From Streptomyces davaonensis JCM 4913 (GTDB lineage: Bacteria > Actinomycetota > Actinomycetes > Streptomycetales > Streptomycetaceae): DNA of 64,000 bases. The first letter of the stretch is position 1, and each line of letters opens with the position of its first letter. A program made the position numbers and the translations under genes. The notes under the pieces are model-generated. The model saw only the letters and a list, made by a program, of their open reading frames with translations, ran no database searches and was not told the origin of the DNA. Below, piece after piece: positions 1 to 64,000 of this stretch. Location of the stretch: NCBI RefSeq assembly GCF_000349325.1, contig NC_020504.1, positions 6,358,053 to 6,422,052 of the forward strand, read 5' to 3'.

Positions 1-66
1 CGTCAGGGCCACCGCCAGCAGTACACGGCGATCAAGGTCACTGAGATCCCCGCGGCTGCGAAGTAA
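1..66 (+). CDS. rplU: 50S ribosomal protein L21, C-terminal end only
   Basis: The window opens inside a gene whose last 21 residues (ending IKVTEIPAAAK, then TAA) are basic and match the C-terminus of bacterial L21. Identification rests mainly on position: the reading frame stops 14 nt before rpmA, and rplU-rpmA-obg is a near-universal operon. L21 binds 23S rRNA in the large subunit. The rest of the gene lies upstream of the window, so length and start cannot be judged. Confidence 0.85.
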   Translation, partial: RQGHRQQYTAIKVTEIPAAAK

Positions 67-80
67 GGGACTGAGGAGAG

Positions 81-335
81 ATGGCACACAAGAAGGGCGC
101 ATCGTCCACCCGTAACGGTCGTGACTCCAACGCTCAGCGCCTCGGCGTGAAGCGCTTCGGCGGTCAGGTCGTCAGCGCGGGTGAGATCCTGGTCCGCCAG
201 CGCGGCACCCACTTCCACCCCGGCGCGGGCGTCGGCCGTGGCGGCGACGACACGCTGTTCGCGCTGAACGCCGGTGCGGTGGAGTTCGGCACCCACCGTG
301 GCCGCAAGGTCGTGAACATCGTTCCGGTCGCCTGA
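81..335 (+). CDS. rpmA: 50S ribosomal protein L27
   Basis: An 84-residue basic protein beginning [16 protein letters not shown], the standard L27 N-terminus; in the ribosome this tail reaches the peptidyl-transferase centre and contacts the tRNA CCA ends. The family motifs GVKRFGGQ and [10 protein letters not shown] are present and the length is normal for an actinobacterial L27. There is no cleavable N-terminal extension of the kind known in Firmicutes. A GAGGAGAG ribosome site precedes the ATG. It follows rplU by 14 nt and is separated from obg by a strong hairpin, so obg may be partly uncoupled from the ribosomal cistrons. Confidence 0.98.
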
Positions 336-352
336 TCGGAAGCTTTTCGCGA

Positions 353-393
353 GGCGGACCTCACTTCCCGGTCGGGAAGGCGGGTCCGCCTTT
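353..393 (+). terminator. Two-tier hairpin after rpmA
   Basis: The outer stem GGCGGACC (353-360) pairs with GGTCCGCC (383-390). The inner stem CTTCCCG (364-370) pairs with CGGGAAG (373-379) across a 2-nt gap. A short TTT follows. It lies between rpmA and obg and probably acts as a terminator or attenuator that lowers obg relative to the ribosomal proteins. Confidence 0.75.
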
Positions 394-439
394 CGCGTGT
401 TGACATAGGTAAAACCCGTACTTTCTGGAGGCACACACC

Positions 440-1882
440 ATGACCACCTTCGTGGACCGCGTCGAACTGCATGTCGCCGCGGGTAACGGAGGTCACGGCT
501 GTGCCTCCGTCCACCGTGAGAAGTTCAAGCCGCTCGGCGGGCCCGACGGCGGAAACGGCGGACGCGGCGGCGATGTCATCCTCACGGTCGACCAGTCTGT
601 GACCACGCTGCTCGACTACCACCACTCCCCGCACCGCAAGGCCACCAACGGCAAGCCCGGTGAGGGCGGCAACCGCTCCGGCAAGGAAGGCCAGGACCTG
701 ATCCTCCCGGTGCCGGACGGCACCGTGGTGCTGGACGGCGCGGGCAATGTCCTCGCCGACCTGGTCGGGCACGGCACCTCGTACGTCGCCGCCCAGGGCG
801 GCCGGGGCGGTCTCGGCAACGCGGCCCTCGCCTCCGCCCGCCGCAAGGCGCCCGGCTTCGCCCTGCTCGGTGAGCCCGGGGACCTCCAGGACATCGTGCT
901 GGAGCTGAAGACGGTCGCCGATGTGGCGCTGGTGGGCTACCCGAGCGCGGGCAAGTCCTCGTTGATCTCGGTGCTGAGCGCCGCCAAGCCGAAGATCGCC
1001 GACTACCCGTTCACCACGCTGGTGCCCAACCTCGGTGTGGTGACCGCCGGTTCGACCGTGTACACCATCGCCGACGTTCCGGGTCTCATCCCGGGCGCCA
1101 GCCAGGGCAAGGGCCTCGGCCTGGAGTTCCTGCGCCATGTCGAGCGGTGCAGTGTGCTGGTGCATGTGCTGGACACGGCGACTCTGGAGTCCGACCGTGA
1201 CCCGGTCTCCGACCTCGACATCATCGAGGCGGAGCTGCGGGAGTACGGCGGGCTCGACAACCGGCCGCGGATCGTCGTCATGAACAAGATCGACGTACCG
1301 GACGGCAAGGACCTCGCCGAGCTGGTGCGGCCGGATCTGGAGGCGCGGGGCTACCGGGTCTTCGAGGTGTCCGCGGTCGCCCATCTCGGGCTGAAGGAGC
1401 TCTCCTTCGCGCTCGCCGACCTGGTCGGCCGGGCGCGCGCCGCCAAGCCGAAGGAGGAGGCGACGCGGATCGTCATCCGGCCCAAGGCCGTGGACGACGC
1501 GGGCTTCTCCGTCGTACGCGAGGAGGACGGGCTGTTCCGGGTGCGTGGTGAGAAGCCGGAGCGCTGGGTGCGGCAGACCGACTTCAACAACGACGAGGCC
1601 GTCGGTTATCTCGCCGACCGGCTCAACCGCCTCGGTGTCGAGGAGCAGTTGATGAAGGCGGGCGCCCGCGCGGGCGACGGCGTCGCTATCGGGCCCGAGG
1701 ACAACGCCGTCGTCTTCGACTGGGAGCCGACCGTCATGGCCGGTGCCGAGATGCTCGGCCGGCGCGGTGAGGACCACCGGTTCGAGGAGCCGCGCCCCGC
1801 GGCCCAGCGCCGTAAGGACAAGCAGGCCGAACGGGACGAGTTCCAGCGGGAGTTCGACGACTTCGACCCCTTCGAGGGTTAA
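440..1882 (+). CDS. obg: Obg/CgtA GTPase
   Basis: A 480-residue ribosome-associated GTPase. The glycine-rich Obg fold comes first (about residues 1-155, with GGxGG repeats such as [12 protein letters not shown]). The G domain follows, with P-loop GYPSAGKSS near 168, DVPGL near 211 and NKID near 281. A C-terminal OCT domain spans about 350-430 and ends in an acidic tail. The ATG at 440 has GGAGG 10 nt upstream. Obg binds the 50S subunit and guanine nucleotides including ppGpp; in Streptomyces the family is known to be essential and to influence the onset of differentiation. Length and motifs are complete and nothing looks degraded. It is third in the rplU-rpmA-obg block. Confidence 0.98.
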
Positions 1883-1993
1883 TCCCGGGGAAAGTGGGGG
1901 CGTACGGCAGGGCAACCAACTGTCGGTTCGGCGAGTCGTACTGGGCGGCGCGGATGAGGATCTTGGTCCTCTCCGCGCTCAGCCGCCCTTTCG

Positions 1994-3361
1994 ATGCCCG
2001 GAGTCGACGTGTCCGTACGCCGCAGTCTCGTGGTCGCTCTCGCCCTGCTGGGCGCGACCGTCGGAGCAACACCCCTCGCGCACGCCCAGTCCCAGCCCTT
2101 GAGGCAGGACTTCAACGGCGACGGCTACGAGGATCAGGTCACCGGTGTTCCCGCTGGTCAGGTGGCCGGGAAGAAGCGGGCCGGGTATGTCGCCGTCGTC
2201 TACGGCTCGGCGGTCGGGCCCGGCACCAAGAAGGTCTACACGCAGGCCTCCCCGGGTGTGCCCGGCAGCGTGGAGTCGCACGACATGTTCGGCGCCCATC
2301 TCGCCGTGGGAGACCTCGACGGCGACGGCTATGCCGATCTGCTGGTCGAGACCGACAACGAGCAGTGGACGCACGAGGGCATCGCCCGCGACGGCAACCG
2401 CATCGTGCTGTGGGGCGGCCCGAGCGGCCTCTCCTCCGGCAGTGTGCTGCCCGTGCTGACGACCGGACTGGCCCAGGGCGGCACCAGCGTCACCGGCGAC
2501 TTCGACGGTGACGGGCATCTGGACCTGGCCAAGAAGGGCGAGGTGCGGTTCGGGCCGTTCGGGCGGGACGGGGCCGCCGCCTCGGTGCGGCAGGGTGCCG
2601 AGTTCACCACGCACCACCAGACGACGGACCTCGCCGCCGGGGACACGGACGGCGACGGGATCACCGACGTCGTCGCGCTGGCACGTGACTACGACCGGGG
2701 CGAGGACAACCAGTACGCCTACTCCGTGACCGTGGCCCGCGGCAGCCATGACGGGCTGCTCCCGCCGACGGTCGTGACGAGCTTCCGTACGGCCGAGCCC
2801 TGGCAGGAGTCCCTCGCGGTCGGCGATGTCGACGGCGACGGGCCCGCCGAGATCGTGACCGGCGCCGGCAACGACATCAGGGTCCTCGACGGCGGCACCG
2901 AGCGGATCATCACCCAGAACACCCCCGGTGTCCCCGGCGCCCAGGAGAAGGGCGACACCTTCGGCGCCGTGGTCTCGGTGGGCGATGTCGACGGGGACGG
3001 CTACGGGGACATCGTGGCGGGCAATCCGACCGAGGACTTCGCCGGACGGACCGATGCGGGCATCTTCGCCGTCGTACCGGGCGGGCCCGACGGGCCGACC
3101 GGGGCGGGCACCCGGGCGTTCAGCCAGTCGAGCCCCGGTGTGCCCGGCAGTGCCGAGGCGGGGGACCGTTTCGGTGGCAGGACCGATGTCGTCGACAGCG
3201 ACGGCGACGGGCGGGCCGAGCCGGTCGTGTCGGCCATCGCCGAGAACGACTGGGCCGGTGCTGTCTGGCTGTTCGGGCCCAAGGGCACCGTGTCCGTCGG
3301 CTCGGGTTCCTTCGGGATGACCGCTGCCGACGCGCGGTTCGGGGACCGTTTCCCCGAATAA
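1994..3361 (+). CDS. Secreted FG-GAP/integrin-like propeller protein
   Basis: A 455-residue exported protein. A signal peptide (basic SVRR, then a hydrophobic run, cleavage near AHAQ, about residue 31) precedes roughly seven blades. Each blade carries a calcium-loop motif: DFNGDGYED, DLDGDGYAD, DFDGDGHLD, DTDGDGITD, DVDGDGPAE, DVDGDGYGD, DSDGDGRAE. These are hallmarks of FG-GAP/VCBS beta-propellers, which bind ligands or partners rather than catalyse. The repeats SSPGVPGSAEAGDRFG and SPGVPGSVESHDMFG mark the linkers. Start choice is ATG 1994; a GTG at 2009 would leave the signal peptide intact and is also possible. The ligand is unknown. The next gene is also exported (PhoD), but the 198-nt gap argues against one operon. 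Confidence 0.85.
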   Translation: MPGVDVSVRRSLVVALALLGATVGATPLAHAQSQPLRQDFNGDGYEDQVTGVPAGQVAGKKRAGYVAVVYGSAVGPGTKKVYTQASPGVPGSVESHDMFGAHLAVGDLDGDGYADLLVETDNEQWTHEGIARDGNRIVLWGGPSGLSSGSVLPVLTTGLAQGGTSVTGDFDGDGHLDLAKKGEVRFGPFGRDGAAASVRQGAEFTTHHQTTDLAAGDTDGDGITDVVALARDYDRGEDNQYAYSVTVARGSHDGLLPPTVVTSFRTAEPWQESLAVGDVDGDGPAEIVTGAGNDIRVLDGGTERIITQNTPGVPGAQEKGDTFGAVVSVGDVDGDGYGDIVAGNPTEDFAGRTDAGIFAVVPGGPDGPTGAGTRAFSQSSPGVPGSAEAGDRFGGRTDVVDSDGDGRAEPVVSAIAENDWAGAVWLFGPKGTVSVGSGSFGMTAADARFGDRFPE

Positions 3362-3559
3362 CTGACTGAATCTCAAGAGGCAGGCACCCAGAACCCGTTG
3401 TGGCCGGATCACGTTTGTCGTGGTGTTCCCGTGCCGCAACGGGTCTTCTGTTGTCTCCCTAGTTGTCATGCACGCGAGCCCTGGGGTTCAGCGGGCGGAC
3501 TGACCGGAGCGTGAGCTTCGAATGAGTCCAAGGGGCCCGCGACGCAAGGGAGTTCGCCG

Positions 3560-5119
3560 ATGACCGAAGCGACCGCAGCAGGATCACCGGACCGCCGCCG
3601 CTTCCTGACCGCCTCGGCCGCCGTGCTCGGCGCCGCCGCCTCCGCCCAGCTGTGGCTGCCCGCCACCGCTCATGCCGCCGAAACCCCGCTGCCCGAGGGC
3701 GTGTTCAGCCTCGGTGTGGCCTCCGGCGACCCGCTCCCCGACGGCATCGTGCTGTGGACCCGGCTCGCCCCGGACCCGCTGAACGGCGGCGGTATGCCCG
3801 ACGCGGTCGTGCCGGTGCAGTGGGAGCTCGCGGAGGACGAGCGGTTCCGCAAGGTCGTGCGCCGCGGCACCGCCCAGGCCCGGCCCGAGTACGGGCACAG
3901 CGTTCACGTGGACGTACGGGGCCTGCGTCCCGGCCGCCGCTACTGGTACCGCTTCCGCGCCGGCGGCCGTATCTCCCCGGTGGGCCGCACCCGTACCGCG
4001 CCCCACCCGCTCAGCTCCGGCGGCGATCTGCGCCTCGCCCTCGCCTCCTGCCAGAACTGGCAGCACGGCTGGTTCACGCCGTACGCCGACATGCTGGACC
4101 AGGACCCCGATGTCGTGCTGTTCGTCGGTGACTACATCTACGAGTCGGTGCCCTCGGCGACGGCGCTGCGCAGGCACGAGGGGACGGGGGAGCCGTACAC
4201 CCTGGCGCAGTACCGCAACCGGTACGCGCAGTACCGCAGCGACCCCGATCTCGCGGCGATGCACGCGGGCGCGCCCTTCGTGGTGACCTTCGACGACCAC
4301 GAGGTCGACAACGACTTCGCCGGCGAGATCCCGCAGGACCCGGCCAAGCAGCCGCACGAGGCGTTCGTGGCCCGGCTCACCGCCGCCTACCAGGCGTACT
4401 ACGAGCACATGCCGGTGCGGGCCACGGCCGTCCCGAACGGACCGCACATCCGGATGCACCGCCGCCTGGAGTTCGGCCGGCTGGCCCGGCTCAACGTGCT
4501 CGACACCCGGCAGTACCGCAGCGACCAGGCCACCAGCCAGGCCGGTGCCATGGACCCCGCGCTCACGATGCTCGGCGCCGAGCAGAAGCGGTGGCTGCTG
4601 GACGGGCTGCACGGCTCGCCGGCCCGCTGGAACCTGATCGCCTCGCAGATCATGATGGCCGAGACCGATCTGCTGGTCGGCGAGGGCAAGCAGTGGTTCT
4701 ACGACGCCTGGGACGGCTACCAGGCCGAGCGGAACCAGTTCCTGAGCGAGTTCAAGCGGGTCCGCAACCCCGTGGTGCTCACCGGGGACCGGCATCTGAC
4801 GATGATCAGCGATCTGAAGGAGGACTTCGCGAACCCGGAGTCCGCCGTCGTCGGCGCCGAGTTCGTCGGCACCTCCATCTCCAGCAACGGCGACCAGGAC
4901 CAGGAGGCGTTCCGCCGGGAGTGGGACCCGCGCCGGGCGGACAACCCGCACTGGAAGCTGCTCGACGCGCACCGCGGCTACCACCTCTTCGACATCCGCC
5001 GCGACGGCATCGACGCGCAGGTCAGGGTGGTGGACACGGTCCGGCAGCAGACCTCGGTGCCGAGCACGCTGGCCCGGCTGCGGCTGGAGGCGGGGCGCCC
5101 CGGCGTGGAGGTCGTGTGA
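3560..5119 (+). CDS. phoD: Tat-exported alkaline phosphatase/phosphodiesterase PhoD
   Basis: 519 residues. The N-terminus has a twin-arginine signal (DRRRFLTA at 11-18, a hydrophobic stretch, cleavage near AHA-AE), so the enzyme is exported folded with its metals. An N-terminal PhoD_N Ig-like domain with VASGDPLPDGIVLWTRL precedes the metallophosphatase domain. Metal-site signatures are VGDYIYES near 189, FDDHEVDNDF near 245 and LTGDRHLT near 406. PhoD enzymes hydrolyse phosphodiesters and monoesters, including teichoic acids, in phosphate starvation. That activity fits the wall-polymer cluster that follows. A clear AAGGGAG site precedes the ATG. I did not find a convincing PHO-box direct repeat by eye in the 198-nt upstream gap. 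Confidence 0.93.
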   Translation: MTEATAAGSPDRRRFLTASAAVLGAAASAQLWLPATAHAAETPLPEGVFSLGVASGDPLPDGIVLWTRLAPDPLNGGGMPDAVVPVQWELAEDERFRKVVRRGTAQARPEYGHSVHVDVRGLRPGRRYWYRFRAGGRISPVGRTRTAPHPLSSGGDLRLALASCQNWQHGWFTPYADMLDQDPDVVLFVGDYIYESVPSATALRRHEGTGEPYTLAQYRNRYAQYRSDPDLAAMHAGAPFVVTFDDHEVDNDFAGEIPQDPAKQPHEAFVARLTAAYQAYYEHMPVRATAVPNGPHIRMHRRLEFGRLARLNVLDTRQYRSDQATSQAGAMDPALTMLGAEQKRWLLDGLHGSPARWNLIASQIMMAETDLLVGEGKQWFYDAWDGYQAERNQFLSEFKRVRNPVVLTGDRHLTMISDLKEDFANPESAVVGAEFVGTSISSNGDQDQEAFRREWDPRRADNPHWKLLDAHRGYHLFDIRRDGIDAQVRVVDTVRQQTSVPSTLARLRLEAGRPGVEVV

Positions 5120-5198
5120 TGCGATGAGTGTGGCGCTCATCACTGTCCCATACGGCTCTTAGCCAACCCTCAGGTACCGGTCCTACCGTCACCTGACT

Positions 5199-6389
5199 AT
5201 GGAGACGGACTGTACGAGAGATGAAGTCCCGGCCAACGGTGGCGTCGCTCCGCTGCCGGCCGGGACACGGCTGCTGCACATCGGCCCGCACAAGACCGGG
5301 ACCACCTCGATCCAGGGCGCCCTGTTCGCGGCCAAGGAGGCGATGGCCGGGCACGGCGTCGACTTCCCCGCCACCAGCAGGCACCCCATGTCGGCGGCGC
5401 TCGCGGTCTGCGCCCGCCCCGGGATGATGGGCAACGCCAAGCCCACCGACCGGCACTGGGAGACCCTGGTCGAGCAGGTCGCCGCCACCGGCCGGCGCAC
5501 CTCGGTGGTCAGCAGCGAGTTCTTCGCCGACGCCCCCGACGACGAGACGATCGCCAAGATCGTCGAGGATCTCGGCGGCGACCGGGTGCACGTCCTGGTC
5601 ACCCTGCGCCCGCTGGCCAGGATCATGCCCTCGCAGTGGCAGCAGTACGTGCAGAACGGTTTGCGCATGGGCTACGAGAGCTGGCTCCGGCACATGCTGC
5701 GCAAGCCGCCGTACGAGAAGCCCAACCCCAGCTTCTGGCGGCGGCACCGGCACGACCGGCTGATCGAGCGGTGGGTGCGGGTGGTCGGGGCCGAGCGGGT
5801 CACCGTCGTGGTGGTCGACGACGCCGACCGCGGTGGCCTGATGCGCACCTTCGAGGGGCTGCTCGGACTCCCGGAGAATCTGCTCCAGGAGGTCCCGGAC
5901 ACCGCGAACCGGTCACTCACCCTCGCCGAGACCGAAATGCTGCGGAATCTTAATGTGGAATTCCGCGAGAATGAGCTTCCGGAGGAGCTCTATTCCCAGC
6001 TTGTCCGATATGGCGCCGTTATGCATATGAAGAACGCGTGCGCCCCGGGTCCCGACGACGTGAAGATCTGCACCCCGCAGTGGGCCGTCGAGGCGGCCGC
6101 CGGGATCGGCGCCGAGATGGCCGGGCGGATCGGCACGATGGGTGTGCGGGTGCTCGGCGATCCGGCCCTGCTGTCCGCCGTGCCGAAGCCCGCCGCCCGG
6201 ACCGAAGCCGAGCCGCGGATGGCGCCCGAGGTCGCCGCGCAGGCGCTGTACGGGGCCCTCGCCGCGGCCGCCGCCGCACCGGTGGGCAGCGCTGTGCCGG
6301 TCCAGGCGCGGACGGTTCATCAGACGTCGTCCAAGGAACTCGTGAAGGTCCTCGGACATCGCTGTCTGAAGAAGCTGCGCCGTCGCTGA
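5199..6389 (+). CDS. Sulfotransferase-like P-loop protein in the glycopolymer locus
   Basis: 396 residues. The motif LLHIGPHKTGTTSIQ at about 26-40 resembles the 5'-phosphosulfate-binding loop of PAPS-dependent sulfotransferases (normally PKSGTT or HKTGT). A run VHVLVTLRPLARIMPSQWQQYVQNG resembles the second (3'-phosphate) site, RPxxxxxSxW. Beyond these the sequence is not familiar, and the C-terminal third is Ala-rich. I infer modification of a wall or surface glycan because the next genes build one. The stretch 5930-6030 is visibly poorer in GC than its surroundings, hinting at a different origin or conserved RNA structure. The start (ATG 5199) has no clear ribosome site; a TACCGT box lies 9 nt before it. 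Confidence 0.6.
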   Translation: METDCTRDEVPANGGVAPLPAGTRLLHIGPHKTGTTSIQGALFAAKEAMAGHGVDFPATSRHPMSAALAVCARPGMMGNAKPTDRHWETLVEQVAATGRRTSVVSSEFFADAPDDETIAKIVEDLGGDRVHVLVTLRPLARIMPSQWQQYVQNGLRMGYESWLRHMLRKPPYEKPNPSFWRRHRHDRLIERWVRVVGAERVTVVVVDDADRGGLMRTFEGLLGLPENLLQEVPDTANRSLTLAETEMLRNLNVEFRENELPEELYSQLVRYGAVMHMKNACAPGPDDVKICTPQWAVEAAAGIGAEMAGRIGTMGVRVLGDPALLSAVPKPAARTEAEPRMAPEVAAQALYGALAAAAAAPVGSAVPVQARTVHQTSSKELVKVLGHRCLKKLRRR

Positions 6390-6432
6390 GCTGTGCGGTT
6401 ACTCACAGCAATTCCGGGGGAACCATGGACGC

Positions 6433-6525
6433 TTTCCGGACCGTCACCAGGAGTGCAAGGTGAATGACAGGTTGCGCGCATATATGCGGCGGAGGACGCT
6501 CACCTTGCACTGCGGTAACCGGAAG
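6433..6525. repeat. Nested inverted repeat upstream of the CDP-ribitol synthase gene
   Basis: Outer arms are TTCCGG (6433-6438) and CCGGAA (6520-6525). Main arms are AGTGCAAGGTGA (6452-6463) and TCACCTTGCACT (6500-6511), a perfect 12-bp match separated by 36 nt. The 12-bp palindrome CGCATATATGCG sits inside (6477-6488). The structure ends 44 nt before the GTG start at 6570. It could be an RNA element or a binding site for a dimeric regulator. Confidence 0.75.
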
Positions 6526-6569
6526 TGGGACCATTTCCAAGTTCCCAGTCGCCACAAGGTAGGTCACCT

Positions 6570-8069
6570 GTGTCCCAGCACATAGCCAAGCCCCGTACCA
6601 CCGCAGTGATCCTGGCCGGCGGTACCGGCCAGCGTGTGGGTCTCTCGATCCCCAAGCAGCTGCTGAAGATCGCCGGCAAGGCCGTCATCGAGCACACCCT
6701 GACCACCTTCGAGAAGGCCGACTCGATCGACGACGTCATCGTGCTGATGGCGCCGGGCTATGTGCCCGACATCGAGAAGATCGTGGCCAAGGCCGGGTTC
6801 AAGAAGGTCACCAAGATCATCGAGGGTGGCTCCACCCGCAATGAGACCACCGAGCGGGCCATCGCCGCGCTCGGCGAGGGCCTCGCGGAGGGTGAGGACC
6901 GCAACGTCCTCTTCCACGACGCCGTGCGCCCGCTGCTGTCACAGCGCGTGATCGACGACTGTGTCGTGGCCCTGGAGCGCTACCAGGCCGTCGACGTCGC
7001 CATCCCGTCCGCGGACACCATCATCGTGACCCGCACCCACGGCGAGGACGGCGAGTTCATCACCGAGATCCCGGACCGCTCCCGGCTGCGCCGCGGCCAG
7101 ACGCCGCAGGCGTTCAAGCTGTCCACGATCAAGCGGGCCTACGAGGTCGCCGCGGGTGACCCCAACTTCCAGGCCACCGACGACTGCTCGGTCGTGCTGA
7201 AGTACCTGCCGGACGTGCCGATCCACGTGGTCGCGGGTGACGAGTACAACATGAAGGTCACCCAGCCCGTCGACGTCTTCATCGCCGACAAGCTGTTCCA
7301 GCTGGCCTCCACCGCCGCCCCCGAGCAGGTCTCCGAGGAGGCCTACCGCGAGCTGCTGACCGGCAAGACCGTCGTCGTCTTCGGCGGCAGCTACGGCATC
7401 GGCAAGGACATCGCCGAGCTCGCCGAGTCCTACGGCTCCAAGGTGTACGCGCTGGGCCGCTCCACCACCGGCACCCACGTGGAGAACCCGGAGGAGGTCG
7501 ACGACGCGCTGTCCAAGGCCTACGCCGAGACGGGCCGGATCGACTACGTCGTCAACACCGCCGGTGTGCTGCGCATCGGCAAGCTGGCCGAGACCGACAA
7601 CGCCACCATCGAGGAGGCGCTGAAGGTCAACTACCTCGCGCCGGTGCAGATCGCCCGCTCCTCGTACAAGTACCTCGCCGAGACCAACGGCCAGCTGCTG
7701 CTCTACACCTCCAGCAGCTACACCCGCGGCCGCGCCGAGTACAGCCTGTACTCCTCCACCAAGGCCGCCATGGTCAACCTCACCCAGGCGCTGTCCGACG
7801 AGTGGGCCGGTGACGGCATCCGGGTGAACTGCATCAACCCCGAGCGCACCGCGACCCCCATGCGCACCAAGGCCTTCGGCCAGGAGCCCGCGGGCAGCCT
7901 GCTCTCCTCCGAGGCGGTCGCCCGCACCTCGCTCGACGTGCTGCTTTCCGAGCTGACCGGCCATGTCATCGACGTCCGCCAGCAGGACCCGACGGCCGCC
8001 GCGGGCCAGGCCTCCGGCTTCGAGGCCGCGCTGGCCAGTGTGCTTGACCGCCAGGACGGCGTGGCATAA
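6570..8069 (+). CDS. Fused CDP-ribitol synthase (cytidylyltransferase + SDR reductase)
   Basis: 499 residues with two catalytic modules. The first (about 1-245) is an IspD/TarI-type cytidylyltransferase with LAGGTGQRVGLSIPKQ near 13 and HDAVRPLL near 115. The second (about 265-480) is a short-chain reductase with the cofactor loop GGSYGIGKD near 272, catalytic YSSTK (Tyr394, Lys398) and NTAG. The fusion matches the Bcs1/Acs1-type enzymes that reduce ribulose-5-phosphate and charge it with CTP to give CDP-ribitol. It therefore suggests a ribitol-phosphate polymer. I place the start at GTG 6570 rather than ATG 6525 because AAGGTAGG precedes it and the family N-terminus begins just before the LAGGTG loop. 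Substrate is inferred from domain order. Confidence 0.85.
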   Translation: MSQHIAKPRTTAVILAGGTGQRVGLSIPKQLLKIAGKAVIEHTLTTFEKADSIDDVIVLMAPGYVPDIEKIVAKAGFKKVTKIIEGGSTRNETTERAIAALGEGLAEGEDRNVLFHDAVRPLLSQRVIDDCVVALERYQAVDVAIPSADTIIVTRTHGEDGEFITEIPDRSRLRRGQTPQAFKLSTIKRAYEVAAGDPNFQATDDCSVVLKYLPDVPIHVVAGDEYNMKVTQPVDVFIADKLFQLASTAAPEQVSEEAYRELLTGKTVVVFGGSYGIGKDIAELAESYGSKVYALGRSTTGTHVENPEEVDDALSKAYAETGRIDYVVNTAGVLRIGKLAETDNATIEEALKVNYLAPVQIARSSYKYLAETNGQLLLYTSSSYTRGRAEYSLYSSTKAAMVNLTQALSDEWAGDGIRVNCINPERTATPMRTKAFGQEPAGSLLSSEAVARTSLDVLLSELTGHVIDVRQQDPTAAAGQASGFEAALASVLDRQDGVA

Positions 8070-8096
8070 TCAACAGCTAATAAGCCTTACGGAATT

Positions 8097-8141
8097 CAGG
8101 CCTCTGCGTTTCTTCATTCACGAAGAATTCACAGGGGCCTG
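8097..8141 (+). other. Intercistronic stem-loop without T-tract
   Basis: CAGGCCTCTG (8097-8106) pairs with CAGGGGCCTG (8132-8141) over 10 bp with one G-T. An inner stem TTCTTC (8110-8115) pairs with GAAGAA (8122-8127). No T run follows. It lies between the CDP-ribitol synthase and the polymerase gene and may act as a partial terminator or a processing/stability element. Confidence 0.6.
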
Positions 8142-8210
8142 AGTCCTTCACCCTTCGTGCTCCACCCCTCGTTCCTCAGACCGGCAACCCCTCCCAGAGC
8201 AGGTTTATCC

Positions 8211-10268
8211 GTGATCTCCACCGCTATACGCGTCGCCCGGGTGGGCAGCGCGGCCGAGCTGGCCGCGGCGGTCCTCGTGATGCTGGGCTTCCCCTGCCTC
8301 ATGGTGGCCGCGCTCGTCCCGAGCGTTCCCGCCTTCGCGGCCGGTGCCGCAGTGACGTACCTGGCGGACCACTATCTGCACCGCAAGGGCAGCTACCTGG
8401 TCAACCGCCTCAGCAAGGTGCGCGCCGGACTGTCGATCCGCTTTTTGATCAGACAGCTGCTGCTGATCCTGCTGCTGGCCCGCCTGGACCTCTCGGACAA
8501 CCTGGTCTTCTACGCCGCGGTCGCCGGCTTCATCGCCTTCTACGGCCTCCAGGCCCCGCACGGCGCCCTGGTCACCCTGATCCGCAACCGCCGCCGGATG
8601 CCGGTCGCCACCCGCAACGTCGACCTGGCCTCGCGCATCCGTATCCCGGACGCCCCGCCGCAGGGCCTGTTGAACCGCTCCGCCGAGAAGATGCTCCACC
8701 TGGACCTGGCCGCCGTCATCGGCGTGCTCGTCTCCGCCTCCCTGGACGAGTCGCTCGCCGGGTTCATCGGCATCGGCGTCACGCTGCTGCTGGGCACCCT
8801 GTACGTCCTCGCCCTGGTGCCGTACGTCCGTGGCGCGAAGATCCCGCCGAACGCGGACACCGTGCTGGCCGCCGTGGACGACTGGCTGACCCAGTACCGC
8901 CCCGAGACGGTGCTGTACTTCTCCGGCTCCAAGGACTCCGCGTACCAGGTCAACATGTGGCTGGAGACGATGGAGCAGCTCGACTCCAGGCCGCTGATCA
9001 TCCTGCGTGAGCGGGTCATCCTGAACAACCTCGCCCCGACCACGGTCCCCGTCATCTGCGTGCCCGGAGGGGTGCACCTGATGAACCTGGAGCTGTCCAC
9101 CGTGCGCGTCGCGCTGTACGCGGCGAACGTCGGCAAGAACATCCACCTGCTGCGCGTGCCCACCATGAAGCACGTCTTCATCGGCCACGGCGACAGCGAC
9201 AAGCTGGCCAGCGTCAACCCGTTCAGCAAGGTCTACGACGAGGTGTGGACCGCGGGTCGCGCGGGCCGCGACCGGTACGCCATAGCGGACGTCGGTGTCC
9301 GCGACGACGACATCGCCGAGGTCGGCCGCCCGCAGCTGGCGCCCATCCGGACCTGGCAGGGCGTCCCCGAGGACCGGATGCCGACCGTGCTGTACGCGCC
9401 CACCTGGGAGGGCTGGGACGGCAACCCGGGCAACACCTCGATCGTGCTGGCCGGCGAGAACATCGTGAACCGCCTGGTCAAGGCCGATCCGCCGGTCCGT
9501 GTGCTGTACAAGCCGCACCCGTTCACCGGCACCGTCAGCGCCGAGGCCAAGGCCGCCCACGCGCGGATCACCGCGCTGGTGGAGAAGGCCGGCGCGGCCC
9601 GCGCCACCGACGCCCGCTTCACCGCCGACGCCGCCGCCCAGAGCGCCGCCAAGGCCGAACTGACCCGGATCGAGGCCCGGCTCGCCGAGCTGTCCGGCAA
9701 CGGCAAGGACCGCGGCGACGAGGCCGAGGCCACCCGTGACGGCGTGGTGGACGTCGCCCGGCACGAGGAGGCCGCCCGGCTGCGCGCCGAGTGGAACGAC
9801 GCCTACTGGCGCTCCTTCGGCGCCCACGAGCACCGCGTCATCACCGGCGCCGAGCCGCGTCTGTACGACTGCTTCAACGTCTCCGACGCGATGGTCTCCG
9901 ACATCTCCAGCGTGGTCTCCGACTTCATCGCGAGCGGCAAGCCGTACGCGGTGACGGACTCCGGGGAGCTGGGCGAGGAGGAGTTCAAGCGGCAGAACAC
10001 CGCGGTGCGTGCCGCGGTGATCCTGACCAACAGCGCGGCCGAGCTGGGCGGGCTGCTGGACGCGGTCCGCGACCCGGCGGCCGACCCGCTGGCCGAGGAC
10101 CGCGGCGAGCTGAAGCGGTACCTGCTCGGACCCGACGAGCCCGCCTCCATCGAGCAGTTCAACACCGCGGTCGCGAACCTCGCCCTGAAGGCGGAGACCC
10201 GCAACCTCGGCCAGGAGGCCCGGGTCGCGGCGGCGGAGGCCACGGAGTCCGCGGAACTGACCGGCTGA
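8211..10268 (+). CDS. Polyol-phosphate polymerase, teichoic-acid type (paralogue 1)
   Basis: 685 residues. The first ~125 residues hold several hydrophobic membrane segments, followed by a second hydrophobic region near 165-205. The C-terminal two thirds is a CDP-glycerol/ribitol glycerophosphotransferase domain with APTWEGWDGNPGN near 397, YKPHPFTG near 433 and DISSVVSDF near 563. These enzymes transfer glycerol- or ribitol-phosphate from CDP donors onto a growing lipid-linked chain. An inserted Ala/Glu-rich region (about 450-530) is longer than in Firmicutes TagF/TarL. GTG 8211 is chosen as start because GAGCAGG lies just upstream and the paralogue at 11605-13668 begins at the matching point. 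CDP-ribitol would come from the preceding gene. Confidence 0.85.
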   Translation: MISTAIRVARVGSAAELAAAVLVMLGFPCLMVAALVPSVPAFAAGAAVTYLADHYLHRKGSYLVNRLSKVRAGLSIRFLIRQLLLILLLARLDLSDNLVFYAAVAGFIAFYGLQAPHGALVTLIRNRRRMPVATRNVDLASRIRIPDAPPQGLLNRSAEKMLHLDLAAVIGVLVSASLDESLAGFIGIGVTLLLGTLYVLALVPYVRGAKIPPNADTVLAAVDDWLTQYRPETVLYFSGSKDSAYQVNMWLETMEQLDSRPLIILRERVILNNLAPTTVPVICVPGGVHLMNLELSTVRVALYAANVGKNIHLLRVPTMKHVFIGHGDSDKLASVNPFSKVYDEVWTAGRAGRDRYAIADVGVRDDDIAEVGRPQLAPIRTWQGVPEDRMPTVLYAPTWEGWDGNPGNTSIVLAGENIVNRLVKADPPVRVLYKPHPFTGTVSAEAKAAHARITALVEKAGAARATDARFTADAAAQSAAKAELTRIEARLAELSGNGKDRGDEAEATRDGVVDVARHEEAARLRAEWNDAYWRSFGAHEHRVITGAEPRLYDCFNVSDAMVSDISSVVSDFIASGKPYAVTDSGELGEEEFKRQNTAVRAAVILTNSAAELGGLLDAVRDPAADPLAEDRGELKRYLLGPDEPASIEQFNTAVANLALKAETRNLGQEARVAAAEATESAELTG

Positions 10269-10287
10269 AACCGCGCCTGAGCACCCC

Positions 10288-10333
10288 CGTTCGGCCCCCG
10301 AGGAGTTCAACTCCCCGGGGGCCGAACGCTTTT
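10288..10333 (+). terminator. Strong hairpin terminator after polymerase 1
   Basis: CGTTCGGCCCCCG (10288-10300) pairs perfectly with CGGGGGCCGAACG (10316-10328), with a small inner stem GGAGT/ACTCC. CTTTT follows. The downstream GT2 gene therefore probably has its own promoter. Confidence 0.85.
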
Positions 10334-10463
10334 CACACCTCATACGTACCGTGAGGTGGGTCACAATGCGACCCCCGAAGGACAACCGCTTCCTGCGCTG
10401 AACCGTCTTCTAGGTAGCGAAAAGGAGATACGGGAGAAAACCTTCCGTTTACTAGGGGGAAAC

Positions 10464-11672
10464 GTGACCGTGACGCAGCCTGATGTGAGCGTCGTCATCG
10501 GGGCGTACGAAGCGATGCCGTACCTGGTCGACTGCCTGGCGTCCCTGGAGGCGCAGACCCTGGACCCCGCGCGGATCGAGGTCATCGCGGTGGACGACGG
10601 CTCGACCGACGGCACGGGGGAGTACCTGGAGGAGTTCGCGGCCCGCGCCCCCATGCAGGTGACGGTGATCCGGCAGGAGAACTCCGGCGGCCCGAGCGGC
10701 CCGCGCAACATCGGCCTGGGCAAGGCCGCCGGGCGCTACGTCTTCTTCCTCGACGCCGACGACCGGCTGGGCGCCGAGGCTCTTGAGCGGATGGTCGCCA
10801 TGGCCGACCGCAACGGCACCGATGTGGTCCTCGGCCGGGTCGAGGGCATCAACCGCAACCCGCCGAAGTCGATGTGGGGAAAGACGCTGGAGCGCACCGA
10901 TGTGTACTCCTCCAACATCAAGTTCACGCTGAGCGCGCAGAAGCTGTTCCGCCGCGAGCTGCTGACCCGGCACGACATGCGCTTCGACGAGTCCCTGTGG
11001 ACCGGCGAGGACGCGCTGTTCACGATGGAGGCCTATCTGCGGGCCGACGGCGTCTCCGTGCTCGCCGACTACACCTGCTACTACCTGGTGGGCCGCGAGG
11101 ACGGCAAGCACGTGACCAAGAGCGGGGGTTACACCCGGCGCTTCGACTCCGCGCGCGCCCTGATGAACCTGATCGCGGAGATGGTCCCGCCCGGCCCCAA
11201 GCGCGATGTGCTGATGGTCCGTCCGTTCACCGTCACGCTGCTGCCGCAGTTCGGGCCGAAGTACCTCAAGGACAACGACAAGGTCCGGCGCCACAAGTTC
11301 GAACTGGCGGCACCGCTGCTGGCCGCGCACTGGAGCGAGGGCGTGGCGCACCGGCTGAAGGTCGAGGAGCGGCTGCGGATGCACCTGGTCGCCGGGCAGC
11401 AGCCCGAACGGCTGCTGGAGGTCCTGAAGTTCGGCAAGGCCAAGAAGCAGCCGGCGACCCTCCTGGAGAAGAAGGGCCGCCGGGTGTACCTGGCCTATCC
11501 GTACTTCCGGGACCGCGAGGCCGGGATACCGGACTCGGTCTATCTGGCCGAGCCCCGGGAGGCCCGGGGCGTTCCCGGCTACCGCGAGGGCGGCACCGAC
11601 TACTTCATGCGCCGGGCTCTGCGGAAGCTGCGGAAGACGCTGCGGCCGGCCCCGGCTCCGGCGAGCCGCTGA
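10464..11672 (+). CDS. Family 2 glycosyltransferase of the wall-polymer locus
   Basis: About 402 residues. The GT-A fold begins with DVSVVIGAYEAMPYL; nucleotide-binding motifs are VIAVDDGSTDGTG near 40-50 and FLDADDR near 95-101, with an acidic catalytic candidate in WTGEDALF near 180. The C-terminal third is basic and carries no membrane segment, so it is probably a peripheral enzyme like the TagF/TarQ-associated GT2s. An AGGGGGA ribosome site (10454-10460) supports GTG 10464 or, with better spacing, GTG 10470. Its 3' end overlaps the convergent polymerase gene by 68 bp. It may glycosylate the polyol chain or build the repeating unit; sugar donor and acceptor cannot be read from sequence. 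Confidence 0.85.
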   Translation: MTVTQPDVSVVIGAYEAMPYLVDCLASLEAQTLDPARIEVIAVDDGSTDGTGEYLEEFAARAPMQVTVIRQENSGGPSGPRNIGLGKAAGRYVFFLDADDRLGAEALERMVAMADRNGTDVVLGRVEGINRNPPKSMWGKTLERTDVYSSNIKFTLSAQKLFRRELLTRHDMRFDESLWTGEDALFTMEAYLRADGVSVLADYTCYYLVGREDGKHVTKSGGYTRRFDSARALMNLIAEMVPPGPKRDVLMVRPFTVTLLPQFGPKYLKDNDKVRRHKFELAAPLLAAHWSEGVAHRLKVEERLRMHLVAGQQPERLLEVLKFGKAKKQPATLLEKKGRRVYLAYPYFRDREAGIPDSVYLAEPREARGVPGYREGGTDYFMRRALRKLRKTLRPAPAPASR

Positions 11673-13668
11673 GGCGCTGCCCAGGGATCAGCCGGGCCCG
11701 CCGCTCCTCGGCCGCCGAACACAGCTCCTGTACGGCCGTGTTGAAGCGCTCCTGGGCGGCCGGCTCGTCAGGCCCCAGCAGATGCCGCTTCAACTCGGCC
11801 CGCGCCCCGGCCAGTTCGTCCTTCTCCGGATTCCGCACCGACTCCAGCAGCTCGGGCACCCCGGCCGCGTCCGGCGCCAGCACGGTCGCCGCCCGCACGG
11901 TCGGGAAGGTCTTGCAGAAGACGTCCTCCGCGAGACCGCTGGTGTTGGCCACGGCGTACGGCTTCCCGCTCGCCAGGAAGTCGCTGACCACGCTGGAGAC
12001 ATCGCTGACCAGCAGGTCCGACCGGTTGAAGCAGGAGAACAGCGTGGGCCGCACGCCGATGACGATCTGGTGCTCCCACTCGGGCAGCGAGGCCCAGTAG
12101 GCCTCCTCCCAGGCGGCCGTGGCCTCGGCCACCGCCCGTGCCCGCCCCGCCTCGGGCGTCGACTGCGCCAGCATCCGCTCGACCTGGTCGGCACCGGCCC
12201 GGAAGTCGCTCGCGGTCAGCCGGTCCAACTCCACGGTCCGCCGGGCCAGTTCACCGTCGTCGACGGGCCGCGCCCCGGACCGCTCCCGGTTCGCGGCCCG
12301 GATCAGCTCCCGGATCCGCAGATCGGCCGCCCCGGCCCGCGGATCCACCGACCCGGTCAGCGGATGCGGCTTGTACAGCAGCCGCACCTTCGGATCCGCC
12401 AGCAGCGCCCGTACGACGTTCTCCCCGGCCTCGATCACCGAGGTGTTCCCCGGGTTGCCGTCCCAGCCCTCCCAGGTCGGCGCGTACAGCACGGTGGTGT
12501 ACGCCCCGGTGGGCGGGCCCGAGTACGGCCGTACGGCGTCCAGTTGGGGGCGGCCGATCTCCACGACGTCCTTGTCCTCGACGCCGACCTCGGCCTGCGC
12601 GTACCGCTCGCGCGCCGCGGGACCGGCCACCCACACCTCGTCGTAGGCCTTCGCGTACGGGTTGCAGGAGGACAGCTTGTCGCTCTCCCCGTGGTTGACG
12701 AAGGTGTGCAGCAGCGTGGGGATGCGCAGCACCTGGGAGGTCTTGCCGGAGTTCGAGGGGTGGATGAGCACCCGGAGCGTGGACTGTTCGAGCCGCATCA
12801 GCGTGGAGACCTTCGGCAGGCACAGCACGGGTACGTCGGTCGCCGCGAGCTTCTGCACCATGAACCGCTCCCGCAGCACGATCAGCGGCCGACCCTCCAC
12901 CTGCGCCAGCGGCTCCAGCCACATGTTCGCCTGGTACGCCGAGGAGGTGCCGCCGGAGAAGTACAGGCCGACCGTCGGGCGGTACTCCGCCAGCCAGCGG
13001 TCGAGCCACTCCAGTGCCTCCCGCTCGCCCGCCGGACGGCGGCCCGGCAGCAGCCGCAGCAGCAGGTCACACAGGCCCAGCACGGCGATGCCCAGGGACA
13101 GGGCGAGGCCGAGGGCCGCCCAGCGGCGGTCGGCGGTGGCGGCGGTGGCCAGCAGACCGGCCGTCGCGGGCAGGCCGTAGGCGAGCAGCCGGTTGCCGGG
13201 GCGGCGCAGCAGCAGCGGCGGGGCCGGGGAAAGGCGTAGGGCGGAGGCGTCGATGTTGCGGGTCACCACCGGCAGGGTGCGGGTGCGGCGGACCAGGATC
13301 GACGCCGCCTGGATCGCGCAGTGCAGCGCGTAGAAGGCGAGCAGGGCGGCGACCAGCGGGGTGTACGACGACTCCCGGTCCTGTCCGCCGAGCCGCAGCA
13401 GCGCCACCACCAGCAGCAGGTCCCGCAGCGCATGGCGCACGGTGATGTCCAGGTGCGACTTGGCGAACACCGAGAGCATGCCGCGCTGCCAGCGGTACAG
13501 CACGCCCTCCACGGCCAGGCACACGGCGGTGGCGGCGATCAGCAGCGGGACGTGCGGGCGCAGGGCGGCAACGGCCAGCGCGCAGAACGCGCCCACGAGG
13601 GTGGCCGCCAGCAGCGGACGGGGGATGGATCTTGGCACTACGGTCACTCCAAGCGTCGACGCAGACAT
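11605..13668 (-). CDS. Polyol-phosphate polymerase, teichoic-acid type (paralogue 2)
   Basis: 687 residues, a clear paralogue of the + strand gene at 8211-10268. Both have an N-terminal multi-span region, a junction motif (PVVTRNID here, PVATRNVD there), FSGG/FSGS with SAYQ(A/V)NMWLE, and the glycerophosphotransferase core APTWEGWDGNPGNTS near 395, YKPHPLTG near 431 and DVSSVVSDF near 555. The two could make different polymer segments (primer versus main chain) or use different CDP-polyols. ATG 13668 is taken; GTG 13647 is possible. Codons at its 3' end lie opposite those of the GT2 gene. Confidence 0.83.
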   Translation of the reverse strand: MSASTLGVTVVPRSIPRPLLAATLVGAFCALAVAALRPHVPLLIAATAVCLAVEGVLYRWQRGMLSVFAKSHLDITVRHALRDLLLVVALLRLGGQDRESSYTPLVAALLAFYALHCAIQAASILVRRTRTLPVVTRNIDASALRLSPAPPLLLRRPGNRLLAYGLPATAGLLATAATADRRWAALGLALSLGIAVLGLCDLLLRLLPGRRPAGEREALEWLDRWLAEYRPTVGLYFSGGTSSAYQANMWLEPLAQVEGRPLIVLRERFMVQKLAATDVPVLCLPKVSTLMRLEQSTLRVLIHPSNSGKTSQVLRIPTLLHTFVNHGESDKLSSCNPYAKAYDEVWVAGPAARERYAQAEVGVEDKDVVEIGRPQLDAVRPYSGPPTGAYTTVLYAPTWEGWDGNPGNTSVIEAGENVVRALLADPKVRLLYKPHPLTGSVDPRAGAADLRIRELIRAANRERSGARPVDDGELARRTVELDRLTASDFRAGADQVERMLAQSTPEAGRARAVAEATAAWEEAYWASLPEWEHQIVIGVRPTLFSCFNRSDLLVSDVSSVVSDFLASGKPYAVANTSGLAEDVFCKTFPTVRAATVLAPDAAGVPELLESVRNPEKDELAGARAELKRHLLGPDEPAAQERFNTAVQELCSAAEERRARLIPGQRLSGSPEPGPAAASSAASAEPGA

Positions 13669-13760
13669 GCGTCCGGGTTAACGCCCGACGGCCTCCGTAC
13701 GACACGCGGGTGACGTACGGAGGCCGTGGAGTGCCGGTGGGCCGGAGCGCCCTGAAGGGG

Positions 13761-15161
13761 TCAGCGCCCGTTCTGAAGTGCCTTGCCGACCACGCGGCGG
13801 GCGCGCCGGTACACGGACGTCTGCGACACGGGGGCCGCGACCGCCTTGCTGCCGCTCTTCGCCAGCTCCTGCTTCAGCTTGGCGTTGTCCGCGGTCAGCT
13901 TGGTGATCCGGTTCTGGAGGAAGCCGAACCGGGCCGCCATGGCTATCGGGTCGGCGTCGTTCCAGGGGCGGATGCCGGCCGGGAAGTCCAGCGACCGCAT
14001 GCGCTTCTCGAACGCCGCGCCGCTGTCGCCGTGCGTGAAGGTGTTCTTCAGGCCGTTGCGGTCCAGGAACCCCGTGAACCGCTCGAAGCGCTCATGGTGG
14101 TTGTTGACCAGCGGTCCGAAGTCGGCCTGCGCGTACAGCTTCGCCGGGTCGACGTCCACGCCCTTGCCGAGCTCGTCGATCCGCTGGTGCGGGATGTCGA
14201 AGTACCGGCACAGCTCCAGCGTGCGGGAGTCGCCGCACAGCACCGTCGCGGGCGTGCCGGCCAGCAGCGCCGCGATGTTGCCGTGGATCCGGGAGCCGAA
14301 GGAGAAGTCGAACTCGCGCAGATCGTCGATCCAGGTGATCGGGTCGATGTAGACGCGGGCCTTGCCCTCCCGGTACATCGGGTGGTCCGGGTGGGTCGGC
14401 ATCGCGGTGATCTTGCCATTGGCGCTGGAGACGTCCCGCCAGTGCAGCTGGAGCGCGTCGGTGAGGTTCTGGCCGATGTAGCGCAGGTGGGGGTAGCGCT
14501 CGTGGGCGGCGGCGATGACCCGGTCCAGGCCCTGGGTCCGCACCGCGCTGTGCGAGCCGTTGATCGCGACCCGGGACTCGGCGTTCAGCTCGGGCGCCCG
14601 CTTGGCGACGTTCAGGTCCTTGCCGTACATGAACATCGACGGGCAGCCGATGACCTCGACGTCCCGGAAGCCCATGTCGTTGAGGTACTTCTCGGTGAAC
14701 TCGCCGCGCACGCCGATCGAGGTGCTCTTGTCGAGCACCGCGGAGACGAACGCGCGCACGGCCGGCTCCATCGGCTTCAGCCGCGCCGGGTCGTAGCTGA
14801 GCCCGGTCTGCGCGCCGACGCCGACCACGACGACCGGGATCCGCAGCTTGGTGATCAGCTGGGTCAGCCGCCGCAGCTGTGGCTCGAACGACGGCCGGAA
14901 GGCGTTGGCGAGCGGCACGACGAAGGCGTCGTACTGCTCGTTGATCCTCCCCGCGGCCTGCACATTGGTCCTGATGCCGTTGGACACGACCTCGGTGCCC
15001 GGGACTTCGAGGATCTTGTGGGTGGCGTCGCTGAAGATCAGGTTGCCGGAGTTGGTGGCGATGACGTCGCGGTGGAGGGCTTCCTCGACCGGGACGACGT
15101 CGTAGGGGCTCTTCCCCGATCTGAGGAGGATGCGCCGCGCAGGGGGAACATTCGATGACAC
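13761..15161 (-). CDS. Polysaccharide pyruvyl transferase family protein
   Basis: 466 residues. Motifs of the CsaB/polysaccharide pyruvyltransferase family are visible: the N-terminal GNLIFSDA, the mid-protein VVVVGVGAQTG and VRGEFTEKYL, and the C-terminal FDFSFGSRIHGNIAALLAGTP, where the SRxHG stretch is the most diagnostic. Family members add ketal-linked pyruvate from PEP to wall glycans; here the likely target is the locus's own glycopolymer. A coiled-coil stretch (LQNRITKLTADNAKLKQEL) near the C-terminus may mediate oligomerisation. The GTG start at 15161 has no ribosome site, but TATTCT lies 7 nt upstream, so the message may be leaderless. It is 92 nt downstream of polymerase 2. Confidence 0.85.
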   Translation of the reverse strand: MSSNVPPARRILLRSGKSPYDVVPVEEALHRDVIATNSGNLIFSDATHKILEVPGTEVVSNGIRTNVQAAGRINEQYDAFVVPLANAFRPSFEPQLRRLTQLITKLRIPVVVVGVGAQTGLSYDPARLKPMEPAVRAFVSAVLDKSTSIGVRGEFTEKYLNDMGFRDVEVIGCPSMFMYGKDLNVAKRAPELNAESRVAINGSHSAVRTQGLDRVIAAAHERYPHLRYIGQNLTDALQLHWRDVSSANGKITAMPTHPDHPMYREGKARVYIDPITWIDDLREFDFSFGSRIHGNIAALLAGTPATVLCGDSRTLELCRYFDIPHQRIDELGKGVDVDPAKLYAQADFGPLVNNHHERFERFTGFLDRNGLKNTFTHGDSGAAFEKRMRSLDFPAGIRPWNDADPIAMAARFGFLQNRITKLTADNAKLKQELAKSGSKAVAAPVSQTSVYRRARRVVGKALQNGR

Positions 15162-15168
15162 AAACGTC

Positions 15169-15174
15169 AGAATA
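15169..15174 (-). promoter_or_regulatory. Leaderless -10 box for the pyruvyl transferase gene
   Basis: Read on the - strand, TATTCT is followed by 7 nt and the GTG start at 15161. The surrounding 15162-15230 stretch is unusually AT-rich for this chromosome and probably holds both divergent promoters. Confidence 0.5.
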
Positions 15175-15303
15175 AGTTTGACTGAACTTTGATTTCTATA
15201 AGCAACCAGTACAACCTTTTTGTCGTATGCGCAGCGTGAGTGGGCGGCTACCGGCCTGCTGTCCGGCGACTGGACCGATGCGCGAGGGACGGCCCCCTTC
15301 GCG

Positions 15304-15309
15304 TAGATT
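15304..15309 (+). promoter_or_regulatory. proB: Candidate -10 box for proB
   Basis: TAGATT lies 36 nt before the proB GTG, leaving a short leader with a purine-rich GAGGGGACGG tract. No clear -35 match is visible. Confidence 0.4.
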
Positions 15310-15345
15310 GCGGTTCAGTCGACGCGCGAGGGGACGGAACAGCAG

Positions 15346-16473
15346 GTGACAGGCGTAAGGCAGGCCGTGGCCGAGGCCCGCAGGGTCGTCGTCAAGGTGG
15401 GTTCCTCGTCCCTGACAACCGCCTCCGGAGGGCTCGACGCGGACCGTGTGGACGCCCTCGTGGACGTCCTCGCGAAGAGCCGAAGCGGCGGGGAACGTGA
15501 GATTGTTCTCGTTTCCTCCGGCGCCATCGCCGCCGGTCTGGCCCCGCTCGGACTGCGTCGCCGCCCCAAGGACCTGGCCCGCCAGCAGGCCGCCGCCAGC
15601 GTCGGCCAGGGACTGCTCGTCGCCCGCTACACCGCCTCCTTCGCCCGCTACGGCGTCCGCGTCGGCCAGGTGCTGCTCACCTCCGACGACATGAGCCGTC
15701 GCGCCCACCACCGCAACGCCTCGCGCACCCTCGACAAGCTCCTCGCGATGGGCGCCCTGCCGGTCGTCAACGAGAACGACACCGTCGCCACGGACGAGAT
15801 CCGCTTCGGCGACAACGACCGCCTCGCCGCCCTCGTCGCCCACCTGGTCCGCGCCGACCTGCTGGTGCTGCTGTCCGACGTGGACGGCGTGTACGACGGC
15901 GACCCCAGCAGGCCCGGCACCTCGCGGATAGCGGAGGTACGGGGACCCGGGGACCTGGCGCACGTGGAGATCGGCAGCGCGGGCAAGGCCGGGGTCGGCA
16001 CCGGCGGCATGGTCACCAAGGTCGAGGCCGCCCGGATCGCCGCCGCCGCGGGCATCCCGGTGGTGCTCACCAGCGCCGTGCACGCCGCCGAGGCGCTCTC
16101 CGGCGGGGACACCGGCACCTACTTCCACGCCACCGGCAGACGCTCCGCCGACCGGCTGCTGTGGCTCCAGCACGCCTCCACACCGCAGGGCTCGCTGACC
16201 CTGGACGACGGCGCGGTGCGGGCCGTCGTGGAGCGCCGCAAGTCGCTGCTCCCGGCCGGGATCGCCGCCGTGGAGGGCGAGTTCAGCGCCGGGGACCCGG
16301 TGGAGCTGCGGGACGGGGCCGGGCGGGCGGTCGCGCGCGGTCTGGTCAGCTTCGACGCCAAGGAGATCCCCCAGCTCATCGGGCGCTCCACGCACGAGCT
16401 GGCCCGGGAGCTGGGCCCGGCGTACGAGCGCGAGGTCGTCCACCGCGACGATCTGGTGCTTCTGGAGCCCTGA
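15346..16473 (+). CDS. proB: Glutamate 5-kinase
   Basis: 375 residues; catalyses ATP-dependent phosphorylation of glutamate, the first and feedback-regulated step of proline synthesis. The amino-acid-kinase domain shows VVVKVGSSSLT near 14-24, LVSSGAIAAG near 60 and the PVVNENDTVA and FGDNDRLAALVA motifs. A C-terminal PUA domain occupies about 285-375. Start is GTG 15346, behind a GGGGACGG tract. proA, the next pathway enzyme, is not adjacent: a 158-residue uncharacterised gene sits between them and proA seems to have its own promoter. Confidence 0.97.
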   Translation: MTGVRQAVAEARRVVVKVGSSSLTTASGGLDADRVDALVDVLAKSRSGGEREIVLVSSGAIAAGLAPLGLRRRPKDLARQQAAASVGQGLLVARYTASFARYGVRVGQVLLTSDDMSRRAHHRNASRTLDKLLAMGALPVVNENDTVATDEIRFGDNDRLAALVAHLVRADLLVLLSDVDGVYDGDPSRPGTSRIAEVRGPGDLAHVEIGSAGKAGVGTGGMVTKVEAARIAAAAGIPVVLTSAVHAAEALSGGDTGTYFHATGRRSADRLLWLQHASTPQGSLTLDDGAVRAVVERRKSLLPAGIAAVEGEFSAGDPVELRDGAGRAVARGLVSFDAKEIPQLIGRSTHELARELGPAYEREVVHRDDLVLLEP

Positions 16474-16634
16474 CGCGGCCTGCGTCCGAAAACAGGGTGA
16501 ACGCCCCGGCGAACGTGTCGCCCTGAGGTGGACGTTCCGCAAAAGCGCCACACAACCGCTTGCGGGCTGCTCAACTTTGTCTCAAGGAAACAAACCGCCG
16601 AGCACTGCTCGACCGTGGGACGAAGGAGGCCGTC

Positions 16635-17111
16635 GTGAGACGAGTACGCCCTGGGGCGGCGGCGTCCGGCGGTGGGATCGGCGGCTCCTCCTCCCGGGCG
16701 CCCGGTGAGGAGCGCGCCCTGACCAGCGTCGCGACCGGCGAACTGGCCGGCGGCGGAGAGCCCGAGGAACTGCCCCGGCTGTGGCATGTCACCCTCAGCG
16801 TCTCCGGCGAGGAGGCACCGCTCAAGGAGGTCAGGCGGGCGCTCGAACAGCTCGCCCACGACCACCCCTTCCTGCTGACCAGCCGCTACGCCAACGACCA
16901 CGCCGAGATCCGGTACTGGGAGGAGGCCCGCGACCTGCACGACGCCGCCGCCGTCGCGCTGCGCCTGTGGGGCGAGCACCGCCAGAGCGCGGGCCTGCCG
17001 CCCTGGGAGATCGTCGGCCTGGAGGTCATCGACCGCGTGACCTACCACCAGCGCATCGCCGAGGGGTACGGCCCGCCGCCGGCCAGCCCGGTGGGCGTGC
17101 ACCCCTACTGA
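16635..17111 (+). CDS. Conserved hypothetical protein between proB and proA
   Basis: 158 residues from GTG 16635, which is 5 nt after a perfect AAGGAGG site; upstream in-frame ATG 16560 has no such site. After a Gly/Ser-rich N-terminal 50 residues comes a compact domain ([61 protein letters not shown]) with an alternating beta-alpha pattern. I do not recognise an enzyme family. The position between two proline genes is typical of Streptomyces chromosomes but does not by itself show a role in proline synthesis. No signal peptide or membrane segment. Confidence 0.75.
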
Positions 17112-17208
17112 GGTCGGTCGGGCCGCCCTGGAGGACCCCTTTTGCGGGACCTTCGGACGGCTTGTCTCGCGGTGTGGGACATCCGGTGAACGGCTCCCTC
17201 CGGCGCAC

Positions 17209-17214
17209 TACCCT
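17209..17214 (+). promoter_or_regulatory. proA: Leaderless -10 box for proA
   Basis: TACCCT is followed by exactly 6 nt (TCCCTC) and the ATG at 17221. No purine-rich ribosome site exists in between, so transcription probably begins at the start codon. Confidence 0.6.
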
Positions 17215-17220
17215 TCCCTC

Positions 17221-18507
17221 ATGACCACGCTCTCGCCGTACGACTCGATGACCCCGGTCACCCAGGCCGCCTACCGCGCCAAGGCCGCCGCGGCCGACCT
17301 CGCGCCGCTGCCGCGGTCCGTGAAGGACGACGCGCTGCTCGCCATCGCGGACGCGCTTGAGGTCCGTACGAACGAGATCGTCGAGGCCAACGCCAAGGAC
17401 ATCGCCGCCGCCCGCGAGGCCGGCACCAGCGAGTCGATCGTCGACCGGCTGACCCTCACCCCGGAGCGGGTGCGGGCCATCGCCTCCGACGTGCGGGACG
17501 TCGTCGCGCTGCCCGACCCGGTCGGCGAGGTCGTCCGCGGCTCGACCCTGCCCAACGGCATCGACCTGCGCCAGGTCCGCGTCCCGCTCGGCGTCGTCGG
17601 CATCATCTACGAGGCCCGCCCGAACGTGACGGTGGACGCCGCCGCCCTCTGCCTGAAGTCCGGCAACGCCGTCCTGCTGCGCGGCTCGGCCTCCGCCTAC
17701 GAGTCCAACACCGCCCTCGTCCGGGTCATCCGCGACGCCGTCGGCGGCGCCGGGCTGCCCGCCGACGCCGTACAGCTCGTGCCGGGCCAGAGCCGGGAGA
17801 GCGTGGGCGAGCTGATGCGCGCCCGCGGCCTGGTCGACGTCCTCATCCCGCGCGGCGGCGCCTCACTGATCCGCACGGTCGTCAACGAGTCCACGGTCCC
17901 GGTGATCGAGACCGGCACGGGCAACGTGCATGTCTACGTCGACGCCCAGGCCGACCTCGACATGGCCATCGAGATCCTGATCAACTCCAAGGCCCACCGG
18001 GTCAGCGTCTGCAACGCCGCCGAGACCCTGCTGGTCCACCAGGACATCGCCGCCGAGTTCCTGCCCCGGGCCCTGGACGCCCTCGCCGAGGCCGGGGTCA
18101 CCGTGCACGCCGACGAGCGGGTCATGGCGTACGCCAAGGACTCCCGGGCGACCGTCGTGGAGGCGACCCCGGAGGACTGGGAGACGGAGTACCTCTCCTA
18201 CGACATCGCCGCGGCCGTCGTGGACTCCCTGGACAAGGCCGTCGAGCACATCCGGCTGTGGACCTCCGGGCACACCGAGGCGATCGTGACGACCTCGCAG
18301 CAGGCCGCCCGCCGCTTCACCCAGCTGGTCGACTCCACCACCGTCGCGGTCAACGCCTCGACCCGGTTCACGGACGGCGGCCAGTTCGGCTTCGGCGCGG
18401 AGATCGGCATCTCCACCCAGAAGCTGCACGCCCGCGGCCCCATGGGCCTGCCGGAGCTGACCAGCACGAAGTACATCGTCACCGGCGACGGGCACGTACG
18501 CCGGTGA
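17221..18507 (+). CDS. proA: Gamma-glutamyl phosphate reductase
   Basis: 428 residues; NADPH-dependent reduction of glutamyl-5-phosphate to the semialdehyde in proline synthesis. Aldehyde-dehydrogenase fold with cofactor-region motifs [17 protein letters not shown] near 122-138, LRGS and IPRGG, and the catalytic Cys in [11 protein letters not shown] near 262. The C-terminal [21 protein letters not shown] is the family signature. Full length. Translation probably begins directly at the 5' end of the message. Confidence 0.97.
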
Positions 18508-18563
18508 GGCTGTCCCAGGGCGGATAATTTCCATACCGTCTGCCCAAATTGACCCCCCAGGTC

Positions 18564-18569
18564 TACTCT
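18564..18569 (+). promoter_or_regulatory. Leaderless -10 box for the SCO2584-type gene
   Basis: TACTCT, then 6 nt, then GTG 18576. The next gene's promoter has the same hexamer and the same spacing, within the shared string CTACTCTG. Confidence 0.55.
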
Positions 18570-18575
18570 GGAGCT

Positions 18576-19127
18576 GTGCCGGAGGACGTGGGGGGCACGC
18601 CGTTTCCCGACGGCTGGGAGCCCGACGACGACCACGACCGCGGGGTGTCGGACGAAGAGTTCGCCTCCGTGGTCTTCGATGAGGCCTTCGTACAGGCGGC
18701 CACACTGCACGAGCCGACCGCCGTCGAACGCCTCCTGGCCGCGGCCGAGGCCCGCCGGGCACACGGCCGGGGCGAGCGGTACGAAGAGGGGTACGGCTCC
18801 GACGACCCCACCGGATTCGGCCATGATCCGGACTTCGACGACCTGGACGACACCGATGTCCTCGAAGGCCGCTACGGCGCCCCGGGCACCTACGGCCGAC
18901 AGGTCCGCTGGCACCGCCCCGTCGCCTGGATGCTCGCCCTCGTGATGGGCATCGGCATGGTCGCGCTGGCCTTCACGGCGGTCTACCGCGGCGCCTCCTC
19001 GGGCAACCGGGAACAGGTCCCGCCCCCGGGCGCCTCGACCGGCGTCGAACAGGGCGAAGCGGTGGTGCCCTCCGTCTCCGCCGACCATTCCCAGCCGGCC
19101 ATCTCGGCCGTCCCGCGAACCCCCTGA
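18576..19127 (+). CDS. SCO2584-family spore-wall-associated membrane protein
   Basis: 183 residues from GTG 18576. The very acidic N-terminal cytoplasmic part carries the motif FASVVFDEAFVQAATLHEP. One transmembrane helix follows (PVAWMLALVMGIGMVALAF, about 110-130), then a short extracytoplasmic Pro/Ser-rich tail. Immediately downstream of proA this is the position of SCO2584 in S. coelicolor. To my recollection that protein was linked to the Mre-dependent spore-wall complex by interaction screening; I rely on memory for that. No catalytic domain is visible, so a scaffold or adaptor role is the reasonable inference. It shares its N-terminal motif and promoter layout with the next gene. Confidence 0.8.
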   Translation: MPEDVGGTPFPDGWEPDDDHDRGVSDEEFASVVFDEAFVQAATLHEPTAVERLLAAAEARRAHGRGERYEEGYGSDDPTGFGHDPDFDDLDDTDVLEGRYGAPGTYGRQVRWHRPVAWMLALVMGIGMVALAFTAVYRGASSGNREQVPPPGASTGVEQGEAVVPSVSADHSQPAISAVPRTP

Positions 19128-19215
19128 ACGGGCCCCGGCCAAAACCCGCCGTATCTGGTGAGAACCTGTCAGAACTTGTCGTACAGCGGGGCGTTTACCC
19201 GGGCTCCGGGAGACC

Positions 19216-19221
19216 TACTCT
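19216..19221 (+). promoter_or_regulatory. Leaderless -10 box for the SCO2583-type gene
   Basis: TACTCT, then 6 nt, then ATG 19228. A weak -35-like TTTACC lies 16 nt upstream (19194-19199). Confidence 0.55.
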
Positions 19222-19227
19222 GAAGAT

Positions 19228-20298
19228 ATGGGAGGGCCTGGAGACCCACCTGAGGGGACACCCGAGGGCGGACCCGGAGGTGGCGAGGACGAGTACCGAT
19301 CCGTCGTCTTCGACGAGTCGTTCGTCCGCGCTGCCCGGCTCCAGGAGTTCTCCGCGCAGGAGCGCATCGACGATCACGCGCCCGCCGTCCGCCGCCGCCC
19401 GCCCCTGCGCCGGGGTCTGTCCCGGCAGGCCCTGATCCTGGTCCTGCTGATCGCCGTCGCCTTCGGCACCGCGATCTACATGGGCGTCCGGCACCCCTAT
19501 CAGACCCCGGCGAGCCCGCAGCCCGTGGAGCCGCTGCGGATGACCGTGATCCCGCTCGCCCCGCCGGGCGAGGTGCCCGGCTCGACCGACACCGAGGCGC
19601 TCTACCGGAACAGCCCCGCCGCGCAGTACCGCATCGGCGCCGAGGGCGTCCCGCTGCCCGCCTACCGGAGCACCGCGCACTTCTCCGAGGGCCAGGTCGT
19701 GAACGCGCTGACCGTCGCCAAGGACTACGTCGTCCGCTCCGCGCTCTATCCCGAGGTGGTCCTCGGCGAGCAGGTCCGGCCGGTGCGGGTGCTGCTCGAC
19801 CCGGACCAGCTCGACCAGTTCGACCAGAGCTTCGACCACCCGACCGCCGACGGCAGGCACGCCCCGACCGGCTGGCTGGTTCGCTTCGACCCGGGCAGCG
19901 TCGAGCTCGCCGACCGCGAGATCCGGGCGCAGGGCACGCTCACGGCCGCCGAGGCCGACTCGTCCACCCTCGAGGTCACCGCGGACCACACCTTCGTGTA
20001 CGCGCTGCGCCCGGCCGGCTCCGGGGCGAAGGCGGAGGCCTCCCTGTTCACCGTCCGGCGCGAGCTGCACTTCCGCTTCGACCACGACGACCTGCGCATG
20101 CGCCAGGCCCAGCTGATCGTCTCCTACGTCCAGGCCGGCCCGCTGTCGTGCGCCGGCGACTCCGCGAACCAGCTGCGCCCGCTGCTGGCCGGCCAGACCG
20201 CCAAGGCGGGCGGCCCGGCCGGTACGGACCCTTACGCGACCGGGAGCGCCACGGCGCTGTGCGGATCGCTGGCGGAGAGTGCGCAGCCCAAGGTCTGA
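19228..20298 (+). CDS. SCO2583-family membrane protein
   Basis: 356 residues. The N-terminus is Gly/Pro-rich and contains YRSVVFDESFVRAARLQEF, almost the same as the motif in the preceding protein. It continues with a basic stretch, one transmembrane helix (ALILVLLIAVAFGTAIYMGV, about 72-92) and a ~260-residue extracytoplasmic domain. That domain has two cysteines (SCAGDS and LCGSL) near the C-terminus that could form a disulfide. I do not recognise a catalytic motif. The shared cytoplasmic motif suggests that both proteins dock on the same partner. Presumed cell-envelope function from its neighbours (SCO2584-type protein, LCP protein). Confidence 0.78.
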   Translation: MGGPGDPPEGTPEGGPGGGEDEYRSVVFDESFVRAARLQEFSAQERIDDHAPAVRRRPPLRRGLSRQALILVLLIAVAFGTAIYMGVRHPYQTPASPQPVEPLRMTVIPLAPPGEVPGSTDTEALYRNSPAAQYRIGAEGVPLPAYRSTAHFSEGQVVNALTVAKDYVVRSALYPEVVLGEQVRPVRVLLDPDQLDQFDQSFDHPTADGRHAPTGWLVRFDPGSVELADREIRAQGTLTAAEADSSTLEVTADHTFVYALRPAGSGAKAEASLFTVRRELHFRFDHDDLRMRQAQLIVSYVQAGPLSCAGDSANQLRPLLAGQTAKAGGPAGTDPYATGSATALCGSLAESAQPKV

Positions 20299-20315
20299 GC
20301 CGGGGGTCCTGGAAC

Positions 20316-21446
20316 TCAGTCGCCGTCCCGCGGCGGCGGAGGCGTGTCCGTCGGCGGCTCGTCCTGCCGCTGGGCGCCGGCGGACCCGGTGTTGGTGCCG
20401 AAGCCCCCGAAGCCCCGGCGGACCCGGCCGCCGAGGTCGCCCGCGCCGCCCGCGATGTCCGTGACCAGCTTCATCAGCGGGTCCTTGGAGGACTTCACAT
20501 GCGTGGCGTAGTGCGACGCCGACTCACGGAAGGAGTCCGTCACCGAGGTGTCCTTGTCCTCGGAGCGGCGCGGGTAGTGGCCGTCCATGATCCGCTGGTA
20601 GTCACGGGTCTCGGCCCACTTCTTCAGCTCGGCCGCGCGGACCGTGGTGAAGGGGTGCGAGCGGGGCAGCACGTTCAGGATCTTCAGCACGGAGTCGCGC
20701 AGGTCGCCGCCCGCCTCGTACTCCTCGGCCTGCTTGAGGAACGCGTGCACGTTCATCTCGTGCAGATGGTTGCCGCCCGCGATCTTCATCAGGCCGCGCA
20801 TCGAGGCCTGGAGGTCCTGGCCGACCAGCAGACCGGCGCGGTCGGCGGACAGCTCCGACTTGCGGAACCACTCGCGCAGCGCGGTCACGATCGCCATGAT
20901 CGCGACGGTGCCCAGCGGGATCCAGGCGACCCGGATGGCGAGGTTGGTCAGGAACAGCAGGATGGTCCGGTACACCGAGTGCCCGGACAGCGCGTGCCCG
21001 ACCTCGTGGCCGACGACCGCCCGCATCTCCTCCTCGTCGAGCAGCTCGACGAGCCCCGTGGTCACCACGATGATCGGCTCGTCCAGGCCGATGCACATCG
21101 CGTTCGGCTGCGGGTCCTGGTTGACGTACATCGGCGGGACCTTCTCCAGGTCCAGGATGTAACAGGCGTCCCGCAGCATGTCGTTGAGGTGCGTGAACTG
21201 CTGGTCCGAGACCCGCACCGAGTCGGACAGGAACAGCAGCCGCAGGCTCCGCTCGGGCAGCAGTCCGCTCAGCGCCTTGAAGACGGTGTCGAACCCGCTC
21301 AGCTTGCGCAGCGCCACCAGGGCACTGCGGTCGGCCGGGTGCTCGTACGCCCGCGAGGAGATGCCGGGGAAGCGCCTGCGCTGCCTGCTCGGCACGTTCT
21401 CGTGCCCGTCCTGCTGGTGGCCGTCGTCGGACATGTGGTCCCCCAT
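20316..21446 (-). CDS. M48-family (HtpX-like) membrane metalloprotease
   Basis: 376 residues. The zinc motif VVGHEVGHALSGH (HExxH) lies near 133-145 and is followed by hydrophobic segments (TILLFLTNLAIRV and GTVAIMAIVTAL); the third zinc ligand is probably the Glu in RKSELSADRAG. M48 enzymes degrade misfolded or excess membrane proteins. The N-terminus is polar (HQQDGHENVPSRQRRRF) and the C-terminus is a Pro/Asp-rich tail. Starts at ATG 21446 or 21434 are both possible. It converges with the SCO2583-type gene, 17 nt away, and diverges from a micro membrane protein gene. Confidence 0.88.
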   Translation of the reverse strand: MGDHMSDDGHQQDGHENVPSRQRRRFPGISSRAYEHPADRSALVALRKLSGFDTVFKALSGLLPERSLRLLFLSDSVRVSDQQFTHLNDMLRDACYILDLEKVPPMYVNQDPQPNAMCIGLDEPIIVVTTGLVELLDEEEMRAVVGHEVGHALSGHSVYRTILLFLTNLAIRVAWIPLGTVAIMAIVTALREWFRKSELSADRAGLLVGQDLQASMRGLMKIAGGNHLHEMNVHAFLKQAEEYEAGGDLRDSVLKILNVLPRSHPFTTVRAAELKKWAETRDYQRIMDGHYPRRSEDKDTSVTDSFRESASHYATHVKSSKDPLMKLVTDIAGGAGDLGGRVRRGFGGFGTNTGSAGAQRQDEPPTDTPPPPRDGD

Positions 21447-21545
21447 GTGCGTCTGTGTGGCCGTACGGCCCTTCGGGCCCCCTGAGCAGGCTCCAGCCTA
21501 GGCGGAGTTACCGTGGACGGGCAGTACAGCGAAGGAGTCCCTGCC

Positions 21546-21707
21546 ATGGAGCACCACCCCGCGGCCGTCTGGCTGACCGAGGCCGCGAGCGCGGCGGAGA
21601 AGCAAGGGGCGGGAATTCTGCTCCGGGTCGTCCTGATCGTGATGGTCGTGGGCTCCGTCCTGACCGCGTGGTTCCTGCTGCGGGGGTACAAGCAGAAGGA
21701 CGACTGA
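21546..21707 (+). CDS. 53-residue single-span membrane protein
   Basis: Starts at ATG 21546, 8 nt after a GAAGGAG site (21531-21537). The protein (MEHHPAAVWLTEAAS... to ...GYKQKDD) has one transmembrane helix, LLRVVLIVMVVGSVLTAWFLL, and a short charged C-terminus on the cytoplasmic side. Codons follow the genomic bias. No function is recognisable. It is divergent from the M48 protease gene with about 100 bp between their starts, so co-regulation with the protease is plausible. Confidence 0.75.
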   Translation: MEHHPAAVWLTEAASAAEKQGAGILLRVVLIVMVVGSVLTAWFLLRGYKQKDD

Positions 21708-21859
21708 GGCGCCGGATAAGTTGCCTCGGCGCGCGGGCGCCGCGCCGGGCGGTGCGTGCCGGGTGCCCCAACGGCGGAGTCGGCGTGATCGGCGCGGAGC
21801 GGCCCGCTTACGATGAGCCGACATCTTTATCCCGCCCACACCCGAAGGTCTCGCCGAAG

Positions 21860-22024
21860 ATGAGCTTCCACAGCACCGCTGCCCAGTTGGTCACCCTCGC
21901 TTCCGAGGGCGGAGAGCACGGCGGCAACCACGAGAGCCTCAACCCGCTGGTCACCGGTGGCGGTGCCTTCGTCATCCTGATGCTGCTGCTGTGGGTCACC
22001 ACCCGTTTCAACCGGGACCGCTGA
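21860..22024 (+). CDS. 54-residue single-span membrane protein upstream of nadD
   Basis: ATG 21860; GCCGAAG precedes it. Sequence begins [15 protein letters not shown], then a His/Gly-rich segment ([10 protein letters not shown]) and one helix, [18 protein letters not shown], ending in NRDR. The His-rich segment before the helix could bind metal, but that is only an inference. This and the 53-residue protein at 21546 are both single-span, yet their sequences are unrelated. It lies 61 nt upstream of nadD in the same direction. Confidence 0.72.
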
Positions 22025-22085
22025 ACCCCTGCCCCGGGGGTCTGGCGACCCGGGCTCACAAGTCGGGCCGGTAGGGTCTGCACGC

Positions 22086-22724
22086 ATGGGAGAGCAGGAC
22101 ATGCCTACCGGCCCGGTCAACGGCCCGTCGAACCCCGGCAAGCGCCGGCTCGGCGTCATGGGCGGAACCTTCGACCCGATCCACCACGGGCACCTGGTGG
22201 CGGCCAGTGAGGTCGCCGCGCAGTTCCACCTGGACGAGGTCGTGTTCGTGCCGACCGGCCAGCCGTGGCAGAAGACCCATCGCAAGGTCTCCCCGGCCGA
22301 GGACCGCTATCTGATGACGGTCATCGCGACCGCCGAGAACCCCCAGTTCTCGGTGAGCCGGATCGACATCGACCGCGGCGGCCCGACCTACACCACGGAC
22401 ACGCTGCGCGATCTCAAGGCGCTCAACCCCGACACCGACCTGTTCTTCATCACCGGCGCCGACGCCCTCGGTCAGATCCTGACCTGGCGGGACGCGGACG
22501 AGCTGTTCTCCCTCGCGCACTTCATCGGGGTCACCCGGCCCGGCCACCACCTGGCCGACCCGGGTCTCCCGGAGGGCGGTGTCTCGCTGGTCGAGGTTCC
22601 CGCCTTGGCCATCTCCTCCACAGACTGCCGTGCGAGGGTCGCCAACGGCGATCCCGTCTGGTATCTGGTGCCGGACGGAGTCGTGCGCTACATCGACAAG
22701 CGCGAGCTGTACCGCGGCGAGTGA
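22086..22724 (+). CDS. nadD: Nicotinate-nucleotide adenylyltransferase
   Basis: 212 residues; transfers AMP from ATP to nicotinic acid mononucleotide in NAD synthesis. The nucleotidyltransferase loop [12 protein letters not shown] begins near residue 25 and the C-terminal ISSTDCR (ISSTxxR) near 176-182. An extra 20-residue N-terminus precedes the usual start; ATG 22101 (MPTGPVNG) would shorten it. No ribosome site is visible before 22086, but TAGGGT (22072-22077) lies 8 nt upstream, so the message may be nearly leaderless. nadD-LCP-rsfS is a standard actinobacterial order, with 16 nt to the LCP gene. Confidence 0.95.
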
Positions 22725-22740
22725 GCCGAGAGGGGCACCG

Positions 22741-24375
22741 GTGAACGACCGATACGACGCGTACGGGGGCGACCAGTACGAACTCGTCGGCTACGACGAG
22801 TACGGGCGGCCTGTGTACCGACAGGTCCCGCCGCCGCAACAGCCCCCTCAGCCGCCGTACGACCCCTACGCTCAGCAGGGATACGGCTACGACCCGTACG
22901 CGACCGGTCAGCAGCGGCCGGCCCCGCCGTACGACCCCTACGGCCAGACCACGGGCGGCGCGGCCCCCTCGTACGACCCCTACGGGCAGACCGCGGCGAG
23001 CGGGCAGCAGCCGCGGGTCGCCGAGCAGACCGCCCACATCCCGCAGCAGTCCGGGCCCGCGGAACGGGCGGAGGAGCCGGGGCGGGACCAACGGGACTAC
23101 CGCACCGAGCAGTTCGCCTTCGTCGAGGAGCCGGACGGTGACTCCGAGGACGTCATCGACTGGCTGAACTTCACCGAGAACCGCACCGAGCGCCGCGAGG
23201 AGGCCAAGCGCCGCGCCCGCAGCCGCCTGGTCGCCTTCGTCGTGGTCCTGGCGCTGGTAGCGGCCGGCGGCGTCGGCTATCTCTGGTACGCCGGGAAGCT
23301 GCCCGGTGTGTCCTCCTCCGGCGACGACACCGACACCGCGACGGCCGTCGGCGCCCAGCAGCGCGACGTGGTCGTCGTGCACCTGCACAACACCAAGAAC
23401 GGCGACACCGCGACGGCCCTGCTCGTCGACAACACCACCACCAAGCAGGGCACGACCGTCCTGCTCCCCAACTCCCTCGGCCTGAGCGGCGACGACGGCA
23501 CCACGACCACGCTCGCCAAGTCGGTCGAGGACGACGGCTCCTCCGGCACCCGCGAGGCACTGGACGCCGTCCTCGGCACCGAGATCCAGGGCACCTGGCG
23601 GCTGGACACCCCCTACCTCCAGAACCTGGTCGACCTCGTCGGCAACATCGACGTCGACACCAACACCGATGTGCCCGATCCGTCCGACAAGAAGTCCAAG
23701 GGCGCCGCCCCGCTGGTCAACAAGGGCGAGGCGCAGACCCTCAGCGGCAAGATGGCCGTCGCCTACGCCACCTACCGCGGCTCCGGAGAGGCCCAGAACG
23801 CCCAGCTGGAGCGGTTCGGGCAGGTCATGCAGGGCGTGCTGCGCAAGCTGTCCTCCGATCCCCAGGCCGCGACGGTCACCGTGCAGACGCTCCAGCAGAT
23901 CCTCGACCCGTCCATGACGGACAAGGACCTCGGCACCTTCCTCGCCAAGCTCGCCGACCTCGCCAAGGGCGGCGACCACAAGACGGCGCTGCTGCCGGTG
24001 CAGGGCGACGGGACACTGACCGCCGAGACCAGCGCCAGCGTGGTCAAGGACGTCCTCGGTGGCACCGCGAAGAGCCCCGACAAGGACGCGGCGGTGCGGG
24101 TCTCGGTCCAGAACGCCAGCGGTGTGAAGGACAACACGGAGAAGGCCCGGGTGGTCCTCCTCAACGGCGGCTTCACCTTCCTGGAGGGCGGTACGGCCGC
24201 ATCGGCCCAGTCCGCGTCCAAGGTCGTGTACGCCGACGCCGCCGACAAGGAGAACGCCACAGAGGTCGCCAAGACCCTGGGCCTGCCCACCAGCGCGGTG
24301 TCGAAGGGCAAGGTCGGCTCGAACGCGAGCGTCTCGGTCGTCCTCGGCCAGGACTACGCGCCGTCGTCGTCCTAG
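22741..24375 (+). CDS. LytR-CpsA-Psr (LCP) family wall-polymer ligase, PdtA-like
   Basis: 544 residues from GTG 22741. The cytoplasmic first ~160 residues are rich in Tyr/Pro/Gln repeats (PPYDPYAQ, YDPYATGQ, YDPYGQT). A transmembrane helix follows (LVAFVVVLALVAAGGVGYLWY, about 163-183). The extracellular LCP domain (about 200-385) includes LGTEIQGTWRLDTPYLQNL and AVAYATYRGSG; a LytR_C domain (about 450-535, VSVQNASGVKDNTEKA) closes the protein. LCP proteins transfer lipid-linked glycopolymers to peptidoglycan. As I recall, S. coelicolor PdtA, in the same nadD-rsfS slot, was described as a polydiglycosylphosphate transferase needed for proper sporulation. The arginine cluster usual in LCP enzymes is only partly conserved. 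Confidence 0.85.
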   Translation: MNDRYDAYGGDQYELVGYDEYGRPVYRQVPPPQQPPQPPYDPYAQQGYGYDPYATGQQRPAPPYDPYGQTTGGAAPSYDPYGQTAASGQQPRVAEQTAHIPQQSGPAERAEEPGRDQRDYRTEQFAFVEEPDGDSEDVIDWLNFTENRTERREEAKRRARSRLVAFVVVLALVAAGGVGYLWYAGKLPGVSSSGDDTDTATAVGAQQRDVVVVHLHNTKNGDTATALLVDNTTTKQGTTVLLPNSLGLSGDDGTTTTLAKSVEDDGSSGTREALDAVLGTEIQGTWRLDTPYLQNLVDLVGNIDVDTNTDVPDPSDKKSKGAAPLVNKGEAQTLSGKMAVAYATYRGSGEAQNAQLERFGQVMQGVLRKLSSDPQAATVTVQTLQQILDPSMTDKDLGTFLAKLADLAKGGDHKTALLPVQGDGTLTAETSASVVKDVLGGTAKSPDKDAAVRVSVQNASGVKDNTEKARVVLLNGGFTFLEGGTAASAQSASKVVYADAADKENATEVAKTLGLPTSAVSKGKVGSNASVSVVLGQDYAPSSS

Positions 24376-24406
24376 ATCGGGGCCGTCAACAATCACGTGG
24401 GGCGCC

Positions 24407-24447
24407 GTCGGCGGTCGTGAGACCCTTGAAGTCCAGTGACCGCCGAC
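24407..24447 (+). other. Stem-loop between the LCP gene and rsfS
   Basis: GTCGGCGGTC (24407-24416) pairs perfectly with GACCGCCGAC (24438-24447) around a 21-nt loop. No T-tract follows, and the rsfS start is 13 nt downstream. It could shield or separate the two cistrons. Confidence 0.55.
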
Positions 24448-24460
24448 CGAAAGCCTTGTA

Positions 24461-24907
24461 GTGACCGCCACTGACCGTTCCATCGAGCTGATCAACACCG
24501 CCGCCCAGGCGGCCGCCGACAAGCTCGCGCACGACATCATCGCCTACGACGTCAGCGACGTGCTGTCGATCACCGACGCCTTCCTGCTGGCCTCCGCGCC
24601 CAACGACCGCCAGGTCAAGTCGATCGTCGACGAGATCGAGGAGCGGCTCAGCAAGGAGCTCGGCGCCAAGCCGGTCCGCCGCGAGGGCGACCGCGAGGCC
24701 CGCTGGGTGCTGCTCGACTACGTCGACATCGTCGTCCACGTCCAGCACAGCGAGGAGCGGGTCTTCTACGCCCTGGAGCGGCTGTGGAAGGACTGCCCCG
24801 AGCTGGAGCTGCCCGAGGACGCCAAGGCCACCCGGGGCAAGGCCAAGGAGCACGCCGAGCTCCAGGCCGCCGAGGAGGCGGCCGAACCGAGCGGTGAGTG
24901 GCGATGA
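24461..24907 (+). CDS. rsfS: Ribosome silencing factor RsfS
   Basis: 148 residues from GTG 24461. The RsfS/Iojap domain is complete: DVLSITDAFLLASAPNDRQVKSIVDEIEERL and the C-terminal half with WVLLDYVDIVVHVQHSEERVFYALERLW. The protein binds L14 on the 50S subunit and blocks subunit joining under starvation. A ~30-residue Ala/Glu-rich tail extends beyond the domain. It follows the LCP gene by 85 nt and its stop overlaps the next start in an ATGA arrangement, which indicates translational coupling. Confidence 0.95.
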   Translation: MTATDRSIELINTAAQAAADKLAHDIIAYDVSDVLSITDAFLLASAPNDRQVKSIVDEIEERLSKELGAKPVRREGDREARWVLLDYVDIVVHVQHSEERVFYALERLWKDCPELELPEDAKATRGKAKEHAELQAAEEAAEPSGEWR

Positions 24908-25575
24908 GCGCCACCGGCGAGGTGACCGCGGGCCGTCCGGGCCGCGGTCGCCGCGTCATCCTGTGGCGGCACGGCCAGACCTCGTGGAACGTGGAGCGCC
25001 GCTTCCAGGGCTCCACCGACGTCGCCCTCACCGAGGCCGGTATCGCCCAGGCCCGCCGCGCCGCCCGGCTGCTGGCCTCCCTCAAGCCCGCCGCGATCGT
25101 CGCCTCCGACCTCCAGCGCGCCGCGCACACGGCCGCCGAGCTGGCCGTGCTCACCGGCCTGGACGTCGCCCAGGACGAGGGCCTCAGGGAGACCTACGCG
25201 GGCGTCTGGCAGGGCCTCACGCACGAGGACATCATCGCCCGCTACGGCGAGGAGTACGCCGCCTGGAAGCGCGGTGAGCCGGTCCGCCGCGGCGGCGGCG
25301 AGCTGGAGACCGAGGTCGCCGACCGCGCCGCCCCGGTGGTGCTCCGGCACGCTGAGAAGCTGCCCGACGACGGCACCCTCGTGGTGGTCAGCCACGGCGG
25401 CACGATCCGCACCACCATCGGTCGGCTCCTGGGTCTGGAGCCGCACCACTGGGAGAGCCTCGGCGGCCTCTCCAACTGCTGCTGGTCCGTCCTCGGCGAG
25501 GGCGCCCGCGGCTGGCGGCTGCTGGAGCACAACGCCGGCACCCTGCCGGAGCCGGTGCTCGGCGACGACGACTGA
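24904..25575 (+). CDS. Histidine phosphatase family protein (phosphoglycerate-mutase-like)
   Basis: 223 residues. The catalytic phospho-His motif LWRHGQTSWN is near 18-27, the second core His is in VVVSHGGTIRTT near 163, and the acid/base Glu is probably in LRETYAGVWQGLTHEDI. The length and these motifs fit cofactor-independent small-molecule phosphatases (CobC/GpmB-like) better than glycolytic mutases. It overlaps rsfS by 4 nt (ATGA). The substrate cannot be told. A hairpin (25575-25593) begins at its stop codon. Confidence 0.85.
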   Translation: MSATGEVTAGRPGRGRRVILWRHGQTSWNVERRFQGSTDVALTEAGIAQARRAARLLASLKPAAIVASDLQRAAHTAAELAVLTGLDVAQDEGLRETYAGVWQGLTHEDIIARYGEEYAAWKRGEPVRRGGGELETEVADRAAPVVLRHAEKLPDDGTLVVVSHGGTIRTTIGRLLGLEPHHWESLGGLSNCCWSVLGEGARGWRLLEHNAGTLPEPVLGDDD

Positions 25576-25593
25576 CGGCCCCCTGGGGGCCGT
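25575..25593 (+). terminator. Short GC hairpin at the end of the histidine phosphatase gene
   Basis: ACGGCCCC and GGGGCCGT form a compact stem around CTG, directly at the stop codon. There is no T-tract, as is common for Streptomyces terminators. Confidence 0.5.
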
Positions 25594-25669
25594 AGACCCG
25601 GATTTCACTTTCTGGCAGGTCGCAGGCTAGAGTTCTTCTTGTTCGCCCCGCTGAGCGGGAAGAACGCGC

Positions 25670-25742
25670 GGGGCTATAGCTCAGTTGGTAGAGCGCCTGC
25701 ATGGCATGCAGGAGGTCAGGAGTTCAATTCTCCTTAGCTCCA
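25670..25742 (+). tRNA. tRNA-Ala (anticodon GGC), copy 1
   Basis: A 73-nt cloverleaf. The acceptor is GGGGCTA with TAGCTCC (one G-T). The D arm holds AGCTCAGTTGGTAGAGC, the anticodon stem CCTGC/GCAGG encloses loop ATGGCAT with GGC at 25703-25705, and the T loop is TTCAATT. The discriminator is A and no CCA is encoded. G3-T70 is the alanine identity pair. TAGAGT (25628-25633) upstream may be its -10 box. An identical copy lies at 26468-26540. Confidence 0.97.
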
Positions 25743-25765
25743 CAGATCAAGAACGAAGATCAGGA

Positions 25766-25793
25766 TCCCACCCCCAGCGGGGGTGGGATTTTT
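25766..25793 (+). terminator. Rho-independent terminator of tRNA-Ala copy 1
   Basis: TCCCACCCCC (25766-25775), loop AGC, GGGGGTGGGA (25779-25788), then TTTTT. A textbook terminator 23 nt after the tRNA. Confidence 0.92.
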
Positions 25794-25920
25794 CGTGTAC
25801 AGCTGCTTGAGTCGGTTGAGACCTCACAGGCGTATACATCCGTGGCGAGACCGTATTGGCCCGGCCGTGGCAGAATCAAACGGCCGGAAGGGGGCGCGGC
25901 CCGAACGGGAGGGAGCAGTG

Positions 25921-26094
25921 ATGCCTGCGAGCATCCTCGGAGAGGCCGGTCGCCTCTCCGACTCGAGGTGGGCACGGGACACGGTCACCCGCCTCAGCTG
26001 CCCTTCCTGCGGTTCCGTCCATGTCGCCCAGGTCCTCGGCGACAACGGCGGGATCTCCTACGTGTGCACGGCCTGCGGCCACAGCTGGAGCTGA
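25921..26094 (+). CDS. 57-residue zinc-ribbon protein
   Basis: ATG 25921 follows GGGAGGGAG by a few nucleotides. The C-terminal half has two Cys pairs, SCPSCGSVHV and VCTACGHSWS, spaced as in a rubredoxin-like or TFIIS-type zinc ribbon; the N-terminal half is a charged helix. Such mini-ribbons often bind nucleic acid or ribosomes, but nothing here identifies a partner. It lies between two identical tRNA-Ala genes and 3 nt upstream of another Cys-pair mini-protein, suggesting one transcript. Confidence 0.78.
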   Translation: MPASILGEAGRLSDSRWARDTVTRLSCPSCGSVHVAQVLGDNGGISYVCTACGHSWS

Positions 26095-26097
26095 TCG

Positions 26098-26331
26098 ATG
26101 GGTGCACATAGGCGAAGGTGTGACTGGTGCGGCAGCGGGACGCCGATCGTCCGCGACATGGAACCGGTCAATCCGGACTACCAGTACTGGTGCGAGGAAT
26201 GCGCACGGGCGCTGATCATAAAAGGCGACCCGATCGAGACGTACCGTGAACTCGAGGGCGAGCCGATCTACGGCCGCCTTCTCGAGGAGCACTGCACGCT
26301 CAAGCGGTTCTACTCGTTCGTGACGGCTTGA
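26098..26331 (+). CDS. 77-residue protein with two Cys pairs
   Basis: ATG 26098, only 3 nt after the previous stop, so probably translationally coupled. It begins MGAHRRRCDWCGSGTPIV and continues with QYWCEECARALII, again two CxxC pairs able to hold one zinc. The rest (DPIETYRELEGEPIYGRLLEEH) is acidic and probably helical. Codon use follows the genome, which supports a real gene. I do not recognise the family. Pairing with the preceding zinc-ribbon gene suggests a joint role. Confidence 0.65.
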   Translation: MGAHRRRCDWCGSGTPIVRDMEPVNPDYQYWCEECARALIIKGDPIETYRELEGEPIYGRLLEEHCTLKRFYSFVTA

Positions 26332-26412
26332 CGCCACCTGGCACGGAACTGGACATTCGGGTCGTATCCGCCCACGGCGGAAACGATTTGGTGGTGCACC
26401 GGGTGGACCGTG

Positions 26413-26418
26413 TAATGT
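26413..26418 (+). promoter_or_regulatory. Candidate -10 box for tRNA-Ala copy 2
   Basis: TAATGT lies 49 nt before the mature tRNA, in a locally AT-richer stretch. A TGGTGG about 18 nt upstream is a weak -35 candidate. Confidence 0.4.
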
Positions 26419-26467
26419 TGGCGTCGCCGCCGGGGAAACCGACAGGGGAACCGGGCGGACCAAGCAA

Positions 26468-26540
26468 GGGGCTATAGCTCAGTTGGTAGAGCGCCTGCAT
26501 GGCATGCAGGAGGTCAGGAGTTCAATTCTCCTTAGCTCCA
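26468..26540 (+). tRNA. tRNA-Ala (anticodon GGC), copy 2
   Basis: Identical over all 73 nt to the copy at 25670-25742, with GGC at 26501-26503 and no encoded CCA. The identity continues for about 5 nt downstream (CAGAT). Promoter and terminator sequences differ from copy 1, so each copy is an independent transcription unit. Confidence 0.97.
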
Positions 26541-26547
26541 CAGATAA

Positions 26548-26585
26548 AGATCCCGCCGGGTCGTGAGGACCCGGCGGGATCTTTT
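26548..26585. terminator. Bidirectional terminator between tRNA-Ala copy 2 and the NuoF-like gene
   Basis: AGATCCCGCCGGGTC (26548-26562) pairs perfectly with GACCCGGCGGGATCT (26568-26582) around GTGAG. Flanking AAA and TTT give a T-tract on both strands. It serves the tRNA on + and the convergent operon ending at 26600 on -. Confidence 0.9.
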
Positions 26586-26599
26586 GCGTATGCGGTACT

Positions 26600-28210
26600 T
26601 CAGCGGCCCAGGGCGCGGCGGCCGCGGCCCTGGGAGAGCACCGGCAGGTTGTTGCGGGACGGGGCCCGCTCCGACTGGTCCTCGATGCGCAGGGCCAGCG
26701 CGGGGCAGCGGCGGACCGCGCGCAGCGCCTTCGCCTCGGCGTAGCGCGGGACTTGGGCCTGGGCGACGGTGGGGAAGCCGTCGGCGCCGAGTTCGAAGAC
26801 CTCCGGGAGGATGTCCGCGCACAGGCCGTGGCCCCGGCACAGCGTCCAGTCGACGAAGATCTTCTGGCGGCTGGGGCCGTTCTCCTCGGACTCCGCGCCG
26901 CCCGGGATGCCCGTAGGGGCCTTGCCCCCCTCGAAGAGCGGCAGCACGCCCTCCACGGGCCGTCCGCAGCCGTTTCCGAGGACATGCGCGGCCAGGTCGT
27001 CGGTGAACGCCTTGATGGTCGACTCCAGGAACATCGCCGAGCCGTCCGGGTGCGAACACGCGCCGCGCCGCTTCACGTTCTTCGCGACCTGCTTGAGCGC
27101 CTCCAGGGCGGCCGGTCCGCCGCCGTTGAGGATGTCCTCCATGCCGCGCGCGGCGGCCGGCAGACCGAGGTAGCAGGGGCCGCACTGGCCCGCGCTCTCC
27201 TCCGCCAGCCACTGCGCCACCCGCAGCGACTCGCCCAGCGGGCAGGTCGCCTGAGTGATCGGCAGGATCGCGCCGGCGCCGAGGGCGCCGCCCACCGCGT
27301 CCAGTGAATTGCGCGAGACGATCGCCTCGTTGACCGTCGCCGCGTCGATCCACTTGCCGTGGTAGCCGCCGGTCAGCACGCCCTGCGGCACCGGCGGGGC
27401 GCCGGCGAGCTGGAGGACGTAGCGCAGCGGGACGCCCGTGGGGACCTCGATCACCATCGGGCGGGCGACCGCGCCGGACACCGTCAGCATGACGGTGCCC
27501 GGCTCGTCGTACAGGCCGGTGTTGCCGTAGCGCTCCGGGCCGATGCGGGCCGCGATGGCGAGTTGGGCGAAGGTCTCGGCGTTCGACAGGAGCGTGGGCG
27601 CGCCGCCCACGCCGCTCTTGGACGCGCTGATCTTGCGGCCGGGCGGGATCGCCGGTCCGCCGTCGATCGACCGGATCAGCGATGCCGCCGCTCCGGTCAC
27701 CATCCGTACGGGATTGCGCTGCACGCGGGCGCGCAGCGCCGAGCGGCGGCCGTTGCTCAGGCCGCGTTCGGCGAGCGCGGCCTCCATGGAGCGCTGCGTC
27801 GACTCCCGGGTGACCCCCACCACGAGCGTGCGGGCACCCAGGGCTTCGGCGACCAGCAGCGCGCCGTCCAGGATGAGATGCGGGGCACGGTTGATGAGCA
27901 CCGTGTCCTTGCGGCAGGCCGGTTCGTCCTCGCTGCCGTTGACGACGACGACCGGCCTGACGCCGCGCTTGATCGCCGATTCGGCGACCGAGCGCAGCTT
28001 CTTGTGGAAGGGGAAGCCCGCGCCGCCGCGGCCCTTCAGATTGATGCGTTCGGAGAGCTGCGCGAGCTGCTCTCCGCCCATCGGTTCGAGCGGCCCGTGC
28101 ACCTTGAGGTGCATGGGCAGATCAAGTCTTTCGACAAGGTCGAAGCCCGACGTGAGCTGGGGAAGACCGACCACGCGGACTTCTGGTACGTCGGGCAGGG
28201 CCTCGTTCAC
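26600..28210 (-). CDS. NuoF-like flavoprotein fused to a ferredoxin
   Basis: 536 residues. The main part resembles complex I 51-kDa/NuoF: FMN/NAD region LKGRGGAGFPFHKKL near 60, VNGSEDEPACRKD near 90-102, SLBB segment GVPLRYVLQLAG, and a 4Fe-4S module with ESAGQCGPCYLG and RGACSHPDG. A short C-terminal ferredoxin domain (LCRGHGLCADILPEVF ... CPAL) is appended. It starts at GTG 28210, overlapping the stop of the cytochrome-b-like gene by GTGA, so the two are coupled. I infer an electron-transfer pair moving electrons between NAD(P)H or ferredoxin and a membrane haem protein. It is not part of a nuo operon here. Confidence 0.82.
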   Translation of the reverse strand: MNEALPDVPEVRVVGLPQLTSGFDLVERLDLPMHLKVHGPLEPMGGEQLAQLSERINLKGRGGAGFPFHKKLRSVAESAIKRGVRPVVVVNGSEDEPACRKDTVLINRAPHLILDGALLVAEALGARTLVVGVTRESTQRSMEAALAERGLSNGRRSALRARVQRNPVRMVTGAAASLIRSIDGGPAIPPGRKISASKSGVGGAPTLLSNAETFAQLAIAARIGPERYGNTGLYDEPGTVMLTVSGAVARPMVIEVPTGVPLRYVLQLAGAPPVPQGVLTGGYHGKWIDAATVNEAIVSRNSLDAVGGALGAGAILPITQATCPLGESLRVAQWLAEESAGQCGPCYLGLPAAARGMEDILNGGGPAALEALKQVAKNVKRRGACSHPDGSAMFLESTIKAFTDDLAAHVLGNGCGRPVEGVLPLFEGGKAPTGIPGGAESEENGPSRQKIFVDWTLCRGHGLCADILPEVFELGADGFPTVAQAQVPRYAEAKALRAVRRCPALALRIEDQSERAPSRNNLPVLSQGRGRRALGR

Positions 28211-29490
28211 CTATAGCCTCCGGAAGGCGTGTTCCAAGGTTCGCCCGAACCCGGTGCGTCGAAGGACTCACCGGGGGGTGGTTCATTGGCGGGACCGCTG
28301 TTGTACGTGTCGTTGGAGTTGTACGTGCCATAGAGGGTGTTGTACTCACCGGTGTCGTACACATCACTCCCGCCGTACCCACCGGTGCCCGAATTGCCAT
28401 AGGTCGGGATGTTGTATCCGGTGTCCGTGAGGGGGTCGTACGCCGACGGGGGCGCCTCGCCGACGGGCGGGGGCGAGGGGATCGGCCAGTTTCCGGAGGT
28501 GCTGCCACCGCTGTCCACGCGCGGGATCGCCTCGGTGGGCTGCATGTCCAGCGGCAGATCCATGCGCGCGGTCTGGTCGGTGGCGAAGGGCTGCGCGCTC
28601 TGGTCGCCGAAGTCGGCGAACGAATCCTGGGGGCGCGGGGGTGTGTTGACTGCGCGGTAGGCGGCCGCGAAGCCGTTCGCCGGTTCGGCCGCCGGCGGTG
28701 CGGCGCGCTCCGCGGTGCGCTGGGGCTCGTAGCCGGGGAGCGAGCCGGTCTCGGCCATCCGGGCCCGGCTGGCGTCCAGTTCGTCGCGGGCCGAGCGCTC
28801 CTCGGCGGTGCCCAGGAACGCGGCGATCCTGTCGGCGACCTTGCGCTTGACCGGCCGCGGCGCCGCGCGCAGCGCCAGGGCGACGCCGACGCCGACCAGG
28901 CACAACTCGTACGACACCATGAAGAACGTCTTCGCCGGGCGGCCGGCGAACAGGCCGTGCACCAGCGCCGCGCACCAGGCCGGGTAGGCCAGCATGTGCA
29001 TGGCCCGCCAGCGGGCGGCGACCGGGGCGGGGGAGGCGAAGGCGCTGCGCAGGGCGCCGGTGATGCCCACGAAGATCATCAGCAGCCCGGCCAGCGAGCC
29101 GAGGCCGATCAGGCCCCCGGGGCCGGTGAAGCCCAGTGAGAAGGGGATCACGGCGGCGATCAGCTCGGTGTGGTCGAGCGCGAGCTTGGTCGTGATGTGC
29201 ACCAGCAGGAAGGCGATCGAGGCGACCGCCAGTGAGCGGTGCACGGCCTGGCCGATGATCCGCTGGCGCGTGTTGAGGATGATCCGGTCCTGGGCGACCA
29301 GGCCCCAGATCACCGAGCAGCTGAGCGAGACCAGGGACAGAACGCCCGCACCGAAGTTCAGGAACTCGCGGAAGCGGTCACCTCCGACCAGTACGACGAT
29401 GGGTATGAGCAGCACAACGACAGCCGACGCCACCCCATAGGCCGAGCGGCCGGGTTTGGGGAGCGAGCTGGTACTACGTCGAGGGTTCAT
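28207..29490 (-). CDS. Cytochrome-b/ferric-reductase-like membrane protein with disordered tail
   Basis: 427 residues from ATG 29490 (GGAG is 9 nt upstream). About six membrane helices occupy residues 20-215. His residues in VHRSLAVASIAFLLVHITTK and MHMLAYPAWCAALVHGLF lie within helices at spacings typical of bis-haem b proteins such as ferric-reductase-like domains. The C-terminal ~200 residues are Pro/Gly/Tyr/Ser-rich and probably unstructured in the cytoplasm. Translational coupling to the downstream NuoF-like gene points to a two-component redox module. Acceptor unknown. It starts divergently from leuS across a 236-nt AT-rich gap. Confidence 0.75.
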   Translation of the reverse strand: MNPRRSTSSLPKPGRSAYGVASAVVVLLIPIVVLVGGDRFREFLNFGAGVLSLVSLSCSVIWGLVAQDRIILNTRQRIIGQAVHRSLAVASIAFLLVHITTKLALDHTELIAAVIPFSLGFTGPGGLIGLGSLAGLLMIFVGITGALRSAFASPAPVAARWRAMHMLAYPAWCAALVHGLFAGRPAKTFFMVSYELCLVGVGVALALRAAPRPVKRKVADRIAAFLGTAEERSARDELDASRARMAETGSLPGYEPQRTAERAAPPAAEPANGFAAAYRAVNTPPRPQDSFADFGDQSAQPFATDQTARMDLPLDMQPTEAIPRVDSGGSTSGNWPIPSPPPVGEAPPSAYDPLTDTGYNIPTYGNSGTGGYGGSDVYDTGEYNTLYGTYNSNDTYNSGPANEPPPGESFDAPGSGEPWNTPSGGYR

Positions 29491-29577
29491 GGGGGCAACT
29501 CCGAGCGGTTCGGGAAAGCGGTCCCGCTGCCGCACTCTAAGTGGACCCAAACCGAGCAGTACGCCATTTGAGTTATT

Positions 29578-29593
29578 GCGTTGTTATCAACGC
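29578..29593. repeat. Short palindrome in the leuS upstream region
   Basis: GCGTTG-TTAT-CAACGC, a perfect 6-bp inverted repeat with 4-nt centre, lies 88 nt upstream of the divergent cytochrome-b-like start. Confidence 0.4.
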
Positions 29594-29644
29594 GCCTGAC
29601 GGGGCCGGTGTTGTCCTGCTAGGGGCCCTTACGCCGGGTAATAA

Positions 29645-29659
29645 TTGAACTCTGTTCAA
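29645..29659. promoter_or_regulatory. Operator-like inverted repeat in the divergent leuS region
   Basis: TTGAAC-TCT-GTTCAA is a perfect 6-bp inverted repeat with a 3-nt centre, inside the AT-rich gap. It could regulate either divergent gene. Confidence 0.4.
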
Positions 29660-29714
29660 CTTTTCTGAATCTTCACAACTGATTCGATGGTGCCGACCCG
29701 GTCGACGGCTGCGG

Positions 29715-29720
29715 TACCCT
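29715..29720 (+). promoter_or_regulatory. leuS: -10 box of the leuS leader transcript
   Basis: TACCCT, then 6 nt, then the leader-peptide ATG at 29727. Transcription would start at the leader start codon. Confidence 0.6.
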
Positions 29721-29726
29721 GACGCC

Positions 29727-29765
29727 ATGCGTGCCGTACGCCTTCTGCTTAGCGAGCCGCGCTGA
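29727..29765 (+). CDS. Leu-rich leader peptide of leuS
   Basis: Twelve codons, [12 protein letters not shown] then TGA. Codons 6-8 are three consecutive leucines written CTT-CTG-CTT; CTT is rare in this high-GC genome. Lack of charged tRNA-Leu should stall a ribosome there. The last codons and stop fall in the 5' arm of the hairpin at 29756-29810. This is the arrangement of a classical amino-acid attenuator, placed 125 nt before the leucyl-tRNA synthetase gene. No ribosome site precedes the ATG; leaderless initiation is likely. Confidence 0.75.
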
Positions 29766-29810
29766 TCAGCACCGGCCACCGTCGGAAAGAGTGGCCGGAA
29801 TCGGCGCGGC
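29756..29810 (+). promoter_or_regulatory. leuS: Composite hairpin overlapping the leader-peptide end
   Basis: GCCGCGCTGAT (29756-29766) pairs with ATCGGCGCGGC (29800-29810) over 11 bp with one G-T. Inside it CCGGCCAC (29772-29779) pairs with GTGGCCGG (29791-29798). Ribosome position on the leader peptide would decide whether the outer stem forms. Confidence 0.65.
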
Positions 29811-29811
29811 G

Positions 29812-29836
29812 TCCCCTCCTGTGCGAGGGGATTTTT
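29812..29836 (+). terminator. leuS: Attenuator terminator before leuS
   Basis: TCCCCTC (29812-29818), 6-nt loop, GAGGGGA (29825-29831), TTTTT. It lies 47 nt after the leader stop and 53 nt before the leuS ATG. An alternative pairing of GCGGCGTCC (29806-29814) with GGAC/GCCGC in 29845-29857 could compete with it. Confidence 0.85.
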
Positions 29837-29889
29837 CGTTTCTTGGACGTCAGCCGCTGGCAGAGACGATCGATGGAGCTTTGAGGATC

Positions 29890-32760
<2,871 letters not shown>

Positions 32761-32904
32761 CGGCCGGGGGCTGCCTGCGAAGGCTGCCTCGGGGTGGTCC
32801 CCTACGGGCAGGTTCGGGGTTCTGCTGGAACTCCGGGCCTGCTCGCTGCGTTTACCGTGGAGAGCAGCGCGGCGTGTGCCGTGTTCGGTCGGAGGAGGAG
32901 CGTC

Positions 32905-33693
32905 GTGGGATCCGTGATCGCAGTCGTGGCCCTGCTCTTCGTGCTCCTTGTGGTGCTCGGCGTCTACGCCACGGTGAAGGCGGTCGGCGCCGCCAAACGC
33001 GCCGCGGACCGCACGATCACGCAGGCCCGGCGCACGGTGGAGGACCACACCCTGCGCGCCAAGTCCTTCGCCCAGCCGGGCCCCGTGGGCGAGCTGGCCC
33101 AGCTGCGGCTGAAGCTGCGCACCTCGATGCGCGCCACTCAGGACGCGCTGCACGCGGGCGTGGCCGAGGACGAGTCCCTGAAGGAGTCCCTCGGCCTCTT
33201 CGAGCGGCTCAGCGCCCACGGCCACGAACTCGACGACGAGCTGCGGCGCCTGGAGAGCGAACCGGACCGCTCGACCCTCGCCGAGCGGCTCCCGGCCCTG
33301 CGGGAGCGCACCGAGCGCATCGTCGGTTCGGCGGACTCCCTGCGCTGGGCGGCCCGCGACCGGGCCCGCCGGTTCGCCGACGACGACCTGGACTCGCTGA
33401 GCGCGCAGATCGACGTGGAGGCGGGGGCCCTGCGGCACTGGACCACCGAGGGCACGGGGACCACGGAGGCCGCCGGGACCACCGGGACCGCCGAGGGGAC
33501 GCCTGCCGCCGGTCCGCCTCCGCCGTGGCCCGAGGCGCCGGTCGCCGACGCGCCTGCCGCCGCCCAGCAGACCTGGCCGGACACCCCGGAGCGGCGGACG
33601 GCCGAGGAGCCGACGAGGCCCGCCATCACCCCGCCGGACCCGCGCCCGGCCTACCCATGGGAGAAGAAGCCCCGCCCCGAGAGCACGACTTGA
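32905..33693 (+). CDS. Membrane-anchored coiled-coil protein, function unknown
   Basis: 262 residues from GTG 32905, placed right after a GGAGGAGGAG site. An N-terminal membrane helix (SVIAVVALLFVLLVVLGVYA) is followed by a basic, helical region with heptad-like spacing. This includes ELAQLRLKLRTSMRATQDAL, LKESLGLFERLSAHGHELDDELRRL and ERLPALRERTERIVGSADSL. A ~70-residue Pro/Thr-rich tail with TGTTEAAGTTGTAEGT repeats closes it. The layout suggests a membrane-tethered scaffold, but I recognise no family. Alternative upstream in-frame starts exist but lack a ribosome site. Confidence 0.75.
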   Translation: MGSVIAVVALLFVLLVVLGVYATVKAVGAAKRAADRTITQARRTVEDHTLRAKSFAQPGPVGELAQLRLKLRTSMRATQDALHAGVAEDESLKESLGLFERLSAHGHELDDELRRLESEPDRSTLAERLPALRERTERIVGSADSLRWAARDRARRFADDDLDSLSAQIDVEAGALRHWTTEGTGTTEAAGTTGTAEGTPAAGPPPPWPEAPVADAPAAAQQTWPDTPERRTAEEPTRPAITPPDPRPAYPWEKKPRPESTT

Positions 33694-33751
33694 TCCGGCC
33701 ACGGCAGCCCAGGTGACAGGGCCCGGGCTGCCGCCCAGGCGCTACGCCAGG

Positions 33752-33757
33752 TAACCT
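33752..33757 (+). promoter_or_regulatory. Leaderless -10 box for the degV-family gene
   Basis: TAACCT, then 7 nt, then ATG 33765, with no purine-rich ribosome site between them. Confidence 0.5.
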
Positions 33758-33764
33758 CCAGCTC

Positions 33765-34610
33765 ATGTCCCGCCATGTCGCGATCGTCACCGATTCAACG
33801 GCCTACCTGCCGCCGCGGACGATGGAGCGTCACGGCATCACAGCGGTGCCCCTGACCGTGGTCCTCGGCGACCAGGCGCTCGAAGAGGGCACCGAGATCT
33901 CGACCCGCTCCCTGGCCCAGGCTTTGCAGAAGCGGCGCCCCGTCACCACCTCCCGTCCCAGCCCCGGGCAGTTCGCCGAGACCTACCGCAGGGTCGCGGA
34001 GTCCGGCGCCACCGGCATCGTCTCGCTGCACCTTTCCGCCGAGCTGTCCGGCACCTACGACGCGGCCGTGCTCGCCGCTCGGGAGGCGCCGGTGCCGGTG
34101 CGGGTGGTGGACACCGGGATGATCGCCATGGCACTCGGCTTCTGCGCGCTTGCCGCGGCGGAGGTCGCGGAGACGGGCGGCACGGTCGACGAGGCGGTCA
34201 CGGCGGCGGAGAAGCGGGCCGCGGGCACCTCCGCCTACTTCTACGTCGACACCCTCGACTATCTGCGCCGAGGTGGCCGGATCGGGGCGGCCCAGGCCCT
34301 GCTCGGCTCGGCACTCGCGGTGAAGCCGCTGCTCCAGCTCAACGGTGGCCGGATCGAGCCCCTGGAGAAGGTGCGGACGGCGTCGAAGGCCATCGCCCGC
34401 CTGGAGGAGATCGCGGCGGATCGGGCCGGCAGCGCGCAGGTCGACATCGCCGTGCACCATCTCGCCGCCCCGGACCGGGCGTCGGCGCTTGCGGACCGGT
34501 TGCGGACGCGGGTGCGGGGGCTGGCGGATCTGCATGTGAGCGAGGTGGGCGCGGTGATCGGGGCGCATACCGGGCCCGGACTGCTGGGGGTCGTGGTCTC
34601 GCCTCGGTGA
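33765..34610 (+). CDS. DegV-family fatty-acid-binding protein
   Basis: 281 residues. DegV fold signatures are VAIVTDSTAYLP at the N-terminus, TSRPSPGQFAETYR near 65-78, GIVSLHLSAELSGTYDAA near 85-102 and FYVDTLDYLRRGGRIG near 158-173. Family members (FakB) hold fatty acids for the kinase FakA, but no fakA (Dak-type) gene is visible here. The gene runs towards comEA with a 98-nt gap that holds a DnaA-box match. Translation likely starts at the 5' end of the message. Confidence 0.92.
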   Translation: MSRHVAIVTDSTAYLPPRTMERHGITAVPLTVVLGDQALEEGTEISTRSLAQALQKRRPVTTSRPSPGQFAETYRRVAESGATGIVSLHLSAELSGTYDAAVLAAREAPVPVRVVDTGMIAMALGFCALAAAEVAETGGTVDEAVTAAEKRAAGTSAYFYVDTLDYLRRGGRIGAAQALLGSALAVKPLLQLNGGRIEPLEKVRTASKAIARLEEIAADRAGSAQVDIAVHHLAAPDRASALADRLRTRVRGLADLHVSEVGAVIGAHTGPGLLGVVVSPR

Positions 34611-34649
34611 GGGCTGCGGCGCCGGCGCTCACTCGTGCGGGTGAGGGAG

Positions 34650-34658
34650 TTATCCACA
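34650..34658 (+). promoter_or_regulatory. DnaA box match
   Basis: TTATCCACA, identical to the general bacterial DnaA-box consensus (Streptomyces oriC more often uses TTGTCCACA). It is a single site between the degV-family gene and comEA; no cluster of boxes is nearby, so it is not an origin. Confidence 0.55.
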
Positions 34659-34708
34659 ACTGGTGGATTCTCCCCGGGAATTGAGCAAGATCATCGCGGA
34701 TCGTCGGG

Positions 34709-35686
34709 ATGTCCCATCCTCGGCGTATGGCACTTCGATCAAGCACACGTACTCGCATTCGCGCAGGCGGCGCCGCCAGTGGGCCGGGTCGTGGCCCCCG
34801 CTCCGACGTCCGCACCCGTCACCGGCGCCCGCATCGGCCTGCTCCGGGCGAGGAGATTCGTCGGCGCGCGGAAGTGCTCTTCGGTGACCGGGCGAGGGAG
34901 GAACGGGAGTCGGGCAGCGGGCCGCCGCCGGAGGAGGAGGTGCATCCGCAGGCGGCCTCGGCCGACGTGCGGCCCGACTGGCGTGAGCGCGCCGGGCTCG
35001 CGCTGCGGGAGCGGCTGCCGCTGTGGGTGCAGGCCCGGTGCGGGCTGGAGCGGCGGAGCGTGGTCGCGCTCGCGATGGTGCTCGTCGTCGCGGCGGGGGT
35101 TGCCGCGCAGCACTTCTGGAGCGGGCGGACGCAGGGGGTGCGGGCACCCGAGGTGATTCGGGCGGGTCAGGACAGGGCTTCGTATGCGTATGGGAAGCCC
35201 GGTGCCGAACCGTCGGTCGGTGTGGCCGGTGCCTCGCCCGGGGCCTCCGCCGGGTCCGAGATCGTGGTGGACGTCAGTGGGAAGGTGCGGGAGCCGGGGA
35301 TCCATCGACTGCCCGCCGGGTCCCGGGTCGATGACGCGCTGCGGGCGGCGGGTGGGGTGCGTCCGGGGAGCAGTACGGAAGGGCTCAACCGGGCGCGGTT
35401 CCTCGTCGACGGCGAGCAGGTCGTCGTGGGTGGGCCCGCGCCGGTGCAGGGCGCTGCCCCGGTGCCGGGCGCGGCGGGCGGAGCGGCACCGACGGCCCCC
35501 GTCTCCCTCAACACGGCCACCGCCGAGCAGCTCGACACCCTGCCCGGGGTCGGCCCGGTCCTGGCGCAGCACATCATCGACCACCGCACCCAGAGCGGCG
35601 GCTTCCGCTCGGTGGAGGAGCTGCGCGAGGTCAATGGCATCGGCGAGCGTCGCTTCGCCGATCTGCGGAATCTCGTACGGCCATGA
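34709..35686 (+). CDS. comEA: ComEA-family helix-hairpin-helix DNA-binding protein
   Basis: 325 residues. A long basic/acidic N-terminal cytoplasmic part precedes one transmembrane helix (SVVALAMVLVVAAGVAA, about 113-130). An SLBB domain (VVDVSGKVREPGIHRLPAGSRV) and two C-terminal helix-hairpin-helix motifs follow (LNTATAEQLDTLPGVGPVLAQHI and LREVNGIGERRFADL). ComEA binds incoming double-stranded DNA outside the membrane. The N-terminal extension (about 110 residues) is far longer than in Bacillus ComEA. The stop overlaps the comEC start (ATGA). Natural competence has not been firmly established in Streptomyces, so the function may differ. Confidence 0.9.
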   Translation: MSHPRRMALRSSTRTRIRAGGAASGPGRGPRSDVRTRHRRPHRPAPGEEIRRRAEVLFGDRAREERESGSGPPPEEEVHPQAASADVRPDWRERAGLALRERLPLWVQARCGLERRSVVALAMVLVVAAGVAAQHFWSGRTQGVRAPEVIRAGQDRASYAYGKPGAEPSVGVAGASPGASAGSEIVVDVSGKVREPGIHRLPAGSRVDDALRAAGGVRPGSSTEGLNRARFLVDGEQVVVGGPAPVQGAAPVPGAAGGAAPTAPVSLNTATAEQLDTLPGVGPVLAQHIIDHRTQSGGFRSVEELREVNGIGERRFADLRNLVRP

Positions 35687-35701
35687 CTCGTACGGCCATG
35701 A
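35672..35701 (+). repeat. Exact tandem duplication of 15 bp across the comEA/comEC junction
   Basis: CTCGTACGGCCATGA occurs twice back to back (35672-35686 and 35687-35701). Each copy contains an ATGA. The first gives the comEA stop and comEC start; the second gives an alternative in-frame comEC ATG at 35698. The length, a multiple of three, keeps the frame. Confidence 0.9.
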
Positions 35702-38175
35702 TCGGCGCCCCTGAAGCCGTACGTCCCGAGGTGCACGCGGCCTCCGGCAAGCGGCTCGGTGCGTCCCATCCGCGTCAGGAGGGTCCGACGGACCTTCGGC
35801 TCGTACCACCGGCGCTCGCGGCCTGGGCGACGGCGGCGCTGCTGCTGACCGCACCGGGCGGGTGGGCGGTCGGGGTGGCGGCCGTGGCTCTGGGACCGGC
35901 AGTCGTCCTGCTGTGGGCGCGGCGGCTCGCGTGGCCGCGCGTGTCGGTGGCCGCCGTTCTGCTCTGCGTCGCGGCGGCCGCCGCCTCGGCCGGGCTGCAC
36001 GGTGCCGATCTGCGGCGCGGGCCGGTGCCCGAGCTGGCGCGGGAGTACGCCACCGTGACCGCGGAGGTCGAGCTGACCTCCGATCCCCGGCTCACCCGGC
36101 CCCGGGTCAGCGGGGACCGGACGACTCCGACGGCCGTGCTGATCGACGCCGAGGTACGGCGGGTGACGGTCGGTGGGGGACCGGCGGTGGTGACGCGGGC
36201 GCCGGTGCTGATGGTGGTGCGGGGGTCCCGGGGGTCGCCTTGGCTCGGGCTGCTGCCGTCCACCCGAGTGAGGGTGAGCGCACGGCTCGCGCCCGCGCTG
36301 ACGGGCGGGGACCGGGTCGCGGGGGTGCTGCGGGTGCGGGGCGAGGCGGCGCCGGAGGTGGTGGCACCGGCCTCGGCGGCGCAGCGGTTCGCGGGGCGAT
36401 TGCGCGCCGGGCTGCGCGAGGCGACCGACGGGCTTCCGGCGGACGCGCGGGCGCTGTTGCCGGGGCTGGTCGTCGGGGACACCTCGCGGATCACCCCGGA
36501 GCTGGACGAGGCGTTCAAGGAGACCGACCTCGCGCACACGCTCGCGGTCTCCGGGAGCAACCTCACGATCATCCTCGTGCTGCTCATCGGACCGCCGGGC
36601 ACGGCCCGGCTCGCCGAGCGCCGTGGCCTTGCGCCGCGGCTCGGCCTGTCGCTGCGGACGACCGCGCTGTGCGGCGGGGCGCTCACGCTCGCCTTCGTCG
36701 TCGTGTGCAGACCGGACCCGAGTGTGCTGCGGGCCGCGGCCTGCGGTGCCGTGGTGCTGCTTGCCCTGGCGACCGGGCGCCGCCGGTCCCTGCTGCCCGC
36801 GCTGGCGACGGCCGTGTTGCTGCTGGTGCTGTTCGATCCGTGGCTGGCCCGCAGCTACGGGTTCCTGCTCTCGGTGCTGGCCACGGGGGCGCTGTTGCTG
36901 CTGGCGCCGCGCTGGAGTGCTGCGTTGCGGCGGCGCGGGGTCGGTCCGCGGTGGGCGGAGGCGGTGGCGGCCGCCGCGGCGGCGCAGGCGGTGTGCGCGC
37001 CGGTCGTGGTGGTGTTGTCGGCGCGGGTGAGCCTGGTGGCGGTGCCGTGCAATCTGCTGGCGGAGTTCGCCGTGGCGCCGGCCACGGTTCTCGGGTTCGC
37101 GGCGCTGGCCGTGGCACCGGTGGCGATGCCGGTGGCCAAGGCGCTGGCGTGGGGCGCGAGTTGGCCCGCCGGGTGGATCGCGGACATCGCGCGGACCGGG
37201 GCGGCGCTGCCCGGTGCGGGGATCGACTGGCCGGGCAGCTGGGCCGGGGCGGGACTGCTGCTCCTCGCCACGGGCGTCGGGCTCCTGGTCGGGCGGCGGC
37301 TGTGGCGGAACCCCTGGTGGTGCGGGGTCGGGGCGGTGCTGCTGATGCTGGCCGTGGTGCAGCCGCCACCGCTGGTGCGGGTGATCGACGGTTGGCCACC
37401 GCCGGGGTGGCGGCTGGTCATGTGCGATGTGGGGCAGGGGGACGCGGTGGTGCTGGCGGCGGGTGAGGGCGCGGGGGTGGTGGTGGACGCGGGGCCCGAT
37501 CCGGAGCTGGTCGACCACTGCCTGCGCAGACTCGGCATCACCCGGATCCCCCTCATCGTCCTCACCCACTTCCACGTCGATCATGTGGCGGGTCTGCCGG
37601 GGGTGCTGCGCGGACGGGCCGTGGGGGAGATCGAGACGACCGGGTACGAGGAACCGGTGGAGCAGGCGGAGTTCGTCCGCAGGGAGGCCGCCGCGCGAGG
37701 TGTGCCGGTGACGCGGGCGGTGGCCGGGGAGCGACGGCGGACCGGGGAGCTGTCCTGGCAGGTGCTGTGGCCGCCGCCCGCTCCGGCGCCGGGACCGGAA
37801 GGTCCGAACGACGCGAGTGTCGCGTTGCTCGCGGAGGTGGCCGGGTTGCGGATCCTGCTGCTGGGGGATCTCGAACCTCCCGCTCAGCGGGCCCTGTTGA
37901 GGTCGGCGGCGGGTGGGCTGTCGGCGGGGGTGGATGTGCTGAAAGTGGCGCATCACGGGTCGGCGTACCAGGACCCCGACCTCATACGCGGGGCGGCTCC
38001 GCGGGTGGCGTTGATCTCGGCGGGCGAGGACAACAGCTATGGGCATCCGGCTCCCGGCACGGTCGCGGCGCTGCGGGCGGCAGGGGGCGGTGGTGCTGCG
38101 GACGGACGTGGACGGGGCGTTGGCGGTGGTGGGCGACGGCAAGGAACTGCGAGTGGCGGGAGACTGAGGTCATGA
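35683..38175 (+). CDS. comEC: ComEC/Rec2-family DNA-uptake membrane protein, 3' end apparently frameshifted
   Basis: 830 codons in the frame as given. An N-terminal multi-span region and DUF4131 part are followed by the Competence core (ETDLAHTLAVSGSNLTIIL near 280). The C-terminal metallo-beta-lactamase-like domain has VMCDVGQGDAVVLA near 580, LTHFHVDHVAGLPG near 626 and VLKVAHHGSAYQDPDL near 755. ComEC forms the channel for single-stranded DNA. After SYGHPAPGTVAALRAAG (codon ~800) the frame runs into Gly/Arg-rich sequence ending GRLRS. Removing one G from the G5 run at 38083-38087 gives AVVLRTDVDGALAVVGDGKELRVAGD in the other frame, a normal ComEC ending with TGA at 38165-38167, 4 nt before the next gene. 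The gene is otherwise intact. Confidence 0.88.
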   Translation: MTRTAMIGAPEAVRPEVHAASGKRLGASHPRQEGPTDLRLVPPALAAWATAALLLTAPGGWAVGVAAVALGPAVVLLWARRLAWPRVSVAAVLLCVAAAAASAGLHGADLRRGPVPELAREYATVTAEVELTSDPRLTRPRVSGDRTTPTAVLIDAEVRRVTVGGGPAVVTRAPVLMVVRGSRGSPWLGLLPSTRVRVSARLAPALTGGDRVAGVLRVRGEAAPEVVAPASAAQRFAGRLRAGLREATDGLPADARALLPGLVVGDTSRITPELDEAFKETDLAHTLAVSGSNLTIILVLLIGPPGTARLAERRGLAPRLGLSLRTTALCGGALTLAFVVVCRPDPSVLRAAACGAVVLLALATGRRRSLLPALATAVLLLVLFDPWLARSYGFLLSVLATGALLLLAPRWSAALRRRGVGPRWAEAVAAAAAAQAVCAPVVVVLSARVSLVAVPCNLLAEFAVAPATVLGFAALAVAPVAMPVAKALAWGASWPAGWIADIARTGAALPGAGIDWPGSWAGAGLLLLATGVGLLVGRRLWRNPWWCGVGAVLLMLAVVQPPPLVRVIDGWPPPGWRLVMCDVGQGDAVVLAAGEGAGVVVDAGPDPELVDHCLRRLGITRIPLIVLTHFHVDHVAGLPGVLRGRAVGEIETTGYEEPVEQAEFVRREAAARGVPVTRAVAGERRRTGELSWQVLWPPPAPAPGPEGPNDASVALLAEVAGLRILLLGDLEPPAQRALLRSAAGGLSAGVDVLKVAHHGSAYQDPDLIRGAAPRVALISAGEDNSYGHPAPGTVAALRAAGGGGAADGRGRGVGGGGRRQGTASGGRLRS

Positions 38176-38999
38176 ATTCCGCACAGGTTGATGCCTATCT
38201 GAGTCGGCTCGGTGTGAAGCATCCGGCGTGGCCCACTGTCGATGTCCTGCGCGAGCTGCATGTGCGCCACTTGCAGACCGTGCCGTTCGAGAACCTGTCG
38301 ATCCACCTCGGCGAGGAGATCGTGTTGGAGGAGAAGCGGCTGCTGGACAAGTTGGTGGGGGCGCGGAGGGGAGGGTTCTGTTACGAACTGAACGGCGCGT
38401 TCGGGGCGTTGCTGGCGGCGCTGGGGTATGAGGTCACGCTGCTGGCGGGGCGGGTGTACGACCGTGACGGGCGGCTGGGGATCCCGTACGACCATCTCGC
38501 GCTGCGGGTGCGGACGGTCGACGGGGGTGAGTGGCTGGCCGACGTCGGGTTCGGGGCGCACAGCCACTTTCCGCTGGCGCTGGAGGCGCGGGGGGAGCAG
38601 CCGGATCCCGCGGGTGTGTTCCGGATCGTGGAGGCGGGGGCGGATGCGGCGGGGGTGCGCGGTGGGTACCGGGTGCCGGAGGCGGCGGACCTGGACGTCG
38701 TGATGAACGGCAGGCCGGAGTACCGGTTGGAGACGCGGCCCCGGGTGCTGGGTGACTTCGTCACCGGGGCGTGGTGGCAGTGCACCTCGCCTGCCTCGCA
38801 CTTCACGCGGTCGCTGGTGTGTACGCGGGTGACGGAGGACGGGGGGCGGATCACTTTGAGCGGGCGGACGTTGAAGACGACCGGGGCGGACGGGGTGAAG
38901 GTGGAGCGGCACCTGGCGACGGACGAGGAGGTGCTGACGGCGTATCGGGAGCGGTTCGGGATCGAGCTGGAGCGGGTGCCGGTGGTGCGGAAGGGGTGA
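38172..38999 (+). CDS. Arylamine N-acetyltransferase
   Basis: 275 residues. The catalytic cysteine is in RRGGFCYELNGAFG near 72, and the other members of the Cys-His-Asp triad are probably in YDHLALRV and WLADVGFGAHSHFP. The N-terminal LHVRHLQTVPFENL is a family marker. These enzymes acetylate arylamines and hydrazines from acetyl-CoA, and related proteins form amide bonds in natural-product pathways; no biosynthetic cluster is visible here. ATG 38172 overlaps the uncorrected comEC frame but sits just after the corrected comEC stop. It lies at the end of the comEA-comEC strand run. Confidence 0.93.
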   Translation: MNSAQVDAYLSRLGVKHPAWPTVDVLRELHVRHLQTVPFENLSIHLGEEIVLEEKRLLDKLVGARRGGFCYELNGAFGALLAALGYEVTLLAGRVYDRDGRLGIPYDHLALRVRTVDGGEWLADVGFGAHSHFPLALEARGEQPDPAGVFRIVEAGADAAGVRGGYRVPEAADLDVVMNGRPEYRLETRPRVLGDFVTGAWWQCTSPASHFTRSLVCTRVTEDGGRITLSGRTLKTTGADGVKVERHLATDEEVLTAYRERFGIELERVPVVRKG

Positions 39000-39036
39000 G
39001 GGGCGGTGGGGGTGTGCGCGGCTGGAGAATGGGCGC

Positions 39037-39282
39037 GTGAGTGATGTGAGACATGTGCTGGTGCTGCCTGATCGTGACGCGGCGGAGGAGGTCGTGGAGG
39101 CGCTCAGGGAGCGGTTCGGGGTGGATGAGGAGCCTCGGATGGTGCGGGATGCGTTGGCCGGGGAGGACGACGCGGAGGACGCGCAGTGGTTGGTGGTGCT
39201 GCGGGACGAGGGTGCGGTGCTTGATCCTGCGGAGCTGGATGCGTTTGCGGGGGAGTGGGATGGGTGGCGGGAGGAGCCGTAG
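39037..39282 (+). CDS. 81-residue acidic protein, function unknown
   Basis: Starts at GTG 39037 (MSDVRHVLVLPDRDAAEEVVEAL). It is strongly acidic, with GEDDAEDAQWLVVLRDEGAVLDPAELDAF and a beta-alpha-beta look. A GAGAAT box lies 6 nt upstream of the start and may act as a leaderless promoter. No cysteines, signal or membrane segment. I know no family for it. It lies 37 nt after the acetyltransferase gene and 149 nt before holA. Confidence 0.65.
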   Translation: MSDVRHVLVLPDRDAAEEVVEALRERFGVDEEPRMVRDALAGEDDAEDAQWLVVLRDEGAVLDPAELDAFAGEWDGWREEP

Positions 39283-39321
39283 GCCTGCCCTGACTGTTGC
39301 CCGGCGTGGTGGCTGACGTGG

Positions 39322-39367
39322 GGTGGGTGCGCTGGGCCCGCGCTTGCGGGGTGCCGCTGCGCCCACC
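39322..39367. repeat. Imperfect GC-rich inverted repeat before holA
   Basis: GGTGGGTGCG (39322-39331) pairs with TGCGCCCACC (39358-39367), allowing two G-T pairs, around a GC-rich loop. It looks like a Streptomyces REP-type intergenic element. Confidence 0.45.
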
Positions 39368-39431
39368 AGTGCCGCGGCGCCGCTGCCAGGCGCGGCCCTC
39401 GCTGTCAGTGGCCCGTGCCATCCTTGTTCCG

Positions 39432-40421
39432 ATGGCCAAGAAGAGTGCTGCTGATGATCTGCTTGCCCCCGTGACTCTTGCCGTGGGGCAGGAGGAGTTG
39501 TTGCTTGATCGGGCTGTGCAGGAGGTGGTGCGGGCCGCCAAGGCTGCTGATGCCGATACCGACGTACGGGATCTGAGTTCCGAGCAGCTTCAGCCGGGGA
39601 CCCTTGCCGAGCTGACCAGCCCCTCGCTCTTTGCCGAGCGCAAGGTCGTTGTCGTGCGGAATGCTCAGGATCTGTCCGCCGACACCGTCAAGGACGTCAA
39701 GGCGTATCTGTCGGCGCCCGCCGAAGAGATCACCCTTGTGTTGCTTCATGCCGGTGGGGTCAAGGGCAAGGGGCTGCTCGACGCCGCGCGGAAGGCCGGG
39801 GCTCGGGAGGTCGCCTGTCCCAAGATGACCAAGCCTGCTGATCGGCTGGCGTTCGTGCGGCAGGAGTTCCGGGCCACCGGTCGGTCCGCCACGCCCGAGG
39901 CGTGTCAGACGCTGGTCGACGCCATCGGCAGCGATCTGCGGGAGCTGGCCTCCGCCGTGTCGCAGCTGGTCGCCGATGTCGAGGGGACCATCGACGAGGC
40001 AGTTGTCGGGCGGTACTACACCGGGCGGGCCGAGGCCTCCAGCTTCACCGTCGCCGATCGGGCTGTCGAGGGGCGGGCCGCGGAGGCGTTGGAGGCGCTG
40101 CGCTGGTCGCTGGCCACCGGTGTGGCGCCCGTCCTGATCACCAGCGCTCTGGCACAGGGCGTCAGAGCCATCGGCAAGCTGTCCTCCGCGCGCGGTGGGC
40201 GCCCCGCCGATCTCGCCCGTGAGCTGGGCATGCCGCCCTGGAAGATCGACCGGGTGCGTCAGCAGATGCGCGGCTGGACTCCCGACGGCGTCGCCCTGGC
40301 CCTGCGCGCCGTCGCCGAGGCCGACGCCGGAGTCAAGGGCGGCGGGGACGACCCCGAGTACGCCCTGGAGAAGGCGGTAGTCACGATCGCGAGGGCGGCC
40401 CGCTCCGGCAGAGGCCGCTGA
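39432..40421 (+). CDS. holA: DNA polymerase III subunit delta
   Basis: 329 residues from ATG 39432. The protein matches the clamp-loader delta family: N-terminal LAVGQEELLLDRAVQEVV, the delta-typical LFAERKVVVVRNAQDL near 75, PKMTKPADRLAFVRQEF and LGMPPWKIDRVRQQMRGW. Delta opens the sliding clamp in replication. The first ~450 nt use many T-ending codons (GCT, CTT, GAT, GTT), clearly different from neighbouring genes, whereas the 3' half is normal. The family is often found between comEC and rpsT, exactly as here. Confidence 0.93.
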   Translation: MAKKSAADDLLAPVTLAVGQEELLLDRAVQEVVRAAKAADADTDVRDLSSEQLQPGTLAELTSPSLFAERKVVVVRNAQDLSADTVKDVKAYLSAPAEEITLVLLHAGGVKGKGLLDAARKAGAREVACPKMTKPADRLAFVRQEFRATGRSATPEACQTLVDAIGSDLRELASAVSQLVADVEGTIDEAVVGRYYTGRAEASSFTVADRAVEGRAAEALEALRWSLATGVAPVLITSALAQGVRAIGKLSSARGGRPADLARELGMPPWKIDRVRQQMRGWTPDGVALALRAVAEADAGVKGGGDDPEYALEKAVVTIARAARSGRGR

Positions 40422-40500
40422 CAGGGGCGCGGGGCTGTATCAATGTGCGGCTCCGCCGCGTGGGCGCGACCAGCCACGACGCCGCCGCAGCCGCCCGACG
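40422..40500 (+). repeat. REP-like intergenic element, copy A
   Basis: Begins CAGGGGCGCGGGGCTGT and includes CGGCTCCGCCGCGTGGGCGCG and GACCAGCCACGACG. I recognise this as a dispersed intergenic sequence in Streptomyces. A shortened inverted copy lies at 45770-45802. Confidence 0.6.
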
Positions 40501-40619
40501 ACACAGCCCGGCACCCTGGATCGGCGCTCACCCGACTCCCCAGGCCGATCCCCAGCACGCGGAGCAGAATTGTGCCTGTCAGCCGCCCATCCGCCGGATA
40601 ACGAAAGGTGGCGGTAACC

Positions 40620-41015
40620 ATGGCTGAGCACCCCCACGCACAGCTCGTCCGCAAGGGCTACGAGGCGTTCGCGCGCGGTGACATGGAAACGTTGCGCGGA
40701 CTGATGACGTCGGACTGTACGCAGCACGTACCCGGCAACCACCCGCTCTCGGGTGACTACAAGGGGCAGGACGCGATCATCGGGATGTACGGCCGGCTCG
40801 CCGAGGAGACTCAGGGCACCATGCGGGCCGAGCTGATGTCCCTCATGGTCGACGGCCGGGGCCACGTCGTGGCCATGCACCGTTTCACCGCCGACCGCAA
40901 CGGCAAGCACCTCGACGAGAACGGCTGCATCGTCTTCCGGATCGTCGGGGACAAGGCCACCGACCTCGATGAATGCGTCGAGGACATCGACCGGGCCAAC
41001 GAGTTCTGGAGCTGA
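40620..41015 (+). CDS. SnoaL/NTF2-like fold protein
   Basis: 131 residues. ATG 40620 is preferred over GTG 40608 because GAAAGGTGG lies 8 nt upstream. The pattern LVRKGYEAFARGDMETLRGLMTSDCTQHVPG, then GQDAIIGMYGRL and VVAMHRFTADRNGK, is typical of the cone-shaped NTF2/SnoaL superfamily. Members include polyketide cyclases, isomerases and limonene-epoxide hydrolase-like enzymes. No biosynthetic neighbours are present and no catalytic pair can be assigned, so the function stays open. A hairpin follows the gene. Confidence 0.85.
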   Translation: MAEHPHAQLVRKGYEAFARGDMETLRGLMTSDCTQHVPGNHPLSGDYKGQDAIIGMYGRLAEETQGTMRAELMSLMVDGRGHVVAMHRFTADRNGKHLDENGCIVFRIVGDKATDLDECVEDIDRANEFWS

Positions 41016-41029
41016 CCGAGGCGCACATG

Positions 41030-41081
41030 CCGAAGGCCCCGGTGCCCGCCCTGGGGAAGGGCGAGGCGCCGGGGCCTTCGG
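41030..41081 (+). terminator. Hairpin after the SnoaL-like gene
   Basis: CCGAAGGCCCCGG (41030-41042) pairs perfectly with CCGGGGCCTTCGG (41069-41081), with an inner CCCT/AGGG stem. No T-tract, which is common in this genus. Confidence 0.75.
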
Positions 41082-41190
41082 TTCACGATGTCGAGCCCGT
41101 ACCCGCGTGGCGAACGCAGGCCGCGTACAGGCTCTGGGTGCCGGTCGGGAGCGGATGAGAGAGGGCCCGCTCTGGGTCCTACCGGGCGCT

Positions 41191-41210
41191 GGATCCGGCG
41201 AACCGGATCC
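41191..41210 (-). terminator. Hairpin downstream of rpsT
   Basis: GGATCCGG (41191-41198), loop CGAA, CCGGATCC (41203-41210). It lies 21 nt past the rpsT stop on the - strand and is a likely terminator for it. Confidence 0.6.
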
Positions 41211-41230
41211 GATCAGACCAGATAAGGGGT

Positions 41231-41497
41231 TCAGCCCTTGAGGGAGGCGACCTTCGAAGCAAGCGCCGACTTCTTGTTGGCGGCCTGGTTCTTGTGGATG
41301 ACGCCCTTCGAGACGGCCTTGTCGAGCTGACGCGCGGCAGCGCGCTGGTACTCGGTGGCCTTCTCGACGTCACCCGCGGCAGCGGCCTCGCGGGCCTTGC
41401 GGATCGCGGTCTTCAGGGAGGACTTGACGGCCTTGTTGCGCAGCCGAGCCTTCTCGTTGGTCTTGATCCGCTTGATCTGGGACTTGATGTTCGCCAC
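41231..41497 (-). CDS. rpsT: 30S ribosomal protein S20
   Basis: 88 residues from GTG 41497 ([21 protein letters not shown] ...), the usual start of S20; the in-frame codons upstream give an acidic extension not found in the family. Entirely helical and very basic ([22 protein letters not shown]). S20 binds 16S rRNA early in 30S assembly. It is divergent from lepA across 241 nt. Confidence 0.97.
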
Positions 41498-41738
41498 TGA
41501 TTGAGCCTTTTCAGGTTCAGGCACGGGACCGCGAGGGACCCCTGCCAGGTGATTTCTTGGGGTGTGCCTCGTGCTGAGAGGGCATGAGACACAGCCACCC
41601 AGACTACCAGCGGCCCTGCGGGCGGCCCAAACCGGTCTCCGGTCGCCACCCGTGGGACCATGGAGCCTACGTATAGACCCGATCGTTCCGACCCGAGACC
41701 GCAGACGGCTGCGGACACCTCAAGAATCAGGACCCTGC

Positions 41739-43607
41739 GTGCCCGCGATCCCTAGCCATGTGCCCGAGCCGAGCCGAACCGACCCGGCTCTGATCCGCAA
41801 TTTCTGCATCATCGCGCACATCGACCACGGCAAGTCCACGCTCGCCGACCGGATGCTCCAGCTGACCGGTGTGGTCGAGCAGCGGCAGATGCGCGCTCAG
41901 TACCTCGACCGCATGGACATCGAGCGCGAGCGCGGCATCACCATCAAGTCCCAGGCCGTGCGTCTGCCCTGGGCGCCCACCACGGACCCGGGCAACACGC
42001 ACATCCTCAACATGATCGACACCCCGGGGCACGTCGACTTCACCTATGAGGTCTCCCGGTCGCTCGCCGCCTGCGAGGGCACCATCCTCCTGGTGGACGC
42101 AGCTCAGGGCATCGAGGCGCAGACCCTCGCCAACCTCTACCTGGCGATGGAGAACGACCTCACGATCATCCCCGTACTGAACAAGATCGACCTGCCGGCG
42201 GCGCAGCCCGAGAAGTTCGCCGAGGAGCTCGCCAACCTGGTGGGCTGCGAGCCGGACGACGTCCTGCGGGTCTCCGCCAAGACGGGTGTCGGTGTGGACG
42301 GACTGCTCGACAAGGTCGTACGGGAGATCCCCGCCCCGGTCGGCGTCAAGGACGCCCCCGCGCGCGCCATGATCTTCGACTCGGTCTATGACTCCTACCG
42401 CGGTGTCGTGACGTACGTCCGGGTCATCGACGGCCAGCTCAACAAGCGCGAGCGCATCAAGATGATGTCGACGGGCGCGACGCATGAGCTGCTGGAGATC
42501 GGGACGAACTCGCCCGAGATGCTCGGCGCCGACGGCCTCGGCGTCGGTGAGGTGGGCTACCTCATCACCGGCGTGAAGGACGTCCGCCAGTCCAAGGTCG
42601 GTGACACCGTCACCAGCCAGCAGAAGGGGGCGACCGAGGCGCTCGGGGGCTACAAGGACCCGAAGCCCATGGTCTTCTCCGGGCTCTATCCGCTGGACGG
42701 CTCCGACTACCCCGAGCTGCGCGAGGCCCTGGACAAGCTCCAGCTCAACGATGCCGCACTCGTATACGAGCCGGAGACCTCCGCCGCCCTCGGCTTCGGC
42801 TTCCGCGTCGGCTTCCTGGGACTGCTCCACCTCGACGTGATCCGTGAGCGCCTGGAGCGCGAGTTCGGCCTCGACCTGATCGCGACCGCGCCCAACGTGG
42901 TCTACCGGGTCGTGATGGAGGACGGCAGCGAGCACACCGTCACCAACCCGAGCGAGTTCCCCGAGGGCAAGATCAACGAGGTGTACGAGCCGGTCGTACG
43001 CGCCACGATCCTCGCGCCCACCGAGTTCATCGGCTCGATCATGGAGCTGTGCCAGACCCGGCGCGGCACCCTGCTCGGCATGGACTACCTCTCCGAGGAC
43101 CGGGTGGAGATCCGCTACACCCTCCCCCTCGCCGAGATCGTCTTCGACTTCTTCGACCAGCTGAAGTCGAAGACGCGCGGTTACGCCTCCCTGGACTACG
43201 AGCCCACCGGCGAGCAGACCTCCAGCCTGGTCAAGGTCGACATCCTGCTGCACGGCGACAAGGTGGACGCCTTCTCGGCGATCACCCACAAGGACGCCGC
43301 CTACGCCTACGGTGTGCGGCTCGTCGCCAAGCTCCGCGAGCTCATCCCGCGGCAGGCCTTCGAGGTGCCCATCCAGGCCGCCATCGGCTCCCGGGTCATC
43401 GCCCGCGAGACGATCCGCGCCATCCGCAAGGACGTCCTCGCCAAGTGCTACGGCGGTGACATCTCCCGTAAGCGGAAGCTGCTGGAGAAGCAGAAGGAGG
43501 GCAAGAAGCGGATGAAGATGGTGGGTTCCGTGGAAGTTCCCCAGGAAGCCTTCATCGCCGTGCTGAGCAGTGATGACAGCGCGGGGTCGGGCAAGGGCAA
43601 GAAGTAA
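41739..43607 (+). CDS. lepA: Elongation factor 4 (LepA)
   Basis: 622 residues from GTG 41739 ([21 protein letters not shown]); ATG codons further upstream would extend into the promoter region. G-domain motifs are [35 protein letters not shown] and [13 protein letters not shown]-like domains follow, then the LepA-specific C-terminal domain ([23 protein letters not shown]). LepA is a ribosomal GTPase proposed to back-translocate tRNA or to aid 30S biogenesis. The usual actinobacterial neighbour rpsT is divergent. Confidence 0.97.
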
Positions 43608-43752
43608 CCGCCGGTTACCGCCGTCCGGCCTGGCAAAACGGGCACTCAGGGGTCCGTCGTACGAAAGTGCGGCGGGCCCCTGCGCACGTGAGGGGCCGGT
43701 CTCTGTAGGAAGTGACAGGGCGCGGGCTCTTACGCCCCGGCCGGTCGACCTT

Positions 43753-43758
43753 TACTCT
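43753..43758 (+). promoter_or_regulatory. Candidate -10 box for the acyl-CoA ligase gene
   Basis: TACTCT, about 17 nt before an operator-like palindrome. The implied transcript has a ~90-nt leader. Confidence 0.45.
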
Positions 43759-43774
43759 GATCCCTGCTCGATAG

Positions 43775-43789
43775 TTACTCGCGAGTTAA
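43775..43789. promoter_or_regulatory. Operator-like palindrome before the acyl-CoA ligase gene
   Basis: TTACTCGCGAGTTAA, with the perfect 10-bp core ACTCGCGAGT (43777-43786). It lies just downstream of the presumed transcription start and 69 nt before the start codon. Its size and position fit a TetR-type repressor site; the regulator is not in the window. Confidence 0.6.
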
Positions 43790-43857
43790 ACAACGGCGCG
43801 AGTGTGAACCAGCCGCACCCTGAGCCAGCCGCAATGTCGCGGGCCCCGGAGGATGTC

Positions 43858-45732
43858 GTGAGTGACACACAGACTTTGATCGAGAACCGCCCGCCGAGCG
43901 TGGCGGCCCTCTTCCTGGAGCGCGTGGCGGCCACGCCGGACGCAGAGGCCTATCGCTATCCGGTGCCGAACGCCGCCGGCGAGGGCCCGGACGACTGGAA
44001 GTCGCTGAGCTGGGCCCAGGCCGCCGAACGGGTCTACGCGATCGCGGCGGGCCTGATCGAACTGGGCGTGACGCCCGAGCAGCGGGTCGCCCTCGCCGCC
44101 TCGACCCGGATCGAGTGGATCCTCTCCGACCTCGGCATCATGTGCGCGGGCGCGGCCACCACCACGATCTATCCGCAGACGAACGCGGACGAGTCGGCGT
44201 TCATCCTCTCCGACTCCGACAGCCGGGTGCTGATCGCCGAGGACGCGGCCCAGCTGGCCAAGGCGGTCGAGAAGCACGGCGAGCTGCCCGACCTCACCCA
44301 TGTCGTGGTGATCGACCCGACCGGTGTGGAGACCGCCGACTGGATCCTCACCCTGGACGAGCTGGAGAAGCGCGGCGCCGCTCGGCTGGAGAAGGACCCC
44401 GATCTGATCAAGGAGCGGGTCGGCGCCATCACCAAGGACCAGCTCGCCACGCTGATCTACACCTCCGGCACCACCGGCCGCCCCAAGGGCGTGCGCCTGC
44501 CGCACGACAACTGGTCGTACATGGCCAAAGCCATCGCCGCGACCGGTCTGGTCGGCCCCGAGGACGTGCAGTACCTGTGGCTGCCGCTGGCGCACGTCTT
44601 CGGCAAGGTGCTCACCTCCGGCCAGATCGAGGTCGGCCATGTCACCGCCGTCGACGGCCGCGTCGACAAGATCATCGAGAACCTTCCGGTCGTCCAGCCG
44701 ACGTACATGGCGGCCGTCCCGCGGATCTTCGAGAAGGTCTACAACGGGGTCGTCGCCAAGGCCCGTGCGGGCGGCGGTGCCAAGTACAAGATCTTCCAGT
44801 GGGCCGCCGGGGTGGCCCGTGAGTACGCCAAGGTCAGCCAGGACAACTTCCGGCGCACCGGCACGGCGTCGGTGCCCTTCGGGCTCGGCGCGAAGCACAA
44901 GGTCGCCGACACCCTCGTCTACTCCAAGCTGCGGGAGGCCTTCGGCGGCCGGCTGCGGGCCTGTGTCTCCGGCTCGGTCGCGCTGGCCCCGGAGATCGGC
45001 TACTTCTTCGCCGGCGCCGGCATCCACATCCTGGAGGGCTACGGCCTCACCGAGTCCTCGGCGGCGTCCTTCGTGAACCCGGGCGAGGCGTACCGCACCG
45101 GCACGGTCGGCAAGCCGCTGCCCGGCTGCGAGGTCCGGATCGCCGACGACGGCGAGATCCTGTTGCGCGGGCCCGGCATCATGGAGGGCTACCACGGGCT
45201 GCCCGAGAAGACGGCGGAGGTGCTGGAGCCGGACGGGTGGTTCCACACCGGGGACATCGGCGAGCTGTCGCCCGACGGCTATCTGCGGATCACCGACCGC
45301 AAGAAGGACCTGTTCAAGACGTCCGGCGGCAAGTACATCGCGCCGACCGAGATCGAGGGCTCGTTCAAGTCGGTGTGCCCGTACGTGTCCAACATCCTGG
45401 TGCACGGCGCGGACCGGAACTTCTGTGCGGCGCTCATCGCGCTGGACGAGGTCTCGATCATGGGCTGGGCCGCGGAGAACGGGCTCGGTGGGAAGTCGTA
45501 CGCGGAGGTCGTTGCCGCGGAGCAGACCATTGCGATGGTCGACGGTTATGTGAAGCAGCTCAATGCGGGGCTTCAGCGGTGGCAGACCATCAAGCAGTTC
45601 CGGCTGCTTCCTCGGGATCTCGATGTGGAGCACGGGGAGATCACGCCGTCGCTGAAGCTGAAGCGGCCGGTTGTGGAGCGGGAGTACGCGCATCTTCTTG
45701 AGGAGATGTACGCCGGTACTCGCGAGGCGTAG
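43858..45732 (+). CDS. Long-chain fatty-acid-CoA ligase (FadD15-like)
   Basis: 624 residues from GTG 43858, 5 nt after GGAGG. The AMP-forming motif IYTSGTTGRPKGV is near 200, LEGYGLTESSAASF near 395, and DGWFHTGDIGELSPDGYLRITDRKKDLFKTSGGKYIAP near 460-500. It activates fatty acids to acyl-CoA for degradation or lipid synthesis. The last ~200 nt use T-ending codons more than the body of the gene. An upstream in-frame ATG (43834) is possible but has no ribosome site. The operator-like palindrome in its leader suggests control by fatty-acid status. Confidence 0.93.
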   Translation: MSDTQTLIENRPPSVAALFLERVAATPDAEAYRYPVPNAAGEGPDDWKSLSWAQAAERVYAIAAGLIELGVTPEQRVALAASTRIEWILSDLGIMCAGAATTTIYPQTNADESAFILSDSDSRVLIAEDAAQLAKAVEKHGELPDLTHVVVIDPTGVETADWILTLDELEKRGAARLEKDPDLIKERVGAITKDQLATLIYTSGTTGRPKGVRLPHDNWSYMAKAIAATGLVGPEDVQYLWLPLAHVFGKVLTSGQIEVGHVTAVDGRVDKIIENLPVVQPTYMAAVPRIFEKVYNGVVAKARAGGGAKYKIFQWAAGVAREYAKVSQDNFRRTGTASVPFGLGAKHKVADTLVYSKLREAFGGRLRACVSGSVALAPEIGYFFAGAGIHILEGYGLTESSAASFVNPGEAYRTGTVGKPLPGCEVRIADDGEILLRGPGIMEGYHGLPEKTAEVLEPDGWFHTGDIGELSPDGYLRITDRKKDLFKTSGGKYIAPTEIEGSFKSVCPYVSNILVHGADRNFCAALIALDEVSIMGWAAENGLGGKSYAEVVAAEQTIAMVDGYVKQLNAGLQRWQTIKQFRLLPRDLDVEHGEITPSLKLKRPVVEREYAHLLEEMYAGTREA

Positions 45733-45769
45733 GGGTTTGCTGGGGAGCGTGCGCGGCCTGCTGGTGCGT

Positions 45770-45802
45770 TGTGGCTGGTCGCGCAGTTCCCCGTGCCCCT
45801 GA
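45770..45802 (-). repeat. REP-like intergenic element, copy B (shortened, inverted)
   Basis: Read on the - strand it is TCAGGGGCACGGGGAAC followed by TGCGCGACCAGCCACA. It keeps the two ends of the element at 40422-40500 but lacks the middle ~30 nt. It lies between the convergent acyl-CoA ligase and response-regulator genes. Confidence 0.6.
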
Positions 45803-45807
45803 GGGAG

Positions 45808-46281
45808 TTATCCTTGCCCTTTGTTCAGCAGCTCTCTCAGTTCCTGCACTTCTGCTCGCAGTGCTTCCAATTGCAGTTGCTTGCTGTGCAGCTCCAGGAA
45901 CACCCTGACCTTTGCCCGTAGCACCCACGGGTCGAAGGGCTTCGTCAGGTAGTCCGCCGCCCCCGTCGCGTAGCCGCGGAACGCATAGCCGGAGTCGTCC
46001 TCCGCGCCCGTCAGGAAGATGATCGGGACGTCCTTCGTCTGGTCCAGGCGTTTGATGTTTGCCGCTGTCTCGAAGCCGTCCATGCCGGGCATGCGGATGT
46101 CCAGGAGGACCAGGGCGAAGCGGCGGCGGAGGAGGGCCTTCATGGCCTCCTCGCCCGAACGGGCCCGGACCAGGGGTTCGTTGAGGGAGCCCAGGACCGC
46201 CTCCAGGGCGATCAGGTTGTCCTCCATGTCGTCGACGAGAAGGATCCCGGCGCGCTCTTCGTGTACGTCTTCGGCGTTCAT
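45808..46281 (-). CDS. Stand-alone response regulator with coiled-coil tail
   Basis: 157 residues. The receiver domain has GILLVDDMEDNLIALEAVL, phospho-acceptor Asp in VLLDIRMPGMDG near 60, and the Thr/Lys switch residues in PIIFLTG and YLTKPFDP. A short helical tail (LHSKQLQLEALRAEVQELRELLN) replaces an output domain. It therefore acts by protein contact or as a relay step. Its ATG overlaps the stop of the hybrid kinase (ATGA), so the two are made together and are presumably cognate. Confidence 0.93.
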   Translation of the reverse strand: MNAEDVHEERAGILLVDDMEDNLIALEAVLGSLNEPLVRARSGEEAMKALLRRRFALVLLDIRMPGMDGFETAANIKRLDQTKDVPIIFLTGAEDDSGYAFRGYATGAADYLTKPFDPWVLRAKVRVFLELHSKQLQLEALRAEVQELRELLNKGQG

Positions 46282-49200
46282 GGTGCTGCTTCCTCGTCTG
46301 CTTCCTCCGGGTCCAGCAGGGTGCAGGCGACCGTGAGCAGCCGGTCGACGTCCACCGGCTTGGGTACGTAGTCGTTGGCGCCGCGCGCGATGGACTTCTC
46401 GCGGTCGCCGGGCATGGCCTTCGCGGTCAGCGCGATGATGGGCAGGCCCACCCAGCGCGGGGTGCGACGGATCGCGGCGATGGTCTCGTAGCCGTCCATC
46501 TCCGGCATCATGATGTCCATCAGGATGAGTTCGACGTCAGGGTTGCGCTCCAGGGTCTCGATGCCCTCGCGGCCGTTCTCCGCGTAGAGCACGGGCATGC
46601 CGACCCGGCCGAGGACATGGGTCAGCGCGAACACATTGCGGATGTCGTCGTCCACGATCAACACCCGCCGCCCGGACAGCACTTGGCCGGCCCGGCCCGA
46701 CTGCCACTCCTCCAGCTTGGTCGGCACCGGCCAGGCGTCGTCGATCTCCGGCACCGGTGACACCTGCTCGGGCAGCAGTACGGCGCTTCGGTCGTCGGTG
46801 ACCGGGTGGCCGGGGCTGACGACGGGGACGTAAAGGGTGAAGGTGGAGCCCTTTCCGGGCTCGCTCTCCGCGACGATACGGCCGCCCAGCAGGCCCGCGA
46901 TCTCGCGGCTGATGGACAGACCGAGCCCGGTGCCGCCGTACTTGCGGTTGGTGGTGCCGTCGGCCTGCTGGAACGCCTCGAAGATCACCGGGAGTTTCTC
47001 CGACGCGATGCCGATGCCGGTGTCGGAGACCGCGAAGGCGATCACCTCGCCGCCCTCCCGGACCCCCGCGTCCTCGGGGTCCTTGACCCGGCCGACGCTG
47101 AGCTCGACCCGGCCCGACGCGGTGAACTTGATGGCGTTGGAGAGCAGATTGCGCAGGATCTGCTGGAGCCGCTGCTCGTCGGAGTACATCTCGCGCGGTA
47201 CGTCCTCGCCCACCGACACCTCGAAGGCGAGGCCCCGGTCGTGGGTGAGCGGGCGGAAGGTGGCGTGGACGTAGTCGAGGAGTTTGATCAGCGGCAGGCG
47301 TTTCGGGCGTACGTCCATCCGGCCCGCCTCGATCTTCGAGAGGTCGAGGATGTCGTTGATCAGCTGGAGGAGGTCCGAGCCCGAGCGGTGGATCGTCGAG
47401 GCGAACTGGACCTCCTGGTCGGAGAGATGGCCGTCCGGGTTGTCCGAGAGCAAGCGGGCGAGGATCAGCAGGGAGTTCAGCGGGGTGCGCAGTTCGTGCG
47501 ACATGTTCGCCAGGAACTCCGACTTGTACTGCGACGACGTCGCCAGGAGCGCCGCCTTCTCCTCCAGTTCCGCGTTCGAGCGCTGGAGCTCCGCCTGCTG
47601 CTTCTGGAGTTCGTCCGAGCGTTCCTGGAGCTGCATGGCCAGGCGCTGGGACTCGCCGAGGAGGGACTCCGTGCGGGAGTTGGCGATGATGGTGTTGATC
47701 GCGACGCCGATGGTGTTCACGAACTGGTCGAAGAACGCCAGATGGACGTCGGAGAAGCGGGAGAAGGAGGCCAGTTCGATCACCCCGAGGAGCTTGTCCT
47801 CGAAGAGGATCGGGATGATCACGATGGTGGTGGGGGCCGCTTCGCCGAGACCGCTGTTGATTTTGATGTAGTCCGGCGGGGCCTCCTCGACGAGGATCCG
47901 CTGCTTCTCCCGGGCCGCCTGCCGGACCAGTCCGTGCACGGGCAGTCCGCCGGTCTCCACGGTCGCGCCCTGGGCGGCGCCGTAACCGGCGATGAAGGCG
48001 AGGCCCTTGGCGGGCACGGTGGTGTGCAGCGCGGGGCCGTCCTCCTCCGGGTCGGCCAGGAAGAACGCGCCGTACTGGGCGTTCACCAGCGGGGTCAGTT
48101 CGCGCAGGATCAGGTCGGCGACCTCCATCAGGTCCCGGTGGCCCTGCATCAGGGCGGCGAGGCGGGCGAGGTTGGATTCCAGCCAGTCCTTGGCGCGGGT
48201 CGTCTCGCGCAGGTTGGCCACCATCAGGTTGATGTTGTCCTTCAGTTCGGCGACCTCGCCCCGCGCCTCGACCGTGATCGAGCGGGACATGTCGCCCTGG
48301 GCCACGGCGGAGGCGACCTCGGCGATCGCGCGGACCTGGGTGGTCAGGTTAGAGGCGAGTTCGTTCACGTTGGTCGTCAGGCGCTTCCAGGTGCCGTAGA
48401 CGCCCTCGACCCTTGCCTGGCCGCCGAGTTGGCCCTCGGAGCCGACCTCGCGGGCCACCCGGGTGACCTCGGAGGAGAAGGAGGAGAGGGTGTCGACCAT
48501 GGTGTTGATGGCGGTCTTCAGCTCCAGGATCTCGCCGCGCGCGTCCACGTCGATCTTCTTGGAGAGGTCGCCGTTGGCGACGGCGGTGGTGACCTGGGCG
48601 ATGTTGCGGACCTGCGAAGTCAGGTTGTCGGCCATGTAGTTGACGTTGTCCGTCAGGTCCCGCCAGACGCCGGAGACGCCCAGCACCTGGGCTCGGCCGC
48701 CGAGCCGGCCGTCGGTGCCGACCTCGCGGGCGACCCTGGTCACCTCGTCGGCGAAGGCGCGCAGTTGCTCCACCATCGTGTTGACGGTGTCCTTCAGCTC
48801 CAGGATCTCGCCGCGCGCGTCGACGGTGATCTTCTTGGAGAGGTCGCCGTTGGCGACGGCGGTGGTGACCTGGGCGATGTTGCGGACCTGCGAAGTGAGG
48901 TTCAGAGCCATGAAGTTGACGTTGTCGGTGAGGTCCTTCCAGACGCCGCTCACGCCTCGCACCTGGGCCTGACCGCCGAGGTTTCCTTCGGTGCCGACCT
49001 CGCGGGCGACGCGGGTCACCTCGTCGGCGAAGGCGGAGAGCTGGTCGACCATCGTGTTGATGGTGGACTTCAGCTCCAGGATCTCGCCCTTCGCCTCCAC
49101 GGTGATCTTCTTGCCGAGGTCGCCCTGGGCCACGGCGGTGGAGACCAGGGCGATGTTCCGCACCTGTGAGGTGAGGTTGTCGGCCATGAAGTTGACGTTG

Positions 49201-50336
49201 TCGGTGAGGTCCTTCCAGACGCCGCTCACGCCTCGCACCTGGGCCCGGCCGCCGAGGTTTCCTTCGGTGCCGACCTCGCGGGCGACGCGGGTCACCTCGT
49301 CGGCGAAAGCCAGGAGCTGGTCGACCATCGTGTTGATCGTCGACTTCAGCTCCAGGATCTCGCCCTGGGCGTCGACCGTGATCTTCTGGCTGAGGTCGCC
49401 GTTGGCGACGGCGGTGGTGACCTGGGCGATGTTGCGTACCTGTGAAGTCAGGTTCGACGCCATGAAGTTGACGTTGTCGGTGAGGTCCTTCCAGACCCCG
49501 GACACGCCCCGCACCTGGGCCCGGCCGCCCAACTGCCCCTCGGTGCCGACCTCGCGGGCGACGCGGGTCACCTCGTCGGCGAAGGCGGACAGCTGGTCCA
49601 CCATCGTGTTGACGGTCAGCTTCAGTTCGAGCAGCTCACCGGTCGCCTCGACGGTGACCGTACGGGTCAGGTCGCCGCGCGCCACCGCCGTGGTCACCAG
49701 GGCGATGTCGCGCACCTGTGCCGTCAGCCGGGACGCCATGGTGTTGACCGCCTCGGTCACATCCCGCCAACTGCCGGACAGACCCTGCACCTTGGCGCGC
49801 CCGCCGAGCCGACCCTCGGTGCCGACCTCGCGGGCCACCCGGGTCACCTCGCCGGTGAACAGCGAGAGCTGGTCCACCATCTTGTTCACGGCCCGGCCCA
49901 GGCGCCGCAGATCACCGCGTAACTGCCGGGATCCGTCGTGCAGATCGACCCGCTGGGTCAGATCGCCGCCCGCCACCGCGTCCAGGACCCGGGTCGCGTT
50001 CGCCGCCGGGGCGACGATGGCGTCCAGGAGCTGGTTCACGTCGTTGACCCGGGCCGTCCAGGCGCCCTGACCCGGGCTCGCGGCCAGCCGTTCGTCCAGC
50101 CGGCCGTGCCGCACCAGCTCTCTTCTGACCCGCTGCACCTCGGAGTTGAAGTGCAGACTGCGGTTCATGATCTGGTTGTAGGCGGCGACCAGCTCCGCGA
50201 CCAGACCAGTACCCGGATCGGACACCGGGTGGAAGTCGCCGTCCCGCGCGGATGTCATCGCGGCGAGCAGAGGACGGAGATCCGATGCTCGAATCTGTCC
50301 GTCTTCGAGCACGCGTGTACCACTGTTCTCACTCAT
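46278..50336 (-). CDS. Cytoplasmic poly-HAMP hybrid sensor histidine kinase
   Basis: 1352 residues from ATG 50336; upstream in-frame codons are antisense to the SpoIIE-type gene and are rejected. There is no membrane segment. About seven HAMP heads ([40 protein letters not shown] twice, QGDMSRSI) lie between about residues 125 and 700, six of them in near-identical ~92-residue units with [10 protein letters not shown]. Then come GAF (about 740-885), coiled coil, HisKA with [10 protein letters not shown] near 949, HATPase_c and a C-terminal receiver with [11 protein letters not shown] near 1274. The design recalls fungal group III (Nik1-type) osmosensing kinases. Codon 139 is TTA (49920-49922), so translation depends on the bldA tRNA. 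Confidence 0.93.
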
Positions 50337-50438
50337 GGCGGCCCACTTCGGTAACTCGGTGCTTATGGGCGTGGCCAGTCTGTCACTCTGTCCGCGTCGA
50401 CTGAGGCGTATTCGTCCGAACCGATCGGGGAGCTGTCC

Positions 50439-52442
50439 ATGGGTGCCATTCCGACGCAACGGGAGATCGCTTCCCGTGCCTCTGATGCGCCCGTGAACGA
50501 GCCCGTGGACGCACCGGTGCCCGAGGCCATGGGCGCGCCGCTGAACGAGCCCGTGCGCCCGCGCGCGTGGAGTTGTGCGACCCTGCCCGGGAGCCCCCTC
50601 GCGCCGGGCTCCGCCCGCGCACTCGTCCGCGCCGCCCTCGCCGACTGGACCGAACTCGGCCTGCCCGGCACCGAGCACCACACCCTGCGCCTGATCGACG
50701 ACACCGTCCTGGTCGTCAGCGAACTCGTCACCAACGCCGTGGTGCACGCCGGGACGGACGTCGAGCTGGTGTGCCGCGCGGAGGAGGAGACCGGAGCGAT
50801 CGTCGTCGAGGTCTCCGACCGCCATCCCGCGCGCGCCCCGCGCGTAGGCGCGGCCGAACCGGCGCACGGCACCCCGGAGTACGGCCGCGGCCTGAGCCTC
50901 GTCGCCCGGCTCGCCGAGGCCTGGGGCGTCACCTACCGCACCGGAGTGAAGACGGTCTGGGCCCGGCTGCCCGCCGAGGACGACCCCGAGGAGTTCGGGA
51001 CCCACACCGGAGCGCACACCGGAGTGCACACCGGCCCGCACGCCGCCTCGCGCTCCGGCGCGACAGGGGCGCTCCCCGGCCCGAACCCCGGCCCGCGCGG
51101 CGCTATACCAGGTCCCGGACCGCGACGGCCCGAACGCGACCGGGACTGGCTCAACCGCGGCGCCCTCTCCTTCCTCGCCGAAGCCTCCGACCTGCTCGCC
51201 GGACAGCTCGACGAGAACCTGGTCGCCGCCCTCACCGGGCAGCTGCTGGTGCCCCGGCTCGCCGACTGGTGCGCGGTGTGGCTGGAGGACGAGGTCACCG
51301 GGCGCGGCTGGGCGCTGCCCGGCGCCACCGGCACCGGGCCCCGGCTGGCCCGGGTCTGGCACGGCAGCGAGAACCGCATCGAGGAACTGCGCCGGGCGCT
51401 GGAGAAGGACCCGCCGCGCCCGCCGGACGACCTGCGCTCCGGGCCCGTGCCGCACCCCTGGCCCGGCGAGGCGCTGGGGATGGCGCAATCCGTCGGTACG
51501 GCACTGGCGTACCGGCTGATCGCGGGCGGCCGCCCGCTGGGCACGCTGGTGATCGGGCGGGCCGGGCTCGCGGGGTTCCCGGACGAGGTCACCGGGCTCG
51601 TGGAGGACCTGGGCCGCCGGGTGGCGCTGGCCATCGGGGCGGCCCGGCAGTACGCCCGCCAGGCCACCATCAGCGCCGTCCTCCAGCGCGGGCTGCTGCC
51701 CGGTGCCGTCGCCGAGATCCCCGGCGTGCGCAGCGCCCTGGTCTACGAGCCCTGCGACAAGGGCGGTCCCAGCGGCGACTTCTACGACCTGTTCCCGGCC
51801 GGCGACGGCCGCTGGTGCTTCGCGGTCGGCGATGTGCAGGGCAAGGGCCCGGAGGCCGCGGTGGTGATCGGTCTCGCCCGGCCCTGGCTGCGGCTGCTGG
51901 CCCGCGAGGGGTACCGCGTCGCCGACGTCCTCGACCGCCTCAACCAGTTACTCCTGGACGACGCCACGGAGGCCGCCGACGCCGGCGCCCGCGCCCTGGT
52001 CGGCCCCGCGGCCCCGGGCGACGGCCCGCAGACGCGCTTCCTGTCCCTCCTCTACGGCGAGCTGGCCCCCTTCGACGGCGGAGTGCGCTGCACCCTCGCC
52101 TCCGCCGGACACCCGCTGCCCCTGCTGCTCGGCCCCGACGGGGCCGTCCGTACGGCCGCGCAGCCGCAGACCCTGCTCGGGGTCATCGAGGACGCCACGT
52201 ACACCAGCGAGACCCTGGAGCTGCTCCCCGGGGACAGCCTGCTGTGCGTGACGGACGGCGTGACCGAGCGCCGATCGGGCTCCCGCCAGTTCGACGACGC
52301 CGACGGCCTCGCGACCGCGCTCGCCGGCTGCGCGGGGCTCAGCGCGCAGTCGATCGCCGAGCGGATCCGACGCCTGGTGCACGACTTCGGCGGCCGCCCA
52401 CCCGAGGACGATCTGGCCCTGCTGGTGCTCCAGGCCGAGTAA
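50439..52442 (+). CDS. SpoIIE-type serine phosphatase with anti-sigma-like kinase and GAF domains
   Basis: 667 residues. An N-terminal HATPase_c_2 (RsbW-like) domain, with VVSELVTNAVVHA near 90-102 and GRGLSLVARLAEAWG near 150, is followed by a His-Thr-Gly repeat linker (THTGAHTGVHTGPH), a GAF domain (about 230-400) and a PP2C/SpoIIE domain. The latter shows SGDFYDLF near 448, GDVQGKGPEAA near 465 and CVTDGVTERRSG near 605. Such proteins both phosphorylate and dephosphorylate anti-anti-sigma factors. Codon 504 is TTA (51948-51950). The gene is divergent from the poly-HAMP kinase with 102 nt between starts, which suggests a joint signalling locus. GGGGAG precedes ATG 50439. Confidence 0.92.
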   Translation: MGAIPTQREIASRASDAPVNEPVDAPVPEAMGAPLNEPVRPRAWSCATLPGSPLAPGSARALVRAALADWTELGLPGTEHHTLRLIDDTVLVVSELVTNAVVHAGTDVELVCRAEEETGAIVVEVSDRHPARAPRVGAAEPAHGTPEYGRGLSLVARLAEAWGVTYRTGVKTVWARLPAEDDPEEFGTHTGAHTGVHTGPHAASRSGATGALPGPNPGPRGAIPGPGPRRPERDRDWLNRGALSFLAEASDLLAGQLDENLVAALTGQLLVPRLADWCAVWLEDEVTGRGWALPGATGTGPRLARVWHGSENRIEELRRALEKDPPRPPDDLRSGPVPHPWPGEALGMAQSVGTALAYRLIAGGRPLGTLVIGRAGLAGFPDEVTGLVEDLGRRVALAIGAARQYARQATISAVLQRGLLPGAVAEIPGVRSALVYEPCDKGGPSGDFYDLFPAGDGRWCFAVGDVQGKGPEAAVVIGLARPWLRLLAREGYRVADVLDRLNQLLLDDATEAADAGARALVGPAAPGDGPQTRFLSLLYGELAPFDGGVRCTLASAGHPLPLLLGPDGAVRTAAQPQTLLGVIEDATYTSETLELLPGDSLLCVTDGVTERRSGSRQFDDADGLATALAGCAGLSAQSIAERIRRLVHDFGGRPPEDDLALLVLQAE

Positions 52443-52460
52443 CGCGCGGGGTGCTGGACA

Positions 52461-53702
52461 ATGGAAGGCATGCCTTCCGCACTTCCCGACGGTGAGCCGG
52501 TCCCCGACGACGGCACGCTGCCCGCGCCCGCGCTCGCCGGGTCCGCCGACCGCCCCCTGGGCTTCTACCTGCACGTCCCGTACTGCGCGACCCGCTGCGG
52601 CTACTGCGACTTCAACACCTACACGGCGACCGAGCTGCGCGGCACGGGCGGGGTACTGGCCTCCCGCGACAACTACGCGGACACGTTGATCGACGAGATC
52701 CGGCTGGCTCGAAAGGTACTGGGCGACGACGAGCGGGCGGTCCGCACGGTCTTCGTCGGCGGCGGTACGCCGACCCTGCTGGCGGCGGACGATCTCGTAC
52801 GGATGCTGGCGGCGGTCCGCGACGAGTTCGGACTGGCGCCGGACGCGGAGATCACGACGGAGGCGAACCCGGAGTCGGTGGACCCGGCGTACCTCTCCCG
52901 ACTGCGGGAGGGCGGCTTCAACCGGGTCTCGTTCGGCATGCAGAGCGCGAAGCAGCATGTGTTGAAGGTCCTGGACCGCACCCACACCCCGGGCCGCCCG
53001 GAGGCATGCGTGGCGGAGGCCCGCGCGGCGGGCTTCGAGCACGTCAACCTGGACCTGATCTACGGCACACCGGGGGAGTCGGACGACGACTGGCGGGCAT
53101 CACTGGAGGCGGCGATCGGCGCCGGGCCGGACCACGTCTCGGCGTACGCCCTGATCGTCGAGGAGGGCACCCAACTCGCCCGCCGGATCCGCCGCGGCGA
53201 GGTCCCGATGACCGACGACGACGTCCACGCGGACCGCTACCTGATCGCCGAGGACGTGCTGTCCGGGGCGGGCTTCGACTGGTACGAGGTCTCCAACTGG
53301 GCCACCTCGGAGGCGGGCCGCTGCCTGCACAACGAGCTGTACTGGCGGGGCGCGGACTGGTGGGGCGCGGGTCCGGGGGCCCACTCGCACGTGGGCGGGG
53401 TGCGCTGGTGGAACGTGAAGCATCCGGGGGCGTACGCGGCGGCACTGGCCGAGGGGCGCTCACCCGGCGCCGGACGCGAGCTGCTGTCGGCGGAGGACCG
53501 CCGAGTGGAACGCATCCTGCTGGAGCTACGCCTCCGTGAGGGCGCCCCGCTGGAGCTGCTCCGGGAGGAGGGCCTCAACGCTTCCCGCCGAGCCCTGTCC
53601 GACGGCCTCCTCCAGAAGGGCCCGTACGACGAGGGACGAGCGGTGCTGACGCTGCGGGGGCGGCTGCTCGCCGACGCGGTGGTGCGGGATCTGGTGGACT
53701 GA
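52461..53702 (+). CDS. hemW: Radical SAM haem chaperone HemW
   Basis: 413 residues (410 if ATG 52470 is used). The 4Fe-4S motif VPYCATRCGYCDFNTY (CxxxCxxC plus a following Cys-less Phe) lies near 40-55. FVGGGTPTLL, GFNRVSFGMQSAK and the C-terminal HNELYWRGADWWGAGPGAHSH are diagnostic for HemW/HemN-like proteins. The CxxxCxxCDF form without the additional HemN features fits haem trafficking rather than coproporphyrinogen oxidation. It starts 18 nt after the phosphatase stop and is convergent with the DUF3097 gene, 8 nt away. HemW next to hrcA-dnaJ is common in actinobacteria. Confidence 0.95.
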   Translation: MEGMPSALPDGEPVPDDGTLPAPALAGSADRPLGFYLHVPYCATRCGYCDFNTYTATELRGTGGVLASRDNYADTLIDEIRLARKVLGDDERAVRTVFVGGGTPTLLAADDLVRMLAAVRDEFGLAPDAEITTEANPESVDPAYLSRLREGGFNRVSFGMQSAKQHVLKVLDRTHTPGRPEACVAEARAAGFEHVNLDLIYGTPGESDDDWRASLEAAIGAGPDHVSAYALIVEEGTQLARRIRRGEVPMTDDDVHADRYLIAEDVLSGAGFDWYEVSNWATSEAGRCLHNELYWRGADWWGAGPGAHSHVGGVRWWNVKHPGAYAAALAEGRSPGAGRELLSAEDRRVERILLELRLREGAPLELLREEGLNASRRALSDGLLQKGPYDEGRAVLTLRGRLLADAVVRDLVD

Positions 53703-53710
53703 CCGGGGTC

Positions 53711-54526
53711 TCAGACCTCGCGGCCGACGGTGACGAAGTCGATCAGTTCCTCCACCCTCCCCAGCAGCTCCGGCTCCAGGTCCCTGTAGGACCCGACCCG
53801 CTTCAGGATCGCCTGCCACACGGCCCCCGTGTTCTCCGACGGCCACCCCAGCGCCCGGCACACCCCCGTCTTCCAGTCCTGGCCGTGCGGCACCCGGGGC
53901 CACGCCTCGATTCCCAGCGACGACGGCTTCACCGCCTCCCAGATGTCGATGTACGGGTGGCCCACCACGAGCGCGTGTTCGCTCGTGACCGACGCCGCGA
54001 TCCGCGACTCCTTCGAGCCCGGCACCAGGTGGTCCACCAGAACACCCAGCCGCGCGTCCGGGCCCGGGGCGAAGTCCGCGACGATCGACGGGAGGTCGTC
54101 CACGCCCTCCAGGTACTCCACCACCACGCCCTCGATGCGCAGGTCGTCGCCCCAGACCTTCTCCACCAGTTCCGCGTCGTGGCGGCCCTCGACGTAGATG
54201 CGTCCGGCACGGGCCACGCGGGCGCGGGCGCCGGGGACGGCCACCGAGCCGGAGGCCGTACGGGAGGGCCGTGCCGGGGCCGGGGAAGCCGGACGTACGA
54301 GGGTCACCACACGGCCCTCCAGCAGGAAGCCCCTCGGCTCCAGCGGGAAGACCCGGTGCTTGCCGAAGCGGTCCTCCAGGGTCACCGTGCCCGCCTCGCA
54401 GCGGATCACCGCTCCGCAGAAGCCGGTGCCGGGCTCCTCCACCACCAGGCCGGCGTCGGCCGGGACCTCCGGGACGGGCTGGGGCTTCTTCCAGGGAGGG
54501 GTCAGGTCGGCGGAGTACTGGCGCAT
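53711..54526 (-). CDS. DUF3097-family protein
   Basis: 271 residues from ATG 54526. The N-terminal part ([32 protein letters not shown]) leads into a beta-rich domain, and the C-terminal domain contains [22 protein letters not shown] and [18 protein letters not shown]. The latter pattern resembles a TOPRIM-like fold with an acidic Glu and a DxD-type motif, but this is a structural guess. The family is actinobacterial and uncharacterised. It is followed upstream (same strand) by the MBL hydrolase gene 34 nt away, so the two are likely co-transcribed. Confidence 0.82.
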
Positions 54527-54560
54527 TCGGATGACGATAGGAGAAGCGGGATCCCGGGGG

Positions 54561-55286
54561 CTACGACACGCCGAAGCGCGCGGCCAGCGCGTCCCGCTGG
54601 CGTCGTACGAACGCCGCGTCCACCACCGCTCCGTGACCGGGCACGTACAGCGCGTCCTCGCCGCCCAGGGCGAGCAGGCGGTCCAGGGCGTCCGGCCAGC
54701 GGGACGGTACGGCGTCCGGGCCCGCCTGGGGCTCGCCCGACTCCTCCACCAGGTCGCCGCAGAAGACGACCTCGGGGGTGCCGGGGACGAGGACCACCAG
54801 GTCGTGGGCCGTGTGGCCGGGGCCGACGTTCGCCAGCAGGACCTGGCGGGCGGGGCCGAGGTCCAGGGTCCACTCGCCGGAAACGTGGTGGCGGGGCGGG
54901 GTGAGAGCCGACACCGCCTCGTCGGCCACGCGCGCGTCCAGGCCGTGGCGCACCGCGTCCGCCCGCAGCTCCGCCCGGCCGTGCGGCCCGTACACCGCAT
55001 CGATGCCGACCGCGCCGTAGACCTCCGCCCCCGCGAACGCCGACGACCCGAAGACATGGTCGAAGTGCGGATGCGTCAGCGCGAGATGGGTCACATCGTG
55101 ACCGGTCAGCGCCTCGGCCGAGAGCCGCAGCCGGGCCCCTTCGGCCGGGCTCGACCCCGCGTCGACCAACAGCGCCGTACCCTCTCCGAGGACCAGACCG
55201 GCCGTACAGTCCCAGCCCGGCAGCCGGCGGCGGCCCACCCCTGCCGCGACCCGCTCCCACCCGAGCTCTTCCCAAGTCACCGTCAT
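54561..55286 (-). CDS. MBL-fold metallo-hydrolase
   Basis: 241 residues. The zinc-binding motif [17 protein letters not shown] (HxHxDH-type, here THPHFDH) lies near 70-85, with further ligands in [11 protein letters not shown] and [24 protein letters not shown] precedes the motif. The class covers glyoxalase II, lactamases and RNases, and the substrate is not evident. It is divergent from hrcA with about 150 nt between their starts, which includes the CIRCE site, and is upstream of the DUF3097 gene. Confidence 0.88.
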
Positions 55287-55340
55287 ACAGCGACGCTAAC
55301 GTCACAGAACCGGCCTTGCCCGGGGCGTACCCCACCGCCG

Positions 55341-55346
55341 TACACT
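55341..55346 (+). promoter_or_regulatory. hrcA: -10 box of the hrcA-dnaJ operon
   Basis: TACACT, 19 nt after TTGCCC (55316-55321). The CIRCE operator begins 13 nt downstream, over the presumed transcription start. Confidence 0.6.
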
Positions 55347-55359
55347 GGGCTGGTTACAG

Positions 55360-55386
55360 CTGGCACTCGGACGGACAGAGTGCCAG
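55360..55386. promoter_or_regulatory. hrcA: CIRCE operator (HrcA-binding site)
   Basis: CTGGCACTC, 9-nt spacer, GAGTGCCAG: a perfect inverted repeat matching the CIRCE consensus TTAGCACTC-N9-GAGTGCTAA at 7 of 9 bases in each arm. It lies between the promoter and the hrcA start, so HrcA represses its own operon until heat shock. Confidence 0.95.
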
Positions 55387-55436
55387 GCGAGGCGCCCCGG
55401 GGGACTGGGGGACGACTTCTGGAGGTGTGCGCGGAG

Positions 55437-56453
55437 ATGCTGAGCGAACGCAGGCTCCAAGTGCTGCGCGCCATCGTCCAGGACTATGTCGGCACCGAGG
55501 AGCCGGTGGGCTCGAAGGCGCTGACCGAGCGGCACAACCTCGGCGTGTCCCCGGCGACCGTCCGCAACGACATGGCGGCGCTGGAGGACGAGGGGTTCAT
55601 CGCCCAGCCGCACACCAGTGCCGGGCGCATCCCGACGGACAAGGGCTACCGGCTGTTCGTCGACAAGCTGGCCGGCGTCAAGCCGATGACCGCGCCCGAG
55701 CGGCGCGCCATCCAGAACTTCCTCGAAGGCGCCGTCGACCTCGATGACGTGGTGGCCCGGACCGTGCGGCTGCTCGCGCAGCTCACGCGGCAGGTCGCCG
55801 TCGTGCAGTACCCGTCCCTGACCCGGTCGACCGTCCGGCACGTCGAGCTGCTCTCGCTCGCGCCCGCCCGCGTGATGCTCGTACTGATCACCGACACCGG
55901 GCGGGTCGAGCAGCGGATGGTCGACTGCCCGGCGCCGTTCGGCGAGGCGTCCCTGGCCGACCTGCGGGCGCGGCTGAACAGCCGGGTCGCGGGCCGGCGC
56001 TTCACCGATGTGCCGATGCTCGTCGAGGACCTCCCCGAGGGCTTCGACATCGAGGACCGCGGCACGGTCTCGGCCGTTCTCTCCACGCTGCTGGAGACGC
56101 TGGTCGAGGAGAACGAGGAGCGGCTGATGATCGGCGGCACCGCCAATCTGACCCGCTTCGGACATGACTTTCCCCTCACGATCCGGCCCGTCCTGGAGGC
56201 ACTGGAGGAGCAGGTCGTGCTTCTCAAGCTCCTTGGCGAGGCCGGGGATTCGGGCATGACCGTACGCATCGGTCACGAGAACGCCTATGAGGGACTCAAC
56301 TCCACTTCGGTGGTGTCGGTCGGCTACGGTTCGGGCGGCGAGGCAGTCGCCAAGCTCGGCGTGGTCGGACCGACCCGCATGGATTACCCGGGAACGATGG
56401 GAGCGGTACGCGCAGTGGCACGGTACGTCGGACAGATCCTGGCGGAGTCGTAA
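55437..56453 (+). CDS. hrcA: Heat-shock repressor HrcA
   Basis: 338 residues from ATG 55437 ([25 protein letters not shown]). The N-terminal winged helix includes [23 protein letters not shown]; the central dimerisation/GAF-like domain and the inserted domain follow. [20 protein letters not shown] near the C-terminus is diagnostic. HrcA binds CIRCE with help from GroEL and represses chaperone genes. An in-frame GTG at 55425 is an alternative start. The stop is directly followed by the dnaJ GTG, with no gap. Confidence 0.97.
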
Positions 56454-57587
56454 GTGGCCACGGACTACTACGCCGTTCTCGGCGTGCGTCGCGACGCGTC
56501 GCAGGAAGAGATCAAGAAGGCCTTCCGGCGGCTCGCGCGCGAGCTGCACCCGGATGTCAATCCGGACCCGAAGACCCAGGAGCGGTTCAAGGAGATCAAC
56601 GCCGCTTACGAGGTGCTCTCGGACCCGCAGAAGAAGCAGGTCTACGACCTCGGCGGCGACCCGCTGTCCCAGGCGGGCGGCGGGGCCGGCGGCTTCGGCG
56701 CGGGCGGCTTCGGGAACTTCTCGGACATCATGGACGCGTTCTTCGGTACGGCGTCGCAGCGCGGGCCGCGCTCGCGCACGCGCCGGGGCCAGGACGCGAT
56801 GATCCGTCTCGAGGTCGAGCTCGACGAGGCGGCCTTCGGCACGACGAAGGACATCCAGGTCGACACGGCCGTCGTGTGCAACACCTGTAACGGTGAGGGC
56901 GCGGCGCCGGGGACCTCGGCGCAGACGTGCGACATGTGCCGCGGTCGCGGTGAGGTGTCGCAGGTGACGCGGTCCTTCCTGGGCCAGGTCATGACCTCGC
57001 GGCCGTGTCCGCAGTGCCAGGGCTTCGGGACGGTCGTTCCGACGCCGTGTCCGGAGTGTGCGGGTGACGGCCGGGTACGGTCCCGTCGGACCCTCACGGT
57101 CAAGATCCCGGCCGGTGTGGACAACGGCACGCGGATCCAGCTCGCCGGTGAGGGCGAGGTCGGGCCCGGTGGCGGTCCGGCCGGTGACCTGTACGTCGAG
57201 ATCCACGAACTGCCGCACTCGACCTTCCAGCGGCGCGGGGACGACCTGCACTGCACGGTCACGATTCCGATGACGGCGGCGGCGCTCGGTACGAAGGTTC
57301 CGCTGGAGACCCTGGACGGCATGGAGGAGGTCGACATCCGCCCGGGCACCCAGTCCGGCCAGTCGATCCCGCTGCATGGCCGGGGCGTCACGCATCTGCG
57401 CGGCGGCGGCCGGGGCGACCTGATCGTCCACGTCGAGGTCCAGACCCCGACCAAGCTCGACCCGGAACAGGAACGCCTCCTGCGCGAGCTCTCCAAGCTG
57501 CGTGGCGAGGAGCGCCCGCAGGGGCAGTTCCAGCCGGGGCAGCAGGGGCTGTTCTCGCGGCTGAAGGACGCGTTCAACGGTCGCTGA
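56454..57587 (+). CDS. dnaJ: Chaperone DnaJ (DnaJ2-type)
   Basis: 377 residues from GTG 56454, directly abutting the hrcA stop. The J domain contains [10 protein letters not shown] (HPD), followed by a Gly/Phe-rich stretch ([15 protein letters not shown]) and four zinc motifs: [24 protein letters not shown] and CPECAGDG. The C-terminal substrate-binding domains are complete. DnaJ delivers substrates to DnaK. In Streptomyces a second dnaJ is usually found in the dnaK operon, so this is the HrcA-controlled paralogue. Confidence 0.97.
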
Positions 57588-57665
57588 GTCCTGGCGTTGC
57601 CGTTGGTCCATGCCACGCGGACGGGCGGATTCGGACTTGTTCGGAGGACGTGACAACATGCCGTC

Positions 57666-58751
57666 ATGTCCTCCGCGCTGACCGATCTCTTTCCCCTTCC
57701 GATCGTGCAGGCCCCCATGGCGGGCGGCGTGTCCGTGCCGGCGCTCGCCGCTGCCGTGTGCGAGGCGGGCGGGCTGGGTTTCCTGGCCGCCGGGTACAAG
57801 ACCGCCGATGGCATGTATCAGGAGATCAAGCAGTTGCGCGGGCTCACCGGCCATCCGTTCGGTGTGAACCTCTTCATGCCGCAGCCGGAGTACGCCGACG
57901 CGGCCGCCGTGGACGTCTACGCCCACCAGCTGGCCGGTGAGGCCGGGTGGTACGAGACCGAGCTGGGCGACCCCGACAGCGGCCGGGACGACGGCTACGA
58001 CGCCAAGCTCGCCGTCCTGCTCGACAACCCCGTACCGGTCGTCTCCTTCCACTTCGGCGTCCCCAGTCGGGACGTGCTCGACGCCCTGCGCGGCGCCGGA
58101 ACCTTCACCCTGGTCACCGCCACCACCGCCGAGGAGGCCCTGGCCGTCGAGCGGGCCGGTGCCGACGCGGTGATCGCGCAGGGCGTGGAGGCCGGAGGGC
58201 ATCAGGGGACCCACCGCGACAACCCCGAGACCGACGGGACCGGGATCGGGCTGCTGTCGCTGATCGCCCAGGTCCGGGAGACCGTCGGCATCCCCATCGT
58301 CGCCGCCGGCGGCATCATGCGCGGCGGCCAGATCGCCGCCGTCCTCGCCGCGGGCGCGAGCGCCGCCCAGCTCGGCACCGCGTTCCTCGCCACTCCCGAG
58401 TCCGGCGCCCAGGCCGTCCACAAGCAGGCGCTGACCAACCCCCTGTTCGCGCGCACGGAGTTGACCCGGGCCTTCTCCGGCCGTCCCGCACGCGGCCTGG
58501 TCAACCGGTTCATGCGCGAGCACGGACCGTACGCGCCCGCCGCCTACCCGGAGGTCCACCACCTCACCTCGCCGCTGCGCAAGGCGGCCGCCAAGGCGGG
58601 CGACGCGCAGGGCATGGCGCTGTGGGCGGGACAGGGCCACCGGATGGCCCGGGAGCTGCCCGCGGGTCAGCTGGTGGAGGTCCTGGCGGCCGAACTCGCC
58701 GCCGCCGGGACAGCGTTGTCGGAGTGTCAGGAAGGCGGTGCGGTGCGATGA
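57666..58751 (+). CDS. Nitronate monooxygenase family flavoprotein
   Basis: 361 residues. TIM-barrel flavoprotein signatures: PIVQAPMAGGVSVPALAAAV at the N-terminus, GVNLFMPQPEY near 60, GADAVIAQGVEAGGHQGTH near 165-183 and IPIVAAGGIMRGGQIAAVLAAGASAAQLGTAFL near 210-240. The catalytic His is probably the one in GGHQG. Members oxidise nitronates such as propionate-3-nitronate, or act as enoyl reductases. Its stop overlaps the rsmE start (ATGA), so the two are coupled, although no functional link is obvious. Confidence 0.92.
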   Translation: MSSALTDLFPLPIVQAPMAGGVSVPALAAAVCEAGGLGFLAAGYKTADGMYQEIKQLRGLTGHPFGVNLFMPQPEYADAAAVDVYAHQLAGEAGWYETELGDPDSGRDDGYDAKLAVLLDNPVPVVSFHFGVPSRDVLDALRGAGTFTLVTATTAEEALAVERAGADAVIAQGVEAGGHQGTHRDNPETDGTGIGLLSLIAQVRETVGIPIVAAGGIMRGGQIAAVLAAGASAAQLGTAFLATPESGAQAVHKQALTNPLFARTELTRAFSGRPARGLVNRFMREHGPYAPAAYPEVHHLTSPLRKAAAKAGDAQGMALWAGQGHRMARELPAGQLVEVLAAELAAAGTALSECQEGGAVR

Positions 58752-59488
58752 CGGCTCCGGTGTTCGTCGTCGAGCGGCTCGACGCGGGGCCCGGTGGACA
58801 GTACGTCCTCGACGGTCCCGAGGGACGGCACGCGGTCTCCGTGAAGCGGCTGCGGCCCGGCGAGGACGTCGTCCTCACCGACGGCGCCGGGCGCTGGGCG
58901 GAGTGCGTGGTGCTGGCCGCCGAGGGCAAGGACCAGCTGGTCGTGCGGGTGGACTCGGTCGCCGAGGAGCCCGAGCCGCGGCCCCGGATCACCGTCGTGC
59001 AGGCCCTGCCCAAGGGCGACCGCGGTGAGGTGTCCGTCGAGACGATGACCGAGGTCGGCGTCGACGCGATCGTGCCGTGGTCGGCGTCCCGCTGCATCAC
59101 GCAGTGGAAGGGCGAGCGCGGCCTGAAGGCGCTCGGCAAGTGGCGGGCCACCGCCCGCGAGGCCGGCAAGCAGTCCCGGCGGGTCCGCTTCCCCGAGGTC
59201 GCCGACGCGGCAACGAGCAAGCAGGTCGCGGCACTTCTGGCCAAGGCCGACTTCGGCGCCGTGCTCCATGAGAGCGGAACCGAGCGGCTGGCCGTCGCCG
59301 AACTGCCCGCGGACGGGGAGATCGTGCTGGTGGTCGGGCCCGAAGGGGGCGTCTCCCCCGAGGAGTTGGCGCTGTTCGAGGAGGCCGGGGCGCGGCCGTA
59401 CGTGCTCGGGCCCACCGTGCTGCGCACGTCGACCGCCGGAACCGCGGCGGCCGCCCTGCTCCTCGGCCGCACCGGCCGCTGGGGCTGA
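58748..59488 (+). CDS. rsmE: 16S rRNA (uracil-1498-N3)-methyltransferase
   Basis: 246 residues from ATG 58748. The N-terminal PUA-like region (GPEGRHAVSVKRLRPGEDVVLTDG) is followed by a SPOUT domain. Its knot motifs are ITVVQALPKGDR, VDAIVPWSASRCITQW, VLVVGPEGGVSPEELALF and YVLGPTVLRTSTAGTAAAALL. It methylates U1498 in the 30S decoding region using AdoMet. Placement after dnaJ is common in bacteria. Complete and of normal length. Confidence 0.96.
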   Translation: MTAPVFVVERLDAGPGGQYVLDGPEGRHAVSVKRLRPGEDVVLTDGAGRWAECVVLAAEGKDQLVVRVDSVAEEPEPRPRITVVQALPKGDRGEVSVETMTEVGVDAIVPWSASRCITQWKGERGLKALGKWRATAREAGKQSRRVRFPEVADAATSKQVAALLAKADFGAVLHESGTERLAVAELPADGEIVLVVGPEGGVSPEELALFEEAGARPYVLGPTVLRTSTAGTAAAALLLGRTGRWG

Positions 59489-59504
59489 CCCGAGGGAGAC
59501 CGCC

Positions 59505-59897
59505 GTGGAACTCGCCCAGGTCCGGCTGCTGGTCAGCGACTTCGCCGCCTGCTACCGCTTCTACGCCGACGTCCTCGGCCTGAAGCCGCAGTCGGGGGCG
59601 GCCGAGGGTCCGTACGAGAAGTTCAGCCCGGCCGTCGGGGCGGCGGGCATCGCGCTTCAGGACCGGGCGGCGATGGCCGAGTGGCTGGGCGAGCTGGACG
59701 ACGCGGCCACCGGGCACCGCTCGCTGGTGGTGCTGCGGGTGGACGACCTGGACGACTACTGCACGCGGATCACCGAACGCGGGGCGGTGATCGTGCACGG
59801 CCCGGCGCCGCTGACGGACCGGATGCGGGTCGCCCATCTGAAGGACCCCGAGGGCAATCTGGTGGAGCTCCAGGAGTGGCAACTGCTCCTCGGCTAG
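59505..59897 (+). CDS. VOC-superfamily (glyoxalase/dioxygenase-like) protein
   Basis: 130 residues from GTG 59505, 6 nt after GAGGGAG. Paired beta-alpha-beta-beta-beta modules include VRLLVSDFAACYRFYADVLGL and LVVLRVDDLDDYCTRITERGA, ending MRVAHLKDPEGNLVELQEW, where the final Glu is a common metal ligand. Function ranges over glyoxalases, extradiol dioxygenases and antibiotic-binding proteins, and cannot be narrowed. Its TAG stop is shared through a CTAG palindrome with the convergent gene. Confidence 0.88.
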   Translation: MELAQVRLLVSDFAACYRFYADVLGLKPQSGAAEGPYEKFSPAVGAAGIALQDRAAMAEWLGELDDAATGHRSLVVLRVDDLDDYCTRITERGAVIVHGPAPLTDRMRVAHLKDPEGNLVELQEWQLLLG

Positions 59898-61516
59898 CAG
59901 GTCCTGGCCGCCGGGTCGTCCGCCGGGAGGAGCTGTACGTCCTCCCGGCGGACCGCGAAGGACTCCTGCTGCTTCGGGCCGTTGCCGCGCTCCGGGTCCC
60001 ACAGCCAGATCCAGTCGGCCGCCGTGCCGAACGACACCACCGGGTGGTCGGTGGGGGCCGGGCCGTTGTCGACCGCCAGGGGCTTGTCCGGGTCCACCGG
60101 GATCACGCAGACGAAGTGGGCGTAGACACCGAAGTAGTCCGGCGGGCGGGTGCCCTCGCGGCCGACGTTCTCCGCGGCCCGGCCCGCCGCGCTCGCCGCG
60201 TTGCGGGTGCCGATACCGATCGCGGTCAGCGCGAAGACCACGCCGAGCAGGGTGGCCATGACCACGGCGAAGAGCCGGTTGCTGCCGTCCCGGCCCAGGT
60301 GGAAGTGGCGCAGCCAGCCGATGACCGCCACGAAGAACACCGCGCTGCCCAGGGCGAGTCCCAGCGGCTCGGCCGCCGCCAGATACCGGCCGAGGGTCGA
60401 GGTGGGCACCGCGTCCGCGCGGATGTCGAAGCGGTCCAGGTACGCGGCGTGCATCTGACCGCCCAGCCAGCCCACCATCGACCACAGCACCGGCACCGAC
60501 AGCGGCACCAGCCAGGCCGCGTGCCGGGTGAAGAAGGTGCGGCGCACCGCGAGGACCACCCCGGCGCCGGTGAACAGGCCGAAGGCGCCCAGCAGCAGCC
60601 CGGTCAGCAACTGGCGGGGCTCGCTGTCCTGGCCCAGCAGCGCCCCGAGGGCCGCCACCGCCGTGGTGCCCGCGACCCCCACCGCCCACTGGACCGCGGT
60701 GCCGCGCGCCCGGGTCTCCTTGGCCGTCCGGCCCAGCGGCAGCGCCCCCGCCGTGCTGAGCAGCGCGGGCAGCAGCTTCCAGGCGCCCTCGGCCCAGACG
60801 ACGTACATCCCGGAGACGATCGCGGTCAGCAGGCCCGCCACGGAGGCGCCCAGCCACACCAGCCGGACCCGGCGCTCGTGCGGGCTCTCGTCGCGCGGCG
60901 GGTCCGCGTCCGAGTGGCCGGGCACCCGCAGCGCGTGTTCCGCGGGGTCGAAGGGGCGCCCGCCCAGATCGCGCGCCGCCAGTTCGGCCTCCGCCTCCTG
61001 CCGGGAGTCCGGGCCCGCCGGTACGGTCACGGCGCGCTGCTCGTCCGCCCCGCCCAGCCAGATCCACACGCGGCCCAGGGTCGGGCCCGCGCGGTGCACG
61101 TAGTACGTCGTCCTGGCGGGGCGTTCGTGCTCGACGAGGGCCGCGTCCCGCACCCAGGCGCCCAACTCGGCCTGTTTGACGAGCCGTTCCACCTCCATGG
61201 TGGCCGTGCGCAGGGCGCCGAGCCGGGCGCCGTGCAGCCGGACCTCGACGACGAGCGTGGTGCGGTGGGCGACGGCGGACGCCTCCTCGTCCTGAGCCGG
61301 GCGCACGGCCCAGCCGCGCTCCTCGAACAGGGCGGTGACGTATGCCACTTCGTCCGGCTGGTCGACCACGTCGACGAGCATCCGCACCCGGCGCCTGCGC
61401 GGCGGTGCGGGCGGTCCGGCCGTCGGGTCGGCCGTCGGCTCGGCACTCTGCTGGGGCTCGTCGGGGACGCGGGGGCCCGGCAGGAGGCGGGGCGTGCGGA
61501 TCCGCGGGGGTGTCAA
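59894..61516 (-). CDS. Multi-span membrane protein, function unknown
   Basis: 540 residues from a probable TTG start at 61516, 5 nt after GGAGG on the - strand; no ATG or GTG is better placed. The N-terminal ~230 residues are cytoplasmic and mixed alpha/beta (RRVRMLVDVVDQPDEVAYVTALFEERGWAVRP). About seven membrane helices follow (LVWLGASVAGLLTAIVSGMY through RLFAVVMATLLGVVFALTAIG). An extracytoplasmic C-terminal domain with two Cys (FVCVIP and the final C) closes it. I do not recognise the family. It overlaps the VOC gene by 4 nt, tail to tail. Confidence 0.72.
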   Translation of the reverse strand: MTPPRIRTPRLLPGPRVPDEPQQSAEPTADPTAGPPAPPRRRRVRMLVDVVDQPDEVAYVTALFEERGWAVRPAQDEEASAVAHRTTLVVEVRLHGARLGALRTATMEVERLVKQAELGAWVRDAALVEHERPARTTYYVHRAGPTLGRVWIWLGGADEQRAVTVPAGPDSRQEAEAELAARDLGGRPFDPAEHALRVPGHSDADPPRDESPHERRVRLVWLGASVAGLLTAIVSGMYVVWAEGAWKLLPALLSTAGALPLGRTAKETRARGTAVQWAVGVAGTTAVAALGALLGQDSEPRQLLTGLLLGAFGLFTGAGVVLAVRRTFFTRHAAWLVPLSVPVLWSMVGWLGGQMHAAYLDRFDIRADAVPTSTLGRYLAAAEPLGLALGSAVFFVAVIGWLRHFHLGRDGSNRLFAVVMATLLGVVFALTAIGIGTRNAASAAGRAAENVGREGTRPPDYFGVYAHFVCVIPVDPDKPLAVDNGPAPTDHPVVSFGTAADWIWLWDPERGNGPKQQESFAVRREDVQLLPADDPAARTC

Positions 61517-61627
61517 CGGTCCTCCGGTGCAGCGGCAGTTGGGCGGTACTCGATTGTGGCGTGTGGGAGTCCTGAGTGACCGTATGCGCTCTACCGCGTC
61601 GGGCCGGACAGTGGCAGGCTGCCCTCC

Positions 61628-62173
61628 ATGGGGGTGTTGAGGCGGATTTGGGTTCACCCGCGCGGGGCGCGTGTGGCGGGTGCGGCGGGACTGGTCGTGC
61701 TCGCCGTCGGCGGCGCGGTCGCGTGCGACGGCGTGGGCATGAGCACCGCGACCATCGCGTGGACCACCGACCAGACGGTCACCCGGGAGCTGGACCGCCA
61801 GAAGGCGGACGTCCAGTGGCTCACCTGCACCGCCTCCTACGGGAACAACGGCGACGGGTCGACCCCGAGCGCGGGCGAGCAGACCGTCGCCGAGGTCGAC
61901 TGCACCGGCAAGACCAAGGACGGCAAGAGCATCACCGTCGACGGCATCGTCACCCGCGCGACCGACGGCAAGTGCGTGCGCGGCCACATCACCGCCAAGG
62001 TGGGCGACAAGGTGTGGTTCGAGGTCGACGGGCTCGGCGACTGCGAGGGCACGCCCTCACCGGTCTCCCCGCCCAGCGGAGGCGCGGATCAGCCGGGGCC
62101 CACGGTCACGGTGACCGTCACCAAGACGCTGTGGTGCAAGGAGAATCCGCAGTGCTGGCCCGAGGGCAAGTGA
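61628..62173 (+). CDS. Secreted protein or lipoprotein, function unknown
   Basis: 181 residues. The N-terminus has basic residues (RRIWVHPRGARV), a hydrophobic run and AVGGAVAC, which could be a lipobox with Cys as the first mature residue, though A-V-A before Cys is a weak match. The mature part contains Cys residues in LTCTASYG, VDCTGKTKDGKSITVDG, KCVRGHI and LGDCEG, so it is probably disulfide-linked and extracellular. The C-terminus is a Pro/Thr linker ending in WCKENPQCWPEGK. No family known to me. Confidence 0.65.
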   Translation: MGVLRRIWVHPRGARVAGAAGLVVLAVGGAVACDGVGMSTATIAWTTDQTVTRELDRQKADVQWLTCTASYGNNGDGSTPSAGEQTVAEVDCTGKTKDGKSITVDGIVTRATDGKCVRGHITAKVGDKVWFEVDGLGDCEGTPSPVSPPSGGADQPGPTVTVTVTKTLWCKENPQCWPEGK

Positions 62174-62215
62174 GCCAGTGATCGCAAACCCCTTACTCAG
62201 GGTCACGTGTCTGCG

Positions 62216-62221
62216 TAGGGT
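62216..62221 (+). promoter_or_regulatory. Leaderless -10 box for the tricorn-type protease gene
   Basis: TAGGGT, then 6 nt, then GTG 62228; TTACTC 17 nt upstream (62193-62198) is a weak -35 candidate. Confidence 0.55.
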
Positions 62222-62227
62222 GACCGG

Positions 62228-64000
62228 GTGACCCAGCCTGCCGCGTATCTCCGGTTCCCGCATCTGCACGGCGAGTTGGTCGCCTTCACGGCCGAGGACG
62301 ACGTCTGGCTCGCCCCGCTGGACGGCGGCCGGGCCTGGCGGGTCAGCGCCGACAACATGCCGGTCACCCTGCCGCGGATCTCGCCCGACGGCACCACCGT
62401 CGCCTGGACCTCCACCCGCGACGGCGCCTCCGAGGTGCTCATCGCCCCCGTGGAGGGCGGCCCCGCGACCCGGCTGACGTACTGGGGCGCCCGGACCCGG
62501 GTGCGCGGCTGGACCCCCGACGGTCAGGTCCTCGCGGTCAGCAGCCAGGGCCGGGCGAGCCGCGACCGCACCTGGGCGCATGCCGTCCCGCTCGACGGCG
62601 GACCGGCCACGACCCTGCCGTACGGGATCGTCGGTGACGTGGCGTACGGGCCGCACACCGTGCTGCTGTCGGCGGTGATGAGCCTGGAGGCGGCGCACTG
62701 GAAGCGGTACCGGGGCGGCCGGGCCGGGAAGCTGTGGATCGACCGGGAGGGGCAGGGCGAGTTCGTCAGGCTGCACGAGGAGCTGGACGGGAACATCGAG
62801 TACCCGGTCTGGGCCGGTGACCGTATCGCCTTCCTCAGCGACCACGAAGGCGTCGGCGCCCTCTACTCCTCCCTCGCCGACGGCTCCGACCTGCGCCGCC
62901 ACACCCCCGCCGAGGGCTTCTACGCCCGCCACGCCGCCGGTGACGGCACCCGCGTCGTGTACGCCTCGGCCGGTGAACTCTGGCTGCTGGACGACCTGGA
63001 CGGCGCCGAGCCCCGCCGCCTCGACATCCGGCTCGGCGGCCAGCGCACCGACCGCCGCCCGCACTCGGTCAACGCCGCCCGCTGGTTCGGCCCCGCGGCC
63101 CCCGACCACACCGGACGCGGCAGCGCGGTCCTGGTGCGCGGTTCCGTGCACTGGGTCACCCACCGCTCAGGACCCGCCCGAGCCCTGGCCGCCGAACCCG
63201 GCGTACGGGCCCGCAAGCCCCGTACCTTCCGCGTCGAGGGCGAGGAGTGGGCGGTGTGGGTGACCGACGCCGAGGGCGATGACGCGCTGGAGTTCGCGCC
63301 CGCCACCGGGCTCGCCCCCGGTGCCACCCCGCGCAGGCTCGCCGCCGGACAACTCGGCCGCGTCCTCGGCCTCGCGGTGGCCCCCGACGGCAGCAGGGCC
63401 GCCGTCGCCTCGCACGACGGACGCGTGCTGCTCGTCGAGCGGGAGACCGGCGAAGTCCGCGAGGTCGACCGCAGCGCCGACGGCGACGCCTCGGGACTGG
63501 TCTTCTCCCCGGACTCGGCCTGGCTGGCCTGGTCGCACCCCGGACCGAGCCCGCTCAGCCAACTGCGGCTGGCCAACACCACGGACCTGTCCGTCACCGA
63601 GGCCACCCCGCTGCGCTTCCAGGACTACGCGCCGGCGTTCACCCAGGACGGCAAGCACCTCGCCTTCCTCTCCGCCCGCTCCTTCGACCCGGTCTACGAC
63701 GAGCACGTCTTCGACCTGGCCTTCGTGGCCGGCTCCCGCCCGTACCTGATCACGCTGGCCGCGACCACGCCCTCGCCGTTCGGACCGCAGCGGCACGGGC
63801 GGCCCGTCGACGCGCCGGACAAGGACGAGACGCCCGACGGCGAGGGCGCCCCGACCACCCGGATCGACCTCGAAGGCCTCGCCGACCGGATCGTGCCGTT
63901 CCCGGTCGAGGCCGCCCGCTACACCCACCTGCGCGCCGCCAAGGACGGCGTGCTCTGGCTGCGCCACCCCGTCACCGGCGAACTCGGCGCCTCCCGCGCC
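62228..64000 (+). CDS. Tricorn-type peptidase (S41 family), N-terminal part
   Basis: 591 residues are visible and the frame runs open to the window end. They form WD/TolB-like beta-propeller blades: PRISPDGTTVAWTSTRDG, PVWAGDRIAFLSDHEG, LAVAPDGSRAAVASHDG, LVFSPDSAWLAWSHP and PAFTQDGKHLAFLSARS. The start MTQPAAYLRFPHLHGELVAF with VWLAPLDGG is typical of tricorn protease homologues. In those the propellers gate peptides to a PDZ and S41 serine protease domain, here beyond the edge. The enzyme trims peptides released by the proteasome, which actinomycetes possess. Start is GTG 62228. Confidence 0.88.
   Translation, partial: MTQPAAYLRFPHLHGELVAFTAEDDVWLAPLDGGRAWRVSADNMPVTLPRISPDGTTVAWTSTRDGASEVLIAPVEGGPATRLTYWGARTRVRGWTPDGQVLAVSSQGRASRDRTWAHAVPLDGGPATTLPYGIVGDVAYGPHTVLLSAVMSLEAAHWKRYRGGRAGKLWIDREGQGEFVRLHEELDGNIEYPVWAGDRIAFLSDHEGVGALYSSLADGSDLRRHTPAEGFYARHAAGDGTRVVYASAGELWLLDDLDGAEPRRLDIRLGGQRTDRRPHSVNAARWFGPAAPDHTGRGSAVLVRGSVHWVTHRSGPARALAAEPGVRARKPRTFRVEGEEWAVWVTDAEGDDALEFAPATGLAPGATPRRLAAGQLGRVLGLAVAPDGSRAAVASHDGRVLLVERETGEVREVDRSADGDASGLVFSPDSAWLAWSHPGPSPLSQLRLANTTDLSVTEATPLRFQDYAPAFTQDGKHLAFLSARSFDPVYDEHVFDLAFVAGSRPYLITLAATTPSPFGPQRHGRPVDAPDKDETPDGEGAPTTRIDLEGLADRIVPFPVEAARYTHLRAAKDGVLWLRHPVTGELGASRA

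Follow-up and report, generated by a model that had tools for sequence, protein, structure and literature searches.

What controls leuS in Streptomyces davaonensis? Upstream of this gene, the 64,000-nucleotide stretch of DNA that we analyzed (the window) carries on its + strand a TACCCT box, a leader ORF, an 11-bp stem, an inner hairpin, and a terminator with T5. The original prediction described a 12-residue leader with CTT-CTG-CTT starting 6 nt past TACCCT, whose end overlaps the 5' arm of an 11-bp stem and which is followed by a terminator with TTTTT ahead of leuS. All of these were found in the sequence, at the following positions.

29715..29720, + strand: -10-like box TACCCT; the ATG of the leader starts 6 nt later (29727)
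29727..29765, + strand: leader ORF of 12 codons, ATG at 29727 and UGA at 29763-29765; peptide identical to S. lividans LeuL2
29742..29750, + strand: regulatory Leu codons CTT CTG CTT, conserved in the genus and class sequences
29756..29766, + strand: arm B, the 5' arm of the 11-bp stem, holding the last leader codons and the UGA
29772..29798, + strand: inner hairpin of variable sequence and length, with an 8-bp stem (29772-29779 / 29791-29798); missing in some relatives
29800..29810, + strand: arm E, the 3' arm of the 11-bp stem, pairing with B (one G-U)
29811..29836, + strand: intrinsic terminator with CCCCTC (29813-29818), loop CTGTGC (29819-29824), GAGGGG (29825-29830), and T5 (29832-29836)
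29890..32760, + strand: leuS, bacterial leucyl-tRNA synthetase (LeuRS) of 956 aa, with ATG at 29890 (NCBIfam TIGR00396, 914.6 bits against a cut-off of 548.4; its solved relatives are LeuRS)

The terminator stem spans 29811-29832. The RNA from 29727 to 29845 has a predicted folding energy of -57.6 kcal/mol compared to -44.7 ± 3.6 for 200 shuffled sequences (z = -3.6), all of which it beats. Scanning the window with Rfam at gathering scores returned two tRNAs only, with no match to the T-box model (core and specifier loop) or to another family. Two tRNA-Ala (GGC) genes lie at 25670-25743 and 26468-26541, about 800 bases apart and with equal Rfam scores. Directly 5' of leuS, positions 29859-29889 are conserved beyond the needs of a ribosome-binding site, and GGCAGAGACGAYCGATGGAGC is exact in 81/110 genus loci. 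A pairing seen by eye between the Leu codons and the conserved GGCAGAG before leuS was dropped, as a CTC at the first codon (11/110) would break one pair.

The leuS attenuator is already known in Streptomyces, and the element of the window is that published element. Classical attenuators were predicted in front of leuS of S. avermitilis and S. coelicolor (Seliverstov 2005, PMC1262725). In S. lividans TK24, leuL2 encodes the identical peptide, is leaderless by RNA-seq, and is followed by a hairpin and a U stretch, according to the part of PMC8079986 available to us. This supports the proposal that the sensor peptide is translated from a leaderless start. For Corynebacterium glutamicum, the leader peptides named in the available part of PMC3890552 are those of trpE, leuA, ilvB, and aroF. 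In the open-access literature, we recognized no work that takes the leader beyond Streptomyces or that reports it in front of two LeuRS lineages. What the present analysis adds to the published work is the class-wide range of the leader, its covariation, the rules for codons and spacing, and the finding of two LeuRS lineages.

Distribution of the leader and conservation of its parts

A DNA search of the genus gave matches in 119/121 genomes, with a single match in the window's own genome. We read 110 of these 119 loci: the Leu run was present in 110/110 and the exact peptide of the window in 57. The two misses were a genome in which leuS is cut by a contig end (G001) and one with a distant LeuRS, stretches of which are 36-51% identical, and in which no leader was found (G045). 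The 105 distinct sequences formed the genus alignment A1, from which the covariance model R1 was built for the family and class searches.

R1 matched in 150/150 genomes and 17/17 genera of the family (own genus included), and leuS stood behind the leader in 32 of 33 fetched loci. In the class, it matched in 96/246 genomes and 46/103 genera, 22 of the 96 genomes being of the window's own genus; the count is 91 genomes and 41 genera without G300, G371, G418, and G426, where the match precedes other branched-chain genes, and without the partial match of G429. Among the 150 class genomes lacking a match, 18 were examined. One of them (G269) has a partial leuS only, and with the filters off, 2 of the other 17 (L392 and L396) do carry the element, so that the class figure is a lower bound. 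The remaining 15 gave no convincing leader match before leuS with the filters off.

Over family and class, leuS follows the leader in 101 of 108 loci read (100 fetched and 8 returned directly by the class search). The seven others were a contig end (L232), a chance match in coding DNA (L255), one locus each before ilvB (L254) and leuC (L257), two before cimA (L258 and L259), and L176. This last locus (L404, 386-481) is an orphan leader with MRAARLLLTRPR, stem, and terminator, and no leuS was found on its contig of 14,910 bases; the genome also has a normal copy of the leader and is listed as 7% contaminated.

We also scanned named genomes with a pattern that does not require leuS. It returned at least 120 stretches, 80 of them listed with names, and leuS follows in 115 of these at least 120 (76/80 named and 39/40 others). 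In the four named stretches without leuS, the stored DNA ends within 344 nt, and L343 was a chance match without leader or terminator. The genera among the matches listed include Kitasatospora, Streptacidiphilus, Actinospica, Jiangella, Phytoactinopolyspora, Amycolatopsis, Prauserella, Umezawaea, Georgenia, Ornithinimicrobium, Isoptericola, Oerskovia, Kineosporia, Actinopolymorpha, and others. The predicted leuS leader element is thus spread over many actinobacteria. Two contigs labeled as Chloroflexi and Acidobacteria metagenome-assembled genomes (L278 and L315) also carry the leader, together with a leuS 66-68% identical; they are probably mis-binned actinobacterial DNA. In another locus (L380), a leader-like ORF 5' of leuS, MRAAPHPCPRREAPR ending CGCCGCGCTGA, follows a TAnnnT box and has no Leu run; this is perhaps a decayed attenuator.

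Codons and helices were compared over a class-wide alignment (A2) of 100 of the 190 class and family elements, aligned to R1 (90 of the 108 loci, 8 of the 80 named stretches, L392, and L396), with near-duplicates and non-leuS matches left out. The codon ending 5 nt before the stem encodes Leu in 100/100 (CTT in 96, CTC in 4), the second codon back in 98/100 (CTC 64, CTG 20, CTT 14), and the third in 88/100, compared to 10/100 for the fourth (-4). At least two consecutive Leu codons thus precede arm B in 98/100; the exceptions are L184, with LVL, and L239, where a single Leu was read by eye. Within the genus, the three codons are CTT (99), CTG (109), and CTT (109) in the 110 loci. The suggestion that the rare CTT codons add sensitivity fits these counts, since the stem-adjacent codon is CTT in 96/100, compared to 0.5% CTT and 7.1% CTC among the 3,992 Leu codons of the leuS genes, a figure for leuS only and not for genome-wide usage.

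The distance between Leu codon and arm B is 5 nt in 100/100; a Leu codon at this distance upstream was a condition for choosing the anchor, and every one of the 100 sequences offered one. The stop codon moves: it is a TGA at +7 inside the arm in 87 sequences, a TAG at -2 just before the arm in 9, and lies further on in 4. Because the distance from Leu codon to arm is kept while the stop moves, the pattern points to contact of a stalled ribosome with arm B as the thing under selection. A TAnnnT box stands 6-7 nt before the start in 97/98 of the class-wide leaders with an LL run and at 9 nt in the other, starts with a box having been preferred when several were possible.

In the genus, the helices vary too little to say much on structure: nine of the ten B:E pairs are intact in 105/105 sequences of A1 and the remaining one in 101, all six pairs of the terminator are intact in 105/105, a T-rich tract follows the hairpin, and RNAalifold found zero double changes in these helices. 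A further hairpin drawn by RNAalifold inside the leader (GCGUGCCGUACGC) showed no compensatory change and a few single breaks, and we do not claim it. Over A2, 98.8% of the cells are paired and double changes occur in 9/16 pairs (B:E 5/10, terminator 4/6). The 52 doubly changed cells exceed both controls, 8.8 ± 2.5 in shuffled alignments and 1-9 in slid structures; A2 was fitted to the tested structure, which favours that structure. Even so, arm pairs such as GCCGCGCTG/CAGCGCGGC, GCCGTGCTG/CAGCACGGC, and GCCGCGTCG/CGACGCGGC can be read straight from the raw sequences. The alignment of the leuS upstream region across relatives that the original prediction had called for therefore shows covariation of both helices and a conserved Leu run, and the loss of Leu run or terminator that would have spoken against attenuation was not seen (Leu run 110/110, terminator pairs 105/105).

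How the leader may act on leuS

We consider it likely, on the strength of these comparisons, that the leuS leader attenuates transcription and senses leucine tRNA by way of a leaderless ribosome, in agreement with the earlier attenuation reading, which the conserved Leu run and terminator and the covariation of both helices support. The transcript would begin at the ATG or right beside it, and a ribosome would start on it without delay. With Leu-tRNA plentiful, it would finish the leader and leave, B would pair with E, and the terminator directly after E would stop most transcripts. With Leu-tRNA short, the ribosome would stall on the Leu codons, 5 nt before B, presumably covering the 5' half of B. 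E would then stay unpaired, and E and the neighboring GC-rich RNA might be free to interfere with the terminator; in Streptomyces, the loop CUGUGC of the terminator possibly pairs with GCGCGG while the 3' arm has yet to be transcribed. With the terminator disturbed, the polymerase would read through into leuS, so that the cell probably makes more LeuRS when charged leucine tRNA is short.

Several observations argue for this attenuator. leuS follows in nearly all family and class loci and in the scan that did not require it; Leu is kept before B with several synonymous codons, whereas codon -4 is rarely Leu; the 5-nt spacing is fixed though the position of the stop varies; and both B:E and the terminator covary. 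The leaderless transcription start, the hairpin, and the U tract described for S. lividans (available part of PMC8079986) point the same way, as do four weak model matches that show a similar design before the branched-chain genes leuC, ilvB, and cimA (twice). On the other side, changing codons in the candidate ilvB leader of S. coelicolor had no effect, as far as the accessible text of PMC1262725 goes.

In G300, G371, G418, and G426, R1 matched only in front of another branched-chain gene. Once oriented, L258 and L259 have the leader near position 81 and show by eye an Ile run (III) ending in Asn-stop, then a stem and a terminator before a cimA fragment; the leuS model matched them at E values of 0.003-0.009, and they are likely candidates for an isoleucine attenuator. 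L257 has the Leu-run leader MRTVLLLLSGRDETSF (LLLL) before a leuC fragment, and L254, with a start MRVITLVLRGRAG-stop read by eye, has a similar layout before an acetolactate synthase (ilvB) fragment. The names ilvB, leuC, and cimA rest on N-terminal fragments whose best scores were to these families, below the full-length cut-offs, and L259 was named by its resemblance to L258.

How E would disturb the terminator was examined in both alignments. In the genus, the loop is CUGUGC in 95/105 and E (GCGCGG) pairs 6/6 with it in 103/105, including sequences with a changed loop or E; a random loop (assuming 70% G+C) would do so with a probability of about 0.008. With B masked and the transcript ending just past the loop, the E:loop probability is >0.5 in 100/105 sequences. 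Once the terminator is fully transcribed, its own probability is >0.5 in 95/105 even with B masked, and in Streptomyces, it is the more stable of the two (-13.4 kcal/mol compared to -8.1 for E:loop). This counts against the attenuator in its Streptomyces form, and because of it, antitermination would have to be kinetic.

Over the class, E:loop pairing does not covary (557/1000 shuffles reach the observed mean). Of the six-nt loops, 29/55 pair 6/6 with E and 10/55 are CUGAGC, which breaks one E:loop pair; 45/100 loops have other lengths. Sequestration of the terminator arm and loop by upstream RNA rises from 4.35 to 6.10 nt when B is masked in the class set, compared to 6.09 nt with shuffled linkers, and the genus set with B masked shows no excess either (6.76 compared to 6.83 nt). 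Class-wide, E:loop is thus no more than a candidate antiterminator, and these results weigh against the attenuator as outlined above.

In a second form of ribosome-mediated attenuation, B:E would be a pause or helper hairpin that is needed for efficient termination and stacks beside the terminator, and the stalled ribosome would simply block it, with no dedicated antiterminator. We hold this to be rather unlikely, though the best placed of the alternatives. B:E covaries, the gap between its end and the terminator's six-pair core is 0-5 nt (2 nt in 77/100 class-wide), and no class-wide antiterminator was found, all of which it would explain; the Streptomyces loop should then vary freely, however, and its near constancy and its pairing with E speak against it.

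It is quite improbable that the leader acts on leuS translation, by reinitiation or by masking of the ribosome-binding site, with an incidental terminator. There is a proposal that ribosomes reinitiate at leader peptides, also in Actinobacteria (available part of PMC4833913), and some relatives, such as the Amycolatopsis loci, have a hairpin with a poor U tract. However, the leader stop and the leuS ATG are 124 nt apart in the window, the GAGG before leuS lies outside the two conserved helices, and a T-rich tract does follow the hairpin in the genus. Finally, that the conserved unit is a small protein, or a terminator that acts constitutively and has nothing to do with leucine, is hardly credible: within the genus, conservation does extend to the full peptide and down to single codons (GTA at codon 4 in 106/110), but class-wide the Leu run is fixed while the preceding residues, the length, and the stop vary, and sister elements have Ile or Leu runs before cimA and leuC.

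One leader in front of two LeuRS lineages

Compared to LeuS of the window, the 101 downstream genes fell into 68 that are 65-86% identical (type A) and 33 that are 33-44% identical (type B). Among the 115 downstream genes of the named-genome scan, counting the matches listed and the others, 96 (66 + 30) were type A and 19 (10 + 9) type B; some contigs recur in both locus sets. For the long proteins of the named loci, identity is 60-98% within A, 54-98% within B, and 33-46% (median 38) between them. A midpoint-rooted FastTree of 166 core fragments, in which leader loci are over-sampled by design, split 119 / 47, with leaders in 114 / 38. One type A and one type B protein were checked, and both are bacterial LeuRS; against 1h3n, type B scored 840.6 bits and type A 599.7. 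In the window's own genus, the genome that lacks the usual leuS match (G045) encodes its distant LeuRS at L405, 4935-7364; this protein is 46% identical to type B and 36% to that of the window, and its gene has no leader.

Behind leuS, the window has a degV gene and ORFs with competence-type domains, which from these domains we take to be comEA-like and comEC-like. Type A loci as distant as those of Jiangella and Ornithinimicrobium also have degV and/or com-type ORFs behind leuS. Of the ten type B named loci listed, L302, L328, and L294 show such neighbors, six others, each with more than 3 kb of DNA past the leader, lack them, and the tenth is too short; L411 is a fourth type B locus with the downstream genes of the window. 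G454 carries both LeuRS types, each with a leader, and degV is beside the type A copy only. Two histories are possible: the leader stayed and the enzyme under it was swapped, or gene and leader moved together.

CTT and CTC are read by one Leu isoacceptor, and the codons next to the stem are mostly these two class-wide. We tentatively suggest, with somewhat less than even confidence, that an old class-wide leaderless module has outlived its enzyme and now governs two LeuRS lineages of about 38% identity, the enzyme having been exchanged under the kept sensor (or having moved with it), and that it may report on the CTT/CTC isoacceptor and not on leucine generally. If true, this would offer a testable example of regulation that persists beyond the enzyme it controls, the leader having stayed in place while the synthetase switched lineage. 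As regards the window, the analysis bears out a control element already in the literature. The wider family supplies about 100 diverse natural variants in which some parts are constant and others shift (Leu codons, 5-nt spacing, stop position, helix), and these let one ask how attenuation works under leaderless translation and which tRNA-Leu isoacceptor is sensed.

Comparison with known systems

The trp attenuator combines a short ORF, regulatory codons, adjacent helices, and an intrinsic terminator, and the leuS leader, like trp- and pheST-type attenuators, has a short ORF with regulatory codons, adjacent helices, and an intrinsic terminator. Unlike in these, its start is leaderless, its antiterminator is only a candidate, and its stop lies inside or beside arm B and not between arms 1 and 2, so that a ribosome that had reached the stop would leave arm E uncovered. 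The leuS attenuator has been compared with pheST before (PMC1262725, in the part available). Its closest counterpart is the leuL2/leuS attenuator of Streptomyces, which shares gene, place, the peptide letter for letter, the leaderless start, and the hairpin with U tract; between it and the element of the window, no difference was seen in the available published descriptions. The LEU element of leuA also places a Leu-run leader ORF before a leucine gene, and leuL1 is leaderless in S. lividans (accessible part of PMC8079986, which describes leuL1 as having no typical terminator). For actinobacterial leuA, the published account of this element (PMC1262725) is of a pseudoknot in which Leu codons and the Shine-Dalgarno box form a stem. 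The leuS leader differs from it in having a covarying terminator. T-box riboswitches also control aminoacyl-tRNA synthetase genes by tRNA charging; in the leuS leader, however, the sensor would be the ribosome and not a bound tRNA.
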